Positions 1-64,000 of a stretch of 64,000 nt of DNA are shown here, one piece after another. Under the pieces are notes generated by a model. The model saw only the letters and a list, made by a program, of their open reading frames with translations. It made no database searches and was not told where the DNA came from. The DNA is from Aphanizomenon flos-aquae FACHB-1287. Its GTDB lineage: Bacteria; Cyanobacteriota; Cyanobacteriia; Cyanobacteriales; Nostocaceae. How positions within the stretch are numbered: the first letter of the stretch is position 1; every line of letters starts with the position of its first letter. Where the stretch lies: NCBI RefSeq assembly GCF_014698755.1, contig NZ_JACJTO010000022.1, positions 1 to 64,000 of the forward strand, in the 5' to 3' direction. Made by a program: the position numbers and the translations under genes.

Positions 1-1
1 G

Positions 2-73
2 GTTAATGCTATTACTGATGAAAATGCTCTCAATTGGTTTAATCATTGTGGATTGTTTTTTGACCCTATTTAG
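2..73 (+). pseudogene. C-terminal fragment of IS630/Tc1-like transposase (runs off left edge)
   Basis: The frame open from the left edge reads VNAITDENALNWFNHCGLFF then DPI and a stop. The tail pattern WFNHCGL resembles the C-terminus of cyanobacterial IS630-family transposases, which often end in W-F-x-H-C-G. The rest lies outside the window, so whether the element is intact cannot be told. A terminal-repeat-like sequence follows the stop directly, as expected for the right end of an insertion sequence. The family call is from memory of the motif. Confidence 0.5.
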
Positions 74-74
74 A

Positions 75-113
75 TAGCTATTCTTGTACTGGACTTGATA
101 TCAAACTGCTGTA
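75..113 (+). repeat. Putative right end of the IS630-like element (dispersed repeat copy 1)
   Basis: The 39 bases after the transposase stop (TAGCTATTCTTGTACTGG... ...AAACTGCTGTA) recur in the same orientation at 17582-17620 and, more diverged, at 17706-17740. All three end in AAACTGCTGTA. The position after a transposase C-terminus suggests this is the insertion sequence end, and the final TA fits the TA target preference of the IS630 family. That it is an end is inference. Confidence 0.5.
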
Positions 114-412
114 TTTCAACCTCGATTTGATTGGATTTAAAATCTTGCTGGAAAAAACACGACTCTCGACTGAATGCGATCTCAATTATCACCTGTTAAG
201 ATTTGCTATGAAATAAAATCTCAATAGTAGATTTAGAGCTAACGCTCATGTACGACAATACAATTGCCGTACTACCATGCCAACATACTTATACTTTGGT
301 GAAAACGAATTCTTCCTTAACATTGCTCAAGCATGAGAATTTGTTGAACGCTTAATTAACTGTAACGAACCGGCTTTAAAAATTACTGTCTATATAAATC
401 GTGAGTCGGCTT
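114..412. other. Intergenic stretch with no supported gene
   Basis: About 300 bases of AT-rich sequence. A 35-codon frame at 248-355 on the + strand starts with ATG and has no clear ribosome site. No family was recognised, and it is not called as a gene. No tRNA, hairpin terminator or promoter stands out. Confidence 0.4.
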
Positions 413-857
413 TTAGAAATTAATGCGGCGATAAACTTCACCAAGAGGGACTTCTACGTTTAAACTATGTACTAATATAGACTGATCAGGATGATCATAA
501 ACTTGCCATTGCCAGCGAACTGCTTGCAGCAGCGCTAGTTCCCTCCGGGACGCTCCGCGAACGCTATCGCTACTATCATCAAGTTTGTGATAATGCTCAA
601 TATAGGGTTCAGTTTGGCTAACTAGTAGATATTCGCAAAAGCCAGGAAGTGAGCGATATTTTCTAAATTTATCACCTCTATCATAACCTTCAGTAGAGGG
701 TGATAAAACTTCCACAATCACCAGAGGATTGAGAATTTCGTCAGTGCGCTCACCGTTCAATTGTGGTTGTCCATCTACTACCATTAAATCAGTGTAAGTC
801 CCACAGTTGTATTCGGGAATCCATACGCGCAAATCGCTATTATATAAGCGAAAATTG
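413..857 (-). pseudogene. Uma2-family (DUF820) endonuclease-like gene, N-terminus lost
   Basis: The frame encodes the C-terminal two thirds of a Uma2/DUF820 protein, a PD-(D/E)XK-like restriction endonuclease fold common in cyanobacteria. Family signatures are DLRVWIPEYNCGTYTDLMVV, NPLVIVEVLSPST, and YDRGDKFRKYRSLPGFCEYLL. The frame stays open upstream of the first usable start (FRLYNSD precedes DLRVW) up to base 857, where the inverted-repeat element begins, so the gene was cut there. The missing N-terminal part is not found on the far side of the element (1400-1556), so sequence was also lost. A short palindromic repeat sits in frame at 539-571. The remnant is unlikely to work. Confidence 0.75.
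539..571 (-). repeat. Short dispersed GC-rich repeat inserted in frame in the Uma2 remnant
   Basis: On the minus strand this reads AGCGTTCGCGGAGCGTCCCG followed by GAGGGAA. From memory this is a common Nostoc-type interspersed repeat. It encodes the SVRGASRRE stretch, which does not look like Uma2 sequence, and it keeps the frame. It is far more GC-rich than its surroundings. Confidence 0.5.
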
Positions 858-1399
858 CAGAAATGTTGAATGTCGTTACAAAAGTTTACATATTTAAGTA
901 TAGTAGTATTATCAAGGGTAAAAATGTCAACATTTCATAATAACATATTTTGGGCTATTTTTATCAGGCTTTTCTTAATATTCAACACTTCTGGCAATAT
1001 GTCCAATTGATTCAACAATTATTACATTGACAAGTAAGTTGCTATGGGTGCTAGGTCATCATCAAGTTAAACTGTTTAGTTCCCTTAATCTGTCAACAGG
1101 CAGTCCGGAAGATAATTTGATAAATTTTGGTCATGACCATGATTATAAATTCGGTTCATCAATGATGTCTAATTTACCACTAGATGCAGTTGGGGTAATG
1201 GATAGAGGATTTGCGGGTCTAAATTTTATGCAAGAGTTAGTGCAAAAAGACAAATATTTTGTAGTGCGAATTAAAAATAATTGGAAACTAGAATTTGGAT
1301 CAGAGGATGGAAGATATTATGAAATGTTGACATTTTTACCCTTGATAATACTACTATACTTAAATATGTAAAGTTTTGTAACGACATTCAACATTTCTG
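858..1399. mobile_element. Fold-back element: 85-bp inverted arms around a transposase fragment
   Basis: Bases 858-942 and 1315-1399 are inverted copies of each other with a single visible mismatch (AAAAGTTT against AAAACTTT). The arms are far longer than ordinary insertion sequence ends. The loop of about 370 bases carries a piece of an IS4-like transposase. The left arm abuts the truncated Uma2 frame. No target-site duplication is visible in the flanks. It may be an insertion sequence remnant after an inverted duplication of one end, or a MITE-like derivative mobilised in trans. Confidence 0.75.
1027..1371 (+). pseudogene. Internal fragment of IS4-like DDE transposase
   Basis: The frame contains DAVGVMDRGFAG then LNFMQELVQKDKYFVVRIKN, which matches the region around the second catalytic aspartate of IS4-type transposases (MDRGFA), followed by the usual FVVRIKNN block. 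Both N-terminal and C-terminal parts are missing; the last 19 codons are simply read through the right inverted arm. At about 114 codons it is well under the several hundred residues of a working enzyme. It sits inside the fold-back element. Confidence 0.65.
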
Positions 1400-1556
1400 G
1401 CTTTTATGGTACAATATGATTACTGAAAGTGCTTTTTTAACAACAGCAATGTTTATTTTTAAAATGAGAAGTGACAATCTATTAACACTATTTATTTGTT
1501 ACCAATAATTTTCTATAATAGTTAAAAAGACTTTTATAAAAGGTGCAAGTAAAAAA

Positions 1557-2015
1557 ATGTCTAAAACCGTTGCTGACGTAATGAGTCATAATCCTATCCT
1601 CGTTAGTCCTCAAACTCTCTTAAAAGAAGCGATCCAAATTCTCGCAGAAAAACGAATTAGCGGATTACCTGTAATTGATGACACAGGTAAATTAGTAGGG
1701 ATTATATCAGAAACAGACTTGATGTGGCAAGAAACTGGTGTAACTCCACCCGCTTATATTATGATTTTGGATAGTGTGATTTATTTACAAAATCCCGGTA
1801 CTTATGAACGAGATTTACATAAGGCTTTAGGACAAACAGTAGGGGAAGTTATGAGTGAAAATCCCGTAACTATTTCTCCTGATAAACCATTAAGAGAAGC
1901 AGCAAAATTAATACAAGACCACAAAGTTCAACGTCTTCCAGTCCTTGACAATGTAGGGAAGGTTATTGGTATTCTAACTCGTGGTGACATTATTCGTGCG
2001 ATGGCTGCTGAGTAG
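1557..2015 (+). CDS. Two-CBS-domain protein
   Basis: The 152-residue protein is two CBS domains and little else. CBS1 spans about 1-60 (VADVMSHNPILVSP, then GLPVIDDTGKLVGIISETDL) and CBS2 about 90-150 (VGEVMSENPVTISP, then RLPVLDNVGKVIGILTRGDI). The 30-residue linker is Tyr-rich. A CBS pair usually binds adenine nucleotides and controls a partner protein; stand-alone forms of this size are common in cyanobacteria and plastids. It has no operon partner nearer than 75 bases. The target is unknown. Confidence 0.85.
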   Translation: MSKTVADVMSHNPILVSPQTLLKEAIQILAEKRISGLPVIDDTGKLVGIISETDLMWQETGVTPPAYIMILDSVIYLQNPGTYERDLHKALGQTVGEVMSENPVTISPDKPLREAAKLIQDHKVQRLPVLDNVGKVIGILTRGDIIRAMAAE

Positions 2016-2041
2016 ATGTCGGGAAATAAAACATTCTTTTA

Positions 2042-2079
2042 CAACTGACCACTAACCACTGACAACTGACCACTGACAA
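2042..2079. repeat. Heptanucleotide tandem repeat (STRR)
   Basis: Five to six units of 7 bases (CAACTGA, CCACTAA, CCACTGA and so on) lie just before the next gene. The same heptamer family recurs at 48414-48476 and 51712-51755. Such short tandemly repeated sequences are typical of heterocystous cyanobacteria. Confidence 0.8.
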
Positions 2080-2089
2080 GGGATATTAA

Positions 2090-2752
2090 ATGAGTGTATC
2101 TGCTGATAGTATAAAAGAATTACTGCATTCTGACAATTTAGGCGATCGCTTGCGGGCAGTTAATCAAATTCGGGAACTAGAACCGCAAATTGGTCTAGAA
2201 TTGGTACAGATTGCCATTGGTGATAGTAGTGCGCGAGTGCGTTATTCTGCGGTAAGTCAAATGGATACCCTGGGAACACAAGATTTACCACTATCCTTGA
2301 CTATCTTACGGGGTTTACTTCATGATCCAGAACCAGATGTTCAAGCAGCCGCAGCAGACTGTCTAGGGGCGCTAAAATTACATGATGCTTTTGAGGATTT
2401 ACAAAAACTTTACCAGGAAACACCAGAATGGTTAGTCCAGTTTAGCATCATTGCTACATTAGGAGAATTAGGAGATCCACGAGCCTGGGAATTACTTACG
2501 CAAGCACTTGCTGCCGATAATGGCTTAATTCAAACTGCGGCCATTAGTTCTTTCGGTGAGTTGGGAGATCCAAAAGCAGTTCCCCTCCTCGTTCCATACT
2601 GCACTAATCCAGATTGGCAAGTGCGTTATAGAGTTGTACAAGCTTTGATTCGCTTAGGTAGTGATGAAGCTAAATCTATCTTAAAAACTTTGGTAAATGA
2701 CGAAGTAGAGGCTATATCCAAAGAAGCAAAAGCTGGTTTACAGTTAGTTTAG
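2090..2752 (+). CDS. nblB: HEAT-repeat protein, NblB-like (phycobilisome degradation / bilin-lyase-like)
   Basis: This 220-residue all-helical protein has about five HEAT-like repeats, with recurring blocks such as VRYSAVSQMDTLG, VQAAAADCLGALK, IQTAAISSFGELGDPKAVPLL and VRYRVVQALIRLG. Length and order fit NblB, the CpcE/PBS-lyase-type protein that takes part in phycobilisome breakdown during nutrient starvation. HEAT repeats are shared by CpcE/CpcF lyases and many unrelated proteins, so the NblB name rests on overall resemblance. The gene stands alone; heptamer repeats lie just upstream. Confidence 0.65.
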   Translation: MSVSADSIKELLHSDNLGDRLRAVNQIRELEPQIGLELVQIAIGDSSARVRYSAVSQMDTLGTQDLPLSLTILRGLLHDPEPDVQAAAADCLGALKLHDAFEDLQKLYQETPEWLVQFSIIATLGELGDPRAWELLTQALAADNGLIQTAAISSFGELGDPKAVPLLVPYCTNPDWQVRYRVVQALIRLGSDEAKSILKTLVNDEVEAISKEAKAGLQLV

Positions 2753-2944
2753 CCTAGTGGTTGCGTTTACTACAGCGTTTTCCGCACTAATGAGCTACAA
2801 AATTGAATTATGAAACTCTTGTGGTGCGGGCATCTTGCTCGCTAGATACGTACCTCATAACACCGGGAAATGCTGTATATAAAGCACAACTGTTCACCTG
2901 ATTTTCCTCAATAGCTTGATTTTTGATTGATATAAAAACTTTGA

Positions 2945-3466
2945 TTATGAACCACCATATACCTGCGGCCAGGTCGTCAGTAAAAATACTATAACCGCGC
3001 TGATAGCTAGGACACCTTGAATTAAATTTCCCACCACTGTTCCCACCGTAATTCCGATACCAGCTTTTACCGCAGGCCATAATCGTCTTTGGTAAAGGAA
3101 CTCACCAACAATTGCACCTAATAATGGTCCAAATAGAATTCCTAATAATGGTCCACCAAAAGGTAAAGCGGGTAATAATCCAAAGAATCCCATTAATAAA
3201 CCTACAAAAGCACCAATTTGTCCCCATTTACTAGCGCCAGCTTGTTTTGCTCCTATGTAACCAGCGAGGAAATCAACCCCCGTACTCAGAAGTAAAACAA
3301 TGATTGTCACAATCAGGGGAATTTTAATAGCAGCAAAGGAATGACTGACCATTCCCCAGATGATAATAGATATTAAAATCAAACTGCTTCCAGGTATGGC
3401 CGGAACTACAGCGCCAATAATTCCCACAAACATTACAGCCAATAATAGCCAATAAATAATCTGCAT
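2945..3466 (-). CDS. DUF456 family membrane protein
   Basis: The 173-residue protein is strongly hydrophobic, with about five membrane segments. The Gly-rich blocks FVGIIGAVVPAIPGSSLILI and GLLPALPFGGPLLGILFGPL then GAIVGE are typical of DUF456 proteins. It would sit in the cytoplasmic or thylakoid membrane. Function is not known for the family. The ATG at 3466 opens directly before the first membrane segment. It reads in the same direction as the next gene (3583-4230), 117 bases downstream of it, with a repeat in between. Confidence 0.75.
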   Translation of the reverse strand: MQIIYWLLLAVMFVGIIGAVVPAIPGSSLILISIIIWGMVSHSFAAIKIPLIVTIIVLLLSTGVDFLAGYIGAKQAGASKWGQIGAFVGLLMGFFGLLPALPFGGPLLGILFGPLLGAIVGEFLYQRRLWPAVKAGIGITVGTVVGNLIQGVLAISAVIVFLLTTWPQVYGGS

Positions 3467-3492
3467 AAGTCATAACTTTTATCATCTTGTTT

Positions 3493-3520
3493 ATCTCGTT
3501 ACCAGTCTCCGACTGGTAAT
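3493..3520 (-). repeat. Palindromic dispersed repeat, half copy
   Basis: The sequence CTCGTTACCAGTCTCCGACT followed by GGTAATG is the reverse complement of the right end of the element at 34198-34309 (CATTCCCAGTCGGAGACTGG then GAACGAG), with two changes. It forms a hairpin (ACCAGTC/GACTGGT). It lies between two minus-strand genes. Confidence 0.65.
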
Positions 3521-3582
3521 GTTTGTGACGCGGCTCTAGTAAAGGTAGATAGAGCATCAATACTAGTATTCTTAGCGAGAGT

Positions 3583-4230
3583 CTAGGAATAGGAATTAAC
3601 AAGGGTAACAGCTAATTTATCCGCAATTCCCGTAATCCAGGTTTCATCTTGTTTAGTATAACTGCGCGGAGCATTTGCTGCTAAAATTAAAACCCCTTCT
3701 TTACCGATTGGTTGACAAATTACACCTTGTGTGTTTTCTGGTAAATAATCAAATTCGATTTTACCAGGATAGACATATAAAGCCACTAAATAAATTGGCT
3801 TTTGTGTTTCTAAGACCTTTTTTAAAATTATTCCTGGTACTACTTCCGATTTAGCAGCCAGAATACCTCGACGCAATAAAACTTTACCTTGATAATAAAC
3901 TATGAGCGATCGCGTTACTGTATTAGTTAATAATAACCGCGAGGCCCAGGCCAATTCTATTTTCGCGGCTTCTGGTAAATCTGCTGCTAGAAAGAATCCC
4001 TCTTCCCCAATCAATTCTACCGTCTCAGGTGTGCGCGGCTGTACCTGTTGCCAAATTAAACCAGTTAAAATTAACACCGCACTCAGAATTACCCCCAGCA
4101 CATCTCCTCGTGCTTGGGAATTTGTCAGTTCCGGTGTTAACAACCGATTCATTAACAAAAGCACAGCACCTAAACCCCCAACAACCAAGGGTAAACGCCG
4201 TAAAACTCGATTAGGATCTGATTTGGTCAT
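3583..4230 (-). CDS. Complex C cofactor assembly factor (CCB4/CcbB-type)
   Basis: The 215-residue protein has two N-terminal membrane segments (LPLVVGGLGAVLLLMNRLL and VLGVILSAVLILTGLIW) followed by a soluble domain of about 150 residues. The segment RTPETVELIGEEGFFLAADL and the layout match the cyanobacterial homologue of plant CCB4/CCB2. These proteins help attach haem ci covalently to cytochrome b6 on the stromal/cytoplasmic side. The identification is from remembered family resemblance. A GAA microsatellite lies directly upstream. Confidence 0.7.
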   Translation of the reverse strand: MTKSDPNRVLRRLPLVVGGLGAVLLLMNRLLTPELTNSQARGDVLGVILSAVLILTGLIWQQVQPRTPETVELIGEEGFFLAADLPEAAKIELAWASRLLLTNTVTRSLIVYYQGKVLLRRGILAAKSEVVPGIILKKVLETQKPIYLVALYVYPGKIEFDYLPENTQGVICQPIGKEGVLILAANAPRSYTKQDETWITGIADKLAVTLVNSYS

Positions 4231-4252
4231 TAGGAATAGGAGTCAGGAGGAC

Positions 4253-4316
4253 GAAGAAGAAGAAGAAGAAGAAGAAATATAATATTCCCCAATTACCAAT
4301 CACCAATTACCGATAC
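4253..4316. repeat. GAA microsatellite and AATTACC heptamer repeats
   Basis: Bases 4253-4276 are eight perfect GAA triplets on the + strand. From 4289 to 4316 follow about four heptamers of the AATTACC/AATCACC type. Both lie between two minus-strand genes, so they fall in the 5' region of the complex C assembly gene and just after rpaB. Confidence 0.8.
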
Positions 4317-4317
4317 T

Positions 4318-5046
4318 TTAATCTTCCCCCGGTTCTAGAATGCGTTGGAAAAGATAACCAGTACCTCTTGCGGTGAGAATTAGTTCAGGATTGCTAGGAT
4401 CATCTTCTAACTTTGCCCGTAAACGAGAGATATGTACATCCACAACACGAGTATCTACATGGCGTTCAGGAGTATATCCCCATACTTCTTGTAAAATTTC
4501 TGACCGAGAAAAAGCTTCACCAGAACGACTAACTAACAATTCCAATAAACTGAACTCCATACCAGTTAAGCGAATCCGCTCATCACCTTTATAAACTTGA
4601 CGCTTATTTGTATCAATTTTGATGGTGCTAACATGAATTACTCCAGAACTGGGAATACCATTTGCACCTATTTTGTCTACTCGTCGCAGCACTGAACGAA
4701 TCCGCGCTTCTAGTTCCTTGGGGGAGAATGGTTTAACGACATAATCATCAGCACCTAATTCTAACCCAGTAATGCGATCTGCCACATCTCCCAAGGCTGT
4801 GAGCATAATAATAGGTACATCGGATTCCTTGCGTAATTCTTGACAAACGCCATAACCATCAAGTTTTGGCATCATTACATCTAAAACTACTAGGTCTGGT
4901 TCAGCTTTGCGAAATATTTCTAAGGCTTCTTCCCCATCTCCTGCTGTCACTACATCGTAGCCAATCATGGAAAGGCGTGTTTCCAAAATCCGACGAATAC
5001 TGGCTTCGTCGTCTACTACCAGGATTTTTTCTTTATGACTTTCCAA
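4318..5046 (-). CDS. rpaB: OmpR-type response regulator RpaB
   Basis: The 242-residue regulator has an N-terminal receiver domain with acidic pocket VVDDE (11-14), phospho-acceptor D56 in DLVVLDVMMPKLDG and K105 in VVKPFSPKE. The C-terminal winged helix starts near 140 and contains LTGMEFSLLELLVSRSGEAF and VDVHISRLRAKLEDDP. The sequence closely matches cyanobacterial RpaB, which binds HLR1 sites and controls high-light and photosystem genes. It is partnered with the kinase Hik33/NblS, not seen here. It is divergent from radA across about 170 bases. Confidence 0.9.
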   Translation of the reverse strand: MESHKEKILVVDDEASIRRILETRLSMIGYDVVTAGDGEEALEIFRKAEPDLVVLDVMMPKLDGYGVCQELRKESDVPIIMLTALGDVADRITGLELGADDYVVKPFSPKELEARIRSVLRRVDKIGANGIPSSGVIHVSTIKIDTNKRQVYKGDERIRLTGMEFSLLELLVSRSGEAFSRSEILQEVWGYTPERHVDTRVVDVHISRLRAKLEDDPSNPELILTARGTGYLFQRILEPGED

Positions 5047-5216
5047 GTTTTGTCATGCTCCTTAACTAAAATTTTCCATGATTAACTTTGAATATTATTA
5101 TATTAAGATATCATTAGCTGAATTGATTTGGAAAAAGCTCTAACTATTACTATTATTAAATTTCCGTTTTTTCCAATAATTAACAAAAAATTAAGATTAT
5201 TAAATAAAATTTCAGT

Positions 5217-6737
5217 ATGGGTAAGGCAAAAACCATTTATATTTGTAGTAATTGTGCCGCAGAATTTTCCCAATGGTTCGGAAAATGTTCAAATTGCGAC
5301 ACTTACGACTCTTTAGTTGAGCAGAATATTACTGCTTTTATCGGGGATATACCTAGTCGGGGTGGGGTGGGAAATTGGCACGCTACTCAGGGTCATGGTA
5401 AATCTAATACTAAACCAGCTAAAGCTAGATCATCTCTGACTTTTGACCAAATTAGCGATCGCCAAATTGCCCGTTGGGAGTCCGGTTATGGTGAATTAGA
5501 TCGAGTTTTAGGAGGTGGGGTTGTTCCTGGCTCAATGGTACTAATTGGCGGTGATCCTGGTATTGGTAAATCTACGTTATTATTGCAGGTATCTAATCAA
5601 CTGGCGCAAAAATATCGGATTCTCTATGTAACTGGAGAGGAGTCAGGACAACAGGTAAAATTGCGTGCTTCTCGTTTGGGAATGTCACAACCACCTACAG
5701 TAGTTACAGAAGATGATAATAACAAAGATCCTGAAAAACCCGTAGATCCTGATAGTATAGGCGCGAATTTATACATTTTACCAGAAACGGATCTGGAGGA
5801 AATTCTCCGGGAAATAGACTCCCTCAAACCAAATGTAGTGGTAATAGATAGTATCCAAACAGTGTTTTTTCCAGCTTTGACATCAGCGCCGGGTTCAGTC
5901 GCTCAAGTCAGAGAATGTACCGCAGGTTTGATGAAAGTGGCAAAACATGAAGATATTACAATGTTAATTGTGGGTCATGTCACCAAAGAAGGAGCGATCG
6001 CAGGTCCCAAAGTATTAGAACATTTAGTTGATACTGTATTATATTTTGAAGGCGATCGCTTTGCTTCCCACAGATTATTAAGAACTGTAAAAAACCGTTT
6101 CGGAGCGACACACGAAATTGGTATATTTGAAATGGTTTCCCAAGGATTAAAGGAAGTTGATAATCCTTCCGAGTTATTTTTAGGCAACCGTGATGATCCT
6201 GCTCCTGGTACGGCCATTGTTGTAGCTTGTGAGGGAACTCGTCCCATTGTTGTGGAATTACAAGCTTTAGTCAGTCCTACCAGTTATCCATCTCCTCGTC
6301 GAGCCGGTACAGGCATAGATTATAATCGATTGGTACAGATTCTTGCTGTATTAGAAAAACGGGTAGGGATACCCATGTCTAAGTTAGATTCCTACGTTGC
6401 TTCTGCGGGGGGATTAAATGTAGAAGAACCAGCGGTAGACTTAGGAATTGCAGTGGCCATAGTTGCCAGTTTTCGAGATCGGATTGTTGATCCTGGTACA
6501 GTCTTAATTGGGGAAGTAGGATTAGGGGGACAAGTGCGATCGGTTTCCCAAATGGAACTAAGATTAAAAGAAGCAGCGAAATTAGGATTTAAAAGAGCCA
6601 TAGTTCCTAAAGGCACAAAATTTCCTGACATGGGTATAGACATATTACCAGTAGGTAAAGTCATAGATGCAATTATTGCCGCTGTACCTCATCAAGAACT
6701 GACAGAAGAGGATTTAGAACCGGATGAGGATGAGTAA
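5217..6737 (+). CDS. radA: DNA repair protein RadA
   Basis: The 506-residue protein has the full RadA layout. A C4 zinc finger uses C10, C13, C24 and C27. A RecA-like ATPase has Walker A GDPGIGKST (112-120) and the RadA-specific KNRFG motif (292-296). A C-terminal Lon-protease-like domain includes EPAVDLGIAVAIVAS. RadA promotes branch migration and D-loop extension in recombination. An insertion around 165-180 (EDDNNKDPEKPVDPDS) is rich in Asp and Pro. The ATG at 5217 puts the zinc finger ten residues in, as usual. Confidence 0.97.
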   Translation: MGKAKTIYICSNCAAEFSQWFGKCSNCDTYDSLVEQNITAFIGDIPSRGGVGNWHATQGHGKSNTKPAKARSSLTFDQISDRQIARWESGYGELDRVLGGGVVPGSMVLIGGDPGIGKSTLLLQVSNQLAQKYRILYVTGEESGQQVKLRASRLGMSQPPTVVTEDDNNKDPEKPVDPDSIGANLYILPETDLEEILREIDSLKPNVVVIDSIQTVFFPALTSAPGSVAQVRECTAGLMKVAKHEDITMLIVGHVTKEGAIAGPKVLEHLVDTVLYFEGDRFASHRLLRTVKNRFGATHEIGIFEMVSQGLKEVDNPSELFLGNRDDPAPGTAIVVACEGTRPIVVELQALVSPTSYPSPRRAGTGIDYNRLVQILAVLEKRVGIPMSKLDSYVASAGGLNVEEPAVDLGIAVAIVASFRDRIVDPGTVLIGEVGLGGQVRSVSQMELRLKEAAKLGFKRAIVPKGTKFPDMGIDILPVGKVIDAIIAAVPHQELTEEDLEPDEDE

Positions 6738-6980
6738 CTAAACCGCATAAACATTAGATTAACATAAAAAATTGTGCAGTAGCCCTACCTTTATGCACTA
6801 GTTGTCCTTTGCATTGCGGTTTTTCCTATACATCTAAATAAAAATCCGTATACCACAGGACTAGTTAATGATATACTATACTAACTAACACTAGAGAAAG
6901 TAAATTTAGAGTTAGTTGTTAATTTTACCGCTTGTTGTGCCGACAGTGGATTTGATAGAGCTTCGAGTTTTGAGAATGAA

Positions 6981-7106
6981 GTTTTGACTTCTCAGAATGA
7001 GGTTGCGGGTTCTCAGCATGGAGTTTTGAGTTCTGAGGACGGGGTTACAAGTCCTGACTAGAGGATTTTGAGTTCTAAGGACGGAGTTGTGTGTTCTGAG
7101 CATAAA
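6981..7106. repeat. Six degenerate 21-bp tandem units
   Basis: Units start at 6981, 7002, 7023, 7044, 7065 and 7086, each close to GTTTTGAGTTCTGAGGACGG plus one base. The period is three times seven, which links it to the heptamer repeats. A seventh, poorer unit precedes 6981. Because 21 is divisible by three, the minus strand is open and would read repeated LRTQN-type heptapeptides, but this looks like a by-product. The rest of the 550-base gap between radA and miaB holds nothing recognised. Confidence 0.85.
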
Positions 7107-7287
7107 GTAAAGTTCTAACTTTTAAGCTTGATAATTCCTATTTCCAAGGCAATTTGATCATATCAATCTTTTGTTCCCTATACTGGTAAAGGGGAAAATT
7201 TTGAGATTTTAAATTTTCATGTCCTTCTACTCCAATATAGAATAGTAAACAGACTTGATATACATTACTGATTAAGCGTAATTCCCA

Positions 7288-8649
7288 ATGACCACTAAAC
7301 GATATTACCACATTATTACCTTTGGTTGCCAAATGAATAAGGCCGATTCTGAACGAATGGCTGGTATTTTAGAAGACATGGGACTTAGTTGGTCAGATGA
7401 CCCAAATCAAGCTGATGTCATCCTTTACAATACTTGCACTATTCGGGATAATGCGGAACAAAAGGTATATTCTTATTTAGGTAGGCAAGCTAAACGTAAG
7501 CATGAACAACCTGATTTAACTTTGATTGTTGCTGGTTGTGTTGCTCAACAAGAAGGAGAAGCCCTAATGCGACGAGTACCCGAATTAGATTTAGTTATGG
7601 GACCGCAACACGCCAACCGGCTTAAAGACTTGCTAGAATCAGTTTTTGCAGGTAATCAAATTGTCGCTACCGAAGAAGTTCACATTTTTGAGGATATCAC
7701 CCAACCCCGTCGGGATAGTCAGGTGACAGCTTGGGTAAATATCATTTATGGTTGTAACGAACGTTGTACTTATTGCGTAGTTCCCAATGTGCGCGGTGTA
7801 GAACAATCCCGGAAACCGGAGGCAATTAGGTACGAAATCGAACATTTAGCCCAACAAGGTTATAGGGAAATTACCCTCCTGGGTCAAAATATTGACGCTT
7901 ATGGGCGAGATTTACCCGGCTCTACTCCCGAAGGTCGTAATCTGCATACATTGACGGATTTGCTTTATTATGTACATGATGTACCAGGAATAGAACGCAT
8001 TAGATTCGCTACTAGTCATCCTCGTTATTTTACAGAAAGATTAATTAAAGCTTGTGCTGAATTACCAAAAGTCTGTGAACATTTTCATATTCCCTTTCAA
8101 TCTGGAGACAATGAGCTTTTAAAAGCCATGTCACGTGGCTATACTCATGAAAAATATCGCCGCATTATTGATACTATTAGAAAGTATATGCCGGATGCGT
8201 CAATAAGTGCTGATGCGATTGTAGGTTTTCCTGGTGAGACAGAAACACAGTTTGAAAATACTTTGAAGTTAGTAGAAGATATCGGGTTTGATTTATTAAA
8301 TACTGCTGCTTATTCACCCCGTCCAGGTACACCTGCAGCTTTGTGGGATCATCAACTAAGTGAAGAGACAAAAAGCGATAGGTTGCAAAGATTAAATCAT
8401 TTAGTTAATATTAAAGCAGCAGAGCGATCGCAACGTTACTTTGGACGCATTGAAGAAGTATTAGTAGAAGCTGAAAACACCAAAGACAAAACTCAAGTTA
8501 TGGGAAGAACGGGGGGGAATCGTCTTACCTTCTTTGCTGGTGATATTAATCAACTTAAAGGACAAATGGTCAAGGTGAAAATTACCGAAGTTCGTGCTTT
8601 TAGTTTAACAGGAGTGGCCGTAGAAATTCCTCAACTAGTAACAGTCTAA
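7288..8649 (+). CDS. miaB: tRNA-2-methylthio-N6-dimethylallyladenosine synthase MiaB
   Basis: The 453-residue protein has the three parts of a methylthiotransferase. The N-terminal UPF0004 domain has its three cluster cysteines in [15 protein letters not shown] and AGCVAQ. The radical-SAM domain has the CxxxCxxC motif in [12 protein letters not shown], and the C-terminal TRAM domain runs from about 385. MiaB adds a methylthio group to i6A37 in tRNAs reading UNN codons. The start at 7288 gives the usual short lead before TFGCQMN. The gene stands alone. Confidence 0.95.
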
Positions 8650-8681
8650 CAAAATACAGGAGTATGATTTGAAAATTATTA

Positions 8682-8731
8682 GTCAAAAACAAGATCCCCA
8701 ACTTCTTAGAAAGGTTAGGGATTTGACTCCT
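8682..8731. repeat. Small palindromic dispersed repeat (AGATCCCCAACTT type)
   Basis: The run GTCAAAAACAAGATCCCCAA then CTTCTTAGAAAGGTTAGGG folds on itself. The same unit occurs at about 62846-62887, and a relative with longer arms is at 57742-57807. It is an intergenic, MITE-like repeat and may act as a weak terminator after miaB. Confidence 0.65.
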
Positions 8732-8846
8732 TTAATATTTATAAATCAAAATAGATATTTCTTGCGGAAGTTCCTTAAATCTCAATATTTGTATCAAACT
8801 AAAGGAAGAAAAATATCTTGATTTTTAGTCAAGTTTAGGAGGATTT

Positions 8847-11372
8847 ATGCGTGCAGTGTTAATGGCAGGTGGTTCAGGAACGCGGTTGCGTCCTTTAACT
8901 TGCGATTTACCCAAACCAATGGTTCCCATCTTAAATCGTCCAATTGCTGAACATATCATCAATCTTTTGAAAAGACACGGGATTTATGAAGTAATTGCTA
9001 CATTACATTATTTACCAGATGTTCTCCGTGATTACTTCCAAGATGGTAGTGATTTTGGTGTACAGATGACCTATGCTATCGAAGAAGATCAGCCCTTAGG
9101 AACAGCAGGATGTGTAAAAAATATTACTGAACTTTTAGATGAAACTTTTTTAGTTATTAGTGGTGATAGTATCACAGATTTTGATTTGACAGCGGCTATT
9201 GAATTTCATAGACAAAAACAATCAAAAGCGACTTTAATCTTAACCCGTGTTCCTAATCCTATCGAATTTGGCGTGGTAATTACGGATGCTGAAGGGCGTA
9301 TAAACCGATTTTTAGAAAAACCTTCTACCAGTGAAATTTTTTCTGATACCGTCAACACTGGTACATATATTTTAGAACCAGAGGTTTTAGACTATTTACC
9401 AGAACATACTGAGTGCGACTTTTCTAAAGATTTATTTCCCCTGTTATTAGGGAAAAATGAGCCAATTTACGGTTATATTGCGGATGGTTACTGGTGTGAT
9501 GTAGGTCACTTAGATGCCTATAGAGAAGCCCAGTATGACGGATTAGAAAGGAAAGTGAAGTTAAAAGTGTCCTATCCAGAAATTTCCCCTGGTTTATGGA
9601 TAGGACAAAATACTTATATTGATCCTACAGCTAAAATTGAAACCCCAGCAGTAATTGGTAATAATTGCCGTATTGGCGCGAGAGTACAAATTGAGGATGG
9701 AACTGTAATTGGTGATAATGTGACAATTGGTGCTGATGCTAATTTAAAAAGACCAATTATTTGGAATGGAGCAATCATTGGTGATGAAGCTCATTTATCA
9801 GCTTGTGTAATTGCTCGTGGTACTCGTGTTGATAGACGCGCTCACATATTAGAAGCGGTTGTGGTAGGTTCTTTGTCAACAGTAGGAGAAGAAGCGCAAA
9901 TTAGTCCTGGGGTAAGGGTGTGGCCGAGTAAGAAAATTGAGTCCGGCGCTATTCTCAATATTAATCTGATTTGGGGAAATACCGCCCAACGGAACTTATT
10001 TGGACAGCGGGGAGTACAAGGATTAGCCAATATTGATATTACTCCAGAGTTTGCGGTAAAATTAGGCGCTGCTTATGGTTCAACCTTAAAACCAGGTTCA
10101 ATAGTCACCGTTTCCCGTGACCAACGCAATGTTTCCCGCATGGTGACACGCTCGTTAATTGCTGGTTTAATGTCCGTAGGTGTGGATGTGCAAAACCTAG
10201 ATACTACAGCTATTCCCATCGCCCGGACTGTGATCCCTACAATGTCAGTAGCGGGAGGTATTCATGTGCGGGTACACCCGGAACGCCGTGATTATATCTT
10301 AATTGAATTTATGGATTTTAAGGGTATTAATATCTCTAAAGCCCAAGAAAAGAAAATTGAGGGGGCTTATTTTAAAGAAGATATGCGTCGTTCCCAAAGT
10401 CATGAAATTGGTGATGTGATATATTCTAGCCAATTGATGGATCGCTACTGTAAGGCCTTTGAGAAATTACTGAATGTGGACACTTTGCGTAACAGTCGAG
10501 CAAAAGTAGTCATTGACTATGTTTACGCCGTTTCTGGGGCAATTTTACCGCAAATGCTGGATAAATTTGGGGCTGATGCAGTGGTATTAAATGCTAGTTT
10601 GAATAAAACGGCTATTTCTAACGCTGATAGGGAATTACTTTTAACTCAATTAGGCCACGTTGTCGAGGCCGTCAACGCAAACTTTGGGGTGCAAGTATCA
10701 GCTAATGGGGAACAACTAATTTTAGTTGATGAATCGGGTTTTCCCATTCGCGGTGAAATGTTAACCGCTTTGATGGTTGATATGATGTTAACTGCTAACC
10801 CTAGAAGTTCTGTGGTAGTTCCTGTTCATGCTTCCAGCGCGGTCGAGTTAGTCGCCCATCGTCATGATGGCCATGTGATTCGCACTAAAGCTAATCCGAC
10901 GGCTTTAATGGAAGCTTGTCAAAAAAATCCTCATGTGGTTCTAGGTGGTAGTGGGGAAACTGGGTTTATTTTTCCCCAATTACATCCAGGGTTTGATTCT
11001 ATGTTCTGTATAGCCAAGCTTATTGAAATGTTAACCATTCAAGAGCGATCGCTGGCAACCGTACGTTCTGAATTACCCCGTGTGATTAATAGAAATTACA
11101 CCCTTCGCTGTCCCTGGACTGCTAAAGGGGCGTTAATGCGTTATTTGGTCGAAACCCACCCCGCTCAAAATTTGGAATTAATTGACGGTGTGAAAATTCG
11201 TCAACCCTATGATGACAATTGGCTTTTAATTTTACCAGATGCTAGTGAGCCTTTGGTTCATCTCTATGTTAACAGCAGTGACCGGGATTGGGTTGATGAA
11301 ACTCTCAGAGATTACCGGAGTCGTATCCAGCATTTTGTGGAACGTGAACAAGAACATATTTTAGATATGTAG
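8847..11372 (+). CDS. Nucleotidyltransferase / left-handed beta-helix / phosphomannomutase-like fusion
   Basis: The 841-residue fusion has three parts. Residues 1-235 are a sugar-1-phosphate nucleotidyltransferase ([14 protein letters not shown] in [11 protein letters not shown]), probably mannose-1-phosphate guanylyltransferase. Residues about 250-370 are hexapeptide repeats. Residues about 385-841 are a phosphohexomutase-like domain. The mutase part lacks its catalytic signature: where TASHNP is expected it reads [14 protein letters not shown], and the metal loop DGDxDR is replaced by [10 protein letters not shown]. It is therefore probably not a working mutase and may be regulatory. A good GGAGG ribosome site (AGTTTAGGAGGATTTATG) supports the start. 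A hairpin follows the stop. Confidence 0.85.
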
Positions 11373-11377
11373 TTGTT

Positions 11378-11398
11378 AGAGCGGGGTTTCCTCGCTCT
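11378..11398. terminator. Hairpin between convergent genes
   Basis: AGAGCGGGG-TTT-CCTCGCTCT forms a nine-pair stem including one G-T wobble, with a three-base loop, six bases after the fusion gene's stop. The next gene converges from the other side. There is no strong T-run, so termination strength is uncertain. Confidence 0.5.
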
Positions 11399-11439
11399 TA
11401 ATTGTGTTCTTTGTCGCACAGAGGAGTGAAAATTTTGGT

Positions 11440-14400
11440 TTAAATTCTCTTGAAACCATATTGTTTTTGAGGGTCTTCAAATTTATATTCACGATTGTAG
11501 GTATCATCTGGATCATATCCAAGATCACCGACAAAGCAGAAGGAAACAGCTAAGTTAAATGTCCTTTTGTCAAAAACAAACTCTTGGGGAGGCATTTTAT
11601 TAAGGTCGTTTTTAAACTTTTTCCATTCTCTTTGGTTATGTGTATCCATTAATGGATCTAAATTTTGTAAGCGATTTAACCACTTGTATTTGATTATTTT
11701 AACTGTATTTATATTGGTTTCTTCAAATTCTAAATAAATCTCTTCTAATAATTTCCGCATTTCTTGAGGATATCTACCAGCTAAAGCCAGAAATGCTATT
11801 AATGTTCGTTTATATTTTTCTTCTGGTTCTTCTTTCCATATTCTATCATTGGGACCTGGAGTCCAGATGTTTTTCAGGATTTTGCAAATATTAATCAGTC
11901 TCTTTGTAGTTCTGGGATTCAAGTCTACGCACTTACAACATTCTGATATCCACTGAACTTCCTCAGAAGTGAATTTTTGGGAGGTGACTTTTTGAAAATC
12001 CACTAACGAGGTTTGATTTTCAGAACTTGGGGTTTTTTCACTATCATTTTCTTTGTTATAATTTTCTTCATTTATGGGTTCAGAAATTTTATCAGAATAA
12101 GTAGACAATTCCATATTTCCTTTTTCAGAATTATCCTCCCATATAGTTATTTTTTCTTTTTGAGGTTGATCTTCTTGCGGTTTATCTTCAATATCTATCA
12201 AAGATCTTAAAAATTTTTCTGTCATATCTTTGTTAATGGGTCGCATTCTGTAGGGAATTTGGATGATTTTCTCTAAATAATCAATACCAGAAGGAGTAGC
12301 ACCACGTTTTAAAACTCCTTCATAAACTTGTTCTAAAGCACGACCAATATAACGATCATCTATTGCTAAAACAATGATAAAAATCTCGGTATTTAATAAT
12401 AATTGTACAGCTTCTAAAACTTCAACAACTTTGTCAGGAGGACAACGATCTAAATCATCTATATATAAAACAATTCTTGCTGGTCCTCTAGGGAAATGTA
12501 CTTTCAGAACTTCGAGTTTGTCAGGATTATTTATTTTTTCTGGTTTATAGGTTAAATGGTCAGATAAATCCGCTAAATCATCTTGAATTTGGTGCATTAA
12601 TCCCAGTAATTTTTGATAGGAATTATCATCTAATCGAGTATTAACAAAATCTAATAATGATTTATATTTACCAGTCAAACCAATACGCTGTTTTTGTCTT
12701 TGAATCTGATCTTTTAGTTTTTCTATTTTTCTCTGTTGTTCAGAATTTTGACGGTCAATTTCAGATTGAATTTTCTTATCTTTATCCGCAGCTAGTTTCT
12801 GTTTTTCCTTTTCTATGCTTTCCTTTGCTACTTGAAATAATCTACTAACTCTACGTTGAAAATTTCTTGATTTTCTTAAAATTTCAATTCCAAAACCTAT
12901 CGCAGGAATTGTGGAAACTGTAGTTAACCATGGTAATACGGTTGGTAAAACGTTCACGATTAGAAAATAAGACATAAACGGTAAAGATATAACTAATAAA
13001 AATATATATAAGGTGCTTTTATCTTTTTGAATAATTTCAATTAATCCAACTATTTCACTAGGTTGTTCTTCTACAAAATTCTTGATTTTCTCGGATTGTT
13101 TAATAATATTCTCTATTGTATTCTCTATTTCACTATCTGGATTTTTAATCAAATCTTGAATTTTTTCAACTAAATCAGATTCCTGTAATTTATCTAAATC
13201 TTTAAAAATTGGAAATCTATTTTCTAAATCTTGTTGATTTTTAAACCCGTAGTCATTCAGAAAATCTTTAAGAATAGAATCACCAAAATCAGCTTTTCTC
13301 AATTCTTTAAATTGAGTCAAAAAGATAATAATTCTTGATTTATTTTCAAATTCTTGATTTACTTTTTTTTCTATTTCTTCATTTTTACTTCGCACCTCTT
13401 TTTCTAAAATGTCCAATTCTGATTCTGATTTTTTCAATTTCTCTTGTTCTTCTTTTCTAACTTTACTGAGAATATCCCAAAGTGCATTATTACCATCTTC
13501 TAATTTAGCAAATACTTCTGGAGCTAATTCTGATTCTAATATTGCATTTCTATCACTATCACTCATTTGATTGAGTGCTTTCCAAACTTCACCTCCATCT
13601 AGTAAATTAGAAACTTCTCCTAACTGCTGCTCTAAAGTTAATTGTCGGTCAAGTTGCTCAAAAATAGTCTGCATTAAACTTGCCCACAAATTAGATTTAG
13701 CATAACTCCAGGCATTAAATTTGATTTGATAAACATGACCAACAAAAACAGAAAGATCCTTTTCTTTTCCCGTTTTACCCCATGTTTTTTCCCCATTTAG
13801 TTTTTGACAACGAATCGCAGTAATTCGTTTTTCTATCAGGTGCATACCAAAGGATTTTCCACTACCCCAACTGCCTAAAATTGCCATTGCTAAAGGAGGT
13901 TCTAGACTCCGTAACATTAACACATCAGCTAACGATTCTAGTTCTTTCTTTATACCTAGAGTGTCTTTACCATTGGCTTTGTCATTACTAAAAGCTTGGG
14001 CAACAGGATGAACATTTAAACGCCAAACTTTGATACCATCTGTACTAGCACTGATAATAATGTCCTCTTCTTGGGGGTCAAAAGCAACAGAATAAACTGG
14101 GTTTTCATGTTCTCCGATAATTATTTGCTGTTGGTGCCCAGGGTCGGAAATATCCCACAACCGCACCTTATTATCACTACTGCCACTCACAAACATACTA
14201 CCGTCCAGACTAAACGCTACTGATCTCACATCATCTGTATGATAGAATGGTTCACCAATAGCTTGTCCAGTTGCGACATTCCATAATTTTACTGTCTTGT
14301 CCCGACTACCACTCATGACCATACTACCGTCGGGACTAAAAGCTACTGATCTGATAAAATCGTCATGAACCCATAAAGGTCTATTTATAGCTTGTCCAGT

Positions 14401-14958
14401 CTTAACATCCCATAACCTCACCATGTTATCACGACCACCACTAACAAGCATACTGCCGTCGTAATTAAATGCTACTGACTTAACAAAATCCTTATGAAAT
14501 AAAGATTGGAATGGACGTATTTCTAGTCTAGTGGCATCCCACAGCCGCACTGTCTTGTCATCACTGCCACTCACTACCTGTGTGCTGTTGTGATTGAATG
14601 CTACTGACTTGACAAAATCCTCATGAATCCATAAAGGGCTACTTACAGAAATTATGGTTGTTTTTGTAACATCCCACAGCCGCACTGTCTGATCAGAACC
14701 GCCACTCACTAGCTCTGTACCGTTGTGATTAAAAGCTACTGACCAGATAGCACCTCTATGACCTTCAAGACCTTCAGAACTTAAAAACCTTGTCTTAGTT
14801 AGCAAATTCCAAATCTCAATAGTGCCATTTTCTAAACCTACAGCAACGCATTCCCGTCCCTGGGGTGATATAGCTACTGAAAATACCCGACTTTTGAACT
14901 CAGTCAAGTAGCTTGCCAGTATTGGGGTTACTGCTTCTAGGTTTTGGGGTGTTGCCAT
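11440..14958 (-). CDS. WD40 propeller fused to KAP-family P-loop NTPase with two membrane segments
   Basis: The 1172-residue protein starts with seven WD40 repeats (about 20-315), enough for one closed propeller. A KAP NTPase follows: Walker A GSWGSGKS (362-369), the KAP-typical FNAWSYAKSNLWASLM (about 414-429), and Walker B IVLYIDDLDR (829-838). Two adjacent membrane segments (about 649-669 and 675-692) lie inside the NTPase, as in other KAP proteins, flanked by long charged coiled coils (500-540, 710-760). A Glu/Lys/Ser-rich stretch (about 920-990) precedes the C-terminus. KAP NTPases are membrane-anchored, patchily distributed and in several cases tied to phage defence. The WD40 part probably senses a protein ligand. 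It stands alone. Confidence 0.88.
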   Translation of the reverse strand: MATPQNLEAVTPILASYLTEFKSRVFSVAISPQGRECVAVGLENGTIEIWNLLTKTRFLSSEGLEGHRGAIWSVAFNHNGTELVSGGSDQTVRLWDVTKTTIISVSSPLWIHEDFVKSVAFNHNSTQVVSGSDDKTVRLWDATRLEIRPFQSLFHKDFVKSVAFNYDGSMLVSGGRDNMVRLWDVKTGQAINRPLWVHDDFIRSVAFSPDGSMVMSGSRDKTVKLWNVATGQAIGEPFYHTDDVRSVAFSLDGSMFVSGSSDNKVRLWDISDPGHQQQIIIGEHENPVYSVAFDPQEEDIIISASTDGIKVWRLNVHPVAQAFSNDKANGKDTLGIKKELESLADVLMLRSLEPPLAMAILGSWGSGKSFGMHLIEKRITAIRCQKLNGEKTWGKTGKEKDLSVFVGHVYQIKFNAWSYAKSNLWASLMQTIFEQLDRQLTLEQQLGEVSNLLDGGEVWKALNQMSDSDRNAILESELAPEVFAKLEDGNNALWDILSKVRKEEQEKLKKSESELDILEKEVRSKNEEIEKKVNQEFENKSRIIIFLTQFKELRKADFGDSILKDFLNDYGFKNQQDLENRFPIFKDLDKLQESDLVEKIQDLIKNPDSEIENTIENIIKQSEKIKNFVEEQPSEIVGLIEIIQKDKSTLYIFLLVISLPFMSYFLIVNVLPTVLPWLTTVSTIPAIGFGIEILRKSRNFQRRVSRLFQVAKESIEKEKQKLAADKDKKIQSEIDRQNSEQQRKIEKLKDQIQRQKQRIGLTGKYKSLLDFVNTRLDDNSYQKLLGLMHQIQDDLADLSDHLTYKPEKINNPDKLEVLKVHFPRGPARIVLYIDDLDRCPPDKVVEVLEAVQLLLNTEIFIIVLAIDDRYIGRALEQVYEGVLKRGATPSGIDYLEKIIQIPYRMRPINKDMTEKFLRSLIDIEDKPQEDQPQKEKITIWEDNSEKGNMELSTYSDKISEPINEENYNKENDSEKTPSSENQTSLVDFQKVTSQKFTSEEVQWISECCKCVDLNPRTTKRLINICKILKNIWTPGPNDRIWKEEPEEKYKRTLIAFLALAGRYPQEMRKLLEEIYLEFEETNINTVKIIKYKWLNRLQNLDPLMDTHNQREWKKFKNDLNKMPPQEFVFDKRTFNLAVSFCFVGDLGYDPDDTYNREYKFEDPQKQYGFKRI

Positions 14959-15078
14959 ACCAGTATTATCAACAGTAGTGTGTTGGTCTTACTGATTTAT
15001 ACTATGTTCCTGTTTTTTTGTAAAGAGTTTTATTTTGGTCTTGCTCACAGTTCATTCAAAAAAAATTTTCCAAACTAC

Positions 15079-15107
15079 TTGACAACTAGAAAAAGAATAG
15101 GCATAAT
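15079..15107 (+). promoter_or_regulatory. Sigma70-type promoter of tRNA-Asp
   Basis: TTGACA at 15079-15084 and CATAAT at 15102-15107 are separated by 17 bases. The expected start lies about ten bases before the mature 5' end of the tRNA at 15131, allowing a short leader. Confidence 0.7.
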
Positions 15108-15130
15108 GGTGAAAGTTAAGTCAAACGCAA

Positions 15131-15204
15131 GGGACTGTAGTTCAATTGGTTAGAGCACCGCCCTGTCACGGCGGAAGTTGCGGGTTCGAGCCCCGTCAGT
15201 CCCG
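15131..15204 (+). tRNA. tRNA-Asp (GTC)
   Basis: A 74-base cloverleaf: acceptor GGGACTG pairs with CAGTCCC, discriminator G. The anticodon stem CCGCC/GGCGG holds loop CTGTCAC with anticodon GTC. The T arm is CGGGTTCGAGCCCCG. CCA is not encoded. G73 is the usual aspartate identity base. Confidence 0.95.
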
Positions 15205-15303
15205 TTCCCAAGCGCTAAACAAGAAATAATGAGTTTAAGATAAAAGCTCATATTTTTCTGTATAAGTAGATATAATTGTGATTTATAAAAGAGAGAATCA
15301 ACT

Positions 15304-16749
15304 GTGACCGTCAGAGTCCGCATAGCTCCAAGTCCTACCGGAAACCTACATATTGGTACAGCGAGAACGGCTGTATTTAATTATTTGTTTGCTCGTCACC
15401 ATGATGGTAAGTTTATTTTAAGAATAGAAGATACAGATTTAGAGCGATCGCGTCCAGAATATACGGATAATATTGTAGCTGGGTTGCGCTGGTTAGGGTT
15501 GAATTGGGATGAGGGTCCATTTTTTCAATCTCAACGTCTCCATCTTTACAAAGAAGCGGTTCAAAAATTACTAGATCAAGGATTGGCTTATCGCTGCTAT
15601 ACTACATCTGAAGAGTTAGATGCTTTGAGGGAAGCGCAAAAAGCCAGAGGGGAAGCACCTCGTTATGATAACCGTCACCGTCACCTCACCCCAGAACAAA
15701 GGGCTGAATTTGAAGCTCAAGGACGTTCTTCGGTAATTCGTTTTCAAATAGATGACAGCCGGGAAATTGTCTGGAATGACTTAGTACGGGGTAAAATGAG
15801 TTGGCGTGGTAGCGATTTAGGTGGTGATATGGTCATTGCCCGTGCTGCTACTGATGGTACAGGTCAACCATTATATAATTTTGTAGTGGTTGTAGATGAT
15901 ATTGATATGCAAATTACCCATGTGATTCGGGGTGAAGACCATATCGCTAATACAGCTAAACAGATTTTACTATATGAAGCTTTGGGGGCAAAAATTCCCG
16001 AATTTGCCCATACACCCTTGATTTTAAACCAAGAAGGGCGAAAACTCTCGAAACGAGATGGGGTAACTTCCATTTGTGACTTTCAGGAAATGGGTTTTAC
16101 TGCGGAAGCCTTAGTCAATTATATGACTTTACTGGGTTGGTCGCCCGTGGATTCTACTGAGGAAATATTCAATTTAGAATCAGCGGCTAAGGATTTTAGC
16201 TTTGACCGGGTAAATAAGGCTGGTGCTAAATTTGACTGGGATAAATTGGATTGGTTAAGTAGCCAATATCTCCATCATAAGCCAGTTGGGGAACTTACAG
16301 ATTTACTTATTCCCTTCTGGGAAAAAGCTGGGTATCAATTTAACGGTGGGAGAGAACGTTCTTGGTTAGAATCACTGACGGGGCTGATTGCTGCTAGTTT
16401 AACTCGATTGGTAGATGCTGTGGATATGACCAAAGTATTTTTTACTGATGAGGTAGAATTGACTGAGGAAGGCGGTCAACAGCTACAGCAAGATGGTGTT
16501 AAGACTGTATTGCAAGCAGTTATTACGGCTTTAGAGAGTCATTCAAATTTATCAGCAGATATTGCCCAAGGTATAATTAAGCAAGTTGTGAAAACAGAGA
16601 ATGTAAAAAAGGGCTTAGTGATGCGATCGCTCAGAGCGGGTTTAACTGGGGATGTACATGGACCTGATTTAATTGAATCTTGGTTATTACTAAATCAAAT
16701 TGGTTTAGATAAAGCCCGTTTATGTCAAGCAATTAGCAGTAAGCCCTAA
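15304..16749 (+). CDS. gltX: Glutamyl-tRNA synthetase
   Basis: The 481-residue class I synthetase has the HIGH-type motif in [16 protein letters not shown] and the KMSKS-type motif as KLSKRDG. Length and order fit bacterial GltX. It charges tRNA-Glu for translation and also supplies Glu-tRNA for tetrapyrrole (chlorophyll, haem, bilin) synthesis. The start is GTG at 15304, which gives [14 protein letters not shown] as in related proteins. It lies about 100 bases after tRNA-Asp. Confidence 0.97.
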
Positions 16750-16879
16750 GTCATAGGTAATGGGTAAGAGTTTTCTGAAATTTTGAATTTCCTTCTACGG
16801 TACTCAAGTTTTGTTTCTAAAGGAACTTGAGTCCCGATATTGGTGTCTTTAAAGTCTTTAGGAATTTTCTCTAATTACA

Positions 16880-17362
16880 ATGTCAAAAGCAGCTTTTTCT
16901 ACAGGGATGATAGCTGTAATCTTTATTACAGCAAGATTTAATCCAGTGGTTAATGCTCAAATACCTCCAGAGATTTTTGGAGACGTGACTATTCAACATC
17001 CATTTTCCCCAGATCCATTGATACTGAGGGGGATGAGTGGTGGTTCAGTAGAGGGAAGCAAAATAGCTGGAAAAATACAAACACCAATAACTGGGGTTTG
17101 TCAAGGATTTATGGAACAAAAACCAAGCCATAAACTGAAACTCGTCGGTGAATTTAAATACCTAAAATTATTAGTCCAAGGTCCTGCGGACACCACCATG
17201 ATTATTAAAGGACCTGGTGGAACTTGGTGTAATGATGATTTTGACGGTAAAAACCCTGGTATTGTTGGGGAATGGATATCAGGTGATTATCAAATTTGGA
17301 TTGGTTCTTACAAGCAACATGAATCCCTACCTTATAGTTTGACAATTACGGAAGGTAAGTAA
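16880..17362 (+). CDS. Secreted hypothetical protein
   Basis: The 160-residue protein opens with a signal peptide (AAFSTGMIAVIFITARF, likely cut after VNA near residue 27). The mature part is Gly-rich with paired cysteines (GVCQGF and GTWCNDDF). Motifs such as TMIIKGPGGTWCNDD and YQIWIGSYKQ resemble the bacterial pre-peptidase C-terminal (PPC) type of beta domain often seen in exported cyanobacterial proteins. No specific family was recognised. It is probably periplasmic or external. It stands alone. Confidence 0.6.
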   Translation: MSKAAFSTGMIAVIFITARFNPVVNAQIPPEIFGDVTIQHPFSPDPLILRGMSGGSVEGSKIAGKIQTPITGVCQGFMEQKPSHKLKLVGEFKYLKLLVQGPADTTMIIKGPGGTWCNDDFDGKNPGIVGEWISGDYQIWIGSYKQHESLPYSLTITEGK

Positions 17363-17581
17363 ATGATTAGACATCTTGTGAGAATTATGTGTGTGATTTA
17401 AAACCTTTGTAGAGACGTGACCTAGATATGGATTCTCGGCTCTACAATATTTTTCGGAGATGTCTAAGTAGGTTGGCGTTAAAAATTGGTAATTTCTGTA
17501 CCAGGTTTTCACAAACACATTTGTTGAAAAAATTCTCAGAGAATTTGGAGAAAACTATGTAATTAATTTTGTCTGATTACT

Positions 17582-17620
17582 TAGCTATTTTTGTACTGGA
17601 TTTGATCGCAAACTGCTGTA
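17582..17620 (+). repeat. IS630-end-like dispersed repeat, copy 2
   Basis: TAGCTATTTTTGTACTGG followed by ATTTGATCGCAAACTGCTGTA differs from the copy at 75-113 at only a few positions and has the same orientation. It now contains a GATCGC sequence in the middle. Confidence 0.65.
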
Positions 17621-17705
17621 ATATTTTTTGTCTTGTATCAGTCGAATATGCTTCTGCCATATATATCTAAATTATTTTCTTTCTTTTCCATGTTTAAAGT
17701 TTACC

Positions 17706-17740
17706 ATCTTTGTACCGCGTTTGATCTCAAACTGCTGTAA
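17706..17740 (+). repeat. IS630-end-like dispersed repeat, copy 3
   Basis: ATCTTTGTACCGCGTTTGAT then CTCAAACTGCTGTAA is a more diverged copy in the same orientation. A kinase-like C-terminal frame starts only a few bases after it, so an insertion sequence end is the likely cause of that truncation. Confidence 0.55.
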
Positions 17741-17743
17741 CAG

Positions 17744-17917
17744 GATATTTTCCCCGCAACTTTGCTAGAAAATGATCCTGTACCTATTCTCCAACGTAAT
17801 AGCAATATCCCCAAAAAATTAGCCCAAGTGATAGATTTAGCTTTAATTGAAAAGCCACAAATCTATTTTGATAGGGCTGAAAAATTCAAGGAAGCGTTAA
17901 TTAAAATTAAAACTTAA
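17744..17917 (+). pseudogene. C-terminal fragment of a Ser/Thr kinase-like gene
   Basis: The frame reads DIFPATLLENDPVPILQRNS, then IPKKLAQVIDLALIEKPQIY and ends FKEALIKIKT. It resembles the C-lobe end of cyanobacterial Pkn2-type kinases, where a proline-rich loop is followed by VIxxALxxxPxxRFxxAxEFxxAL. It has no start codon and begins right after the IS630-end-like repeat. The N-terminal kinase fragment at 24121 belongs to a similar family but need not be the same gene. Confidence 0.5.
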
Positions 17918-17922
17918 AAATT

Positions 17923-20532
17923 ATGATTTCCCTGCCATTGCTAACCCAGTATTTTCGGAAATTTTGGCAACCTAGAAAGGGTTTAGCTATTGCAGAAGCA
18001 TCTATAATTGGGGTAGTGGCTGCTTTATCTGCGGTATTACTCAAACAGGGTTCAGGGTGGTTAGGAACATGGCGAGTGCATACTACCCATATTTTTCCAG
18101 CTTGGATATCTCTGCCACTTATTGGCGTAAGTTTGGGTTTTCTCTCTGGTTGGTTAGTGCAGCGGTTAGCTCCAGAAGCCGCTGGTAGTGGTATTCCCCA
18201 AGTTAAGGCAGCTTTAGCCAATGTACCAATTAAACTATCATGGAGAGTAGCCTTTGTCAAGTTAATCTCTGCAATCATCGCCTTGGGTTCAGGCTTAACC
18301 TTGGGTAGACAGGGTCCTACAGTCCAGGTAGGTGCAGGGTTAGCAGCGGGAATGAGTCGTTTAGTTCCTACCTCTCCAGAACACCGTCGACAGATGATTG
18401 CAGCGGGGGCTGGAGCGGGGTTAGCGGCGGCTTTTAATGCACCTTTGGCGGGGGTTTTATTTATTATTGAGGAGTTGTTACAAGACCTATCAGGCTTAAC
18501 TTTAGGAACTGCAATTATCGCTTCTTTCATTGGTGGTGTAATTTCCCGCTGGTTGGGTGGCGGAAGTCTGCAATTAGACTTAAAACTAATTGATCATTCT
18601 AGCAGTTTTTCCCTATTAGAAATTCCTATTTTATTAATTTTGGGAATTTTGGCGGGCTTATTGGCGGCTTTATTTAATCAGGGATTAATTTTTACTATTC
18701 AAGCTTATCGCCGTTTACATATTAGTTTACCTTTACGAGTAGCTTTAGCTGGTTTGGCTTCTGGTTTGATTATGTCCTTACTACCCTCAACTTTTCGGGA
18801 TAATACAGGTTTGCGGGAGTTTATGATTGCCAGTGAACCAAATATACCTTTAGCGGCCATTGCTTTCATTGCCCAATTTATTTTAACATTAATTGCCTTT
18901 GGTTCGGGCGCGCCTGGAGGATTATTTGCACCTAGTTTAATTTTAGGTTCTTGTTTGGGACATATTGTTGGTGTATGCGAATTGCAAATATTTGGAATTG
19001 GTTCACCGACTACCTACGCATTAGCGGGAATGGGGGGATTTTTTAGCGCGGTTTCCAAAGTTCCCATTACTGCAATTGTGATTGTTTTTGAAATGACTAC
19101 AGATTTTAATTTAGTCTTACCTTTAATGGTGGTATCTGTAACATCTTATTTAGTTGCTGAGAAAGTTGTTCCGGGTTCACTGTATGAAAAACTGCTCACA
19201 TTAAATGGTATCATTATTAAAAAAGATAGCCCCACAGAGGGAATATTAACTCAATTAACTGCTAAGGATGTAATGCAGCCCTCCGTGGAAACCCTAGAAG
19301 CAGAAATGACAGGAGATGAAGTTATTAAAGCCTTTTCCCGTTCCCATCATCGCGGCTTTCCTGTGGTAGAAAATAATAAATTAGTAGGATTAGTTTCCCA
19401 GACAGATTTACAGAAAATCCGTAATCATCTCTCACCCCATGAGACTCTTTTAAGAGAGATTATGACACCCAAACCGGTGACAGTCACACCAGCAGATAGA
19501 TTAAGTCATGTTCTCTATTTATTAAATAGATATCAAATTAGTCGCTTACCTGTGGTAGATGGACAAAAATTAATTGGGATTATTACCCGTGCAGATATTA
19601 TCCGTACGGAAGCAAATCATTTGAATGGTGAAACCGGGGTGACAGGTCCCCAAGCTGAACCTTCCTATCTAGTATACCAAACCCGATCACCTAGTATTGG
19701 CAGAGGAAGATTATTAGTCACCGTTGCTAACCCGGAAACCGCTCCCGCTTTATTAGAAATGGCTGCGGCAATTGCCCGCGATCGCCATTATGAAATAGAA
19801 TGTTTACAAATTATCCTGGTATCTCGTCATGTTTCTCCATCGGAAACCCCAGTAAACACCGTCAAAAGTCGTCGCTTACTCCGACAAGCGGAAAGTTTAG
19901 CCAAAAAACTCAATATTCCCATTCACACCCAAATCCGGGTCGCCCATGATATCGCCCAGGCTATTCTAGAGACTACCAAGGAACGACATATAGATCTAAT
20001 TTTCATGGGTTGGAAGGGAAATACATCTACGCCAGGGCGGATTTTTGGTAATGTTGTAGATACAATAATTCGTCAAGCCAACTGTGATGTTGTTTTAGTC
20101 AAATTAGGTTATAATTTTCATTCATACCAGGAATTTAAACGGTGGTTAGTACCCATGGCTGGGGGACCAAATGCACCTATAGCGATTAAATTATTACCTG
20201 CTTTGGTAACTTTAGAAAACACCTGTGAAATTCGTTTAACTCAGGTGGTGAAACCGGGAGAACTCGCACCAGATATGACAGTTCTAGAAGAATCTACTCG
20301 TCAATTAATGCGTAACCGTAATTTATACAGTAATGTTGTTGCTGCATCTTTGCAAGCTGAATCAGTGATAGCGGGAGTAATTGAATTGGTAAAAACTGAA
20401 GATTTCGATGTTGTGGTTTTAGGGGCTTCCCGTGAGGGATTGTTACAACAAGCAATTCAAGGAAATATTCCTGAATCTATTGCTTCTGGTGTTGGTAGTA
20501 CCATAATTTTGGTCAGAAGCGCGATTTTGTAA
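17923..20532 (+). CDS. ClC-type chloride channel with CBS pair and two universal-stress domains
   Basis: The 869-residue fusion begins with a ClC membrane domain (about 1-430): GSGIP (88-92), FIIEELL (E182/E183) and GAPGGLFAPSLILGS. Two CBS domains follow (about 445-565, with VMQPSVETLEAEMT and IMTPKPVTVTP). Two universal-stress-protein domains end it (about 585-725 and 730-869). The canonical GREGP motif reads GRQGP (128-132), so the gating and proton-coupling glutamate of known exchangers is glutamine here, while the internal glutamate is kept. This suggests uncoupled chloride flow gated by nucleotides through the CBS or USP domains. It ends at a hairpin convergent with typA. Confidence 0.9.
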   Translation: MISLPLLTQYFRKFWQPRKGLAIAEASIIGVVAALSAVLLKQGSGWLGTWRVHTTHIFPAWISLPLIGVSLGFLSGWLVQRLAPEAAGSGIPQVKAALANVPIKLSWRVAFVKLISAIIALGSGLTLGRQGPTVQVGAGLAAGMSRLVPTSPEHRRQMIAAGAGAGLAAAFNAPLAGVLFIIEELLQDLSGLTLGTAIIASFIGGVISRWLGGGSLQLDLKLIDHSSSFSLLEIPILLILGILAGLLAALFNQGLIFTIQAYRRLHISLPLRVALAGLASGLIMSLLPSTFRDNTGLREFMIASEPNIPLAAIAFIAQFILTLIAFGSGAPGGLFAPSLILGSCLGHIVGVCELQIFGIGSPTTYALAGMGGFFSAVSKVPITAIVIVFEMTTDFNLVLPLMVVSVTSYLVAEKVVPGSLYEKLLTLNGIIIKKDSPTEGILTQLTAKDVMQPSVETLEAEMTGDEVIKAFSRSHHRGFPVVENNKLVGLVSQTDLQKIRNHLSPHETLLREIMTPKPVTVTPADRLSHVLYLLNRYQISRLPVVDGQKLIGIITRADIIRTEANHLNGETGVTGPQAEPSYLVYQTRSPSIGRGRLLVTVANPETAPALLEMAAAIARDRHYEIECLQIILVSRHVSPSETPVNTVKSRRLLRQAESLAKKLNIPIHTQIRVAHDIAQAILETTKERHIDLIFMGWKGNTSTPGRIFGNVVDTIIRQANCDVVLVKLGYNFHSYQEFKRWLVPMAGGPNAPIAIKLLPALVTLENTCEIRLTQVVKPGELAPDMTVLEESTRQLMRNRNLYSNVVAASLQAESVIAGVIELVKTEDFDVVVLGASREGLLQQAIQGNIPESIASGVGSTIILVRSAIL

Positions 20533-20548
20533 ATCTTGATTTTCATCA

Positions 20549-20567
20549 GGGTGGGAAGACCCCACCC
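20549..20567. terminator. Bidirectional hairpin between convergent genes
   Basis: GGGTGGG-AAGAC-CCCACCC forms a perfect seven-pair GC-rich stem in the 44-base gap between the ClC gene and typA, whose stop codons face each other. It can serve both strands. Confidence 0.65.
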
Positions 20568-20576
20568 CTATATATC

Positions 20577-22367
20577 TTAGCGTTTTACCAATTTCTTGGA
20601 CATCTTACGAAGACGAATAGATTCGGGTGTAACTTCCACCAATTCATCTTGAGCAATGTATTCCAAAGCACGTTCTAAATTCATGTCTATGGGTGTTTGT
20701 AACTGAGTCAGTTCTTCACCACCAGATGAACGGTGATTGGTTAACTGCTTGGTTTTACAAACGTTCAATTCCAAATCTTGGGGACGATTATGTTCACCAA
20801 TAATCATTCCTTTATACACCTTTGTGCCTTCACTGATAAAGAACGCGCCTCTATCTTCACAGTTTTTCATGGCGTAGGCTGTAGAAACACCTTCTTCAAA
20901 GGAGATGAGAACGCCTTTGTTACGGGCTTCAATATCACCGCAAAGGGGACGATAATCAAGGAAACTGTGGTTCATGATACCTTCACCGCGGGTCATTCGC
21001 ATGAATTCACCCCGGAAACCGATCAAACCACGGGCGGCTACGATAAACTCTAGTTGGGTGCGATCGCCTCCACCGGGCTGCATATCTTGCATTTCTGCTT
21101 TCCGTTGTCCTAAGCGTTCAATACAGCTACCAACTGCATCGGCGGGAACGTCTAAAGCTAGAAGTTCAAAAGGTTCGCAGGGTTGACCGTTAACTGTGCG
21201 GTAAATTACTTGAGGTTGGGATACTTGGAACTCAAAACCTTCACGACGCATGGTTTCGATTAAAATGCCTAAGTGTAATTCACCCCGACCAGAAACTAGG
21301 AATTTATCGGGAGAGTCGGTGTCTTCAACACGCAAAGCCACGTTAGTTTCTAATTCGCGGTATAGGCGATCGCGGATTTGGCGAGATGTTACCAATTTAC
21401 CTTCTTGACCAGCAAAAGGCGAATCATTTACCCAGAAGGTCATTTGTAAAGTTGGTTCATCCACCTTAATTAAAGGTAAAGCTTGAGGCTCATTAGGATC
21501 TGTAATAGTTTCGCCAATATAAGCATCAGCAAAACCAGCTACAGCCACAATATAACCTGCGGTAGCCTCTTCCATTTCTATCCGTTTTAAACCTTCAAAT
21601 CCCATCAACTTGGTAATTTTACCCTTGACAATGCTGCCATCTTCTACTACTAAAGCAGCTTGTTGTCCAGCGCGGATAGTTCCATTATGAATTTTACCAA
21701 TAACAATCCGGCCTAAATATTCAGAATAATCTAGGGTGGTAACTTGCAATTGCAGAGGTTTATTAGGATCTCCCACTGGTGCGGGGACGTGACGGAGAAT
21801 GGCATTAAATAGGGGCTGCATATCTACCGATTCTGCTTCTAAGGTTTCTTTGGCGAAACCAGCCATACCGGAAGCAAATAGATATTTAAAGTCGCACTGA
21901 TCTTCATCTGCACCTAATTCTAAGAATAGATCCAAGACCTTGTCAACAGCAATATGGGGGTCAGCTTGGCCACGGTCAATTTTGTTAATAACGACAATAG
22001 GACGGAGACCCTTTTCCAAAGCCTTTTTCAAGACAAAGCGGGTTTGAGGCATTGGTCCTTCATTGGCATCAACAATGAGTAAACAACCGTCCACCATACC
22101 AAGCACCCGTTCCACTTCTCCGCCGAAGTCAGCGTGTCCGGGGGTATCAACAATATTAATCAGGGTATCTTTATAGCGAACTGCTGTATTTTTAGAAAGA
22201 ATAGTAATGCCTCGTTCCCTTTCCAAATCATTGGAGTCCATGACACAATCCGGAACGTCTTCGCCTTCGCGGAAAATGCCGGACTGTTTGAGGAGAGCAT
22301 CAACTAGGGTGGTTTTACCATGGTCAACGTGGGCGATAATGGCGACGTTACGAATTGGGAGCGTCAT
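20577..22367 (-). CDS. typA: Translational GTPase TypA/BipA
   Basis: The 596-residue GTPase starts with [20 protein letters not shown] (P-loop), has the [16 protein letters not shown] switch II and NKIDR specificity motifs, then elongation-factor-like domains II, III and V and the TypA-specific C-terminal domain (from about 480). TypA binds ribosomes and affects assembly and stress or cold growth. The length is normal. It is a single gene, convergent with the ClC gene. Confidence 0.96.
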
Positions 22368-22553
22368 AGAGGGTTTCGGTAAACTTTAAGGTTTTTAGAT
22401 TAAGAAGCTAATTTTTGGTCGTTTTAACAGAAGTGGAGATGATTTGCCAATTCTGTAACGAACCTTTAATAATTCTAGCGTAATTGTCACAAATATTGTT
22501 ATTTTGATAATAAATATCAAAAGCATGGTTTAGGTTGAAGAGTCTATCAATGG
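22368..22553. other. Divergent upstream region of typA and the Panacea operon
   Basis: AT-rich intergenic DNA between typA and the toxin-antitoxin operon. No gene, tRNA or clear promoter was seen in this part; the operator and -10 box lie just to its right. Confidence 0.4.
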
Positions 22554-22599
22554 GATTTTTTAGTAAAAATGTACTAAAAAATCTAGTTTAAACTATAAT
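22554..22599 (+). promoter_or_regulatory. Palindromic operator and -10 box of the Panacea toxin-antitoxin operon
   Basis: GATTTTTTAGTA (22554-22565) and TACTAAAAAATC (22572-22583) form a perfect 12-base inverted repeat with a six-base spacer. A TATAAT box follows at 22594-22599, so the palindrome covers the -35 region. This is the expected layout for autoregulation by a toxin-antitoxin complex. The role is inferred from position and symmetry. Confidence 0.55.
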
Positions 22600-22680
22600 T
22601 AAGACGTGTGTGGTGTTGTTAAAAATTATTTGGATAGCTAGTTTATTGTAGTCAGTTTATTTGGATTTGCGAGTTTGATT

Positions 22681-23268
22681 ATGATTGATTGTCTAACTGT
22701 AGCTCGCTACTTTATTATGAAAGCTTATACAGATGGTATAGAAGCAGAAATGACAAACATGAAATCTCAAAAGCTTTTATACTATGCTCAAAGTTTGCAT
22801 TTAGCAATGTATGATGAGCCACTATTTCCAGAAGAAATCCAGGCATGGCGGTATGGGCCTGTATGTCCACCTGCTTATAGATTTTATAGCGAATTTGAAG
22901 CCAAACAATTACCTATACCTAGTCAAAAATCATTATCAGAAATATCTGAAGATAACAAACAACTGCTCGAAGAAGTATGGGAATATTTTGGGGGCTATCA
23001 TGCTTATCGTTTAAGTGATATGACTCATTTAGAATTTCCTTGGAAGAAAGCACGTAAAGGGTTACTTCCTGAAGCTGCTTCAACTACGGTAATTTTACTA
23101 GAAGATTTAAAAGTATTAGGATATGAGAAATTAGAACAGATAGAACGTGATCATCCAGGTTATCAAATTGTCATGCGACAAGTTTTAAAGGATGCTTGTA
23201 ATTCAGAATCATCAACTCGTATTCAAAAAGGAGAAGTGCGTGACTGGCTTAACTCCCTTCTCGATTGA
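22681..23268 (+). CDS. Panacea-domain (SocA/DUF4065) antitoxin
   Basis: The protein (195 residues from the ATG at 22681) has the Panacea core: KSQKLLYYAQSLHLAMYDEP, IQAWRYGPVCPPAYRFYSEF and LSDMTHLEFPWKKARKG. Panacea antitoxins neutralise many unrelated toxins, and SocA is a proteolytic-adaptor relative. The C-terminal 60 residues are probably the part specific to the toxin. An upstream TTG (22675) is also possible, but no ribosome site favours it. The gene overlaps the downstream toxin by 29 bases, so they are almost certainly co-transcribed and co-translated. Confidence 0.8.
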   Translation: MIDCLTVARYFIMKAYTDGIEAEMTNMKSQKLLYYAQSLHLAMYDEPLFPEEIQAWRYGPVCPPAYRFYSEFEAKQLPIPSQKSLSEISEDNKQLLEEVWEYFGGYHAYRLSDMTHLEFPWKKARKGLLPEAASTTVILLEDLKVLGYEKLEQIERDHPGYQIVMRQVLKDACNSESSTRIQKGEVRDWLNSLLD

Positions 23269-23617
23269 AAAATCTGATAATTTTCAGCGTTCTTTCAAAA
23301 AACTCGCAAAAGCTTATAGATCCGATTTTATAGAGTGTGTTGCCCAAATTTTAGAAGATTTAATTGAAGAACAGTATCCCATAAATTCCCGTAACGAACC
23401 TTTACCTGGAAAGATTGAATTACCTCAAGGATGGTCATTTCACAAAATTGAGTTTAAAGTATCCAAAGGTGGATCTGGACAAATTAGATTAATGTATTTA
23501 GTTAATACAAATGATTTTGTAATTAAGCTTGTGTGGATTTATAGTCACGAACAATTTGCAAAACGGCCTGCTGAATCAGATTTAAAGGGCATTCTTAAAG
23601 AAATTCTAGACTGTTAG
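23240..23617 (+). CDS. Putative RelE/ParE-like toxin paired with the Panacea antitoxin
   Basis: The start chosen is GTG 23240, preceded by AAGGAG at 23228-23233 with six bases between; this gives 125 residues. The sequence has RelE-superfamily features: FSIEKSDNFQRSFKKLAKAY at the start, EPLPGKIELP in the middle, then WSFHKIEF, IRLMYLV and VIKLVWIYSHEQF. RelE-type toxins cut ribosome-bound mRNA. Catalytic residues are not certain, and no exact subfamily was recognised. It lies second in the operon, overlapping the antitoxin. Its last 23 bases overlap the broken VapC frame on the other strand. Confidence 0.6.
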   Translation: MTGLTPFSIEKSDNFQRSFKKLAKAYRSDFIECVAQILEDLIEEQYPINSRNEPLPGKIELPQGWSFHKIEFKVSKGGSGQIRLMYLVNTNDFVIKLVWIYSHEQFAKRPAESDLKGILKEILDC

Positions 23618-23738
23618 TGGTAGCAATAAATACATCATTTTTTACCATAGGATTGCACAAGCCAATAACCCAACCTGAACCTATTTCCGCAACGTAGCGT
23701 TTAACTAAGGCACTGCTATCTAAAAAATAAACGGACAT
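23595..23738 (-). pseudogene. N-terminal fragment of VapC-type PIN-domain toxin
   Basis: Starting with ATG at 23738, immediately after the antitoxin stop, the frame reads MSVYFLDSSALVKRYVAEIG, then NDVFIATTN and stops after 47 residues. YFLDSSALVKRY is the PIN-domain start with its first acidic metal ligand. The remaining two thirds, with the other acidic residues, are missing. The family sequence ends where the Panacea operon's 3' end begins, so this is a junction left by insertion or deletion. It cannot be an active nuclease. Confidence 0.7.
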
Positions 23739-24002
23739 TTAGCGACGTTCCTCAATAATAGTTTGAGAAACAGGTTTTCCTTCTGCCTGAATAAGGTTTC
23801 TTTCATGTTGTTTACTGTCAGCAGGTTGTTTAATTTGTTTCACCAAACCAGCAGTTAACAGTGCTTGATGAAAGTTTGTGATTTGATTAACTTGTGCTTT
23901 ATCAGCTAGACATATTTGGATAGCTTGATTAAGTTGCTGTAGTTCATCTTGTTCTAAACTATCAAGCTGACTGAGAATTTCCTTGAGAATTGTTTGTGGC
24001 AT
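23739..24002 (-). CDS. Orphan antitoxin-like protein of a VapBC-type pair
   Basis: The 87-residue protein is helical and rich in Gln and Glu (ILSQLDSLEQDELQQLNQAI). It sits directly before the PIN-domain fragment, with its stop touching the next ATG. Such small proteins before PIN toxins are usually antitoxins. No DNA-binding motif was recognised, so the call rests on position and size. With its toxin truncated it is now an orphan. Confidence 0.5.
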   Translation of the reverse strand: MPQTILKEILSQLDSLEQDELQQLNQAIQICLADKAQVNQITNFHQALLTAGLVKQIKQPADSKQHERNLIQAEGKPVSQTIIEERR

Positions 24003-24120
24003 AGGTTTTTAGTTTGTAGTCAAGTGTTTTCTACTATTTTAGGCAGATAATAACCTGAAATTAGCACTTACAACTAAAATTGTGCCAAAATGAATTTATA
24101 AATCTATAAATTTACAGGTT

Positions 24121-24231
24121 ATGGCTTGGGAATTAGGAGAGCAATTACAAGATGGTAAATATACAATAGAAAAAAAGTTAGGTGAAGGTGGTTTTGGTAT
24201 AACTTATCTTGCTAAAGACAAAAAGGCTTAG
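24121..24231 (+). pseudogene. N-terminal fragment of Ser/Thr protein kinase
   Basis: The frame starts at ATG and reads MAWELGEQLQDGKYTIEKKL, then GEGGFGITYLAKDKKA and a stop. This is the Gly-rich loop of a cyanobacterial Pkn2-type kinase, cut before the ATP-binding lysine. Nothing downstream to 24303 continues the kinase. It is a clear gene remnant. Confidence 0.75.
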
Positions 24232-24392
24232 GCGTTGAATTATCAGAACTTACCAAGAGATTGGAAAGAAGTAATCAATAATAATAAAATTTTAACTTTA
24301 TAGTTAACTAAATACAGTGCTATTTCTTCTCTTCTTCTTCCTTCGTGTTCTTCGTCCATTCGTGGTTCATTTCCTATTAATATCATCTAAAA

Positions 24393-24965
24393 ATGCTATC
24401 AGAAAGATTTACCCAAGCGCTTACCTACGCCCACGAACTCCACGCCACCCAAAAACGCAAAGCTGGGGATATTCCCTATATTACCCATTTACTAGGAGTA
24501 GCCAGCATAGCCTTAGAATATGGAGCTAATGAAGATGAAGCCATAGCAGCCTTATTACATGATGCCATAGAAGACCAAGGCGGAGCAGCCACCAGAGCAG
24601 AAATTCGCCGGCGGTTTGGGGATCATGTCACTGCTATAGTTGATGGTTGTACAGACGCAGACACCACACCTAAACCCCCTTGGAAACCCCGGAAAGAGGC
24701 TTATATTGCCCATATTGCCACCGCTTCCCCTGAAGTATTGCTAGTTTCTGCTGCTGACAAACTCCATAACGTCCGCTCAATTCTCAAAGATTATAGGATG
24801 ATTGGTGATGCAGTTTGGGAACGATTTCAAGGTGGTAAAGAAGGCACACTTTGGTATTATCGCTCCCTTGTGGATGCTTTCTTAAAAAATCAACTTACTC
24901 CTTTAGTGGAAGAATTAGAAAGAGTAGTTTCCGAATTAGAAATATTAGCTGGATACAAAAAATGA
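24393..24965 (+). CDS. HD-domain phosphohydrolase (RelA/SpoT hydrolase-like)
   Basis: The 190-residue protein has the HD-domain metal site in layout: H in YITHLLGVASIAL, HD in AALLHDAIED, and D in LVSAADKLHNVRSIL. This matches the small family related to the ppGpp hydrolase domain of SpoT (Mesh1-like). No synthetase domain is present. It may break down (p)ppGpp or another nucleotide. It stands alone, with the C-terminus extended by a helix (LVEELERVVSELEIL). Confidence 0.8.
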   Translation: MLSERFTQALTYAHELHATQKRKAGDIPYITHLLGVASIALEYGANEDEAIAALLHDAIEDQGGAATRAEIRRRFGDHVTAIVDGCTDADTTPKPPWKPRKEAYIAHIATASPEVLLVSAADKLHNVRSILKDYRMIGDAVWERFQGGKEGTLWYYRSLVDAFLKNQLTPLVEELERVVSELEILAGYKK

Positions 24966-25016
24966 AGAACGAAAAGTTTCATCCTTCATAAGTTGATATT
25001 TATATTTATTTGTTGA

Positions 25017-26030
25017 TTAACGGAATAAACTACTGAGTGAGGTATCTTCGTGAATGCGCCAAATTGCTTCTCCTAGGAGATTAGCAACTGAAAGCGTCAC
25101 CAATTGGGGAAAACGATTAGCCTCTGGGATAGGAATAGTATTAGTGACTATAACTTCCTCAAATACCCCACTGGACAACCTCTCAATTGCTGGTGGAGAA
25201 AATACAGCATGAGTAGCACAGGCATATACCTGACTTGCACCTTCTTGACGCAATAACTTAGCCCCCTCTGAAATCGTACCCCCAGTATCAATCATATCAT
25301 CTACCAATATGGCAGTTTTGCCCCTGACATCACCAATTACATTTAAAACTTCCGCCACATTATGAGCTTGACGACGTTTGTCAATAATTGCTAGAGGTGC
25401 GTCATTGAGCTTTTTCGCAAATGCTCTGGCGCGTGCTACCCCACCGACATCAGGGGAAACAACTACAATGTCCTGTAATTCTTTGCTAATCAGATAATCT
25501 AGAATTACTGGTGAACCATAAACATGATCAAAGGGGATATCGAAATAACCTTGTATTTGCGCTGCGTGTAAATCCATGGCTAGAACTCGATTAGCACCTG
25601 CTTGAGTAATCAAATTAGCAACTAACTTAGCAGTGATAGATTCTCTTCCTGCTGTTTTTCTATCAGCACGAGCATAACCATAATAGGGAATTACTGCTGT
25701 AACCTGCCGTGCAGAAGCGCGACGACAGGCATCAATCATAATTAGTAATTCCATTAAATGATCATTAACGGGTTGACAACTAGGCTGGATTAAATAGACA
25801 TCACAACCCCGAATTGATTCTTGGATTTGAACATACAGTTCTCCGTCCGCAAATCTTTTGCGAATCATTGGACCCAAGTCTATGCCTAGATAATGGGCGA
25901 CTTCTTGCGATAGTGTGAGATTAGCAGAACCGGAAAACAGCCGTAAGCGATTATTGTCAGGTAGTACCGGTGGTATTGGCTGGACTGTTAAAGTGGTAGA
26001 ACTTAGCACAGCAGATTGAAGTGCATTCAT
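25017..26030 (-). CDS. prs: Ribose-phosphate pyrophosphokinase
   Basis: The 337-residue protein has the PRPP synthetase signatures. IRGCDVYLIQ and PYYGYARADRKTAGRESITAK line the ATP site, VVSPDVGGVARARAFAKKL follows, and the PRPP-binding loop is ILVDDMIDTGGTI. It makes PRPP from ribose 5-phosphate and ATP for nucleotides, His and Trp. The first 25 residues (STTLTVQPIPPVLPDN) form an extra N-terminal tail, as in other cyanobacterial forms. Single gene. Confidence 0.97.
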   Translation of the reverse strand: MNALQSAVLSSTTLTVQPIPPVLPDNNRLRLFSGSANLTLSQEVAHYLGIDLGPMIRKRFADGELYVQIQESIRGCDVYLIQPSCQPVNDHLMELLIMIDACRRASARQVTAVIPYYGYARADRKTAGRESITAKLVANLITQAGANRVLAMDLHAAQIQGYFDIPFDHVYGSPVILDYLISKELQDIVVVSPDVGGVARARAFAKKLNDAPLAIIDKRRQAHNVAEVLNVIGDVRGKTAILVDDMIDTGGTISEGAKLLRQEGASQVYACATHAVFSPPAIERLSSGVFEEVIVTNTIPIPEANRFPQLVTLSVANLLGEAIWRIHEDTSLSSLFR

Positions 26031-26483
26031 AGAAATATAATCAGAGGTTGAGCAAATTTAATCGAATTGGATTAAACAAATAATAGTGATCTTCAAGTTA
26101 GCTCTAGGGTGTGAGAACACCTATAATTGAATAGCGCCGAAAGTGCAAATAATTATTCTATGATATTTACTGCCAATTAACGAATTAGGGAATAGGGAAT
26201 TATTAGATCATTTATGTTATGAATCACAGAACTGGCAAAATCATCCGTAGATCGAACATTCCTAGATTATATATGCTACCATCTTAGACATATCCTGACT
26301 AAAGCCCAAATCTCAGAATATAATAATTCAAGAATTATCTCTAGTATACACTTCCTTGTCGGCGGGGTAACTGAGAAAAATTGCAGAAACCACAATTGGA
26401 AGACTTTGGGTCATGTTGTGGGGTGGTGGGTGATGTTTTTACTAAGTTCTAGTTCAGTTGCTATTATATTCAATTCATAGATC
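26031..26483. other. Divergent promoter region of prs and the kinase gene
   Basis: 450 bases without a gene. A small hairpin GGTGT-GAGA-ACACC lies at about 26108-26121, followed by TATAAT at 26122-26127 on the + strand. Its role is not clear. Nothing else was recognised. Confidence 0.4.
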
Positions 26484-28160
26484 ATGGAATCACAGATTAC
26501 GGTTGGTACTATTCTACAAAATCGTTACCACATAATTCACATTATTGGACAGGGAGGATTTGGTAGAACCTATCTAGCAGAAGATCAAAGACGCTTTAAT
26601 GAGCTTTGTGTTCTTAAAGAATTAATTGCCCCAATCACGGGAACATCTGCTGGAGAAAAAGCACAGGAGTTATTTGAACGAGAGGCTGCTATCTTGTATC
26701 AAATTGAACATCCACAAATTCCTAAGTTTCGAGAAAAATTTGCCCAAAATGAAAAGTTATTTTTGGTGCAAGATTTTGTGGCTGGTAAAACTTACCGGAA
26801 TTTACTCAAAGAACGCCAAGAGGTTGGTACAACTTTTACGGAAGCTGAAGTATTGCATTTGCTACAAAGTCTATTACCTGTACTTAGTTATATTCACGGA
26901 CAAGGAATTATTCACCGAGATATTTCTCCAGAGAATATGATTTTACGGGAAAATGATTTTTTGCCTGTGTTAATTGACTTTGGGGTAGTTAAGGAATTAG
27001 CTACAAAGTTACAATCATCAAGTCCTACACCAGTAACTACTGTGGGTAAATTAGGTTACGCACCTAGTGAGCAGATGCAAACAGGTAGGGTATATCCTAG
27101 TAGTGATTTGTATGCGTTGGCTGTGACGGTAATAGTTTTGCTGACGGGGAAAGAACCCGCAGATTTATTTGACGAGCAGCAACTAACTTGGAATTGGCAA
27201 AAATGGGTAACTGTGAAACCAGAATTTGCTCAGGTTTTGGAGCGAATGTTGAGTTATATGCCGGCGATGCGGTATCAAACTGCTGCTGATGTTATTCAAG
27301 CTCTGCTAAACTTAGGACAGAATGGCCAATTTCCTACTAATTTATCTTCTTTACAAACTATTGCTGTTGGTCATCGTCCTGAACCTATCTCAACAACTCC
27401 TAAACCCCCAGAATCTTCTAATTCTAGCCAAAGTAGCTCTTTTTTGGATAATAGTTGGGTGTTGGGAGGAATTGGCTGTATTGTAATTATTTTAGCAGGG
27501 GTTGGTTCTTGGACTTGGGTAAGTTCACTTAAAAATCGCTCTCGTCCAGCAGCGGAAACAACCACAAGCCCACAATCATTTCCTTCCCCTGTTATTCCCA
27601 GTGTGATAACATTAACACCAACGCCTACACCCACGCCGACTAATAGTGAACTTGTGATTAATCGTCAACGTCTGAAGTTAGACAAGTATAATAAAGCGAA
27701 AGTTGAGGGAACACTACGAGAAAATGAATTAGTTGAATATAGTTTCCAAGGTAAGAGTGGGGAAAAATTAATTGTATCTGCGAATGAAAACAGTGGTATT
27801 GTACTGACGATTTTAACTGATAATAAAATTGTTAATACTCAAGATCAAGAATCTACATCCTATGAGGGAATATTAGCGCGTGATGGAAGATATATTATTC
27901 GGTTAGGTTTGTCTGGGGACATTTCGGAGGTTAATTATAGTTTGGATGTGGTTTTAGAAGTGCCTACACCAACGGAAACGCCAACTCCGACGGAAACACC
28001 AACTCCGACGGAAACACCAACTCCGACGGAAACGCCCACACCGACGGAAACGCCTACACCAACGGAAACGCCAACTCCGACGGAAACACCAACTCCGACG
28101 GAAACACCAACGGAAACACCAACGGAAACGCCTACACCAGGGTTTAATGGGACCAATTAA
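26484..28160 (+). CDS. Membrane Ser/Thr protein kinase with PPC-like sensor and Pro-Thr-Glu repeat tail
   Basis: The 558-residue kinase has a Gly loop GQGGFGRTY (22-30), ATP lysine K45 in VLKELI, catalytic loop HRDISPEN (144-151) and DFG (165-167). The usual catalytic-loop lysine at 148 is serine. A membrane segment (VLGGIGCIVIILAGVGSWTW, about 325-345) follows the kinase. The outside part has a PPC-like beta domain (about 390-490) and ends in about 60 residues of PTPTET repeats encoded by an 18-base DNA repeat. The tail could span the cell wall or vary in length. The substrate is unknown. Confidence 0.9.
   Translation: MESQITVGTILQNRYHIIHIIGQGGFGRTYLAEDQRRFNELCVLKELIAPITGTSAGEKAQELFEREAAILYQIEHPQIPKFREKFAQNEKLFLVQDFVAGKTYRNLLKERQEVGTTFTEAEVLHLLQSLLPVLSYIHGQGIIHRDISPENMILRENDFLPVLIDFGVVKELATKLQSSSPTPVTTVGKLGYAPSEQMQTGRVYPSSDLYALAVTVIVLLTGKEPADLFDEQQLTWNWQKWVTVKPEFAQVLERMLSYMPAMRYQTAADVIQALLNLGQNGQFPTNLSSLQTIAVGHRPEPISTTPKPPESSNSSQSSSFLDNSWVLGGIGCIVIILAGVGSWTWVSSLKNRSRPAAETTTSPQSFPSPVIPSVITLTPTPTPTPTNSELVINRQRLKLDKYNKAKVEGTLRENELVEYSFQGKSGEKLIVSANENSGIVLTILTDNKIVNTQDQESTSYEGILARDGRYIIRLGLSGDISEVNYSLDVVLEVPTPTETPTPTETPTPTETPTPTETPTPTETPTPTETPTPTETPTPTETPTETPTETPTPGFNGTN
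27961..28137 (+). repeat. 18-bp coding tandem repeat (PTPTET)
   Basis: About ten copies of CCAACTCCGACGGAAACA, with variants such as CCTACACCAACGGAAACG, and two shortened units near the end, form the kinase C-terminus. Synonymous changes between units suggest selection on the protein as well as unequal crossing over. Copy number probably varies between strains. Confidence 0.9.
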
Positions 28161-28220
28161 CCTAATTAACGCTAAATTATGAAAAGAAGCAAATTAAGTT
28201 GTTATTGTTAGCGAAAAACT

Positions 28221-28901
28221 TTGTTAAATACTTTACTGATTACGGGAACTGATACGGAGGCTGGTAAAACTGTTGTGACAGCGGCCTTAGCGGCTTATTG
28301 GCAAAAATATTATCCTCAGCGCAGTTTGGGGATAATGAAGCCAATTCAATCGGGGGTAGGAGATAGAGAACTGTACCAAACTCTATTTAATCTGGAACAG
28401 TCGCCAGCAGAAATTACACCTTTGTATTTTCAAGCCCCTTTAGCTCCGCCTATAGCTGCTGCTAAGGAAAATCGCTATGTTGATTTAGCATTAGTTTGGC
28501 AGACTTTGTTAGCTTTGCAAAAACAACGTGATTTTATCCTGGTAGAGTCTTTAGGGGGTTTAGGTTCACCAATTACTGATGAATTGACGGTGGCTGATTT
28601 GGCGGGTGCATGGGGACTACAGACCATTTTGGTTGTGCCTGTAAGATTGGGAGCGATCGCTCAAGCTGTTGCTAATATAGCATTAGCTAGGCAAACTAAA
28701 ATTAATCTCCGGGGGATTATTCTTAATTGTACCCAACCCCGCCAGGAAGCAGAAATTGCCGATTTAACTCCACCAGGGTTAATTCAATCATTAACAAATA
28801 TACCCGTTTTAGGTTGTATACCCTATCTGGAAAATCCCAGAGATTTGCAAAAACTTGCGGAAGTTGCTGCTAATTTGGATTGGGAAATATATTGTAGCTA
28901 A
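28221..28901 (+). CDS. bioD: Dethiobiotin synthetase
   Basis: The 226-residue protein starts [20 protein letters not shown], the P-loop typical of BioD, and has KPIQSGVGD for diaminopelargonate binding and [13 protein letters not shown] downstream. It closes the ureido ring in biotin synthesis using ATP and CO2. The start is TTG at 28221; the ATG upstream is closed by a stop at about 28211, so TTG is the only sensible choice. No other bio gene is adjacent. The peptidase gene downstream is separated by heptamer-like repeats. Confidence 0.88.
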
Positions 28902-28956
28902 TGGGTGATTGGTGATTGGGAAGAGTTTTTTAATTGTTAATTTTTAATTGATAAAT

Positions 28957-30174
28957 ATGGTTTCTACATTTCCTCTCAATTCAACAGTAAATCTCCAAAA
29001 TGTGCGGTTAGAAATTCGAGCTTTACAACCGCAATTAGTAGAATGGAGACGACAGATTCACCAAAAACCAGAATTAGGTTTTCAGGAAAAAATCACCGCT
29101 GAGTTTATTTCCCAAAAGTTGCAATCATGGGGAATTGCACATCAAATCGAAATTGCTCAAACGGGAATTGTAGCTATTATTAAAGGTGAAAAATCCGGGA
29201 CGGGTAAAGTATTAGCAATTCGTGCTGATATGGATGCTTTACCTATTCAAGAACTCAACGAGGTTTCCTATTGTTCTCAACATGATGGTATCATGCACGC
29301 TTGTGGACATGATGGACATACAGCGATCGCTCTCGGCACAGCCTGTTACTTAAATAACCATCGTCAAGACTTTAGCGGGACTGTAAAAATTATTTTTCAA
29401 CCTGCAGAAGAGGGACCAGGTGGCGCAAAACCGATGATAGCAGCGGGTGTACTTAATAACCCAGATGTTGATGCAATTATCGGTTTACACTTATGGAATA
29501 ATCTGCCGTTGGGGACAGTAGGGGTGCGAGACGGGGCATTAATGGCCGCTGTTGAATTGTTCCATTGTACTATTTTCGGTAAAGGTGGACACGGAGCAAT
29601 TCCTCATCAAACCGTAGATTCTCTAGTTGTAGCGGCACAAATAGTCAATGCTTTACAAACCATTGTTTCCCGTAATGTTAACCCCCTGGATGCAGCAGTT
29701 GTGACAGTGGGCGAATTTCATGCAGGAACAGCAGTTAATGTAATTGCTGATACCGCGAAAATGGGCGGAACTGTGAGGTATTTTAATCCTCATTTAGCAG
29801 GTTTTTTTAAAGAACGCATTCAACAAATTATCGAGGGGATTTGTCAAAGTCACGGTGCAAGTTATGAATTAGATTATAACCATCTTTATCCACCCGTAAT
29901 CAATGATTCTGCCATAACTGCACTAGTGCGTTCAGTAGCGGAAGAAGTGGTAGAAACCCCCATTGGTGTACTCAGTGAATGTCAAACTATGGGTGGGGAA
30001 GATATGTCATTTTTCCTGCAAAAAGTTCCTGGTTGTTACTTTTTTCTTGGTTCTGCAAATCCCGATAAAAAATTAGATTATCCTCATCATCATCCTCGGT
30101 TTGATTTTGATGAAACTGCTTTATCAATGGGTATAGAAATATTTGTGCGTTGTTTGGAAAAGTTTTTTGATTGA
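28957..30174 (+). CDS. M20-family amidohydrolase (hippurate/IAA-amino acid hydrolase-like)
   Basis: From the ATG at 28957 (405 residues) the protein has the M20D pattern: HQKPELGFQE, RADMDALPIQELN, HACGHDGHTAIALG with metal ligands, FQPAEEGPGGAKPMI and a late metal ligand in MGGEDMSFFL. These enzymes remove the acyl group from N-acyl amino acids. The exact substrate cannot be told. A TTG nine bases upstream would add three residues and is less likely. Cytoplasmic; no signal peptide. Confidence 0.92.
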   Translation: MVSTFPLNSTVNLQNVRLEIRALQPQLVEWRRQIHQKPELGFQEKITAEFISQKLQSWGIAHQIEIAQTGIVAIIKGEKSGTGKVLAIRADMDALPIQELNEVSYCSQHDGIMHACGHDGHTAIALGTACYLNNHRQDFSGTVKIIFQPAEEGPGGAKPMIAAGVLNNPDVDAIIGLHLWNNLPLGTVGVRDGALMAAVELFHCTIFGKGGHGAIPHQTVDSLVVAAQIVNALQTIVSRNVNPLDAAVVTVGEFHAGTAVNVIADTAKMGGTVRYFNPHLAGFFKERIQQIIEGICQSHGASYELDYNHLYPPVINDSAITALVRSVAEEVVETPIGVLSECQTMGGEDMSFFLQKVPGCYFFLGSANPDKKLDYPHHHPRFDFDETALSMGIEIFVRCLEKFFD

Positions 30175-30270
30175 AAACTAAAAACATGATAAAATCGTTT
30201 TTAATTATTCGCAGGTTATCATCCTACCCCAGCAGAAATTTATTTAAACCAATGGTTATCAACTAATAAA

Positions 30271-32001
30271 TTATTTTCCTCTTTCCCGATGATTAGCAGC
30301 TTGTAATAATAAAGATTCGGCAAAAGAGATTGCTTCATTTGCGGATTTACCACCAGCTAATTGTGCCAATTCTTCCCGACGGGTAGTTAAATTATTTAAA
30401 CTTGTCACTCTTACCACTGTCCGCTGTTCATCATCACTATTAATAACTTTATTAATTACTAATTTATCAACACGAAAATGATGATCTGCCATGGCGGCAA
30501 TTAGAGGCTGATGGGTTACACATAATACTTGATGTTCTTGACTAAGTTGATGCAATTTTTCCGCTATGGCCTGGGCAACTCTACCAGAAACCCCCACATC
30601 AATTTCATCAAATATCATTGTTCCCACTTCATTACCTTGATGGAAACAGGCTTTTAAGGCTAGTAAAAATCGACTCATCTCTCCACCGGAGGCAATTTCT
30701 GTTAATGGTTGAATAGGTTCACCAGGATTAGGACTAAACATAAAAGTAATTTTATCTGCACCTGTAGAACTGGGGGAAATGGGGATAATTTCTATTTGGA
30801 ATTTTACCTTATCCATGGCTAAAGGTTTGAGTTCAGCTAATAATTGAGATTCTAAATTAGCTGCAGTTTGTCGTCGTAATTGGGTGAGTTCTTGACTAAT
30901 TTGATGGAGTGTTTGTAAAGATAATTGTTCTTGTTGTTCCAAAGTTTCGATAGATTGTTCACTAGTATTTAATTGATTTAATTCAGTTTGAATACGTTCA
31001 TAATAAGCCATAGCTTCCGTCAAAGTTGGTCCATATTTACGACAAATTTGTTTTAATTCCCGTATCCGTTCTTCCACTTCCTCTAACCGCTGAGGGTCTG
31101 CTTCTAACCCTTCTCCATAAATATTAATTTGTCTACCTACTTGCATTACTGCTGCTACCGCGTCTCGCACCAATTCCAGAAGGGATTGTAGTTGAGAATC
31201 ATATTCTACCATCTGAGTTAATATCATCTCTCCATCGGCTAATAAATCAGCAGCGGTGCGAGTTTCCTGATCATCTTGATACAAAGCCTGATAGACTTTA
31301 TAACTCATTTGTTGTAAATCAACAACATGATTGAGGCGGTCCCGTTCTTGATTTAATTGTTCCATTTCCTGGGTATCATTAAGATTAGCAGCACCCAGTT
31401 CTTGTACTTGATAGGTGAGTAAATCCAATTGTTGCAGCCTTTCCCGTTCTGATGTCCGGCGTTTTTCTAGTGCTTGACGGGCTTGTTGATAGATAATAAA
31501 AGCAGCAGCGACATTTTGTCGTTTTTGCAACAAAGCATCACCACCATATAAATCTAACCAATCTCGAACCTGAGCAGATTGTCCTACCTGTACGGTTTGC
31601 CCTTGTGCTGTAATTTCTACTAAATGATCCCGTAATCCTCCCATTAAGGGGCGATTTACCAGGACTCCATTTACCCGTGATCTACTGCGTATATTACTGA
31701 TGGTGGTGGCAATTTCTCGACTAATTATTACAACATGATCATCTGTTAAATCAATTTCCTGTTCGTTTAACCAAGCAGTTAGAGGAGGAGTAACGCTAAA
31801 AGTTGCTTCTACTATAGCTCTATTTGTGCCAGTCCGAATTACTCGACTGGAGACTTTACCACCTAAAACTGCATCAATTGCATCTAATATAATTGATTTT
31901 CCTGCTCCGGTTTCTCCTGTTAATACATTCAAACCGGCACCAAAATCTAATTCTAGATGATCAATTAAGGCAAAATTTTCAATTCTTAAATATAGTAGCA
32001 T
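30271..32001 (-). CDS. recN: DNA repair protein RecN
   Basis: The 576-residue SMC-like protein has an N-terminal Walker A (LTGETGAGKSIILDAID), central coiled coils (about 155-350) and the C-terminal ABC signature FMFSPNPGEPIQPLTEIASG with Walker B MIFDEIDVGVSG. RecN acts early in double-strand-break repair. The size is normal. Just beyond its start (32060-32155) lies an unrelated WD40 remnant. Confidence 0.95.
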   Translation of the reverse strand: MLLYLRIENFALIDHLELDFGAGLNVLTGETGAGKSIILDAIDAVLGGKVSSRVIRTGTNRAIVEATFSVTPPLTAWLNEQEIDLTDDHVVIISREIATTISNIRSRSRVNGVLVNRPLMGGLRDHLVEITAQGQTVQVGQSAQVRDWLDLYGGDALLQKRQNVAAAFIIYQQARQALEKRRTSERERLQQLDLLTYQVQELGAANLNDTQEMEQLNQERDRLNHVVDLQQMSYKVYQALYQDDQETRTAADLLADGEMILTQMVEYDSQLQSLLELVRDAVAAVMQVGRQINIYGEGLEADPQRLEEVEERIRELKQICRKYGPTLTEAMAYYERIQTELNQLNTSEQSIETLEQQEQLSLQTLHQISQELTQLRRQTAANLESQLLAELKPLAMDKVKFQIEIIPISPSSTGADKITFMFSPNPGEPIQPLTEIASGGEMSRFLLALKACFHQGNEVGTMIFDEIDVGVSGRVAQAIAEKLHQLSQEHQVLCVTHQPLIAAMADHHFRVDKLVINKVINSDDEQRTVVRVTSLNNLTTRREELAQLAGGKSANEAISFAESLLLQAANHRERGK

Positions 32002-32059
32002 TTACATTATCCTCAGATTGCAGACTTCCTTATTTACCCTGATTATTAGCAACTTAAGC

Positions 32060-32155
32060 TCAGGGAAACAGAGTCACGGTTGTATCTCTATTCCCAGCAG
32101 CTAATATTTTACCATCTAGACTGAAGGCAATTGAGTCAATCACTGAATCAGTACA
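32060..32155 (-). pseudogene. WD40-repeat protein C-terminal remnant
   Basis: The frame ends with SVIDSIAFSLDGKILAAGNR then DTTVTLFP and a stop, which is the last blade of a WD40 protein (IAFSxDGKxLAAGxxDxTVxLW). Nothing upstream continues it. It marks a deletion junction between recN and the bacteriocin region. Confidence 0.55.
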
Positions 32156-32311
32156 TTGTAGATTATTACACTGGTCGGGAGCAAGCGGAAGATAAATTGT
32201 ATGAAGACAGTATTGGTATTGTAATATGCCTGTGATATGAATAGATAAGAGCAATTTCTCATTAAGAAATAATTAGGATGCTTGGGTAGTTCAATTTTTA
32301 CAGAACCGTTT

Positions 32312-33031
32312 ATGTATACATATCCATGGACAAGTAGTAATAGAGCGGGAAGCAATTCTTTAGGTAACTTTTTAACAGATTCTGAGCGGGAAATGCTGTT
32401 AGAATCATTACAAGAAGATTGTCCTGAATCTCAGCGTCAACGGATTCAAATCATGTTGTTAGCGGACGAGGGGATAACTCAAGCAGAAATTTGTCAAATT
32501 TTGGGGTGTTGTCCCGCAACTGCTAGACATTGGATACACATAGCTCGTCAGGGAATGGTGCATCAATGGCAAGATTGTCCGATTGGTCGCCCTAAATTAG
32601 TTAGTAATGAATACTTACAACGATTAAAAGAATTATTTTACAGTAATCCTCGTGGTTATGGTTATGGTTCTCAACACTGGACATTGAATTGGTTACAGAA
32701 ACATCTATGCGAAGAATTTGGCTTTAAAGTGAGCGATCGCCATTTTAAGCGACTTCTCAAACAAATGGGTTTATCCACTCGACGAAAATCGAGCCATAAC
32801 GGACAAAACAGCCCAAAATCAGCCGCAGAACCCAAAATAGCCATTGCTGACCTTAAAAAAACAAATACCGCCGATTCCTCCGAAATTATACTTATTAATT
32901 CTCACAAAGCAGTAAAGGATTTAGACATTTATGGTGCACAATATCTCCGCTCAATTAGTATCTCTGCAACAAATCAACAATATATTAGGGTATTCACTGA
33001 CCACAGAAGAATTTTATCACTATCTTCCTGA
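32312..33031 (+). CDS. Helix-turn-helix protein upstream of the C39 exporter
   Basis: From ATG 32312 the protein has 239 residues. Residues about 25-75 form a homeodomain-like HTH (GITQAEICQILGCCPATARH), similar to those in IS630-type transposases and small regulators. Residues 95-150 form a second winged-helix-like unit (GSQHWTLNWLQKHLCEEFGF). The 3' end overlaps the exporter gene by 101 bases in another frame. It may regulate the exporter and precursor genes or be a domesticated transposase N-terminus. The position immediately before a peptidase exporter suggests a pathway link, but the function is not proven. Confidence 0.6.
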   Translation: MYTYPWTSSNRAGSNSLGNFLTDSEREMLLESLQEDCPESQRQRIQIMLLADEGITQAEICQILGCCPATARHWIHIARQGMVHQWQDCPIGRPKLVSNEYLQRLKELFYSNPRGYGYGSQHWTLNWLQKHLCEEFGFKVSDRHFKRLLKQMGLSTRRKSSHNGQNSPKSAAEPKIAIADLKKTNTADSSEIILINSHKAVKDLDIYGAQYLRSISISATNQQYIRVFTDHRRILSLSS

Positions 33032-34250
33032 ACTTCAACCTATTAACCCTAAAGTCGGCAAATTCTGGACAGGAAAGAATGTTGAACCGGGCATTTACAT
33101 TATCATTACGGGCAAAGTCAGACTATTAGATGATAGAGATGAATTAATTACTACTCTAGAGCCTGGAGAATCTTTCGGTGAATTTACCTTGTTTCCCGAA
33201 TCTAAATTTCAGACTTATGGAGCCAGAGCTTCAGCAAATTTACAGTTATGTTTCTTGCCAGAAAAGTTACTGTTGCCATTAATAGCCAAGTATCCCCAAA
33301 TTCGAGAACATTTATGGCAGAAAGCATACTCCCCAGAAACGCAGATTATACAAGCAGATTATGCACCGATAAAACTAAACCCACCAGAAAACGACAATTC
33401 AAATTCAGATTCAACCCCCTATTTAACCTCAGAATCAAAAATTAATAAAGCCTATTTTCCCAGTCCCAGACAACGGGTGGGGCATTTATGGCAAAAGGTA
33501 ATGGGGCGCTATCCATTCTTTGCTCAACAAAGTGGTTCTGACTGCGGAGCAGCTTGTTTAGTGATGGTGTCCAGGTATTGGGGGAAACGTTTTAGTGTAA
33601 ATCGTCTCCGTGATATTGCCAATGTAGACCGCAATGGTGCATCTTTGCGAGGGTTATTAACAGCAGCAGAAAGTCTAGGTTTTGCTACTAGACCTGTCAA
33701 AGCTAGTTTAAAGCAGTTAGCAAAGCAAAAATTACCTGCTATTGTTCATTGGGAAGGCAAACATTACATAGTGGTCTACGAAATTACCCCTAAATATGTA
33801 ATTGTGGCAGACCCTGCTATTGGTCAACGCACCCTCACCCATGAGGAATTTAACAGCGACTGGACTGGTTATACATTGTTGTTACAACCGACAGCAATGC
33901 TCAAAGAAACGAAAGAGACATCTACACCTTTTTGGCAGTTTTTCGAGTTAATAAAACCCCATTCTGTAGTCATGTTGGAAGTATTTATCGCTTCCATATT
34001 TATCCAGATATTTGGCTTAATTACCCCCTTATTTACCCAATTAATTTTAGATCGGGTAGTGGTACAACGGTCAGAACTGACCCTGACAGCAGTAGGAATA
34101 GGATTGTTGATTTTTAGCCTTTTTCGGGTGGCCATGACTGGTTTAAGGCAATATCTTTTAGATCATACGGCTAATCGAATAGATTTAGCATTAGTTGTCG
34201 TTCCCATACTCTGTATGGGAATGAATTACAGAAGGCTCTGCCTTCATTGA
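32931..34250 (+). pseudogene. Truncated C39-peptidase ABC exporter (no ATPase domain)
   Basis: The 439-residue product has a cyclic-nucleotide-binding-like domain (about 43-125), a C39 bacteriocin-processing peptidase with C205 (SGSDCGAACL), H278 (WEGKHYIVV) and D294 (IVADPAIGQ) all present, and the first membrane helices (about 325-420). It stops in the palindromic element at 34198-34309; the rest of the membrane domain and the whole ATPase are missing, and nothing after the element resumes them. Full-length relatives cleave double-glycine leaders and export the peptide. The peptidase could still fold, but export cannot work from this gene. Confidence 0.85.
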
Positions 34251-34309
34251 TACTAAGTCACGGAGGCAGAGCCTCTAGGTAGCATTCCCAGTCGGAGACT
34301 GGGAACGAG
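34198..34309 (+). mobile_element. MITE-like palindromic element that truncates the exporter
   Basis: The 112-base element is bounded by TCGTTCCCA and TGGGAACGA and holds four hairpins: TTCCCATAC/GTATGGGAA, GAAGG/CCTTC, GAGGC/GCCTC and TTCCCAGTC/GACTGGGAA. A half copy is at 3493-3520. It supplies the last 14 or so codons and the stop of the exporter frame. Confidence 0.75.
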
Positions 34310-34318
34310 AAAAAAACC

Positions 34319-34417
34319 CTACCGCTTCTCCCCAGCTATAATTATAGCTGAACCACTTGTAATCAGGGCTGTACCTATCCCAATTGGAGTTGTGAAAATT
34401 GGTTTTATGCTCTGAGA
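34319..34417 (-). pseudogene. Possible decayed bacteriocin-core fragment
   Basis: A frame open between two stops reads IKPIFTTPIGIGTALITSGS then AIIIAGEKR. Its composition (TTP, GTALITSGSA) recalls the core of the precursor at 35398-35637. It has no leader or start, so it is at best a remnant of a fourth precursor. Confidence 0.3.
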
Positions 34418-34439
34418 TTACACTACTCAAATTCTGAGA

Positions 34440-34613
34440 TTAAAACAGACCCACTACCCATTTAACGGCTTTAGTAACTGCCCAAGCTACGTCATAAGCA
34501 AAGCTAGTTTCTGGTGTTGGTTTACCGCCAAAAATCGAATTAATAAAACTATCCTCTGTTAATTCTTGCAAGTAGTCTGAATTGATATCTAGAATGCTGA
34601 TTCTACCTTTCAT
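34440..34613 (-). CDS. Double-glycine-leader bacteriocin-like precursor (peptide C)
   Basis: The start is the ATG at 34613, with GGAG twelve bases upstream; this gives 57 residues. The leader ISILDINSDYLQELTEDS ends in INSIFGG (residues 24-30), the classic double-glycine site cut by C39 peptidases. The core of 27 residues (KPTPETSFAYDVAWAVTKAV then KWVVGLF) is amphipathic and hydrophobic, as in class II bacteriocins. Leader pattern I-x-I-x-D-ELT-x-E matches peptide B upstream. It is the last gene of the minus-strand group. Confidence 0.72.
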   Translation of the reverse strand: MKGRISILDINSDYLQELTEDSFINSIFGGKPTPETSFAYDVAWAVTKAVKWVVGLF

Positions 34614-34679
34614 GATGTTAATTTTCTCCACACTAATAACAATTGATTTCTGCAAAACAAAAAGGCAACTTTTAATTAG

Positions 34680-34856
34680 TTAATTTCCATTGCAAGCATC
34701 AGAAACACCTTTTTTAATATCGGACCAATGGTTTATAACATAAACAGCAGCAGCAACAACCCAAGGCCAAATACCACCTTGAATTAAAGATTGTTCTTCA
34801 GCAGTCAGTTCAACAAAGTTTTCACTATGCAAGTCAGCAATTTGAATCTTAGCCAT
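34680..34856 (-). CDS. Double-glycine-leader bacteriocin-like precursor (peptide B)
   Basis: This 58-residue gene was read directly from the DNA. The leader AKIQIADLHSENFVELTAEE ends QSLIQGG (residues 22-28); the core is IWPWVVAAAVYVINHWSDIK followed by KGVSDACNGN, with one Cys, two Gly and a hydrophobic helix. A strong ribosome site (AAGGAG, nine bases before ATG) supports the start. The ELTxEE...GG leader is typical of Nif11-unrelated, C39-processed precursors. Together with peptide C it could form a two-peptide bacteriocin. Confidence 0.8.
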   Translation of the reverse strand: MAKIQIADLHSENFVELTAEEQSLIQGGIWPWVVAAAVYVINHWSDIKKGVSDACNGN

Positions 34857-34935
34857 CTTCGTATTCTCCTTGGTTTTAAAAAGTCAAAAAATCTAGAAAA
34901 AATCGGAAATTCAGATTATGGTGCAAAATATTCAG

Positions 34936-35370
34936 TTAACAAGCCGTTGGTGTGGCCACGTGAATTGACAATTCAGAAGCATTGTAATTATCCGTAATTA
35001 CTTGCGGACAACGCATACAAGCTGCTTTCCCTTCCTGTTGCCACCAACGACAATCACGACGTATAGAACAGGGAGGTAATTCCTCTCCTACTGTCGGTAA
35101 GTTTTCGACAATTCGTGTAGCTAAACCACAATTTTTCCCATCAAAATGTTGACAACCATTTGTGGCACAAGTTGAAGCTGTACGAAATACTTCCGCTGGT
35201 GTCACAGGACTAACTTTAGCTATTAATTCATCTGTGATAGGTTGAGGCTGTTTCAGATAAGCTACACGAGGTTCTGCTACTGTTCCACCAATGATACCGA
35301 AAACAAAACTTTCCCCTGGTTCTGGTCTAGCACTGGGGCAAAGTGTAGTTTTTTCAGCAATTTCTTTCAT
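34936..35370 (-). CDS. Cys-rich conserved hypothetical protein in the bacteriocin cluster
   Basis: The ATG at 35370 is chosen over a TTG at 35385 because GGAGG lies eleven bases before it; this gives 144 residues. Nine or so cysteines appear in patterns CATNGCQHFDGKNC and CSIRRDC then CMRCP, plus a lone N-terminal C and a C-terminal one. They suggest a zinc or iron-sulphur site. I believe similar proteins occur beside peptide-export genes in other cyanobacteria but cannot name the family. It lies between precursors A and B, 27 bases after A, so the genes are probably one operon. It could modify or protect against the peptides. Confidence 0.65.
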   Translation of the reverse strand: MKEIAEKTTLCPSARPEPGESFVFGIIGGTVAEPRVAYLKQPQPITDELIAKVSPVTPAEVFRTASTCATNGCQHFDGKNCGLATRIVENLPTVGEELPPCSIRRDCRWWQQEGKAACMRCPQVITDNYNASELSIHVATPTAC

Positions 35371-35397
35371 CCTTTTAGCCTCCAAATAAGAGGATTT

Positions 35398-35637
35398 TTA
35401 TGCCAAACGAACATCAGTTGGACGTGCGATTTTTCCTATTGTGATAGGCTCACGGATGATTATTCCACATATTATGGGTTTGATGAGTCTCGCACCGCTT
35501 GTGGTAAGAGCTATACCACCAGAAACGTTTTTAGCTTCTTCGTCAGATACAGATGCTAGAGCCTCATTACGACGCGCTACTGCATTATTAACAGCACTAT
35601 CAATTAGGTCATTGATTTCAAGACGATGATTATTCAT
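35398..35637 (-). CDS. Double-glycine-leader bacteriocin-like precursor (peptide A)
   Basis: The 79-residue product has a 41-residue leader ending EALASVSDEEAKNVSGG and a 38-residue core (IALTTSGARLIKPIICGIII followed by REPITIGKIARPTDVRLA). The core is rich in Ile and has one Cys, several Thr and Ser. A GAGG ribosome site precedes ATG 35637. The leader is longer than in B and C and of a different type, so it may belong to another modification class. It is first in the minus-strand group, with two hairpins upstream. Confidence 0.75.
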   Translation of the reverse strand: MNNHRLEINDLIDSAVNNAVARRNEALASVSDEEAKNVSGGIALTTSGARLIKPIICGIIIREPITIGKIARPTDVRLA

Positions 35638-35752
35638 GTTAATTTTCCTCAGAAGTCTGTAGGTGAATTAATTTGTTAGGGTTGTTATTCTTTATTTCCC
35701 GACTACATCTTATTAAAAATAAAAACCTCTGTCTAGAGACTTAGACAAAATA

Positions 35753-35785
35753 AAAGTGACATAATTGTTTCAGTTTTGTCACTTT
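35753..35785. promoter_or_regulatory. Hairpin 1 upstream of the bacteriocin genes
   Basis: AAAGTGACA (35753-35761) pairs perfectly with TGTCACTTT (35777-35785). It starts 116 bases upstream of the peptide A start and is repeated, with changes, 143 bases further away. It may be an operator or a transposon-end-like protein site; see the findings. Confidence 0.5.
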
Positions 35786-35895
35786 CAATAGCTTGATGAT
35801 AACAGCATTTTCCGCACAAATATCCGTAAACTTGCCCTTTTAAGTTGAAAATATCACTAAAAAATAGACAATTACGGATTAAAAATAGCCAAAAA

Positions 35896-35928
35896 AAAGG
35901 GACATAATTGCTGCAATTTTGTCACTTT
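35896..35928. promoter_or_regulatory. Hairpin 2 upstream of the bacteriocin genes
   Basis: AAAGGGACATAATTG-CTG-CAATTTTGTCACTTT is a near copy of hairpin 1 in the same orientation. Its inner arms AATTG/CAATT pair, giving a longer stem with two mismatches. It lies between peptide A and the 40-residue membrane-protein gene. Confidence 0.5.
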
Positions 35929-35976
35929 TGCCTATTAATTTAAATAGAAGCGTTTATTAACATGAAACGTACTATA

Positions 35977-36099
35977 CTAGTCTTCCAAGAGTGCAAGAAG
36001 AATCAGTATAACCGCGAGGACAATCAGAAGAAACGGGGTAACAAGATAAATTAGGTAATTTCTCTTTTCATGCCTTGACTTTAGCTCATTATCTTCCAT
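35977..36099 (-). CDS. Small single-span membrane protein (40 aa)
   Basis: A short frame read directly from the DNA gives MEDNELKSRHEKRNYLIYLV then TPFLLIVLAVILILLALLED. A charged N-terminus precedes one strong membrane helix (about 17-37), ending in acidic residues. No clear ribosome site is seen, so expression is unproven. Its orientation and place upstream of the precursors would suit an immunity or accessory peptide, but this is only positional. Confidence 0.45.
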   Translation of the reverse strand: MEDNELKSRHEKRNYLIYLVTPFLLIVLAVILILLALLED

Positions 36100-36366
36100 A
36101 ACTTATTAGTATTATTTAACCTAAATATTTTCAGCACTTATATTTTATACAAAAATATCTAAATAAACCAATAAAAATCCCCTAAAAGTCAGATTTTAAC
36201 GCATTGACAAAATTACAAAATAGTGCACCCATAAATATACGGAAAATTTAGAGGAATCATTAAACCGTTCACAAAAGTGCAAAAGCGTAACATTCTATTA
36301 CTGATTCTGTAGTATAGTCATCAGTGATAGTATATTTGATTGCGTAAACTTTTCAGGAGTTAAAGA
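36100..36366. other. Upstream region of rpiA
   Basis: About 270 AT-rich bases with no gene. A candidate TTTCAGGAGTTAAAGA ribosome site lies just before the rpiA ATG. No promoter box is convincing. Confidence 0.4.
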
Positions 36367-37077
36367 ATGTCCATACCAGCAGACCCCGTTAAATTGATGA
36401 AGCAAGAAGTTGGCAAAGCCGCCGCCAATTTGGTAAAATCTGGTTCAATAGTTGGTTTGGGTACAGGCTCAACTACAGCTTACACCATTCAATATTTGGG
36501 AGAACGCCTTAAATCAGGGGAACTCAAGGATATTGTCGGTATCCCCACCTCATTTCAATCAGAAGTATTAGCAAAAGAGTATGGTGTTCCCCTCACAACT
36601 TTAGACGCTGTAGACCATATTGATATTGCTATAGATGGTGCAGACGAAGTAGACCCCCACAAAAATTTGATTAAGGGTGGTGGTGCTGCACATACCCGCG
36701 AAAAAGTTGTAGATTACCTGGCCGCACAGTTTATCGTTGTCGTTGATAGTGGTAAATTGGTAGATAAACTCGGTTCTGTATTTGCTGTCCCCGTGGAAGT
36801 TATTCCTATGGCACTTACCCCTGTTACTAATGCTATTAAAGCACTTGGTGGTAAACCAGAATTGCGTATGGGTGTGAGAAAAGCAGGACCTGTAATTACT
36901 GACCAAGGTAACATGATTTTAGATGTCACATTTGATCATATTGACGACCCTGTAAACCTGGAAAAAACACTGAATAATATTCCCGGTGTTTTAGAAAATG
37001 GCATTTTTGTCAATTGTGCAGATATTGTTCTTGTTGGTGAAGTTATTGACGGTAAACCTGTAGTTCGAGAACTTTAA
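36367..37077 (+). CDS. rpiA: Ribose-5-phosphate isomerase A
   Basis: The 236-residue protein has the RpiA signatures [20 protein letters not shown] near the start, [20 protein letters not shown] in the middle and [20 protein letters not shown] near the end. It interconverts ribulose 5-phosphate and ribose 5-phosphate in the Calvin and pentose-phosphate pathways. The AGGAG site seven bases before ATG supports the start. Single gene. Confidence 0.97.
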
Positions 37078-37488
37078 TAGTTTTCTTTGACACTCCCCAT
37101 TCTCAGTCTCAGAGAATGTTTTAAAAGTGCTATCCCGTAATTCTGATCACATTTTTACCCCCTTTAGTCCCCCCTTATGAAGGGGGGAAACAAGAAAATC
37201 CAGTTCCCTCCCCTATGCTTTGGAGAGGGTTAGGGTGGGGTCAAAAATATTTGATACATCAATCATGGCTTTTCAAATCTCAGCAGCTTGGGGATGTCAA
37301 TAAGTCAAAACGGCTATGTTATTAAAATGTTTTTTACGGATTTGATAGCTATTTTTTCTGCTTTGTTGGGAATACATGAGTTATGTCCTTTCTAAGAAAC
37401 TCAGAAAATTTTCTCAAGTTAGACAATATTGTTATATATTATCAGGTAGAATAAGATATTTGTCTGTTCTCAACAACTGCTGCTTTAT
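37078..37488. other. Intergenic region with GC-rich hairpin repeats
   Basis: After rpiA the only notable structure is two hairpins at 37168-37188 (TCCCCCCTT-ATG-AAGGGGGGA, perfect nine pairs) and about 37205-37229 (CCCTCCCC/GGAGAGGG). Such C-run/G-run units are common intergenic repeats in Nostocales from memory. No gene is seen. Confidence 0.55.
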
Positions 37489-37806
37489 ATGTCCAATATT
37501 TACACCGTAGAAATTAACCACCAAGGTACAACATATACTTTACAAGTTCCTGAAGATCAAACTATCCTCGCGGCCGCTTCCTCTACTGGTTTAGACTTAC
37601 CAACTTCTTGCGGTGCTGGTGTTTGTACAACTTGTGCAGCTTTGATTACACAAGGAACTGTAGATCAAGCGGATGGTATGGGTGTAAGTCCAGATTTGCA
37701 GAAACAGGGCTATGCACTACTTTGTGTTGCTAAACCTCTTTCTAATTTAAAAATTGAAACCGAAAAAGAAGACATTGTTTATCAAGCACAATTTGGGAAG
37801 GGGTAG
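37489..37806 (+). CDS. Plant-type [2Fe-2S] ferredoxin
   Basis: The 105-residue protein has the ferredoxin cluster motif SCGAGVCTTCAA (Cys-x4-Cys-x2-Cys, about 41, 46, 49) and a distant Cys in YALLCVAKP. It lacks extra domains. Compared with photosynthetic PetF it has an extended, acidic C-terminus, which fits one of the minor ferredoxins. It carries electrons to reductases in the cytoplasm. It heads a same-strand group with a 56-residue protein, DUF3326 and a CPBP protease. Confidence 0.93.
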   Translation: MSNIYTVEINHQGTTYTLQVPEDQTILAAASSTGLDLPTSCGAGVCTTCAALITQGTVDQADGMGVSPDLQKQGYALLCVAKPLSNLKIETEKEDIVYQAQFGKG

Positions 37807-37877
37807 ATAATTATTAATTAGCAATTACTAAAAAGTTACTGTATTCTAGAAAGCACAAACACAAAGGATTGAGAATA

Positions 37878-38048
37878 ATGACAACTCACTTTATTACCGC
37901 TGAAATCGAATTACAAGAAACCACAATTGAGCTAGAAAAAGCTATTACAGCAGAACTACAAAAACAAGGTGAACCTCTGCGTTGGTCTATCACTGCTGTT
38001 AATGAAGAAGAACAAACCGCAACAGTAGAAGCTGTAGTTACCGCTTAG
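37878..38048 (+). CDS. Conserved small protein (56 aa)
   Basis: Read from the DNA: MTTHFITAEIELQETTIELE, then KAITAELQKQGEPLRWSITA, then an acidic end (VNEEEQTATVEAVVTA). AAAGGATTGAGAATA precedes the ATG. The pattern of an alternating beta-alpha-beta and a strongly acidic composition suggests a small folded protein; I recall similar short proteins beside ferredoxin genes in cyanobacteria. No function is known. It lies 71 bases after ferredoxin and 37 before DUF3326, so co-transcription is likely. Confidence 0.7.
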   Translation: MTTHFITAEIELQETTIELEKAITAELQKQGEPLRWSITAVNEEEQTATVEAVVTA

Positions 38049-38084
38049 ATTTATCCTTTGCGTCTTGACGCGAAATAAAAACCT

Positions 38085-39134
38085 GTGATATCTATTCAGA
38101 AACCATACACCGTAATTTTAATCATACCTACCGGCATTGGGGCAGCGATTGGCGGTTATGCTGGTGATGGGTTACCAGTAGCTAAAGTTATATCACAGGT
38201 TTGCGATCGCTTGATTACTCACCCCAATGTCCTAAATGGTGCGAGCTTATACTGGAATCTTCCCAATACCTTATATGTCGAAGGTTATGCTTTAGACAAA
38301 TTTGCGGCTGGAGAATGGGGTTTACGTCCCGTTCGGAGTAATAGGGTAGGTTTACTTTTAGACCAGGGGATTGAACCGGAATTAATGCTGCGACACTTGC
38401 AAGTAGCCGACGCAGCCAGAGCAACCCTAGGATTAAATATTACAAATCATGTTATTACCGATAGTCCTTTAAACGTAGAATTACGGACTTCTTCATCAGG
38501 TGCTAGTTGGGGAACAATAGGAAATCCTGATAGTTTATTACGGGCTGCCGATAAATTAATTATAGAAGAAAAAGCCGAAGCGATCGCAGTTATTGCCCGA
38601 TTTCCCGACGATATGGACGAAAACGCAGTTCAAAACTATCGCCAAGGTCAAGGAGTAGACCCTCTAGCTGGTGCAGAAGCCGTCATTAGCCATTTATTAG
38701 TTCGCACCTTTAAAATTCCCTGCGCCCATGCTCCTGCCCTTTCTAGCACCCCTGGATCCCCTAATTTATCACCTAGGGCAGCGGCTGAAGAAATAGGCTA
38801 CACATTCTTACCTTGCGTTTTAGTTGGTTTAAGTAACGCCCCGCAATTTATCGTTAATACAGAAAATCATAATTCTTTATCCACTGATATCTGGGCAGAT
38901 CAAGTTGATGCTGTAATTATTCCCGCCACTGCCTGTGGAGGTAGTGCTTTATTGAGCCTAAGCCAGAAACGATGTCAAATAATTACAGTCGCAGAAAATA
39001 AAACTTTGATACAAGTTTCTGCTCCCATGTTAGGAATTCCCACCTTGCAGGTAAACTCATATTTAGAGGCTGTAGGGGTATTAGTTGCTCATAAAGTCGG
39101 TATCAATCCTTGGTCATTAACAATTAACAATTAA
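38085..39134 (+). CDS. DUF3326 protein
   Basis: The 349-residue protein starts at GTG 38085. It has Gly-rich motifs (IPTGIGAAIGGYAGDGLPVA) and GASLYWNLPNTLYVEGYALD, plus HAPALSSTPGSPNLSPRAAA near the C-terminus. This matches DUF3326 (family of unknown function found in cyanobacteria and plants). The order suggests a Rossmann-like nucleotide fold, but no catalytic residue can be named. It is followed after 22 bases by the CPBP gene, so they likely share a transcript. Confidence 0.8.
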   Translation: MISIQKPYTVILIIPTGIGAAIGGYAGDGLPVAKVISQVCDRLITHPNVLNGASLYWNLPNTLYVEGYALDKFAAGEWGLRPVRSNRVGLLLDQGIEPELMLRHLQVADAARATLGLNITNHVITDSPLNVELRTSSSGASWGTIGNPDSLLRAADKLIIEEKAEAIAVIARFPDDMDENAVQNYRQGQGVDPLAGAEAVISHLLVRTFKIPCAHAPALSSTPGSPNLSPRAAAEEIGYTFLPCVLVGLSNAPQFIVNTENHNSLSTDIWADQVDAVIIPATACGGSALLSLSQKRCQIITVAENKTLIQVSAPMLGIPTLQVNSYLEAVGVLVAHKVGINPWSLTINN

Positions 39135-39156
39135 CCAATTATTTTTTTAAAATCCT

Positions 39157-39744
39157 GTGATTGAACAAAAAAATCAACAACCAGAAATCCCCTACCTAAC
39201 ACGCACCCAGGTTTTAGTAGCAATGGGTGTAACGGCAATTACTCTCTGGATAGTTGCTAAATTATGGTTGGGCTCGGGTAATATTCTCCTTTTTAAGTGG
39301 TACTGGCACGAACAGCATTTATTATTAGGAATTGGTTTAGGTATAATCATAACCATATTAAGTGGTTTAGCTTATCGCTTTTCCTCTCCCTATCGTCAAA
39401 GTGCTGATTATTATCTAAAAATGGTTCTTCAACCTTTAGCTTTACCAGATTTAATTTGGTTAGGATTACTCCCTGGGTTAAGTGAGGAATTATTATTTCG
39501 GGGTGTAATGATACCCGCTTTAGGTGGAAATCATCTGGCTGTAATAGTATCAAGTCTTTGTTTTGGAGTTTTGCACCTTAGCGGTCTCCAACAATGGCCT
39601 TATGTAATTTGGGCAACCATTATTGGGGTGATTCTCGGTTATAGTGCCCTATTAAGTGGCAACTTGTTATTACCAATTGTTGCTCATATTGTCACAAATT
39701 TACTATCTAGCTATTTCTGGAAAATTCAACGATTTTCAACATGA
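39157..39744 (+). CDS. CPBP-family intramembrane protease
   Basis: The 195-residue membrane protein has about six hydrophobic segments and the CPBP (Abi/CAAX-like) motifs: EELLFRG in GLSEELLFRGVMIPAL, FGVLHL and a late H in LPIVAHIVTNLL. These are the glutamates and histidines of the Rce1-type active site. Starts at GTG 39157. Substrate unknown; such proteins appear in bacteriocin immunity and in membrane protein processing, but the neighbours here are core genes. Confidence 0.85.
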   Translation: MIEQKNQQPEIPYLTRTQVLVAMGVTAITLWIVAKLWLGSGNILLFKWYWHEQHLLLGIGLGIIITILSGLAYRFSSPYRQSADYYLKMVLQPLALPDLIWLGLLPGLSEELLFRGVMIPALGGNHLAVIVSSLCFGVLHLSGLQQWPYVIWATIIGVILGYSALLSGNLLLPIVAHIVTNLLSSYFWKIQRFST

Positions 39745-40028
39745 GCAGTCAAAGGTTGATAGCAGTTCCCATGCTCATGAGATACAAAGTTTTTTAGTTT
39801 TAGGGAACAGGAAATAAATTAATGTATACTTCATTAGACCAGGAAACGATACAATGGCAATGTAAATTAGAAGACGCTTATTCTAATTTTGTTGTTACGA
39901 TAATGCTTTTGATATTTACACAAAATATCCCACCTATAAGCCATTTTAGCATTATTTGGTGGGATATATGGTAGTTTAATTAAGAGTTTTTTCTCTAAAG
40001 TAAACACAAGCAAAAACCAGGTTTTTTC
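39745..40028. other. Intergenic region with long-armed hairpin
   Basis: ATATCCCACC (39925-39934) and GGTGGGATAT (39958-39967) form a perfect ten-base inverted repeat around a 23-base loop, a possible terminator between convergent genes. An ATG frame of 50 codons (39822-39974) overlaps it; nothing supports it as a gene. Confidence 0.45.
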
Positions 40029-40508
40029 TTAGAAATCATCAAGAAACTGACCAATACGATTAATTACAGGGTCTACCTCTTGAGGTTCAGGTTCAGGTAC
40101 GGACTGCACCACACCTACGCTATCAACCATAGGAGGAACATAATTAAGCGCTTGCTGGTTGAGGATGATTGCCAATTTTGCCACTTGTTGAGTAAGTTGC
40201 AACATTTGACCTTCTATCGCCTCCAAACGATGAGACTCCCGCGCAGAAAAACGTTTCTCAAAACCAGCCATTTGATTTTGTATCTCACCGATTTGCTGTT
40301 CAACCGTAGTTCCATTTGCTTTTTTAGAAGCTAGTTGTGCACTTTCTGGGACACACAAAAACTTCCATAGTGCCTCCTTACACAGGTCACTGAAAGTTTT
40401 ATTTGGCTGTACCTCTAAGTAGCTTTCCACCTGCGCCAACAAGCTCTCATCAGCAATTTCTGGATTGAATGTAACGGACTTAACTACCTTTTTTGACCAT
40501 TGAAACAT
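40029..40508 (-). CDS. ParR-like partner of the actin homologue (CorR-type)
   Basis: The 159-residue protein starts MFQWSKKVVKSVTFNPEIAD, with a likely ribbon-helix-helix DNA- or partner-binding unit in residues about 8-55 (VTFNPEIADESLLAQVESYL). A coiled coil follows (about 70-115, MAGFEKRFSARESHRLEAIE) and the C-terminal peptide VDPVINRIGQFLDDF resembles the short ParR tail that binds ParM filaments. It begins five bases after the actin gene, as in parMR operons. In Anabaena a chromosomal pair of this kind has been reported to control cell shape rather than DNA segregation (from memory). Confidence 0.65.
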   Translation of the reverse strand: MFQWSKKVVKSVTFNPEIADESLLAQVESYLEVQPNKTFSDLCKEALWKFLCVPESAQLASKKANGTTVEQQIGEIQNQMAGFEKRFSARESHRLEAIEGQMLQLTQQVAKLAIILNQQALNYVPPMVDSVGVVQSVPEPEPQEVDPVINRIGQFLDDF

Positions 40509-40513
40509 TAGTT

Positions 40514-41677
40514 TTATGACCTAACAGAGCGACTAGCTGCAGATAATTGCGCTTCTCCGTAAATATACTGACCCAAGGCATTAGCTTGCCGAGAAGGTGC
40601 AGCTAAGTAAGCATTGATTTTAGCTTCTTTGAGCAGACGTTGGACATCTTCCCAGAAAAACTCTCCACCGCCACCAGTAATAATCACATCTGTCACCCGC
40701 TCTGGCAACCACGCTAACACACGAGAACAAATTTCCCGTGAAAACATTTCTATCAGATTAGGCAGAAAATCATCTAAATTAGCGGGAGTGCTAGAGCCTT
40801 TGGGACGGTAGAAACGTTCCCCTTTAGGTTTATTAACCGCAGAAATCAATGCTAAAGACTGACTATCAGCACCGGGTATTTCCTTAGCCACCATTTCATA
40901 AAACTTGCTCATACCAAAGTCTTCACTTGTAGAAGCACCTCTAGCAAAACGGAAATTGTCCACCATGAGCATATCAATAGTTTGGTGACCAATATCAACA
41001 ATACCTACAGATATCTTAGTAAAATCGGGAGATGTTACGGCTTTATTAGGTTGAGTTTCTGACCATAGCAAACTACCATATCCTTCAGGCATAATCCAGA
41101 CTTTGGAAATATGCAATGATATTGATTCCCCCCGGAAATTTAACACATGGGTTCCAGTTAGCAAACCAATTAACTGTGCCTTTTCCTTTTCAAATTGTTC
41201 CAAAGATAGGAAAGGTAGACCCAGGACAACAGCAATTTCATCCTTGAGTTTAAAGTAGCCCGCAGAGGACAACACCTTCACCAGAGCATCTTCTACCTTA
41301 GATTGGCCAACGCCAAGATTTGCCCCAAAATCGGCAGCTAACTGCCCCACAGCATAGCCACTACCTTGATACTCCAACCACAAATCCATGAGCGGGTCAG
41401 TTGCCTTAGCCTCAAATACGCCACCACGAATTTGCTCAATTGATGTTTGTTTCACATTAGCAGGAATGAAAGCCACATGATTAGGTTCACGGCTCACACA
41501 AGTCTTTGTAGAGGTTCTACCTAAATCCACACTGAGAATAGTTTTGCCAGTAATATTGCTGCTGGGCTTTCCAGAATTTACAGCACTAGCAGTATTGATT
41601 GCTGTGGCTGCTGGTTGACGGTTCATGGGAACGGCAGCGGCATTCATGGGATTAGCTACGGGCGGTTGGTCTGTCAT
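40514..41677 (-). CDS. ParM/StbA-type actin homologue (CorM-type)
   Basis: The 387-residue protein starts with a 45-residue tail rich in Asn, Ala and Pro (PMNAAAVPMNRQPAATAINT). The actin fold follows: phosphate-1 SVDLGRTSTKTCV, phosphate-2 GIVDIGHQTIDMLMV and adenosine motif VIITGGGGEFFWEDV. It should assemble ATP-driven filaments. The ParR-like gene follows at once. No parC-like array of direct repeats is seen in the 360 bases upstream, and the neighbours are core chromosomal genes, which argues against plasmid partition. Confidence 0.85.
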   Translation of the reverse strand: MTDQPPVANPMNAAAVPMNRQPAATAINTASAVNSGKPSSNITGKTILSVDLGRTSTKTCVSREPNHVAFIPANVKQTSIEQIRGGVFEAKATDPLMDLWLEYQGSGYAVGQLAADFGANLGVGQSKVEDALVKVLSSAGYFKLKDEIAVVLGLPFLSLEQFEKEKAQLIGLLTGTHVLNFRGESISLHISKVWIMPEGYGSLLWSETQPNKAVTSPDFTKISVGIVDIGHQTIDMLMVDNFRFARGASTSEDFGMSKFYEMVAKEIPGADSQSLALISAVNKPKGERFYRPKGSSTPANLDDFLPNLIEMFSREICSRVLAWLPERVTDVIITGGGGEFFWEDVQRLLKEAKINAYLAAPSRQANALGQYIYGEAQLSAASRSVRS

Positions 41678-42038
41678 GAAAGCTCCTCTTTAAAAAGTTA
41701 TCATGCTCATCTTACAAAAAGGTGAGCTACAAAAAAAAATTTAGACTGGGTTAAGTGTAACCAGAAATACGTCAAAATTGATAATCGGCAATGGTCAATT
41801 TTCTATGATTTAGCATTTTTGATGGCAGTTTTGGGTAAATGATCAGATTTTCTTCCTGATTTGGTATTTTTACCCTTGTAATTGACTGTCCAAAAAATCA
41901 AGACTATAGCAGTCCTACTTTCTTTAATTGAATTGCCGAAATAAGTCCTAGAAAATCCCCCTTAATCACCTATCATTTCAGTAGTGAGAGAAAAAATGAT
42001 TAATTTCCCCCACTGCCAGTTTTAGCTAAATATACTAG
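41678..42038. other. Upstream region of the actin-homologue pair
   Basis: No gene or array of iterons is seen. A small inverted repeat CTCATCTTAC...GTGAGC region at 41705-41725 and several T-runs are the only structure. A true parC centromere would show several direct repeats. Confidence 0.45.
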
Positions 42039-43145
42039 CTAAATAGTTGATGTCAAAGATTGAACCCTCGACTCTGAAGACCATTCTAATGGATTCCAGA
42101 CTCTTTCTTCTAAAGCCATCTGATCAATTAAACTAGCCAGACGTAAAGCTTTAAGAGCTTGTTCACCACCAACAGAGGGCTGATTGCCTCCACGGACACA
42201 GTTAACAAAATGCTCTAACTCGGCACTCAGAGGCTGAATATTACTGGTATAAACCTTTTCGATTAAACCATCTTGTCTATAAAGGACTTTTTGATGATCA
42301 ACTAGAGGATTGATCGGGGTTTGCCGATGTACTAAAATTTCATTATTGAGAAAATCTGCTTCTGTAAATGAATTTTTACAATGGGCAACTAAGCGGCGAA
42401 TTTTCCGGTGAGTAACTTTGCTGGCTGTAAGAGTAGCAACAATACCATTAGCAAAACCTAAGGTCGCAGTTACATAATCTAAATAACCTGAGTCTAAAGA
42501 ACGAGTCCCACTAGCAGTCAATTTCACCACCGGTGAGCCGGCTAATTCTAGCAACAAATCAATATCATGGATCATTAAATCCAGCACTACGGAAACATCA
42601 TTTGCCCGCGCTGAATAAGGACTCATGCGGTGAGCTTCTAAAGCCAAAACTTCCTCTGTTTTCAGAACTTGGCTCAGTTCCCTAAACGCGGGATTGAATC
42701 GCTCAATGTGACCCACTTGCAAAATACACTGTGATTCTGCCGCAGCATTTACTAAAGATTCGGCCTCAGAAATACTAGCCGCTATCGGTTTTTCAATTAA
42801 AACATGGATTCCTGCTAACAAACAATTGATGCCCACAGCATAATGTAGTCGTGTAGGTACGGCTACACAAATTGCATCTACATGGGGCAGTAAGTCACAG
42901 TAATCTTCAAAAAACCGGACTTTGTATTTGCTGGCAGTTTCTAACCCACGTTCCACGTTAATATCGGAAACGCCTACTAGTTCCACATCCTTCATGAAAC
43001 TCAGGATGCGGGTGTGATGCTGTCCCATGTTACCAACACCAATCACTCCTATACGGATGTGCTGGGGCTGGCTGCGCTGTGAATATAGATTTGGTTCTGA
43101 CATTGATATGCTATCTTGCACTATTGTTCTCTCCTCAACCACCAA
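42039..43145 (-). CDS. Gfo/Idh/MocA-family oxidoreductase
   Basis: The 368-residue protein has the NAD(P)-binding fold start IRIGVIGVGNMGQHHTRIL, the family signature EKPIA (HVLIEKPIAASISEAES) and the C-terminal beta domain with VLDLMIHDIDLLLELAGSPV, giving the active-site His/Asp pattern. These enzymes oxidise or reduce sugars and inositols and also act in bilin reduction. The substrate cannot be told. The N-terminal 28 residues are an extra acidic tail. It stands alone. Confidence 0.9.
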   Translation of the reverse strand: MVVEERTIVQDSISMSEPNLYSQRSQPQHIRIGVIGVGNMGQHHTRILSFMKDVELVGVSDINVERGLETASKYKVRFFEDYCDLLPHVDAICVAVPTRLHYAVGINCLLAGIHVLIEKPIAASISEAESLVNAAAESQCILQVGHIERFNPAFRELSQVLKTEEVLALEAHRMSPYSARANDVSVVLDLMIHDIDLLLELAGSPVVKLTASGTRSLDSGYLDYVTATLGFANGIVATLTASKVTHRKIRRLVAHCKNSFTEADFLNNEILVHRQTPINPLVDHQKVLYRQDGLIEKVYTSNIQPLSAELEHFVNCVRGGNQPSVGGEQALKALRLASLIDQMALEERVWNPLEWSSESRVQSLTSTI

Positions 43146-43692
43146 ATTTAGAGACTCTACGGTTGTTGGCCTTTATACCTAAACGCCAAGTTTGATTTGT
43201 CTTAAACCATCCAGATGGTAACATAGTGATTATGTTTATGAAGAATTTTAAAGTTTGGGTTCAGTTCCCACCATCTGGTTATCTTTTCGGTCAACAATTG
43301 TTAATTGACCTGTTTTATTTATCCACTAGCGAATTACGCGCTCTTTTGTTGAATTTGTAAATCACATGACTCTCAGTATAAATTCCCTGGTATATAGTTC
43401 AAGAATGAACTAGACAAATAAAAACGCATTTTTTTTATTGATAGATTAATCACTCTCTCTACAAGTAAAATTACAGTTCACTAAATGGTTAACACTCAGA
43501 TTATAATGTTTTAGGTGATTTACACAACTAAATATTCTCACACCTGACAGTATTTTTGTACACATTTAATTTTTGTTGGGGGCATTCCGTTAATTTTCCC
43601 ATCTTTTAGCTGCAATTTGTGAAAAAATGGGCAACTGCGCCCACTTCTCTCTGTTGTCTCTATTTCTTGATCTCCTATTCCGTAATCTGACC
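43146..43692. other. Intergenic region between oxidoreductase and queC
   Basis: 550 bases with no supported gene. An inverted pair CCAGATGGT (43211-43219) and ACCATCTGG (43270-43278) lies upstream of the oxidoreductase and could be a regulator site. The frame upstream of the queC ATG is open but is not believed to be coding (see queC). Confidence 0.45.
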
Positions 43693-44367
43693 ATGAAAGC
43701 TGTAATTTTATTATCTGGTGGTTTAGACTCTTCAACTGTTCTTTATCAAGCAAAGGCTGATGGCTGTGAATGTTATACTATTTCTTGTGATTATCAACAG
43801 CGACATAGAAAAGAATTAGATGCCGCTTTAAAGGTTGGAAAAGCGGCTGGTACTATTCAGCATCAAGTAGTTAGTTTTGATTTACGCCAATGGGGTGGTT
43901 CAGCACTCACAGATGATAAAATTAGTTTACCAGAACAAAGATCCCTGGATGAAATGGCGGAAAATATTCCTGTCACCTATGTTCCAGCACGGAATACAAT
44001 CTTTTTAAGTTTTGCCTTGAGCTATGCAGAGGCGATCGCCGCAGAAAGGGTATATATTGGTGTTAATGCCCTAGACTACTCCGGTTATCCAGATTGTCGT
44101 CCTGACTATATTCAAGCTATGCAGGAAGTTTTCCGCTTGGGGACAAAACAAGGACGCGAAGGACAAGCTATTCAAGTTATTACCCCCTTAATTAATTTAA
44201 AGAAAACAGAAATTATCCAACTTGGTAATCAATTAGGAGTTCCTTGGCATCTGACTTGGTCCTGTTATGCAGGTAGTGATTTAGCTTGCGGTGTCTGTGA
44301 TTCTTGTCGGTTGCGGTTAGCAGCTTTTGCTGAATTGGGGTTGACAGATCCGATTGATTATGTTTAG
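43693..44367 (+). CDS. queC: 7-cyano-7-deazaguanine synthase QueC
   Basis: From the ATG at 43693 the protein has 224 residues, starting MKAVILLSGGLDSSTVLYQA (ATP pyrophosphatase P-loop). The C-terminal zinc cysteines are in SCYAGSDLACGVCDSC. QueC makes preQ0, the precursor of queuosine, from carboxydeazaguanine. The frame is open for 22 more codons upstream, but those read LSLFLDLLFRN without homology, so the internal ATG is the start. The last four bases overlap the convergent neighbour. Confidence 0.93.
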   Translation: MKAVILLSGGLDSSTVLYQAKADGCECYTISCDYQQRHRKELDAALKVGKAAGTIQHQVVSFDLRQWGGSALTDDKISLPEQRSLDEMAENIPVTYVPARNTIFLSFALSYAEAIAAERVYIGVNALDYSGYPDCRPDYIQAMQEVFRLGTKQGREGQAIQVITPLINLKKTEIIQLGNQLGVPWHLTWSCYAGSDLACGVCDSCRLRLAAFAELGLTDPIDYV

Positions 44368-45707
44368 GATGAAATTCTCATTTGAATTTGATGCAAACGC
44401 GGACCAATAACTGAAATTACAGTCAGTTCCAGATGTTCATAATAGAATATCTCGCCCTTATTCGGGATTTTTTGGCATTGATAAAGCAAAAAACCTCCCA
44501 AGGTCTGATACTCTCTCCTTATAGGCAAATTCAGATGCAGTACCTGATTAACTTCTTCTAAATTAATTTGTGCTTGCACTAAAAATGTTTGTTGGTCCAC
44601 CATTTGAATAAGTAAATCATTGCTACTGTCAAGTTCACCCCCAGAGCCAATAATTTCGGCAATAACATCCTGAATAGTTACCAGTCCCACAGTTCCCCCA
44701 AATTCATTCACAACCATGACCATAGCTGGTTTATCCTTTTGCATCATTGGCAAAAGCTCGCTTAATAGCGTTTGCTCTGGTACAAATTGAGGTAAACGCA
44801 TCCAAGGTTGAATTTCTGTCTCTGAGGTGATTTTTCCTAAAGCCAAGGGTTCTGCTAAATCTTGAAAGCAGACTATACCACAAATATCGTCCAAAGACTC
44901 CCCAATAATAGGATAGCGAGAATGACCAGTAGAAGTAATTTCCTCAAGTAACCTGTGAAAGCTGGCATTTATGGGTAGAGAAGTAATGCTAGTTCGAGGA
45001 ATCATGATATCTTCAGCCGTAATATCCCCAAACTCAAAGACATTATTTAAAAGTTCCCGTTCGGCATTTTCCAGACCTGTAGATTCTCGTTCCGTAGAAA
45101 TAATTAATTGCAGTTCCTCTGGTGTCACTGGAGGTCGCCAACTTTGACCTGTATATTCAATTCCAAATAATCGTAATAACCAGTAAGTTGATTGATTAAG
45201 AACCCAGATAAAGGGACTGAAAAAACGAACTATGGATTTTACCGATGGACCCAACAGCCTAGCTAAATGTTCTGAATACAACATGGCCACTGATTTTGGA
45301 CACAATTCACCTACAACGATTTGTAAGTAAGCAATGGCAAAAAAGGCAATGGGAACTGATAAAGAATGAACTAATAAGTGATTAATTCTCAACGGTAACG
45401 GCCAAGAATTAAGCCATTTTTCCACTAATACAGCAATTGTCCCTTCTCCAATCCAACCGAGCGCCAAACTAGAAAGGGTAATACCTAATTGGGCTGTAGA
45501 TAATAGTCTATCAATACTTCGTTGCAATGTTTCCACCGCGATGGCTCGGATATCACCAGCTTGTACTAACTGTTGAATACGAGTTCGGCGCACTGTCACC
45601 ATTGAGAACTCCGCTGTTACAAAAAAGGCATTGATAGCAATTAACACTAGCACGCTACACAACCGCAGTCCCGTATCCATCCAACTTAAAGGAGAAAAAG
45701 CACTCAC
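44364..45707 (-). CDS. CNNM/CorC (hemolysin-like) membrane protein
   Basis: The 447-residue protein has the DUF21/CNNM membrane domain (about 1-190, four segments, with AEFSMVTVRRTRIQQL), two CBS domains (about 215-340, IMIPRTSITSLPI and VNEFGGTVGLVTIQDVIAEI) and a C-terminal CorC/HlyC domain. Relatives export magnesium or other divalent ions. It meets queC tail to tail with a four-base overlap. Confidence 0.9.
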   Translation of the reverse strand: MSAFSPLSWMDTGLRLCSVLVLIAINAFFVTAEFSMVTVRRTRIQQLVQAGDIRAIAVETLQRSIDRLLSTAQLGITLSSLALGWIGEGTIAVLVEKWLNSWPLPLRINHLLVHSLSVPIAFFAIAYLQIVVGELCPKSVAMLYSEHLARLLGPSVKSIVRFFSPFIWVLNQSTYWLLRLFGIEYTGQSWRPPVTPEELQLIISTERESTGLENAERELLNNVFEFGDITAEDIMIPRTSITSLPINASFHRLLEEITSTGHSRYPIIGESLDDICGIVCFQDLAEPLALGKITSETEIQPWMRLPQFVPEQTLLSELLPMMQKDKPAMVMVVNEFGGTVGLVTIQDVIAEIIGSGGELDSSNDLLIQMVDQQTFLVQAQINLEEVNQVLHLNLPIRREYQTLGGFLLYQCQKIPNKGEIFYYEHLELTVISVIGPRLHQIQMRISS

Positions 45708-45819
45708 TGTCTAAGATACTATATAGATTACCGACAAGGGAAAGAAGATTTTTGATCTTTGGTTTTTTAGGCTGAAGTATAAAAAATACAATTCAAAATC
45801 CAAAATCCAAAATTGAATG

Positions 45820-46527
45820 TTAATTAGCTTTCTCTACAGGAATATCAGACAATTTTAACTTGAGTTTTTGAGCAGGATAATCAGTCAAAGATAAAGATAT
45901 CTGTTTAACATCATCCAGTAAAGCGGTGGGAACACTAATTGTACCCTTAAATTCCCCACTTTTAGCGGGCAGTTCTACGGGTAAACCTTCTGAAATTGCA
46001 TTCAAGGTTCGTCCCTTATCGTCTGTAATATCTAAAAAACTATAGAGAAACCGCACAGAATCACTACTGTTATTTTGCATATTCACTCTTAGCAATAAAT
46101 CACCACCAGAATAGTGAACAGATTTTACAGACATACTTACACCCTCACTTTCAGCAGTAACAGGAAATCCTGGTTGAGAAACTTTTTCAACTATGGGTTC
46201 TTCCTTTGGCTTCGGCTTACTAATTTTAATCTCTTCTGCTGCTGATTTGTTGGATTTATTGTCCTTGCTCTTATCGTTAATTCGTGATTTCACGACTTGA
46301 AGAATATCCTCCTCTTTCAAAAAAGCCAGCGCGGGTTTCCTACTTCCCTCCTGGGTATTATTCCCCTTGTTGCTGTTAAATTTACTCAAAGGCCGACCAT
46401 CTGGCGTAGTCACACCTTTAAGTGCCAGACTACCCAAGGTAAAGCCCAAAAAACCACTCGCAGAACCGACTCCCAACATTAGAGTTAACAAAATTAAGGT
46501 TAGTAGTACAGTAGTATTTATTTTCAT
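45820..46527 (-). CDS. Hypothetical secreted or membrane-anchored protein
   Basis: The 235-residue protein has an N-terminal hydrophobic segment (TTVLLTLILLTLMLGVGSAS) that could be a signal anchor. A Lys/Ser/Asn-rich linker (about 55-120, including DKSKDNKSNKSAAEEIKISK) is followed by a beta-rich domain (about 125-235) with VNMQNNSSDSVRFLYSFLDI, typical of DUF4352-like extracellular modules. No exact family was recognised. It is probably on the periplasmic side. Confidence 0.6.
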   Translation of the reverse strand: MKINTTVLLTLILLTLMLGVGSASGFLGFTLGSLALKGVTTPDGRPLSKFNSNKGNNTQEGSRKPALAFLKEEDILQVVKSRINDKSKDNKSNKSAAEEIKISKPKPKEEPIVEKVSQPGFPVTAESEGVSMSVKSVHYSGGDLLLRVNMQNNSSDSVRFLYSFLDITDDKGRTLNAISEGLPVELPAKSGEFKGTISVPTALLDDVKQISLSLTDYPAQKLKLKLSDIPVEKAN

Positions 46528-46844
46528 CTTAAACGCAGTAATTTAACACTTAGACTGGTCAACTAGGCTCTTTCAACTCCCCACTATTATTAGTGGTGGG
46601 TGGTTGACTAGGGAATAGGAATTCAAATGTTACTATATATGCTACTAGGGATTTTTCAATTTGGCCTTTTCAATCTTAGCAAAGTTCACTACCCTATAAA
46701 CTTGACTGGAAATAAAAATCTGGAAATGTTCTTGATAATTGTTTATAGGTTGCCAAATTATGGTAGAATGGTGTAATGTGGTTAAAGTGAAGTCATAAAT
46801 CAATGGCTAAACTGAAATCATAAGGTTGAAATCCAAGTATATAA
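46528..46844. other. Intergenic region before the CAU tRNA
   Basis: CCACTA-TTAT-TAGTGG forms a small perfect hairpin at 46581-46596. Nothing else is recognised and no strong promoter for the tRNA is visible. Confidence 0.4.
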
Positions 46845-46917
46845 GCGCCTTTGGCCGATTGGGGAGGCAACGAACTCATAATTCGTCTTCAGGCTGGTTC
46901 GATTCCAGCAGGGCGCA
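46845..46917 (+). tRNA. tRNA with CAT anticodon (Met, elongator type likely)
   Basis: The acceptor GCGCCTT pairs with AGGGCGC (one G-T), discriminator A. The anticodon stem ACGAA/TTCGT carries loop CTCATAA, anticodon CAT. The T arm is GCTGGTTCGATTCCAGC. The initiator hallmark of three G-C pairs in the anticodon stem is missing, so it is an elongator Met or a tRNA-Ile with modified C34. The D arm has only three firm pairs. Confidence 0.85.
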
Positions 46918-46985
46918 CTTTCTCAGTTAAAATCTCTATATCAATTTTAGATTGACCTCAAGTTCATAATTTCACATTTAAGATT

Positions 46986-47774
46986 GTGCTAACAAGTTTA
47001 CAAAATTCCTTAGTTAAACAAATTCGCAAGTTACATTCCGCTAAGGAGAGAAATAAGCAACAGCTATTTTTATTAGAAGGCACTCATTTGCTGGAAGAAG
47101 CTTGTGCGGTTAGCTATCCTTTAGAGGCTATATGTTGTACTCCTCAATGGCAAACAACACATCCTCACTTGTGGGCAGTTATTTGTAGTCAGTGCGATCG
47201 CGTTGAAGTTGTTAGTTCAGAAATTTTGGCAGCAATGGCCACAACTGTCAATCCTGATGGTATAGTAGCAATAGCGAAGCGCTGCGGCCAGCAGTTCGCT
47301 CAACAAAATCCTTTTACCGGTTTAGTTCTCGCTTTAGAAACAGTTCAAGATCCTGGTAATCTGGGAACGATGATTCGCACAGCAGCTGCTGCAGGTGCGT
47401 CAGGTCTGTGGTTAAGTGAAGATAGTGTAGATTTAGATAATCCCAAGGTTTTACGCGCTTCTGCTGGGCAATGGTTTCGCTTAAATATGTCCGTAAGTGA
47501 AGATTTAAAAGCCACAGTGCAAACAAGTCAGCAAGCAGGAATGCAGGTAGTAGCCACCTTACCTAATGCTGATTTAACTTATTGGCAGGTAGACTGGCAT
47601 CAACCTAGTATGATATTATTGGGTAATGAGGGGGCAGGATTGTCAACGGATTTGGCTGCTTTAGCTGATATTCAAGTGAAAATTCCTCTTAGTCCTGGGG
47701 TAGAATCCTTAAATGTAGGGATTACTGCTGCTTTAATGTTGTATGAAGCTCAAAGACAGAAAATTTTTGGGTGA
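46986..47774 (+). CDS. TrmH/SpoU-family RNA 2'-O-methyltransferase
   Basis: The 262-residue protein starts at GTG 46986. Residues 1-100 form a substrate-binding N-domain (QLFLLEGTHLLEEACAVSYP) and 110-262 the SPOUT knot domain with LALETVQDPGNLGTMIRTAA, ILLGNEGAGLS and IPLSPGVESLNVGITAALML. It methylates ribose in tRNA or rRNA; the target cannot be told. The stop is just before the upstream frame of the nuclease gene. Confidence 0.92.
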   Translation: MLTSLQNSLVKQIRKLHSAKERNKQQLFLLEGTHLLEEACAVSYPLEAICCTPQWQTTHPHLWAVICSQCDRVEVVSSEILAAMATTVNPDGIVAIAKRCGQQFAQQNPFTGLVLALETVQDPGNLGTMIRTAAAAGASGLWLSEDSVDLDNPKVLRASAGQWFRLNMSVSEDLKATVQTSQQAGMQVVATLPNADLTYWQVDWHQPSMILLGNEGAGLSTDLAALADIQVKIPLSPGVESLNVGITAALMLYEAQRQKIFG

Positions 47775-47818
47775 TTATGTGGTCTTTAGACCGGGCTAAA
47801 TTGCCAAATTGGTGGAAT

Positions 47819-48376
47819 ATGAATAAATTTGTGAAACAAGGGTTAATTTGGCTAAATGCAGCCACGATTGCCGTTAGTTTGATGGCTTGCAATGGTTTGT
47901 TTTCTCCTCCTGGTGATCTAGTTGAACGGGTAAGTGATGGTGATACATTAGTATTAAAAAATGCTGATGGTAAAAAGTCCACGGTGCGGTTTGCTTGTAT
48001 TGATGCACCAGAAATACCCCATTCTCGGTCAGAAAAGCAGAGTAAAATTAATCGGGATGTCAATCAGTTTGCTTGGGGTATGAAAGCAAAAACACGGATA
48101 GAGGAACTGATTAAACGAACAGATAATCGTGTTAATTTAAATGTTACAGATAGCGATCGCTATGGTAGAAAAATTGCTGAAGTCCGTTTAAAAGATGGTA
48201 CATTTTTACAGCAAGTGTTGTTAGAGGATGGGTTAGCTAAAGTCTATCGTTCCTATTTAAATAAATGCCCTAGTAAGGACATTGTACAACAAGCCGAAGC
48301 GAAGGCGCAACAGCAAAAATTGGGTATTTGGAGTGATCGGAAATTTATTGATCCTTGGGATTATAGAAAAAAATAA
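47819..48376 (+). CDS. Lipoprotein thermonuclease-family protein
   Basis: The ATG at 47819 is preferred over an upstream GTG because it starts a proper signal peptide: KQGLIWLNAATIAVSLMACN with lipobox LMAC; TGGTGG precedes it. The mature part is a staphylococcal-nuclease-like domain: VSDGDTLVL, RFACIDAPEIPHSR, YGRKIAEVRL and EDGLAKVYRSYL. Catalytic Asp/Arg positions are present. It would digest nucleic acid at the cell surface or in the periplasm. The downstream gap holds heptamer repeats. Confidence 0.85.
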   Translation: MNKFVKQGLIWLNAATIAVSLMACNGLFSPPGDLVERVSDGDTLVLKNADGKKSTVRFACIDAPEIPHSRSEKQSKINRDVNQFAWGMKAKTRIEELIKRTDNRVNLNVTDSDRYGRKIAEVRLKDGTFLQQVLLEDGLAKVYRSYLNKCPSKDIVQQAEAKAQQQKLGIWSDRKFIDPWDYRKK

Positions 48377-48413
48377 GTAAAGGTATATTACAAATAGCCT
48401 TCATAATTCTTAA

Positions 48414-48476
48414 CTAACCACTGACCACTAACCACCGACCACTGACCACTGACCACTGACCACTAACCACCGACAA
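48414..48476. repeat. Heptanucleotide tandem repeat (STRR) running into the ftsH stop
   Basis: Nine units of 7 bases (CTAACCA, CTGACCA, CTAACCA, CCGACCA, CTGACCA three times, CTAACCA, CCGACAA). The last two units lie inside the ftsH gene and supply its final residues and stop codon. Confidence 0.9.
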
Positions 48477-50379
48477 CTACTGAATCATTGATTACTTTCG
48501 GTATTGTAATTGCAGTATTATCAGCCACAATTGTACGAAAAACATCACCTTCAATAGTCTCTTGTTCTATCAACAAATCAACTACCCTTTCCAAAATTAA
48601 ACGGTTTTCTTGCAAGATTTCCTTAGCCTGAATATAGCACTTACCAACAATTTCTCTAACAGCGATATCAATTTTAGCGGCAATGTCTTCAGAATATTCT
48701 GATTTATTCATCCAGTCACGTCCTAAAAATACATCATTATTTTGATTTTCCAGAGAAACTAGACCCAAATCAGACATTCCAAACTTTGTTACCATTTGTC
48801 TTGCCATATTGGTAACTTGTTGTAAATCATTTCCAGCGCCCGTGGTAACTTCTGCTTTCCCAAATACGATTTCCTCAGCCGCTCGACCGCCTAAAGTTGC
48901 GGCAATGCGGGCTAAAATTTGGGAACGGGAAATTAAACCCTGTTCTTCATTGGGAGTAAACCAAGTTAAACCTAGTGCTTGTCCGCGGGGAATGAGAGTA
49001 ACTTTTTGTACAGGATCATGACCTTTAACTAAAGTCCCTACCAAAGCGTGTCCAACTTCATGATAAGCAATCAGACGTTTATTTTTGCTATCTACTAAAG
49101 CAGTTCCTTCCATACCCGCAACTACCCTATCTATAGCATTATCAATTTCTAAATCGGTAATAGCTTCTTTGCGTCTTCTAGCGGTGAGAATGGCGGCTTC
49201 ATTGAGTAAATTGGCCAAATCTGCACCGGTAAAACCAGGAGTGCGACGAGCGATCGCTTCTAAAGATACACTAGGATCAATTTTCTTATTCTGAGCGTGG
49301 ACTGCGAGAATTTCCTGTCTTCCCTTCAAATCAGGGACATCCACAATCACCTGTCTATCAAAGCGTCCTGGACGCAATAGAGCCGAATCGAGGACATCTG
49401 GACGGTTAGTAGCCGCAATAATAATAATCCCCGTATTCCCTTCAAAACCATCCATTTCCGTTAATAGCTGATTGAGGGTTTGTTCCCGCTCATCATTTCC
49501 TCCACCAATACCCGCACCTCGTTGTCTACCTACCGCGTCAATTTCATCAATAAATATCAAACAAGGGGCATTATCTTTTGCTTTTTTGAATAAATCCCGC
49601 ACTCGGGAAGCGCCGACACCGACGAACATTTCCACAAATTCCGAACCAGACATACTGAAAAACGGTACACTGGCTTCTCCAGCAATGGCTTTTGCGAGTA
49701 GAGTTTTACCTGTTCCGGGCGGTCCAACCAACAGTACACCCTTAGGAATTTTTGCCCCTACCGCCGTAAATTTTTCTGGCTGTTTTAAGAAGGTGACAAC
49801 TTCTTCTAGTTCTTCTTTTGCTTCTGTGACTCCTGCCACATCAGCAAATTTTACCCCGGTTTTCGCTTCCATTTGAAAGCGGGCGCGAGACTTACCAAAA
49901 CTCATGGCTTGGTTAGAAGCATTTGCAGAACGACGGAGGAATAATAATATCAGAGCTACCAGGGGTAAAATCCACATTAAATTGATTAATAACCCCACAG
50001 CGGCTCTATTACCAGCAGAGGAAACTTCACCAAAATCAACGTTTTTTTCCTTGAGTTTATTAATTAACTCAGTATTTTGTTCTAGAAGGCGCACCTGTAA
50101 AGGTAGAGTATTCGGCTTTTGTCCAACTAAATAAACTCTAGCTATTTGTTCAGCTTGATCCAACTCTACTTTTTTAATTTCTCCTTTGTCAGCCTTCTCA
50201 ATTAATTTCCCATAGGTTAAAGAATTTCGCTCGGTTTTTTGTTGCGCTAAAACGGGACTACCACCAACCAGCCCCGGTAACATCATCAATCCGGCAGCTA
50301 TGACTCCGGTTAAAATATGATGGTGAGATGAACCGGATAAACGCTGTTTCATTGAAGCCTTTGTCTGCAAATTTTTCAT
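48463..50379 (-). CDS. ftsH: ATP-dependent zinc metalloprotease FtsH
   Basis: The 638-residue protease has membrane segments at about 22-42 and 127-147, Walker A GPPGTGKT (219-226), Walker [13 protein letters not shown], second region of homology [20 protein letters not shown] and the zinc motif HEVGH (440-444). It removes damaged membrane proteins; cyanobacterial forms handle D1 in photosystem II repair. Which of the several FtsH paralogues it is cannot be told. The last five residues, VVVGG, are encoded by the heptamer repeat. Confidence 0.96.
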
Positions 50380-50593
50380 AATAGTTATGCTTTATGGATG
50401 TTTTTCTGAAGAAATTGTCAAATCTAGAAGTTATAGTTTTCTGCTAATAGTTTAACTGCCAGACTCGATTATTAACAGGTGACAGGGGACAAAGTGACAG
50501 TCTTTAAGATAACTGATTGTGATGGGAAATTTTGGGGCGATATTGCCCAACTCCGTGTAAAATTAAGATTCCAGTCTGTATTTTCTCAATATT

Positions 50594-51682
50594 ATGGGCA
50601 GCACTTTTGGTCATCTTTTTCGGATCACTACTTTTGGCGAATCTCACGGCGGCGGTGTGGGTGTTATCATTGATGGATGTCCCCCACGATTGGAAATTTC
50701 TGCCCAGGAAATTCAATTTGAGTTAGATAGAAGACGGCCAGGACAAAGTAAAATTACCACCCCTCGCAAAGAAGCAGACACCTGTGAGATATTATCTGGG
50801 GTGTTTGAGGGGAAAACTTTGGGAACACCAATTGCGATTTTGGTCAGAAATAACAATATTCGTCCCGAAGATTATGATGAGATGGCCCGAAAATATCGCC
50901 CTTCTCATGCTGATGCTACCTATGATGCTAAATATGGCTTGAGAAATTGGCAAGGTGGTGGTAGATCCTCGGCCCGTGAGACTATAGGCAGAGTAGCCGC
51001 AGGAGCGATCGCTAAAAAGATTTTGCATCAAGTTGCAGGTGTAGAAGTCATTGCTTATGTTAAACGAATTAAGGATCTAGAAGCTGTTGTTGATTCTGAT
51101 ACTGTCACTGTAGCAGATGTGGAAGCCAATATTGTCCGCTGTCCAGATGATGAAATTGCCCACACTATGATTTCACTAATTGAACAAACCGGTCGAGATG
51201 GTAATTCTATCGGTGGTGTGGTTGAATGTGTGGTGCGGAATGTTCCCAAGGGTTTAGGTGAACCTGTTTTTGATAAATTAGAAGCAGATTTAGCCAAGGC
51301 AGTTATGTCATTACCCGCAAGCAAAGGTTTTGAAATCGGTTCTGGTTTTGACGGAACTTTGTTAACAGGTTTTGAACATAATGACGAATTTTATATTGAT
51401 GAAAATGGAGACATTAGAACGGTAACTAATCGTTCTGGGGGAATTCAAGGAGGAATTTCTAACGGTGAAAATATTATTATTCGAGTGGCATTTAAACCAA
51501 CTGCAACAATTAGAAAAGAACAAAAAACTGTAACTAAGGAAGGTGAAGAAACGGTTTTAGCTGGGAAGGGAAGACATGATCCTTGTGTTTTACCCCGCGC
51601 TGTGCCTATGGTTGATGCTATGGTGGCTTTGGTTTTATGCGATCATTTATTAAGGCATTATGGCCAGTGTCAAGTTTTGTAA
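50594..51682 (+). CDS. aroC: Chorismate synthase
   Basis: The 362-residue protein starts [20 protein letters not shown] (signature GESHG), has [20 protein letters not shown] and [20 protein letters not shown], and ends with [20 protein letters not shown]. It makes chorismate from EPSP with reduced FMN as cofactor. Full length. Heptamer repeats follow the stop. Confidence 0.97.
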
Positions 51683-51711
51683 TTACTTTTGATTTGGTAA
51701 CTGACAAAAAC

Positions 51712-51755
51712 GAACAACTGACAACTGACCACGAACAACTGACAACTGACAACTG
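51712..51755. repeat. Heptanucleotide tandem repeat (STRR)
   Basis: About six units of the family seen at 2042 and 48414, mainly CAACTGA with GAACAACTGACAACTGACCA. It lies between aroC and the GrpE-like gene. Confidence 0.8.
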
Positions 51756-51775
51756 CTATTTTTAAGAGATTTCCA

Positions 51776-52264
51776 GTGTTTGATTTATCGCCTAACTATC
51801 TAATTAGCTCAGAATTACGAGAATTACTCGTACAAAAACTCGGCGTTCTCCAAAAAGATAATGTGATCTTACAACAATCTTTAAGAGAACAGCACAACCA
51901 AACCACAGCCCAAACAAAAGATTTATTCTTAGACCTTTTAGAAGTTGCTGATGCCTTAGAAGCTTTATTGGACTATTTAGAAAATAATCCTAATCCCAGT
52001 CCAGAATTTATAGAACGTCTACCCAAATCTATCGGTGCAGTTAATCGCAAGTTTCTTAGTATATTAGGAAAGCGCCAACTTTTACCTATAGAATTACGCG
52101 AAGGTACAGAACCAGATTTTAACCTGTGCCGCGTCATTGATCGAGAGGAAAGAATAGATCTCCCAGATCAAACAATTACTAAAATTGTCCGTCGTGGATT
52201 TCATTGGGGTGAAAAAGTCCTCCGGCCCACAGAAGTTATTACCGCTAAATCAGATCATGGGTAA
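51776..52264 (+). CDS. GrpE-like nucleotide exchange factor
   Basis: The 162-residue protein starts at GTG 51776. It has a long N-terminal helix (VQKLGVLQKDNVILQQSLRE) and a compact beta-rich C-domain (FHWGEKVLRPTEVITAKSDH) in the position of the GrpE head. GrpE helps DnaK exchange ADP. It is shorter and more diverged than the main GrpE, and no dnaK or dnaJ is near, so it may serve another Hsp70 or be a specialised copy. Confidence 0.65.
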   Translation: MFDLSPNYLISSELRELLVQKLGVLQKDNVILQQSLREQHNQTTAQTKDLFLDLLEVADALEALLDYLENNPNPSPEFIERLPKSIGAVNRKFLSILGKRQLLPIELREGTEPDFNLCRVIDREERIDLPDQTITKIVRRGFHWGEKVLRPTEVITAKSDHG

Positions 52265-52284
52265 TTGGTAATTGGTAATTGGTA
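52260..52284. repeat. Short GGTAATT heptamer repeat
   Basis: Three and a half copies of the heptamer GGTAATT begin in the last codons of the GrpE-like gene and run into the gap before lepB. Confidence 0.7.
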
Positions 52285-52334
52285 AATATAATCTCCCCTG
52301 CCCTCTATCCCCCTTACACTGTTAACTATTAACT

Positions 52335-52913
52335 ATGACCCCTGACACAAGTGATACGAAAGAAACTCCTCCACAAACAAAAACATGGAGTAGTTGGCAA
52401 GAAAATGTAGTTTTAATAACTATTGCCCTGTGTTTAGCTCTCTTAATTCGAACATTTATTGCTGAACCGCGTTTAATTCCATCCGCATCAATGTATCCTA
52501 CCTTACATACAGGCGATCGCTTAGTTATAGAAAAAGTATCCTACCGTTTTCACCCTCCTAAAATCGGCGATATCATCGTTTTTAGCTCACCACCAGAATT
52601 ACAACGCCGGGGATATCCTCAAAACCAAGCCTTTATTAAACGGGTAATTGGTGAACCAGGATCAGTAATTAGCATTGCTCAAGGTAAAGTTTACCGCAAC
52701 GGTAAAGCCTTAACAGAAGACTACATTGCTGAACCAACAAATGACCCATTTCCAGAAATAAAAGTCCCAGAAGGCGCATTTTTTGTCATGGGAGACAATC
52801 GCAATGATAGTAATGACTCTCGCTACTGGGGTTTTGTCCCTCGTCAAAAGGTCATTGGTCGCGCCACGTTTCGTTTTTGGCCTCTTAACCGCATTGGCTT
52901 AATTGATAAATAA
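52335..52913 (+). CDS. lepB: Signal peptidase I
   Basis: The 192-residue protease has one N-terminal membrane segment (VVLITIALCLALLIRTFI, about 25-42), catalytic S52 in IPSASMYPTL, catalytic K102 in AFIKRVIGEPG and the later box MGDNRNDSNDSRYWGFV. It cuts signal peptides of exported and thylakoid proteins. Single span and short length are normal for cyanobacterial LepB. Confidence 0.95.
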   Translation: MTPDTSDTKETPPQTKTWSSWQENVVLITIALCLALLIRTFIAEPRLIPSASMYPTLHTGDRLVIEKVSYRFHPPKIGDIIVFSSPPELQRRGYPQNQAFIKRVIGEPGSVISIAQGKVYRNGKALTEDYIAEPTNDPFPEIKVPEGAFFVMGDNRNDSNDSRYWGFVPRQKVIGRATFRFWPLNRIGLIDK

Positions 52914-52935
52914 ACCGGGTGCAGGTTTTACATCT

Positions 52936-53475
52936 TTAGGAAAAGCGCAAATAATACATTAACTGAGTGATTGTATCCCCAGGTAATTCTAGCCGTCTTT
53001 GGAAATCTACTAAACTTAGGTAAGGACCAGCAGCCAGACGGTTTTCTACAACTGTCTGCGCTAGGGATAAATCTATAAAGGGAATTTGCGACAAACTCTC
53101 CACCGAAGCCGTATTTGGGTTAATTTGCTGGGGTTTATCTAGGGAATTGTGATCATAATAATTAAATTTTATCAGTAGTTTTATAGCTTCTAATCGCTGC
53201 ACTGGCAAACCCAAAGCCGTGGCTACATCTTCAATACAATAAAATAATACACCAGCGCGGGAAAGCTCCACCAATAATCGCCCTTGATGAATTGATAATC
53301 CGGGTAAACGCAGCCAATCATCCACAGTTGCTTGATTAGCATCAATACCAATACCCAATTCAGCCGCCAATCGCACTTCTTCCCCCGATTGTAAGCGATA
53401 ATAGGGATCATTAAGTAGTTTGGCACGGAGTTTTTGCAATTTCAGATTTAAAGGTAGCCATTTATTCATACTCAC
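52936..53475 (-). CDS. Helix-hairpin-helix protein (ComEA-like)
   Basis: The 179-residue protein has several helix-hairpin-helix units: WLRLPGLSIHQGRLLVELSR, VATALGLPV and INPNTASVESLSQIPFIDLS then LAQTVVENRLAAGPYLSLVD. The PNTAS motif is typical of ComEA, which binds incoming DNA. No signal peptide or membrane anchor is seen, so it is probably cytoplasmic and may bind DNA in another setting. It stands alone. Confidence 0.75.
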   Translation of the reverse strand: MSMNKWLPLNLKLQKLRAKLLNDPYYRLQSGEEVRLAAELGIGIDANQATVDDWLRLPGLSIHQGRLLVELSRAGVLFYCIEDVATALGLPVQRLEAIKLLIKFNYYDHNSLDKPQQINPNTASVESLSQIPFIDLSLAQTVVENRLAAGPYLSLVDFQRRLELPGDTITQLMYYLRFS

Positions 53476-53587
53476 TAAATATTAATCCATAGTCTTCTAA
53501 ATTGTTAAATTTCGGTTATCTTATTGACTTTTTCGAGGGTTTTATGGAAAAATGAAACTAAGTGCAAATATCGCCTATTAATTACCT

Positions 53588-54670
53588 ATGAATTTTAGAA
53601 AATTATCTGCAATTCTATCTAGTATTGTAGCTCTGGATTTAATATTTTTTCTGAGTGGTTGTAGTGATGAACCACAAAATACACAGAATTCCCAAAGTAA
53701 GACCCCAGAACAGGTTACTCGCATTCTCTGGGACCGCATTAAAAGCCGTGGCCAGCTTGTTTGTGGGACTAATGGTGAATTACCAGGATTTAGTTTTGTA
53801 GAGACTAACGGTAAATATAGAGGTATTGATGTTGATATTTGTCGGGCTATAGCAGCAGCAGTATTTGATAATCCTGATGCTGTAGAATACCGGAATGTCA
53901 ATGCTAAAGAACGATTTACAGCTTTACAAACTGGAGAAGTAGATATTCTCAGTCGGAATACTAGCTGGACTTTTAGCCGCGCAACTTCTCAGGGTTTAGA
54001 TTTTGCACCTGTGGTATTTTACGATGGTCAGGCTGTGATGGTTCGCAAAAATAGCAATATTAAATCTGTCCAAGACCTGAAAAACAAAGCCATTTGTGTA
54101 CAAACAGGGACAACAACTGAACAGAATTTAGCAGACCAAATGCGAAAACGGGGTATTACTTATAAATCTGTTGTTTTTGAGGACGTAAATGTTACCTTTG
54201 CTACTTATGCAGAAGGACGTTGTGATGCTGTAACCACAGACCGTTCTGGTTTAGTTTCTCGACGCACAACCCTACCAAAACCAGAAGATAATGTGATTTT
54301 AGATGATGTTCTTTCTTCTGAACCCCTTGCGCCGGCAGTTGCGAAGGGGGATACTAAGTGGAGTGATATAGTCAAGTGGACTGTTTATGCTTTGATAAAA
54401 GGGGAAGAATTGGGAATTAATTCTCAAAATTTAGCAGAGTTTGCAAATAGTAAAGATCCCGATATTAAGCGTTTTCTAGGAACAGAAGGAAACTTAGGAG
54501 AAGGAATTGGTTTAACAAATGATTTCGCAGCCAGAATTATTAAACACGTTGGTAATTATGGCGAAATTTATGAACGTAATTTGGGAACAAAGACAAAATT
54601 AAATCTTCCTCGTGGTCAAAATCAACTGGGGATAAAAGGAGGATTGCTCTATTCTCCACCTTTCCGGTAA
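53588..54670 (+). CDS. natF: Amino-acid ABC transporter, substrate-binding lipoprotein NatF
   Basis: The 360-residue protein has a lipoprotein signal (LDLIFFLSGCSDE, lipobox LSGC at about 19-22). The SBP_bac_3 domain follows, with LVCGTNGELPGFSF, YRGIDVDICRAIAAAVF and AICVQTGTTTEQNLADQM. The order binding protein, two permeases, ATPase matches Anabaena NatFGH-BgtA, which takes up acidic and neutral amino acids. It heads the operon. Confidence 0.85.
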   Translation: MNFRKLSAILSSIVALDLIFFLSGCSDEPQNTQNSQSKTPEQVTRILWDRIKSRGQLVCGTNGELPGFSFVETNGKYRGIDVDICRAIAAAVFDNPDAVEYRNVNAKERFTALQTGEVDILSRNTSWTFSRATSQGLDFAPVVFYDGQAVMVRKNSNIKSVQDLKNKAICVQTGTTTEQNLADQMRKRGITYKSVVFEDVNVTFATYAEGRCDAVTTDRSGLVSRRTTLPKPEDNVILDDVLSSEPLAPAVAKGDTKWSDIVKWTVYALIKGEELGINSQNLAEFANSKDPDIKRFLGTEGNLGEGIGLTNDFAARIIKHVGNYGEIYERNLGTKTKLNLPRGQNQLGIKGGLLYSPPFR

Positions 54671-54685
54671 TACTAATTTAAGATA

Positions 54686-55612
54686 ATGACTAATTATAAA
54701 CCTCCTTTATGGCGTGATTATCGGTTTTGGCAAAATGCTATTCAGTTAATTGTTGTATTTTTAGCAATAGTTATAGTTGTGATCTTGTGGGGTAATGTCA
54801 GACGGAATTTACAGCAATTAGGAATTGAATTTGGATTCAATTTTCTCAAGCAACAAGCATCTTTTGATATTGGGGAAACCCTAATTAATTATCAACCAAC
54901 GGACGCTTATAATTATGCTTTGTTCGTGGGTTTAATTAATTCTTTGCGAATAGCAATAATGGGGATTTTCTTAACCACAATTGTGGGAATTACTGCGGGA
55001 ATTGCTAGACTATCAGATAATTGGTTAGTCAGGAAGATTAGTTTTGTTTATGTGGAGGTTTTTCGGAATACACCATTATTATTACAATTGCTATTTTGGT
55101 ACTTTGCGGTTTTCTTGAGTTTCCCCAAGGCCGAAAATAAAATTTCTTTTTTGGGTTTCGCTAATTTTAGTCAAAATGGCCTGGAATTTCCTTGGTTTAC
55201 CTTGTCTCCAGAGTTTTCTAGTTTATTATTGGGGTTGACTTTTTACACGGGAGCTTTTATTGCGGAAATTGTGCGGGGAGGGATTCAATCAGTATCAAAA
55301 GGACAATGGGAAGCGGCTAAATCTCTGGGGTTAAAACCAGGTTTAGCAATGCAATTGGTAATTTTTCCCCAAGCTTTAAGGGTGATTATTCCCCCATTAA
55401 CTAGTCAATATCTAAATTTAACAAAAAATTCCAGTTTAGCGATCGCTATCGGTTATCCTGATATTTATTTCGTTGCTTCTACTACTTTTAACCAAACTGG
55501 AAAAGCTGTGGAGGTAATGTTGTTAATTATGATTACCTATCTGACTTTGAGTTTGATTATTTCTCTGACTATGAATTTATTTAATCGTTCTGTTCAAATT
55601 CAGGAAAGATGA
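54686..55612 (+). CDS. natG: Amino-acid ABC transporter permease NatG
   Basis: The 308-residue permease has about five membrane segments and the polar-amino-acid (HisM-type) motif YVEVFRNTPLLLQLLFWYFA plus the EAA loop GQWEAAKSLGLKPG. It starts 15 bases after natF. It should form the channel with NatH. Confidence 0.88.
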   Translation: MTNYKPPLWRDYRFWQNAIQLIVVFLAIVIVVILWGNVRRNLQQLGIEFGFNFLKQQASFDIGETLINYQPTDAYNYALFVGLINSLRIAIMGIFLTTIVGITAGIARLSDNWLVRKISFVYVEVFRNTPLLLQLLFWYFAVFLSFPKAENKISFLGFANFSQNGLEFPWFTLSPEFSSLLLGLTFYTGAFIAEIVRGGIQSVSKGQWEAAKSLGLKPGLAMQLVIFPQALRVIIPPLTSQYLNLTKNSSLAIAIGYPDIYFVASTTFNQTGKAVEVMLLIMITYLTLSLIISLTMNLFNRSVQIQER

Positions 55613-55748
55613 AAAATAGCAATTTTATTTGATTTGTGAGCAGGATTTATTTTTTATCGAACCACGGAGGCACAGAGGTCACGGAGGAAGAGAGGAAGAG
55701 ATTTATGTTTATGGTACGCTATGGAACAATATTTTATTTAGGGTTTCT

Positions 55749-56897
55749 ATGATGATTAGGTTGATTTGGCTCAGAAAAAATCTTTTTAATAATTGGTACA
55801 ATTCTTTATTAACTGTTGTTTGTTTTATATTTCTATTTTGGCTGTTTCAAGGCTTGGCAATTTGGTTAGTTACTAAGGCACAATGGCAAGTAATTAGTGT
55901 TAATTTACCTTTGTTTTTAGTGGGAAGATTTCCCCAGAATTTATATTGGCGAATTTGGCTTGTTTTGGGAATATCTACGATTTTAACCGCAATTACTGGG
56001 GGTGCATTTACTAAAAAGGCAATATTCACAAAACGCAATTCTCTGATTTTTGGTTTTGTTATTGGGGTTTTATTATTAATAATACCCCTCCCGTTAATTA
56101 GTCGTTTATCTTTATTATTAATTACAGGTTTACTAATTTTAGGTTTGATAATTGGTCAAAAATTTGCCCAAATTATTACTCCTTGGCTTTCCTGGATTTG
56201 GTTATTATCCTTTCCGATAATTATCTGGTTAATTGGTGGTGGTTTAGGGTTACAATCTGTATCTACAAATTTATGGAATGGTTTATTACTCACCCTATTA
56301 ATAGCAATAATTAGTATTGTACTTTCCTTCCCCCTGGGGGTTTTACTCGCATTAGGAAGAACAAGTAATTTACCTGTACTGCGGTGGTTTTCTATTCTGT
56401 ATATTGAAATTATCAGAGGATTACCCTTAATTGGGATTCTATTTTTAGCTCAAGTTATGTTACCATTGTTTTTACCAGCAGACTTACGTTTAGATAGATT
56501 ACTCAGAGGGATTGTGGGACTAATATTATTTAGTTCAGCATACATGGCTGAAAACGTGCGCGGAGGACTACAATCAATTCCCAGAGGACAAATAGAAGCA
56601 GGAAAAGCCCTAGGATTAAATACCCCGTTATTACTAACATTAGTAATATTACCCCAAGCATTACGCGCAGTTATTCCCGCAATTGTGGGTCAATTTATTG
56701 GCTTATTTAAAGATACCTCACTTTTATCATTAGTGGGATTAGTAGAATTAACAGGAATGGCACGTTCTATATTAGCACAACCGCGATTTTTAGGAAGATA
56801 TGCAGAAGTATATTTATTTATTGGTTTGATTTATTGGCTATTTTGTTATTCAATGTCCTTAGCTGCTAAAAAATTAGAAAACCAATTAAATAATTAA
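55749..56897 (+). CDS. natH: Amino-acid ABC transporter permease NatH
   Basis: The ATG at 55749 starts 382 residues, with about eight membrane segments. YIEIIRGLPLIGILFLAQVM and the EAA loop GQIEAGKALGLNTPL mark the HisM-type permease. A longer frame upstream reads through a dispersed repeat (RRHRGHGGREEE), so it is not used. The 130-base gap after natG holds a CACGGAGGCACAGAGG repeat. Like NatH it has an extra N-terminal membrane region compared with NatG. Confidence 0.85.
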   Translation: MMIRLIWLRKNLFNNWYNSLLTVVCFIFLFWLFQGLAIWLVTKAQWQVISVNLPLFLVGRFPQNLYWRIWLVLGISTILTAITGGAFTKKAIFTKRNSLIFGFVIGVLLLIIPLPLISRLSLLLITGLLILGLIIGQKFAQIITPWLSWIWLLSFPIIIWLIGGGLGLQSVSTNLWNGLLLTLLIAIISIVLSFPLGVLLALGRTSNLPVLRWFSILYIEIIRGLPLIGILFLAQVMLPLFLPADLRLDRLLRGIVGLILFSSAYMAENVRGGLQSIPRGQIEAGKALGLNTPLLLTLVILPQALRAVIPAIVGQFIGLFKDTSLLSLVGLVELTGMARSILAQPRFLGRYAEVYLFIGLIYWLFCYSMSLAAKKLENQLNN

Positions 56898-56980
56898 TAT
56901 TAATAAAACATCTCTTCCTCCCTTATCCTCCGTGCCTCTGTGGTTAGTTAAAAAAAATCAACTTAAAAAAAGAGTAAAAT

Positions 56981-57721
56981 ATGACAGAACCAAAACCGAT
57001 AATAATTGCTGAAGATGTCCATAAATGGTATGGTAAATTTCATGTTCTCCAAGGTGTAAGTTTAAGTGTAGAAAGAGGAGAAGTAGTTGTTTTAATGGGT
57101 CCTTCAGGTTCAGGAAAATCAACTTTTATTCGCACATTTAATGCTTTAGAAGAATATCAACAAGGAGTTATTACTATTGACGGAATTATTCTGGGTCATG
57201 ATTTAAGAAACATTGAAACAATTCGTCGAGAAGTGGGAATGGTATTTCAGCAATTTAACTTATTCCCCCATTTAACAGTTTTAGAAAATATCACCTTAGC
57301 ACCAATATATGTCCGCAAAATCTCCAAAGTTAAAGCGGAAGAATTAGCAATGCAATTATTAGAAAGAGTGGGAATTTTAGCCCAAGCACAAAAATATCCA
57401 GGACAATTATCTGGTGGACAACAACAACGAGTAGCTATAGCGCGTGCATTAGCAATGCAACCTAAGATCATGTTATTTGATGAACCGACATCAGCATTAG
57501 ATCCAGAAATGGTGAGAGAAGTTTTAGATGTTATGCAAAATCTCGCTAGTGAGGGAATGACAATGGTAGTTGTTACCCATGAAGTCGGATTTGCGCGAGA
57601 AGTTGCTGATAGAGTTGTGTTAATGGATAGCGGTTTATTAGTTGAATCTTCTACCCCCGACACATTTTTTACTAATCCCAAGGAAGAAAGAACAAGGAAA
57701 TTTTTATCACAAATTCTCTAG
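56981..57721 (+). CDS. bgtA: Amino-acid ABC transporter ATPase BgtA
   Basis: The 246-residue ATPase has Walker [11 protein letters not shown]-loop [12 protein letters not shown], signature LSGGQQQR, Walker [14 protein letters not shown] and H-loop VVTHE. In Anabaena BgtA serves both the Nat-II and Bgt systems. It is the last gene of the group; a palindromic repeat with 16-base arms follows and may terminate. Confidence 0.92.
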
Positions 57722-57741
57722 GGTGATTCAATTCAGGCTAA

Positions 57742-57807
57742 AGATCTCCGACTTCTTAATTTAATCTCTTGTAAATAATGATAATTTATCAAAGAAGTCG
57801 GGGATCT
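57742..57807. repeat. Palindromic repeat after bgtA
   Basis: AGATCTCCGACTTCTT (57742-57757) and AAGAAGTCGGGGATCT (57792-57807) pair over 16 bases with one mismatch around a 34-base loop. It is related to the units at 8682 and 62856, with longer arms. Confidence 0.7.
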
Positions 57808-57817
57808 AAATGCAGGT

Positions 57818-57946
57818 TTAACGATGTCCAAATATTGGGAAGATTTGATAATGTTCTTTATCTATTTCTGTCCAGCAATTTTCTAGTAATAATTTGGCTG
57901 TTTCTTCAAGCCAGATATTGAAGTCTATTTGATAAGTTATGGTCAT
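57818..57946 (-). pseudogene. Short DUF29-like frame, probably truncated
   Basis: The 42-residue frame reads MTITYQIDFNIWLEETAKLL then LENCWTEIDKEHYQIFPIFG. The pattern Y-x-x-D-F-x-x-W-x-E-x-x-x-x-L-L recalls the start of DUF29 proteins, which are about 150 residues and common in cyanobacteria. The rest is missing, so it is probably a remnant. Confidence 0.4.
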
Positions 57947-57997
57947 AGATTTAATTTACCTCTGACTGCAATTATTTGATGACATGATAATCAATAA

Positions 57998-58294
57998 TCA
58001 GTGAGTCATTTCATTTAAAGCTATATTAATTATTTCTTCACTAACTCCATGATATTTTAAATTTTCAATAAAAGTAGAAACTCCTTGATTACGACTTTCT
58101 AAATAATATAATATAGCTGCGATAGGAGATGGAGGATCAATAGGATAATTTTGTTGTTCATAGACTTCTACTAAAGTCGTTAAAATATCTAATTTCTCAT
58201 ATTCTGGTGTATTAGGTTCAGCATCAAAAATTTGTTCGATTTCTTTTAATGCCTGTTGATGATCTGATTCTGTTCTAATGGGTTTTAAGTTCAT
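57998..58294 (-). CDS. higA: HigA-type antitoxin with atypical C-terminus
   Basis: The first 65 of 98 residues match HigA antitoxins (NLKPIRTESDHQQALKEIEQ and LVEVYEQQNYPIDPPSPIAA). From there HigA normally has a Cro/C1 helix-turn-helix with LxRKDLEPxIGS. Here it reads YYLESRNQGVSTFIENLKYH instead, with no recognisable HTH, and the protein is short. It may bind toxin but not DNA in the usual way. It is downstream of the toxin gene by 14 bases. Confidence 0.7.
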   Translation of the reverse strand: MNLKPIRTESDHQQALKEIEQIFDAEPNTPEYEKLDILTTLVEVYEQQNYPIDPPSPIAAILYYLESRNQGVSTFIENLKYHGVSEEIINIALNEMTH

Positions 58295-58308
58295 AATATC
58301 AAGCCTCC

Positions 58309-58602
58309 TTAAACAATAGTAGCATCTATTTTGTCATATTCTTGATGAGTACCAATAAAGCGAATAAAAATAATGCCAATTTCATAACGAATATGGATAA
58401 TTAAACGATAATTATTACCTTTAATATTAAAAACTACTCGGTTATTGGCAATAATACTGGCATTAGCATAAACTTCTTTAATATCTGATGGACTTTGCCA
58501 ATTTGCACGGGAAGCATCATCAAACCATGCTTTTAAAGGCTGTTCTATATCAGGATGTTTTTGCCAATATTCTCTTAGGGTACTCCGAGCAATAATTCTC
58601 AT
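58309..58602 (-). CDS. higB: HigB-type mRNA interferase toxin
   Basis: The 97-residue protein is a RelE-superfamily HigB: IIARSTLREYWQKHPDIEQP, NRVVFNIKGNNYRLIIHIRY and VFIRFIGTHQEYDKIDA-like end (IIFIRFIGTHQEYDKIDATI). HigB cuts mRNA on the ribosome. The toxin-first order is typical of higBA. Confidence 0.88.
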   Translation of the reverse strand: MRIIARSTLREYWQKHPDIEQPLKAWFDDASRANWQSPSDIKEVYANASIIANNRVVFNIKGNNYRLIIHIRYEIGIIFIRFIGTHQEYDKIDATIV

Positions 58603-58718
58603 TGTTATAGTTTTTACTAAAAGGATATTTTTTTGAGAAGTAGATTTATTAATTTTAAATAAATGACAAATTTATATAAAAAATATTTTAATTTTAAACT
58701 AAATTTTGTTTGTGCAAA

Positions 58719-59519
58719 TTAATCCTTGGTAATAAATTCTAATATAAAAAATGTTTTCAATAAATGTTGATCTACTTTTTGTGCTAAATCTTTTAAAAAA
58801 TCGTTAAATTGTAAAGCCTCCGCTAAATTAATCTCTGTATTACCTCCATGAACTATTCTATTTCGTTTCTCTTGTATTTTTGTAAATTCTGATGCTTCTT
58901 TTTCGGTTATTTCTACATGAAAAGCATCTTTTAATATCTTTAAAATATCTCTAGCTTCAATGTTTTTATCCTTTTTGAATTTACCCTGAAGTTCTATGAG
59001 TCCAAAATAACAAAGCAGTTGTGAAGGAAACGAATAGTTTGTTTGTTGTAATTCATTTATTGCTTTTTCATATTTTCCTAATTTTGATGGTTTCTTTGGC
59101 TCTTTTAGTTTCTTTACTAAATTATTAGTATCTTCATAATCACTAATTTTTCTATCTATTTTTGATTTTAATAAACTTTTAAAATTTTCTCTACCACCAT
59201 TAAGATCAAAAAATTCTTCAATTACATTAGAAATATAATACTCAAAATAAGTAAATGAGCTTATTAGCAGTAATTTACCTAAAGTTTTTTGATAATTAGG
59301 CTTAATTTCCTTTAATCTACTATGATCTGCATTTTCATACTCTGGATTTTTCTTAAAATGATCAGGATCGGGAAGTTTATCTGGTTTACCGTTACCCAAT
59401 TCAACAGCCTTCATGTAAGCGTTAAGAGAGGGTACAGCGTAACAACACAAAATTATAAAATCAAGAGACTCTTGTATTTGAGATTTTAGCTTGAAATAGC
59501 TTTCTGAATGCTTTCTCAT
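58719..59519 (-). CDS. HEPN-domain (RiboL-PSP-HEPN-like) protein
   Basis: The 266-residue all-helical protein has a clear HEPN motif R-x4-H, R219NRIVH224 in KRNRIVHGGN. The upstream helices LLISSFTYFEYYISNVIEEF fit the RiboL-PSP-HEPN family found in defence and stress islands. HEPN proteins cut RNA, often tRNA. The rest of the protein is Lys-rich. It is divergent from the interrupted tRNA-Arg by 53 bases. Nuclease activity is inferred from the motif alone. Confidence 0.7.
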   Translation of the reverse strand: MRKHSESYFKLKSQIQESLDFIILCCYAVPSLNAYMKAVELGNGKPDKLPDPDHFKKNPEYENADHSRLKEIKPNYQKTLGKLLLISSFTYFEYYISNVIEEFFDLNGGRENFKSLLKSKIDRKISDYEDTNNLVKKLKEPKKPSKLGKYEKAINELQQTNYSFPSQLLCYFGLIELQGKFKKDKNIEARDILKILKDAFHVEITEKEASEFTKIQEKRNRIVHGGNTEINLAEALQFNDFLKDLAQKVDQHLLKTFFILEFITKD

Positions 59520-59557
59520 AGTTTACTATTGACTTATTTACTCTCAATCATTTATAC

Positions 59558-59563
59558 TATAAT
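59558..59563 (+). promoter_or_regulatory. -10 box of the interrupted tRNA-Arg
   Basis: TATAAT lies ten bases before the acceptor 5' end, within the palindrome TATACTATAATAGTATA. The nearest TTGACT (59529-59534) is too far upstream (23-base spacer). Transcription is likely but not shown. Confidence 0.5.
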
Positions 59564-59572
59564 AGTATACAC

Positions 59573-59681
59573 GGACTGCTAGGTGCAACGGTAGCCCGCT
59601 CCCCTCCTTTCTATATGCAAGTCATATATCTATGCTTGCATACAAAAGGGAGAAAACTCGGTTCAATTCCGAGGCAGTCCA
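59573..59681 (+). tRNA. tRNA-Arg (CCT) with a 37-nt hairpin insert in the anticodon loop
   Basis: Acceptor GGACTGC pairs perfectly with GCAGTCC, discriminator A; the T arm is CTCGGTTCAATTCCGAG. The anticodon stem CTCCC (59599-59603) pairs with GGGAG (59648-59652). The loop starts CTCCT, giving anticodon CCT (59606-59608). The next 37 bases (59609-59645) are extra, and removing them leaves loop CTCCTAA. The insert holds a perfect hairpin TATGCAAG/CTTGCATA. The site is the position where tRNA group I introns sit, but 37 bases is far too short for one. The tRNA may be broken, or processed by an unknown route. Confidence 0.7.
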
Positions 59682-59712
59682 CTTTAATTTTCTGGTTAGC
59701 AGGCTTGATCAT

Positions 59713-60324
59713 TTATTTACCAGAAGAATTTTGAGATCCTTGATTTTGGGTAGGTTTTTCAGGAGGCTTGCAAGGTTGCTCAGGAGCTTTGGGTGGTTGA
59801 GGACGCAATTTAGAAACGCCAGCCATACTGTGCTTCTCTCCCTGTTGCTGATGCTGTTTATTAAGGTGTTGTTCTTGACTCATACTTGTTTTTTTCTCGC
59901 TGAGGTTTAGTATTGCTGAATTAATTCCAATTATAACTACTAAAATTATACCTATGCTAAAACTAAATCCAGCAATTTTATCCACAATCATCAAAATCCC
60001 ATCTTGGGTTTGATTCTCGTTCAGAATTTTCTCAATGTGTAAAGCGTTTCTATCAAGTATATAAATAATAGAAATAACTGTAATTAAAAAGCTAAGTAGA
60101 GCAAAACTAAACAGAAGTAGCTGAGTAAAGTTTGAAACGCCAATTGTTCTAAGTAAAGTAACCAGAACTCCAATTGCAGTTACAGATAGTGTTAATAGTT
60201 GTTTATCTCTTTCAATCCTTGTGTTAATCCAAGCACTAACCATAGCACTATAGAAAGCTTTCTCTTTTTCTATATATTCTTTTTGTTGTAAATTTTCTGT
60301 ATTATCTATTTTCTCATCATTCAT
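59713..60324 (-). CDS. Multi-span membrane protein of the accessory patch
   Basis: The 203-residue protein has a charged N-terminus and three membrane segments (about 43-61 LLTLSVTAIGVLVTLL, 65-90, 107-135). The motif MVSAWINTRIERDKQLLTLS recalls small membrane effectors seen near phage-defence genes. The last 60 residues are Gln/Pro/Ser-rich and soluble (KLRPQPPKAPEQPCKPPEKP). No precise family was recognised. It reads in the same direction as the HEPN gene across the tRNA; its own downstream end is 32 bases past the tRNA. Confidence 0.55.
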   Translation of the reverse strand: MNDEKIDNTENLQQKEYIEKEKAFYSAMVSAWINTRIERDKQLLTLSVTAIGVLVTLLRTIGVSNFTQLLLFSFALLSFLITVISIIYILDRNALHIEKILNENQTQDGILMIVDKIAGFSFSIGIILVVIIGINSAILNLSEKKTSMSQEQHLNKQHQQQGEKHSMAGVSKLRPQPPKAPEQPCKPPEKPTQNQGSQNSSGK

Positions 60325-60347
60325 AGTATTAATTCTAGCCTTATTGA

Positions 60348-60578
60348 TCAGATATCCAGGGAATAAATTCCCTGTCTAAAAGCAAAAGTCGGTTTTAACC
60401 GACTCATAAACAATAATTCTCCTTTTACTAATCTCTCTGATGTCCTTTGTTCTGCTTGATTGTGAATCGTTGCATTAACTTCTAATACTTTGATACCTAG
60501 TTTTCAGGCTATTTGTTTTGGTGTTAACTTTAATGTCCGTAAATTCAGGATTTCTTGTTTTTGTGCTGGTGTGATAAT
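60348..60578 (-). pseudogene. HTH-type protein remnant with in-frame stop
   Basis: The frame reads ITPAQKQEILNLRTLKLTPK, QIA, then TGA, then KLGIKVLEVNATIHNQAEQ and more. The first part is a homeodomain-like helix-turn-helix seen in cyanobacterial proteins with about this start. The in-frame stop at 60505-60507 and the lack of a start mark it as decayed. It ends before the membrane protein gene. Confidence 0.45.
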
Positions 60579-60659
60579 TTACTATTATCTCCAAACAACC
60601 TATCCAAAAATATTAAACCTTAATTAACACCTTAGCAAATTTCAAGGTATTTTTAATTT

Positions 60660-61679
60660 TCAATTCCCCAAAGAACTTGTCCAAATAATTAATTCTCCCT
60701 GTTCACTACCTGCGGCTAATAATTGTCCTTGGGAATGCCAAGATAGAGTAGAAAAACCTGCTTCTGTATCGGTCAAAATCTGGGATACTTCTTGATTTTC
60801 ATCCCATAAACATAACCAACCGTCAGCGCCAGCGGAAGCGAGAATCAAGCTTTGAGGTGCAAAAGATATTGCTTGAATAATATCTACATGATTCGTCAAT
60901 ATTCGCGCTTCCCAACCCACAGATTCATCTACGGACTTCTCCCATACTACTATGCCTTCAACGCTGGAAGCAGCCAAAATTGGCGCACCTGTGGAGGTTT
61001 TTAGGTCTGACCAAGCTAGTTGACGAATTTTCCCTGGAAAGCCGCGCATGACCCAAGGATCAGGATTTTCCCATTGTAAAACGGTGAGAGTTCGATCCAT
61101 ATTTCCAGAGGCTAAATATTCACCATCGGGGGACCAAATTGTTGTTATACTAACGCTAGGTATGGAAAAGATAAATGGTTCTGCATTCCAATCTTGAGTA
61201 GACCAAATTTTTACACCTTTATAACCATTAATAGCCAAATATTTGCCATCTTTACGCCAATCAATTCCTAAAATAGAGGAATCATTAAAGTTGAGGGTGA
61301 CAACGACTTCTAATGTGTCTGCGTCCCAAATTTGCACATAAGAACCCAAACTAAAAGCTAGTTGATTATTAGTATAACTCCATGCTAATTGATCAACCCA
61401 AATAGGCGCATTTTCTAACGTGGTTATTAATTGATTTTCGCACCAAATTTTTACTTTTCCATCTTGTCCGCCAATGGCTAAATATTTACCATTATGGGAA
61501 AATGCTAAACAATTTACTGCTTGATTTGTAGTTGTTTGTAAGGTTATTAATTTACCATTTTCCCATACAATAACTTCTCCCGCAGCGGAACTAGCCGCGA
61601 GGATTTTCCCTTGAGAAGACCAAGCTAAAGCGGTGACATAATCTGCAAGTTTTGTGGAATAGTGTTTAGTTAGGTTCAT
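60660..61679 (-). CDS. WD40-repeat protein
   Basis: The 339-residue protein is a full WD40 propeller of about seven blades (VNCLAFSHNGKYLAIGGQDG, ISFAPQSLILASAGADGWLC, LSWHSQGQLLAAGSEQGELI). It has no other domain. It lies downstream of the CobW-type GTPase gene in the same direction, 143 bases apart; from memory this pairing is seen in other cyanobacteria and could be a metal-homeostasis unit. It is probably cytoplasmic. Confidence 0.85.
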   Translation of the reverse strand: MNLTKHYSTKLADYVTALAWSSQGKILAASSAAGEVIVWENGKLITLQTTTNQAVNCLAFSHNGKYLAIGGQDGKVKIWCENQLITTLENAPIWVDQLAWSYTNNQLAFSLGSYVQIWDADTLEVVVTLNFNDSSILGIDWRKDGKYLAINGYKGVKIWSTQDWNAEPFIFSIPSVSITTIWSPDGEYLASGNMDRTLTVLQWENPDPWVMRGFPGKIRQLAWSDLKTSTGAPILAASSVEGIVVWEKSVDESVGWEARILTNHVDIIQAISFAPQSLILASAGADGWLCLWDENQEVSQILTDTEAGFSTLSWHSQGQLLAAGSEQGELIIWTSSLGN

Positions 61680-61822
61680 ACTTTTTATCTTTTATTTATC
61701 GGAAATTTTAGGCGATTAGAAGTCGCTACTACACAATCAAAGTCCACCTGTGTGGACTAATTTTACTAGATTTATAACCTACACAGGTGGGTTTTGTCTG
61801 TCTAAATGTGAATTTTATTCAC

Positions 61823-62791
61823 CTAACTCATACAAGCAAAAAAATCTTTTTTTAACTGTGCTTCATCTAAATTTCTACCAATAAATACAAGTTCATTTTT
61901 GCGAGTTTCATTTACTTTCCAAGGTCTATCAGCTTGACCTTCAAATATCATGTGTACTCCCTGAAAAACAAAGCGGTTATCTTCATTTTCAATATTCAAA
62001 ATCCCTTTCATTCTGAAAATGTCTGTTCCTTGAGTTCTGAGTAATTCTGATAGCCAAGCATTTAATTTTTCACCATTGATAGTCCCTGGTGATACTATAG
62101 CAACTGAATAAACACTTTCATCATGAACATGAGCATCTTCTCCTAAGAAATGAGGATCAATTTCTAAAGCATGATCTAAATCAAATGCTTTTACTCCTAA
62201 TAAAGCTGACATTGCTAATTGGGAATTATGGGTACGGTAAATTTTTGCCATTGCATTCATTGAGCGAATGCGGGTTTCTAATTCGTCTAAAACTTCTGCT
62301 GTGACTAAATCAGTTTTATTCAATAAAATCACATCAGCAAAAGCAATTTGTTCCTGGGCTTCGTCTGCTTCCCAATGTTGCCAAATATGCTTGGAATCAA
62401 CAACTGTAACCACTGCATCTAATGACAATTGACTTTGCAAATCTTCGTCTACAAAAAAGGTTTGAATTACAGGTGCAGGATCAGCTAATCCAGTGGTTTC
62501 AATGACTAAATGATCAAACTTATCTCGGCGTTTCATCAAGTTACCAATAATGCGGATTAAATCACCTCTAACTGTACAACAAATACAGCCATTATTCATT
62601 TCAAATATTTCTTCATCTGCATCAATTACCAATTGATTATCAATACCTACTTCTCCAAATTCATTGACAATAACAGCGACTTTTTTACCATGTTCGTAGG
62701 TGAGAATATGATTTAATAGGGTAGTTTTACCCGCACCTAAATATCCAGTTAAAACGGTTACTGGTACTGAGTTAAATGTTTCTGAAGTCAT
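61823..62791 (-). CDS. CobW/ZNG-type GTPase metallochaperone
   Basis: The 322-residue protein has the G3E P-loop TGYLGAGKTTLLNHIL (about 15-30), NEFGEVGID and the metal motif CICC (69-72, GCICCTVRGD). NKTD near 159 gives GTP specificity. The C-terminal CobW domain begins near 230. These GTPases load zinc or cobalt into target proteins, often under zinc starvation. No convincing Zur box was seen upstream. The WD40 gene follows. Confidence 0.9.
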   Translation of the reverse strand: MTSETFNSVPVTVLTGYLGAGKTTLLNHILTYEHGKKVAVIVNEFGEVGIDNQLVIDADEEIFEMNNGCICCTVRGDLIRIIGNLMKRRDKFDHLVIETTGLADPAPVIQTFFVDEDLQSQLSLDAVVTVVDSKHIWQHWEADEAQEQIAFADVILLNKTDLVTAEVLDELETRIRSMNAMAKIYRTHNSQLAMSALLGVKAFDLDHALEIDPHFLGEDAHVHDESVYSVAIVSPGTINGEKLNAWLSELLRTQGTDIFRMKGILNIENEDNRFVFQGVHMIFEGQADRPWKVNETRKNELVFIGRNLDEAQLKKDFFACMS

Positions 62792-62855
62792 CGTCCACCT
62801 TAGATTAATTTAGATTAATTTTATTGAGTATAGCCCTATTTAGTGATCAAAAACA

Positions 62856-62887
62856 AGATCCCCAACTTTTAGAAAAATTGAGGATCT
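62856..62887. repeat. Small palindromic dispersed repeat (AGATCCCCAACTT type)
   Basis: AGATCCCCAACTTTT-AGA-AAAATTGAGGATCT forms a hairpin. With its left flank CAAAAACA it matches the copy at 8682-8731. It lies upstream of the CobW gene. Confidence 0.7.
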
Positions 62888-62938
62888 GACTCTTACCTTA
62901 ATTAAATGAACATGATACTAATCTCTATTACCGTGAGT

Positions 62939-63619
62939 TTAGCTACCCTTGGTATAAACCAATAAGCTCTTGTATTCTTCAATTTTCTGCATTTTTCCCT
63001 GTTTAACAAATGATGCAATTATTGGTTCAGCATAACCCCAACCAATTGATTTTGTATAAAAGAGAATTTTACCACCTGGGTTTAATTTACCAAGAAACAT
63101 CTCTAATAGAGATTCGTCATTATGATGTAGGAAAGGTGCTTCTTCAGCTATATAAAATTCTCCCAGATGAAAGAGAGCAATTACATCTAGCATGGGTAGA
63201 GAACGATCTGTCAAAGTATATATATCTGCAAAGATAACTTTGTAATATTTCAGTAGTAGACGATCTTTAAGAGATAACCGCAGATATTCTTGATGTTCGG
63301 GTGCAGAAGCGGTAATACCAATTATTTCATTTGGTTGAGAAAATTTCTGATTTTCTAACCCTAGAATATGATGAGATCCTGTACCAAAATGGAATATATT
63401 CTGATCTTGAATATTATTATTCTGCAAATATTCAACAAGTTCAAGATCACATGGACAGCGGTCTGGTTGTAATTCCCAAGATGATTTTTCACGGTAGTAA
63501 TCAGTACCAACCCATTGGGGTAAAACTGGACGGGAAAAACTCAGGAAATAGTAAAGTTGTGCTAATTGGCGGTTTGTAAAAACCATAGACCGAACTGTTT
63601 TTCTAAGACTAGCAACCAT
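62939..63619 (-). CDS. Class I methyltransferase-like hypothetical protein
   Basis: The 226-residue protein has a Rossmann-like start with IFHFGTGSHHILGL in place of the usual SAM-binding D/E-x-G-x-G-x-G, followed by DVIALFHLGEFY and LLEMFLGKLNPGGKILFYTK, the strand-loop pattern of class I methyltransferases. The N-terminal 60 residues are basic and aromatic. The substrate is unknown. It starts 380 bases from the right edge and stands alone. Confidence 0.6.
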   Translation of the reverse strand: MVASLRKTVRSMVFTNRQLAQLYYFLSFSRPVLPQWVGTDYYREKSSWELQPDRCPCDLELVEYLQNNNIQDQNIFHFGTGSHHILGLENQKFSQPNEIIGITASAPEHQEYLRLSLKDRLLLKYYKVIFADIYTLTDRSLPMLDVIALFHLGEFYIAEEAPFLHHNDESLLEMFLGKLNPGGKILFYTKSIGWGYAEPIIASFVKQGKMQKIEEYKSLLVYTKGS

Positions 63620-63917
63620 AAATAAACCTCAATAATTGTGAAGTAAGCTATCCTAGATGCACAGATTTCATGGAAATCTCTAAAAATGTATTTGATCTTA
63701 GTCCCAGAAAAACACTAAATGCTGAGTCTCTGAAACTTAGGTAAATCTAACATACAAATAATGAAGTTAATATCAAGTATAGATGAAAGTTTCATTAACT
63801 TTTTTTATGTGTGAGTATTTGGTAATAGCGCCGCTTAGTGTCAACAGTGGAATAAAAGAAAAATTTTCTGGGGTAAAGCAAAAGCTAAACCCCTACCAAA
63901 TTCTATTCAATATTTAT
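63620..63917. other. Intergenic region near the right edge
   Basis: A perfect palindrome AGATTTCATGGAAATCT is at 63663-63679 in the upstream region of the methyltransferase-like gene. No gene or tRNA is seen. Confidence 0.4.
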
Positions 63918-64000
63918 TTATGCTTCAATTACCACCCGCAAATTACCCCGTTTTTTAGCAACTCGACAAGCGGTAGTATTACCGACTCGCTCAAATTCTA
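63918..64000 (-). CDS. C-terminal end of an unknown gene (runs off right edge)
   Basis: The minus strand is open from the edge to a TAA at 63918 and reads EFERVGNTTACRVAKKRGNL then RVVIEA. Basic and beta-like. The family was not recognised. Confidence 0.5.
   Translation of the reverse strand, partial: EFERVGNTTACRVAKKRGNLRVVIEA

Follow-up and report, generated by a model that had tools for sequence, protein, structure and literature searches.

A tRNA-shaped RNA with a hairpin in its anticodon arm is conserved beside a HEPN ribonuclease gene in cyanobacteria and may be its antitoxin

What is a tRNA gene with a hairpin in its anticodon loop doing in a bacterial genome? The question is raised by a locus of Aphanizomenon flos-aquae FACHB-1287, located in a stretch of 64,000 nucleotides (the window; contig NZ_JACJTO010000022.1, positions 1 to 64,000) of a genome of 4.35 Mb that is 99.75% complete. 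An earlier note on this DNA had described a tRNA interrupted by an insert with a perfect 8-bp stem, which was confirmed: a 109-nt cloverleaf gene with a 37-nt insert in its anticodon loop lies on the plus strand at 59573–59681. Further copies were found in another genus (genome G053, locus L034) and in three genomes referred to here as Synechococcus-type (G535, G536 and G613; loci L040, L041 and L107). The gene and its parts are the following.

59558–59563, plus strand: TATAAT, a −10-like box nine bases before the tRNA; the G053 copy has one too
59573–59681, plus strand: the whole gene for a tRNA-shaped RNA with a hairpin-filled, extended anticodon arm, recognized by sequence, fold and the intron mode of ARAGORN, with homologues in L034, L040, L041 and L107
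59599–59603, plus strand: 5′ strand of the anticodon stem, CTCCC, the partner of 59648–59652
59604–59613, plus strand: internal loop, 5′ side, CTCCTTTCTA, without any change in G053; the three Synechococcus-type copies share its CTCC
59614–59621, plus strand: 5′ strand of the insert stem, TATGCAAG, which forms a perfect 8-bp stem with CTTGCATA
59622–59634, plus strand: terminal loop of the insert, variable, with 7 of 13 positions different in G053
59635–59642, plus strand: 3′ strand of the insert stem, CTTGCATA; one pair becomes G-U in G053
59643–59647, plus strand: 3′ side of the internal loop, CAAAA, from the comparison of window and G053
59648–59652, plus strand: 3′ strand of the anticodon stem, GGGAG, which forms a 5-bp stem with CTCCC
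59657–59673, plus strand: T-arm, CTCGG-TTCAATT-CCGAG, in which window and G053 differ by a compensatory change of both partners of a pair (C-G to T-A)

Of the arms, all of which had been said to pair well, the acceptor (7 bp, GGACTGC/GCAGTCC), anticodon and T stems are present, and ARAGORN in intron mode detects the cloverleaf in all five copies, but the D-stem of the window copy is poor. The promoter-like box exists as previously noted, at a spacing of nine rather than ten bases. When introns of 10–120 nt were required, the only gene that ARAGORN reported in the 64-kb window was this one, with an intron of 37 nt; default ARAGORN and Rfam (window, gathering score) both miss it. The fold energy of the RNA is far better than that of shuffled sequences (z −5.7; none of 200 as good). 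The minimum free energy fold favors a rival pairing, CUCCUUU/AAAGGGAG, which displaces the CUCCC/GGGAG anticodon stem (59599–59652), and an RNA with two states is possible for the copies of the window and G053. An uninterrupted anticodon loop of 7 nt is absent from the gene, irrespective of the lineage: the insert measures 37 nt in the window and G053 and 25 nt in the three Synechococcus-type copies, and the inserts of the two lineages are unrelated in sequence. A likeness of CCUCCUUU to the anti-Shine-Dalgarno end of 16S rRNA was dropped, as the other lineage does not have it.

The identity of the interrupted tRNA is not secure. The insert had been placed directly after anticodon base 36 of a tRNA-Arg(CCU); its length and its position in the anticodon loop stand, but because the joint can slide, the exact insertion point is ambiguous and the anticodon may be read as CCU, CCA or CAA. 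ARAGORN reads the copies of the window and G053 as Leu(CAA) and the other three as Arg(CCT) or Arg(TCT). When the exons were compared with 43 tRNAs, of which 42 come from the window genome (thus a weak test for the Synechococcus-type copies), no clear parent emerged. Because other readings fit and the exons closely resemble none of these 43, assignment to tRNA-Arg is insecure. The intron-less exon sequence had only short or partial similarities to phage DNA, some of them annotated as tRNA-Arg or tRNA-Trp (E 0.2–0.6). As the earlier note had surmised, the genome contains other tRNA-Arg genes: an intact tRNA-Arg(CCT) at C30:22953–23026 and a tRNA-Arg(TCT), as well as a tRNA-Trp(CCA), and the interrupted gene is therefore not needed for reading AGG.

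Could the insert be what is left of a mobile element? It lies in the same gene region as the known group I introns of tRNA-Arg(CCU), which would fit a remnant of such an intron. However, the core of a group I ribozyme comprises ∼200 nt or more, and at 37 or 25 nt the insert is, as already suspected, too short; no intron family of Rfam matched, either in the window (gathering score) or in the five loci (E up to 1), and the inserts of the two lineages are unrelated. A group I remnant is thus scarcely credible. The idea of a palindromic transposon had to be abandoned as well, since a DNA search of the own genome returned the locus itself and two partial matches (16 and 26 nt).

The main point lies next to the RNA gene and had been missed in the earlier note, namely an adjoining HEPN gene and the conservation of this pairing. 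Two more features are needed here.

58719–59519, minus strand: HEPN_RiboL-PSP ribonuclease gene (PF18735) for a putative toxin of 266 aa with an RNxIxH motif, divergent from the RNA and 53 bp apart
59520–59572, no strand: intergenic region, the presumed shared divergent promoter of the HEPN gene and the RNA

The HEPN protein matches PF18735 of Pfam with 54.4 bits (E 2e-14), above the curated cut-off of 28.4, and the catalytic R-x4-6-H motif (R219 N220 ... H224) is invariant in 5/5 members of its subfamily. Abi_2 (PF07751) was not matched at E up to 0.1, and PADLOC matches were marginal (best E 0.001, RTasHEPN). The AlphaFold model of the protein is poor (mean pLDDT 59), and with it Foldseek found no PDB match at E 0.001. 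Four matches to HEPN_RiboL-PSP are present in the window genome. Beyond the HEPN gene lies a HigB/HigA-like pair (57998–58602, minus strand), of which the HigB-like toxin matches the PD-Lambda-2 A defence model of PADLOC (E 1.7e-43) and its 98-aa partner PD-Lambda-2 B (E 5.5e-17, restricted to positions 1–72 of 402). The RNA is flanked on its other side, at 59713–60324 (minus strand), by a gene which, judged from its sequence, encodes a putative membrane protein; no family scored above the Pfam cut-off for it. Because the membrane-protein gene is 93% identical between the window and G053 but the HEPN gene only 66%, the segment of HEPN gene and RNA appears to be mosaic or to have been replaced. 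In L034, the longest open reading frame listed for the membrane gene covers only the last 124 aa.

Five full-length members of this HEPN subfamily were found, all in cyanobacteria, and in 5/5 an interrupted tRNA is divergent from the HEPN gene, with 50–60 nt between the start codon and the tRNA. The other four proteins are 38–52% identical to that of the window (37–38% for L040 and L041 in the scan that found them). The G053 locus came to light through a DNA search of 192 genomes of the family; it, too, has this HEPN gene, along with a membrane-gene homologue. The remaining members were identified via the protein: L040 (Synechococcus sp. J7-Johnson, G535) and L041 (the MAG Cyanobacteria bacterium K_Offshore_surface_m2_239, G536) by a pattern scan of GTDB r220 genomes for the HEPN protein, and G613 when 251 genomes from the family that includes G535 were searched with a HEPN profile. 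In 3/3 of these Synechococcus-type loci, a tRNA-shaped RNA with a 25-nt insert is located on the opposite strand, 58–60 nt from the HEPN start codon. Since the protein was the only query for these three, their selection did not depend on the tRNA. At its default threshold ARAGORN missed the RNAs of L040 and L041, both of which were found at the relaxed threshold of -ps; L107 was run with -ps only.

The subfamily is rare, and the 5/5 pairing thus rests on two lineages. HEPN searches of overlapping samples yielded nothing beyond the window, G053 and one fragment (window and G053 in 192 genomes; window, G053 and the fragment in 386; window and the fragment in 224). The fragment, from another genus (G034, L043:1498–1626), is a 42-aa open reading frame containing 36 aa of the HEPN subfamily, and no RNA lies beside it. 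PF18735 as a whole had matches in 64 of the 292 genomes that made up a sample of the phylum. In the same 292 genomes, ARAGORN in intron mode revealed no interrupted tRNA near 50 of the 139 other PF18735 matches listed (the 30 supplied with their loci, plus 20 chosen largely because the protein is of similar length); the sole intron call, in L062, was by eye an ordinary tRNA more than 500 bp away from the HEPN match. Plasmids contained no match to the HEPN protein of the window (tblastn) or to its RNA, and phages none to the HEPN protein of L040 (tblastn). In IMG/VR, scans with A1, P0003 and P0001 produced pattern matches among which no relative was confirmed, and an 18-nt pattern of the Synechococcus-type RNA had no match.

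Covariance models extended these searches to the RNA. Over the 192 family genomes, a model built from the window and G053 copies (R1) returned these two, remnants in G145 and G158 (see below) and one weak match in G191. The latter (L114:1501–1602, 32 bits) has no recognizable T-arm, and its locus contains no HEPN at E 0.01; it is probably due to chance, or perhaps a decayed relative. With filters off, R1 scored the three Synechococcus-type copies at 29–39 bits. Because the antisense strands of its own two members reached 36–44 bits, that is, at least the Synechococcus-type scores, these values support a shared tRNA-like fold more than kinship in sequence. With default filters, L041 was missed, and the comparison locus L054 gave a non-significant match (15 bits, E 0.52). 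A second model, R2, yielded two strong matches over 251 genomes (G535 and G613) and 18 others at 20.6–24.1 bits, of which 16 are ordinary tRNA-Gly(TCC) and two (L132 and L136) are not tRNAs; none of the 18 has this HEPN nearby. The weak, 21-bit match L136:1501–1588 (G565) opens with what resembles the D-arm and anticodon stem in the Synechococcus-type RNA, but the 3′ half of a tRNA is missing, as is a HEPN in the locus.

Whether the RNA is a decaying tRNA can be judged from how it varies relative to the HEPN gene. Its core was defined as anticodon stem, internal loop and insert stem. Between the window and G053, 1 of 41 core positions is changed, with a G-U pair kept, versus 18 of 68 elsewhere (Fisher p 0.0012), including 7 of 13 in the terminal loop of the insert and 7 of 17 in the D-arm region. 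The HEPN genes of the same two genomes share 66% nucleotide identity (pS 0.51, dS 0.85, dN 0.36), and one change in 41 has a binomial probability of 9e-12 against the synonymous rate of 0.51. The second lineage gave the same picture: between G535 and G613, core and terminal loop differ at 1 of 32 and 3 of 12 positions (HEPN pS 0.58, dS 1.12, dN 0.056), and between G536 and G613 at 1 of 32 and 5 of 12 (HEPN pS 0.57; binomial probability 8e-11 at this rate). For the closer pair of G535 and G536, the values are 0 of 32 and 4 of 12 (HEPN pS 0.14). Changes in the acceptor stem among the three Synechococcus-type copies keep the pairing in all. The RNA is thus under constraint rather than decaying, with anticodon stem, internal loop and insert stem near invariant and the terminal loop freer, and the HEPN gene is under constraint as well. 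The earlier view of the locus as a dead gene does not agree with five genomes in which constraint is focused on the anticodon arm and the insert stem. A pseudogene, or a tRNA with a chance palindrome hitch-hiking beside the HEPN gene, would be compatible with the intact tRNA-Arg(CCT) in the same genome and with the decayed 3′ remnants in G145, G158 and G132; considering that the core differs at 1/41 and 1/32 positions where 51% and 58% of the synonymous HEPN sites differ, and that linkage is 5/5 across two lineages, it is highly improbable.

The remnants themselves show that the pair can be lost. In G145 and G158, all that is kept of the RNA is a 3′ stretch of 62 nt with 100% identity, which reaches into the insert and lies near a close relative of the ABC-transporter ATPase gene of the window (read in L036); the 192-genome protein search found no match to this HEPN in either genome. 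In G132 (L037), 21 nt of the 3′ end of the RNA lie beside a close HigBA pair, with no HEPN within the 3-kb locus. Since G145 and G158 may share one event, two or three losses are represented. The setting was examined for attC sites in Synechococcus-type genomes. In 3/3 of the Synechococcus-type loci, the pair by itself occupies ∼1 kb; at one end, downstream of the RNA, lies an attC-like palindrome (L040:780–867, with homologous sites at L041:2690–2778 and L107:2482–2572), and at the other, directly after the HEPN stop codon, an AGCTAAC motif past which the three sequences diverge. The 88 nt of L040:780–867, the only one of the three sites so tested, fold as DNA better than shuffled sequences (z −4.7 and −4.9). 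This cassette-like setting suggests integron-type cassette arrays in these genomes; because the ends depart from consensus, as does the R′ end of the L040 palindrome from RYYYAAC / GTTRRRY, "integron cassette" is a reading and not proof. Another attC candidate, L041:933–1024, folds no better than shuffles (z −1.0), and L109:74–128 is a further match to the attC pattern.

What, then, might the RNA do for the HEPN protein, or the protein for the RNA? The HEPN-like KEN domain of Ire1 is the splicing endonuclease for HAC1/XBP1 mRNA, and the HEPN protein could by the same token be a dedicated endonuclease that excises the hairpin, with a ligase rejoining the halves into an accessory tRNA. Its presence beside the interrupted tRNA in 5/5 loci would agree with this, as would the exons, which keep a tRNA fold and in which changes mostly preserve pairs, and the fact that a 7-nt loop with U33 (CUCC+UAA/AAA) can, by eye, be written for both lineages. 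The full tRNA fold with its conserved acceptor and T-arm could equally well stand for a spliced or otherwise functional tRNA. As for the ligase, G053 has RtcB, but RtcB was unmatched in the other three of the four carriers searched (the window genome, G535 and G536), and the 2′-5′ RNA ligase PF13563 was unmatched in 5/5 carriers, in contrast to its presence in 11 of 14 control genomes. The search was for RtcB and PF13563 in the assemblies as they stand; such absences may be usual for cyanobacteria, because a control, Synechococcus elongatus, matches neither family. They nevertheless weaken the splicing model. Moreover, sliding of the joint leads to anticodons that differ between the two lineages, the 43 tRNAs compared (nearly all from the window genome) did not include a clear parent, and intact tRNA genes for Arg(CCT), Arg(TCT) and Trp(CCA) are present in that genome. 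The tRNA introns of archaea and eukaryotes are likewise short inserts near the anticodon, but no bulge-helix-bulge was seen by eye in the predicted folds, the host is bacterial, and the two ligase families are mostly absent. Splicing is thus distinctly unlikely.

The reading that we prefer, with slightly more confidence than doubt, is that the RNA and the HEPN gene would form one two-gene toxin–antitoxin or defence module, in which the tRNA-shaped RNA most likely binds the HEPN protein and keeps it inactive; as part of this explanation, the RNA would not be a translating tRNA. The toxicity of the HEPN protein, the antitoxin role of the RNA, the target and the trigger are what we infer. The analogy is with AbiF of C. 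difficile, a toxic HEPN-like protein which is neutralized by direct binding of a small RNA, RCd22 (PMC12373285); according to a review, AbiF is neutralized by a small RNA, AbiFr, whose bulge nucleotides inhibit it (PMC12737573), and RiboL-PSP-HEPN is listed as a distant relative of AbiF/AbiD (PMC3710099). As AbiFr/RCd22 does for AbiF, the stable tRNA-shaped small RNA would bind the HEPN enzyme and hold it inactive until the RNA is gone, whether because its transcription is shut off, because it is cleaved or because the module is lost; the freed enzyme would then cut RNA, plausibly tRNAs at the anticodon loop, which the decoy would mimic, and thereby stop translation. On the same analogy, what grips the HEPN protein might be the internal loop that is conserved in the lengthened anticodon arm, with the variable terminal loop doing nothing specific, and the tRNA shape could supply maturation, stability and substrate mimicry. 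Tentative, and to our mind somewhat more doubtful than probable, is the proposal of a class of RNA antitoxins or decoys that have a full tRNA shape with a hairpin-lengthened anticodon arm and restrain a tRNA-cutting RiboL-PSP HEPN toxin in a self-contained cyanobacterial two-gene module. Among the open-access papers listed in full-text searches, no title or displayed abstract dealt with a HEPN gene that is paired with a tRNA of this interrupted kind or with an antitoxin in the shape of a tRNA, which leaves room for such work elsewhere.

The anticodon arm is a usual site for tRNA-cutting nucleases, and the RNA might instead be a bait or sensor: a nuclease of a phage or of the host would cut it (or its modification would fail), and the cut form would activate the HEPN protein for abortive defence. 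HEPN enzymes are common in defence (PMC3710099), and the neighbors in the window match the PD-Lambda-2 A and B defence models. However, the sequence data do not separate activation from inhibition, and we regard the bait as rather unlikely. It is also conceivable that the HEPN enzyme cuts host tRNAs and that the lengthened arm makes this copy an uncuttable accessory tRNA, reminiscent of phage tRNAs with altered anticodon loops, which have been proposed to evade tRNA-targeting defences (PMC10264068). Yet an anticodon loop filled by the hairpin should be unable to decode, and the two lineages neither show nor share a clear tRNA identity; a resistant tRNA is therefore very unlikely.

An RNA antitoxin of the preferred kind would differ from the known systems that it resembles. 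Type III systems (ToxIN, AbiQ, TenpNI and CptNI) share the proposed principle of a ribonuclease toxin held by RNA, but their known antitoxins are tandem repeats upstream of the toxin and in the same direction, whereas here, the toxin is a HEPN protein by Pfam and the RNA is a single, divergent unit in 5/5 loci, without tandem repeats upon inspection. AbiF/AbiFr (RCd22) is alike in its HEPN ribonuclease with an RNxxxH motif, its adjacent structured small RNA and its mobile or defence setting. The HEPN protein described here belongs to another Pfam family, PF18735, and the abiF RNA motif RF03085 was not found at the five loci (Rfam, E up to 1); the gene for AbiF-Cd is preceded by two abiF motifs (PMC12373285), whereas the RNA beside PF18735 is tRNA-shaped, single and divergent. 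HEPN-MNT (type VII) also has a HEPN toxin, with a weak Foldseek resemblance (0 matches at E 0.001), but there the antitoxin is an adenylyltransferase protein (PMC7641770) and here an RNA gene. The anticodon nucleases PrrC and RloC are HEPN enzymes, too, and act on tRNA anticodon loops; unlike the present protein, they carry ABC-ATPase domains, and the available part of the source describes no dedicated tRNA-like gene for them (PMC3710099).

If the HEPN protein were instead to splice the RNA, bacteria would have a means of splicing a tRNA by proteins, a result no less surprising than an antitoxin. If the antitoxin reading is true, control of a HEPN ribonuclease would lie with a mimic of its likely substrate, an entire tRNA whose anticodon arm has been remodeled, and the HEPN superfamily would have a second RNA-controlled branch in addition to AbiF, the presumed ancestor of CRISPR-Cas13 (PMC12737573). 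It would also explain a bacterial tRNA gene with a short "intron" that nothing must remove. "Interrupted" or "pseudo" tRNA genes of bacteria, of which this one escapes default ARAGORN and Rfam, may thus be regulatory RNAs.
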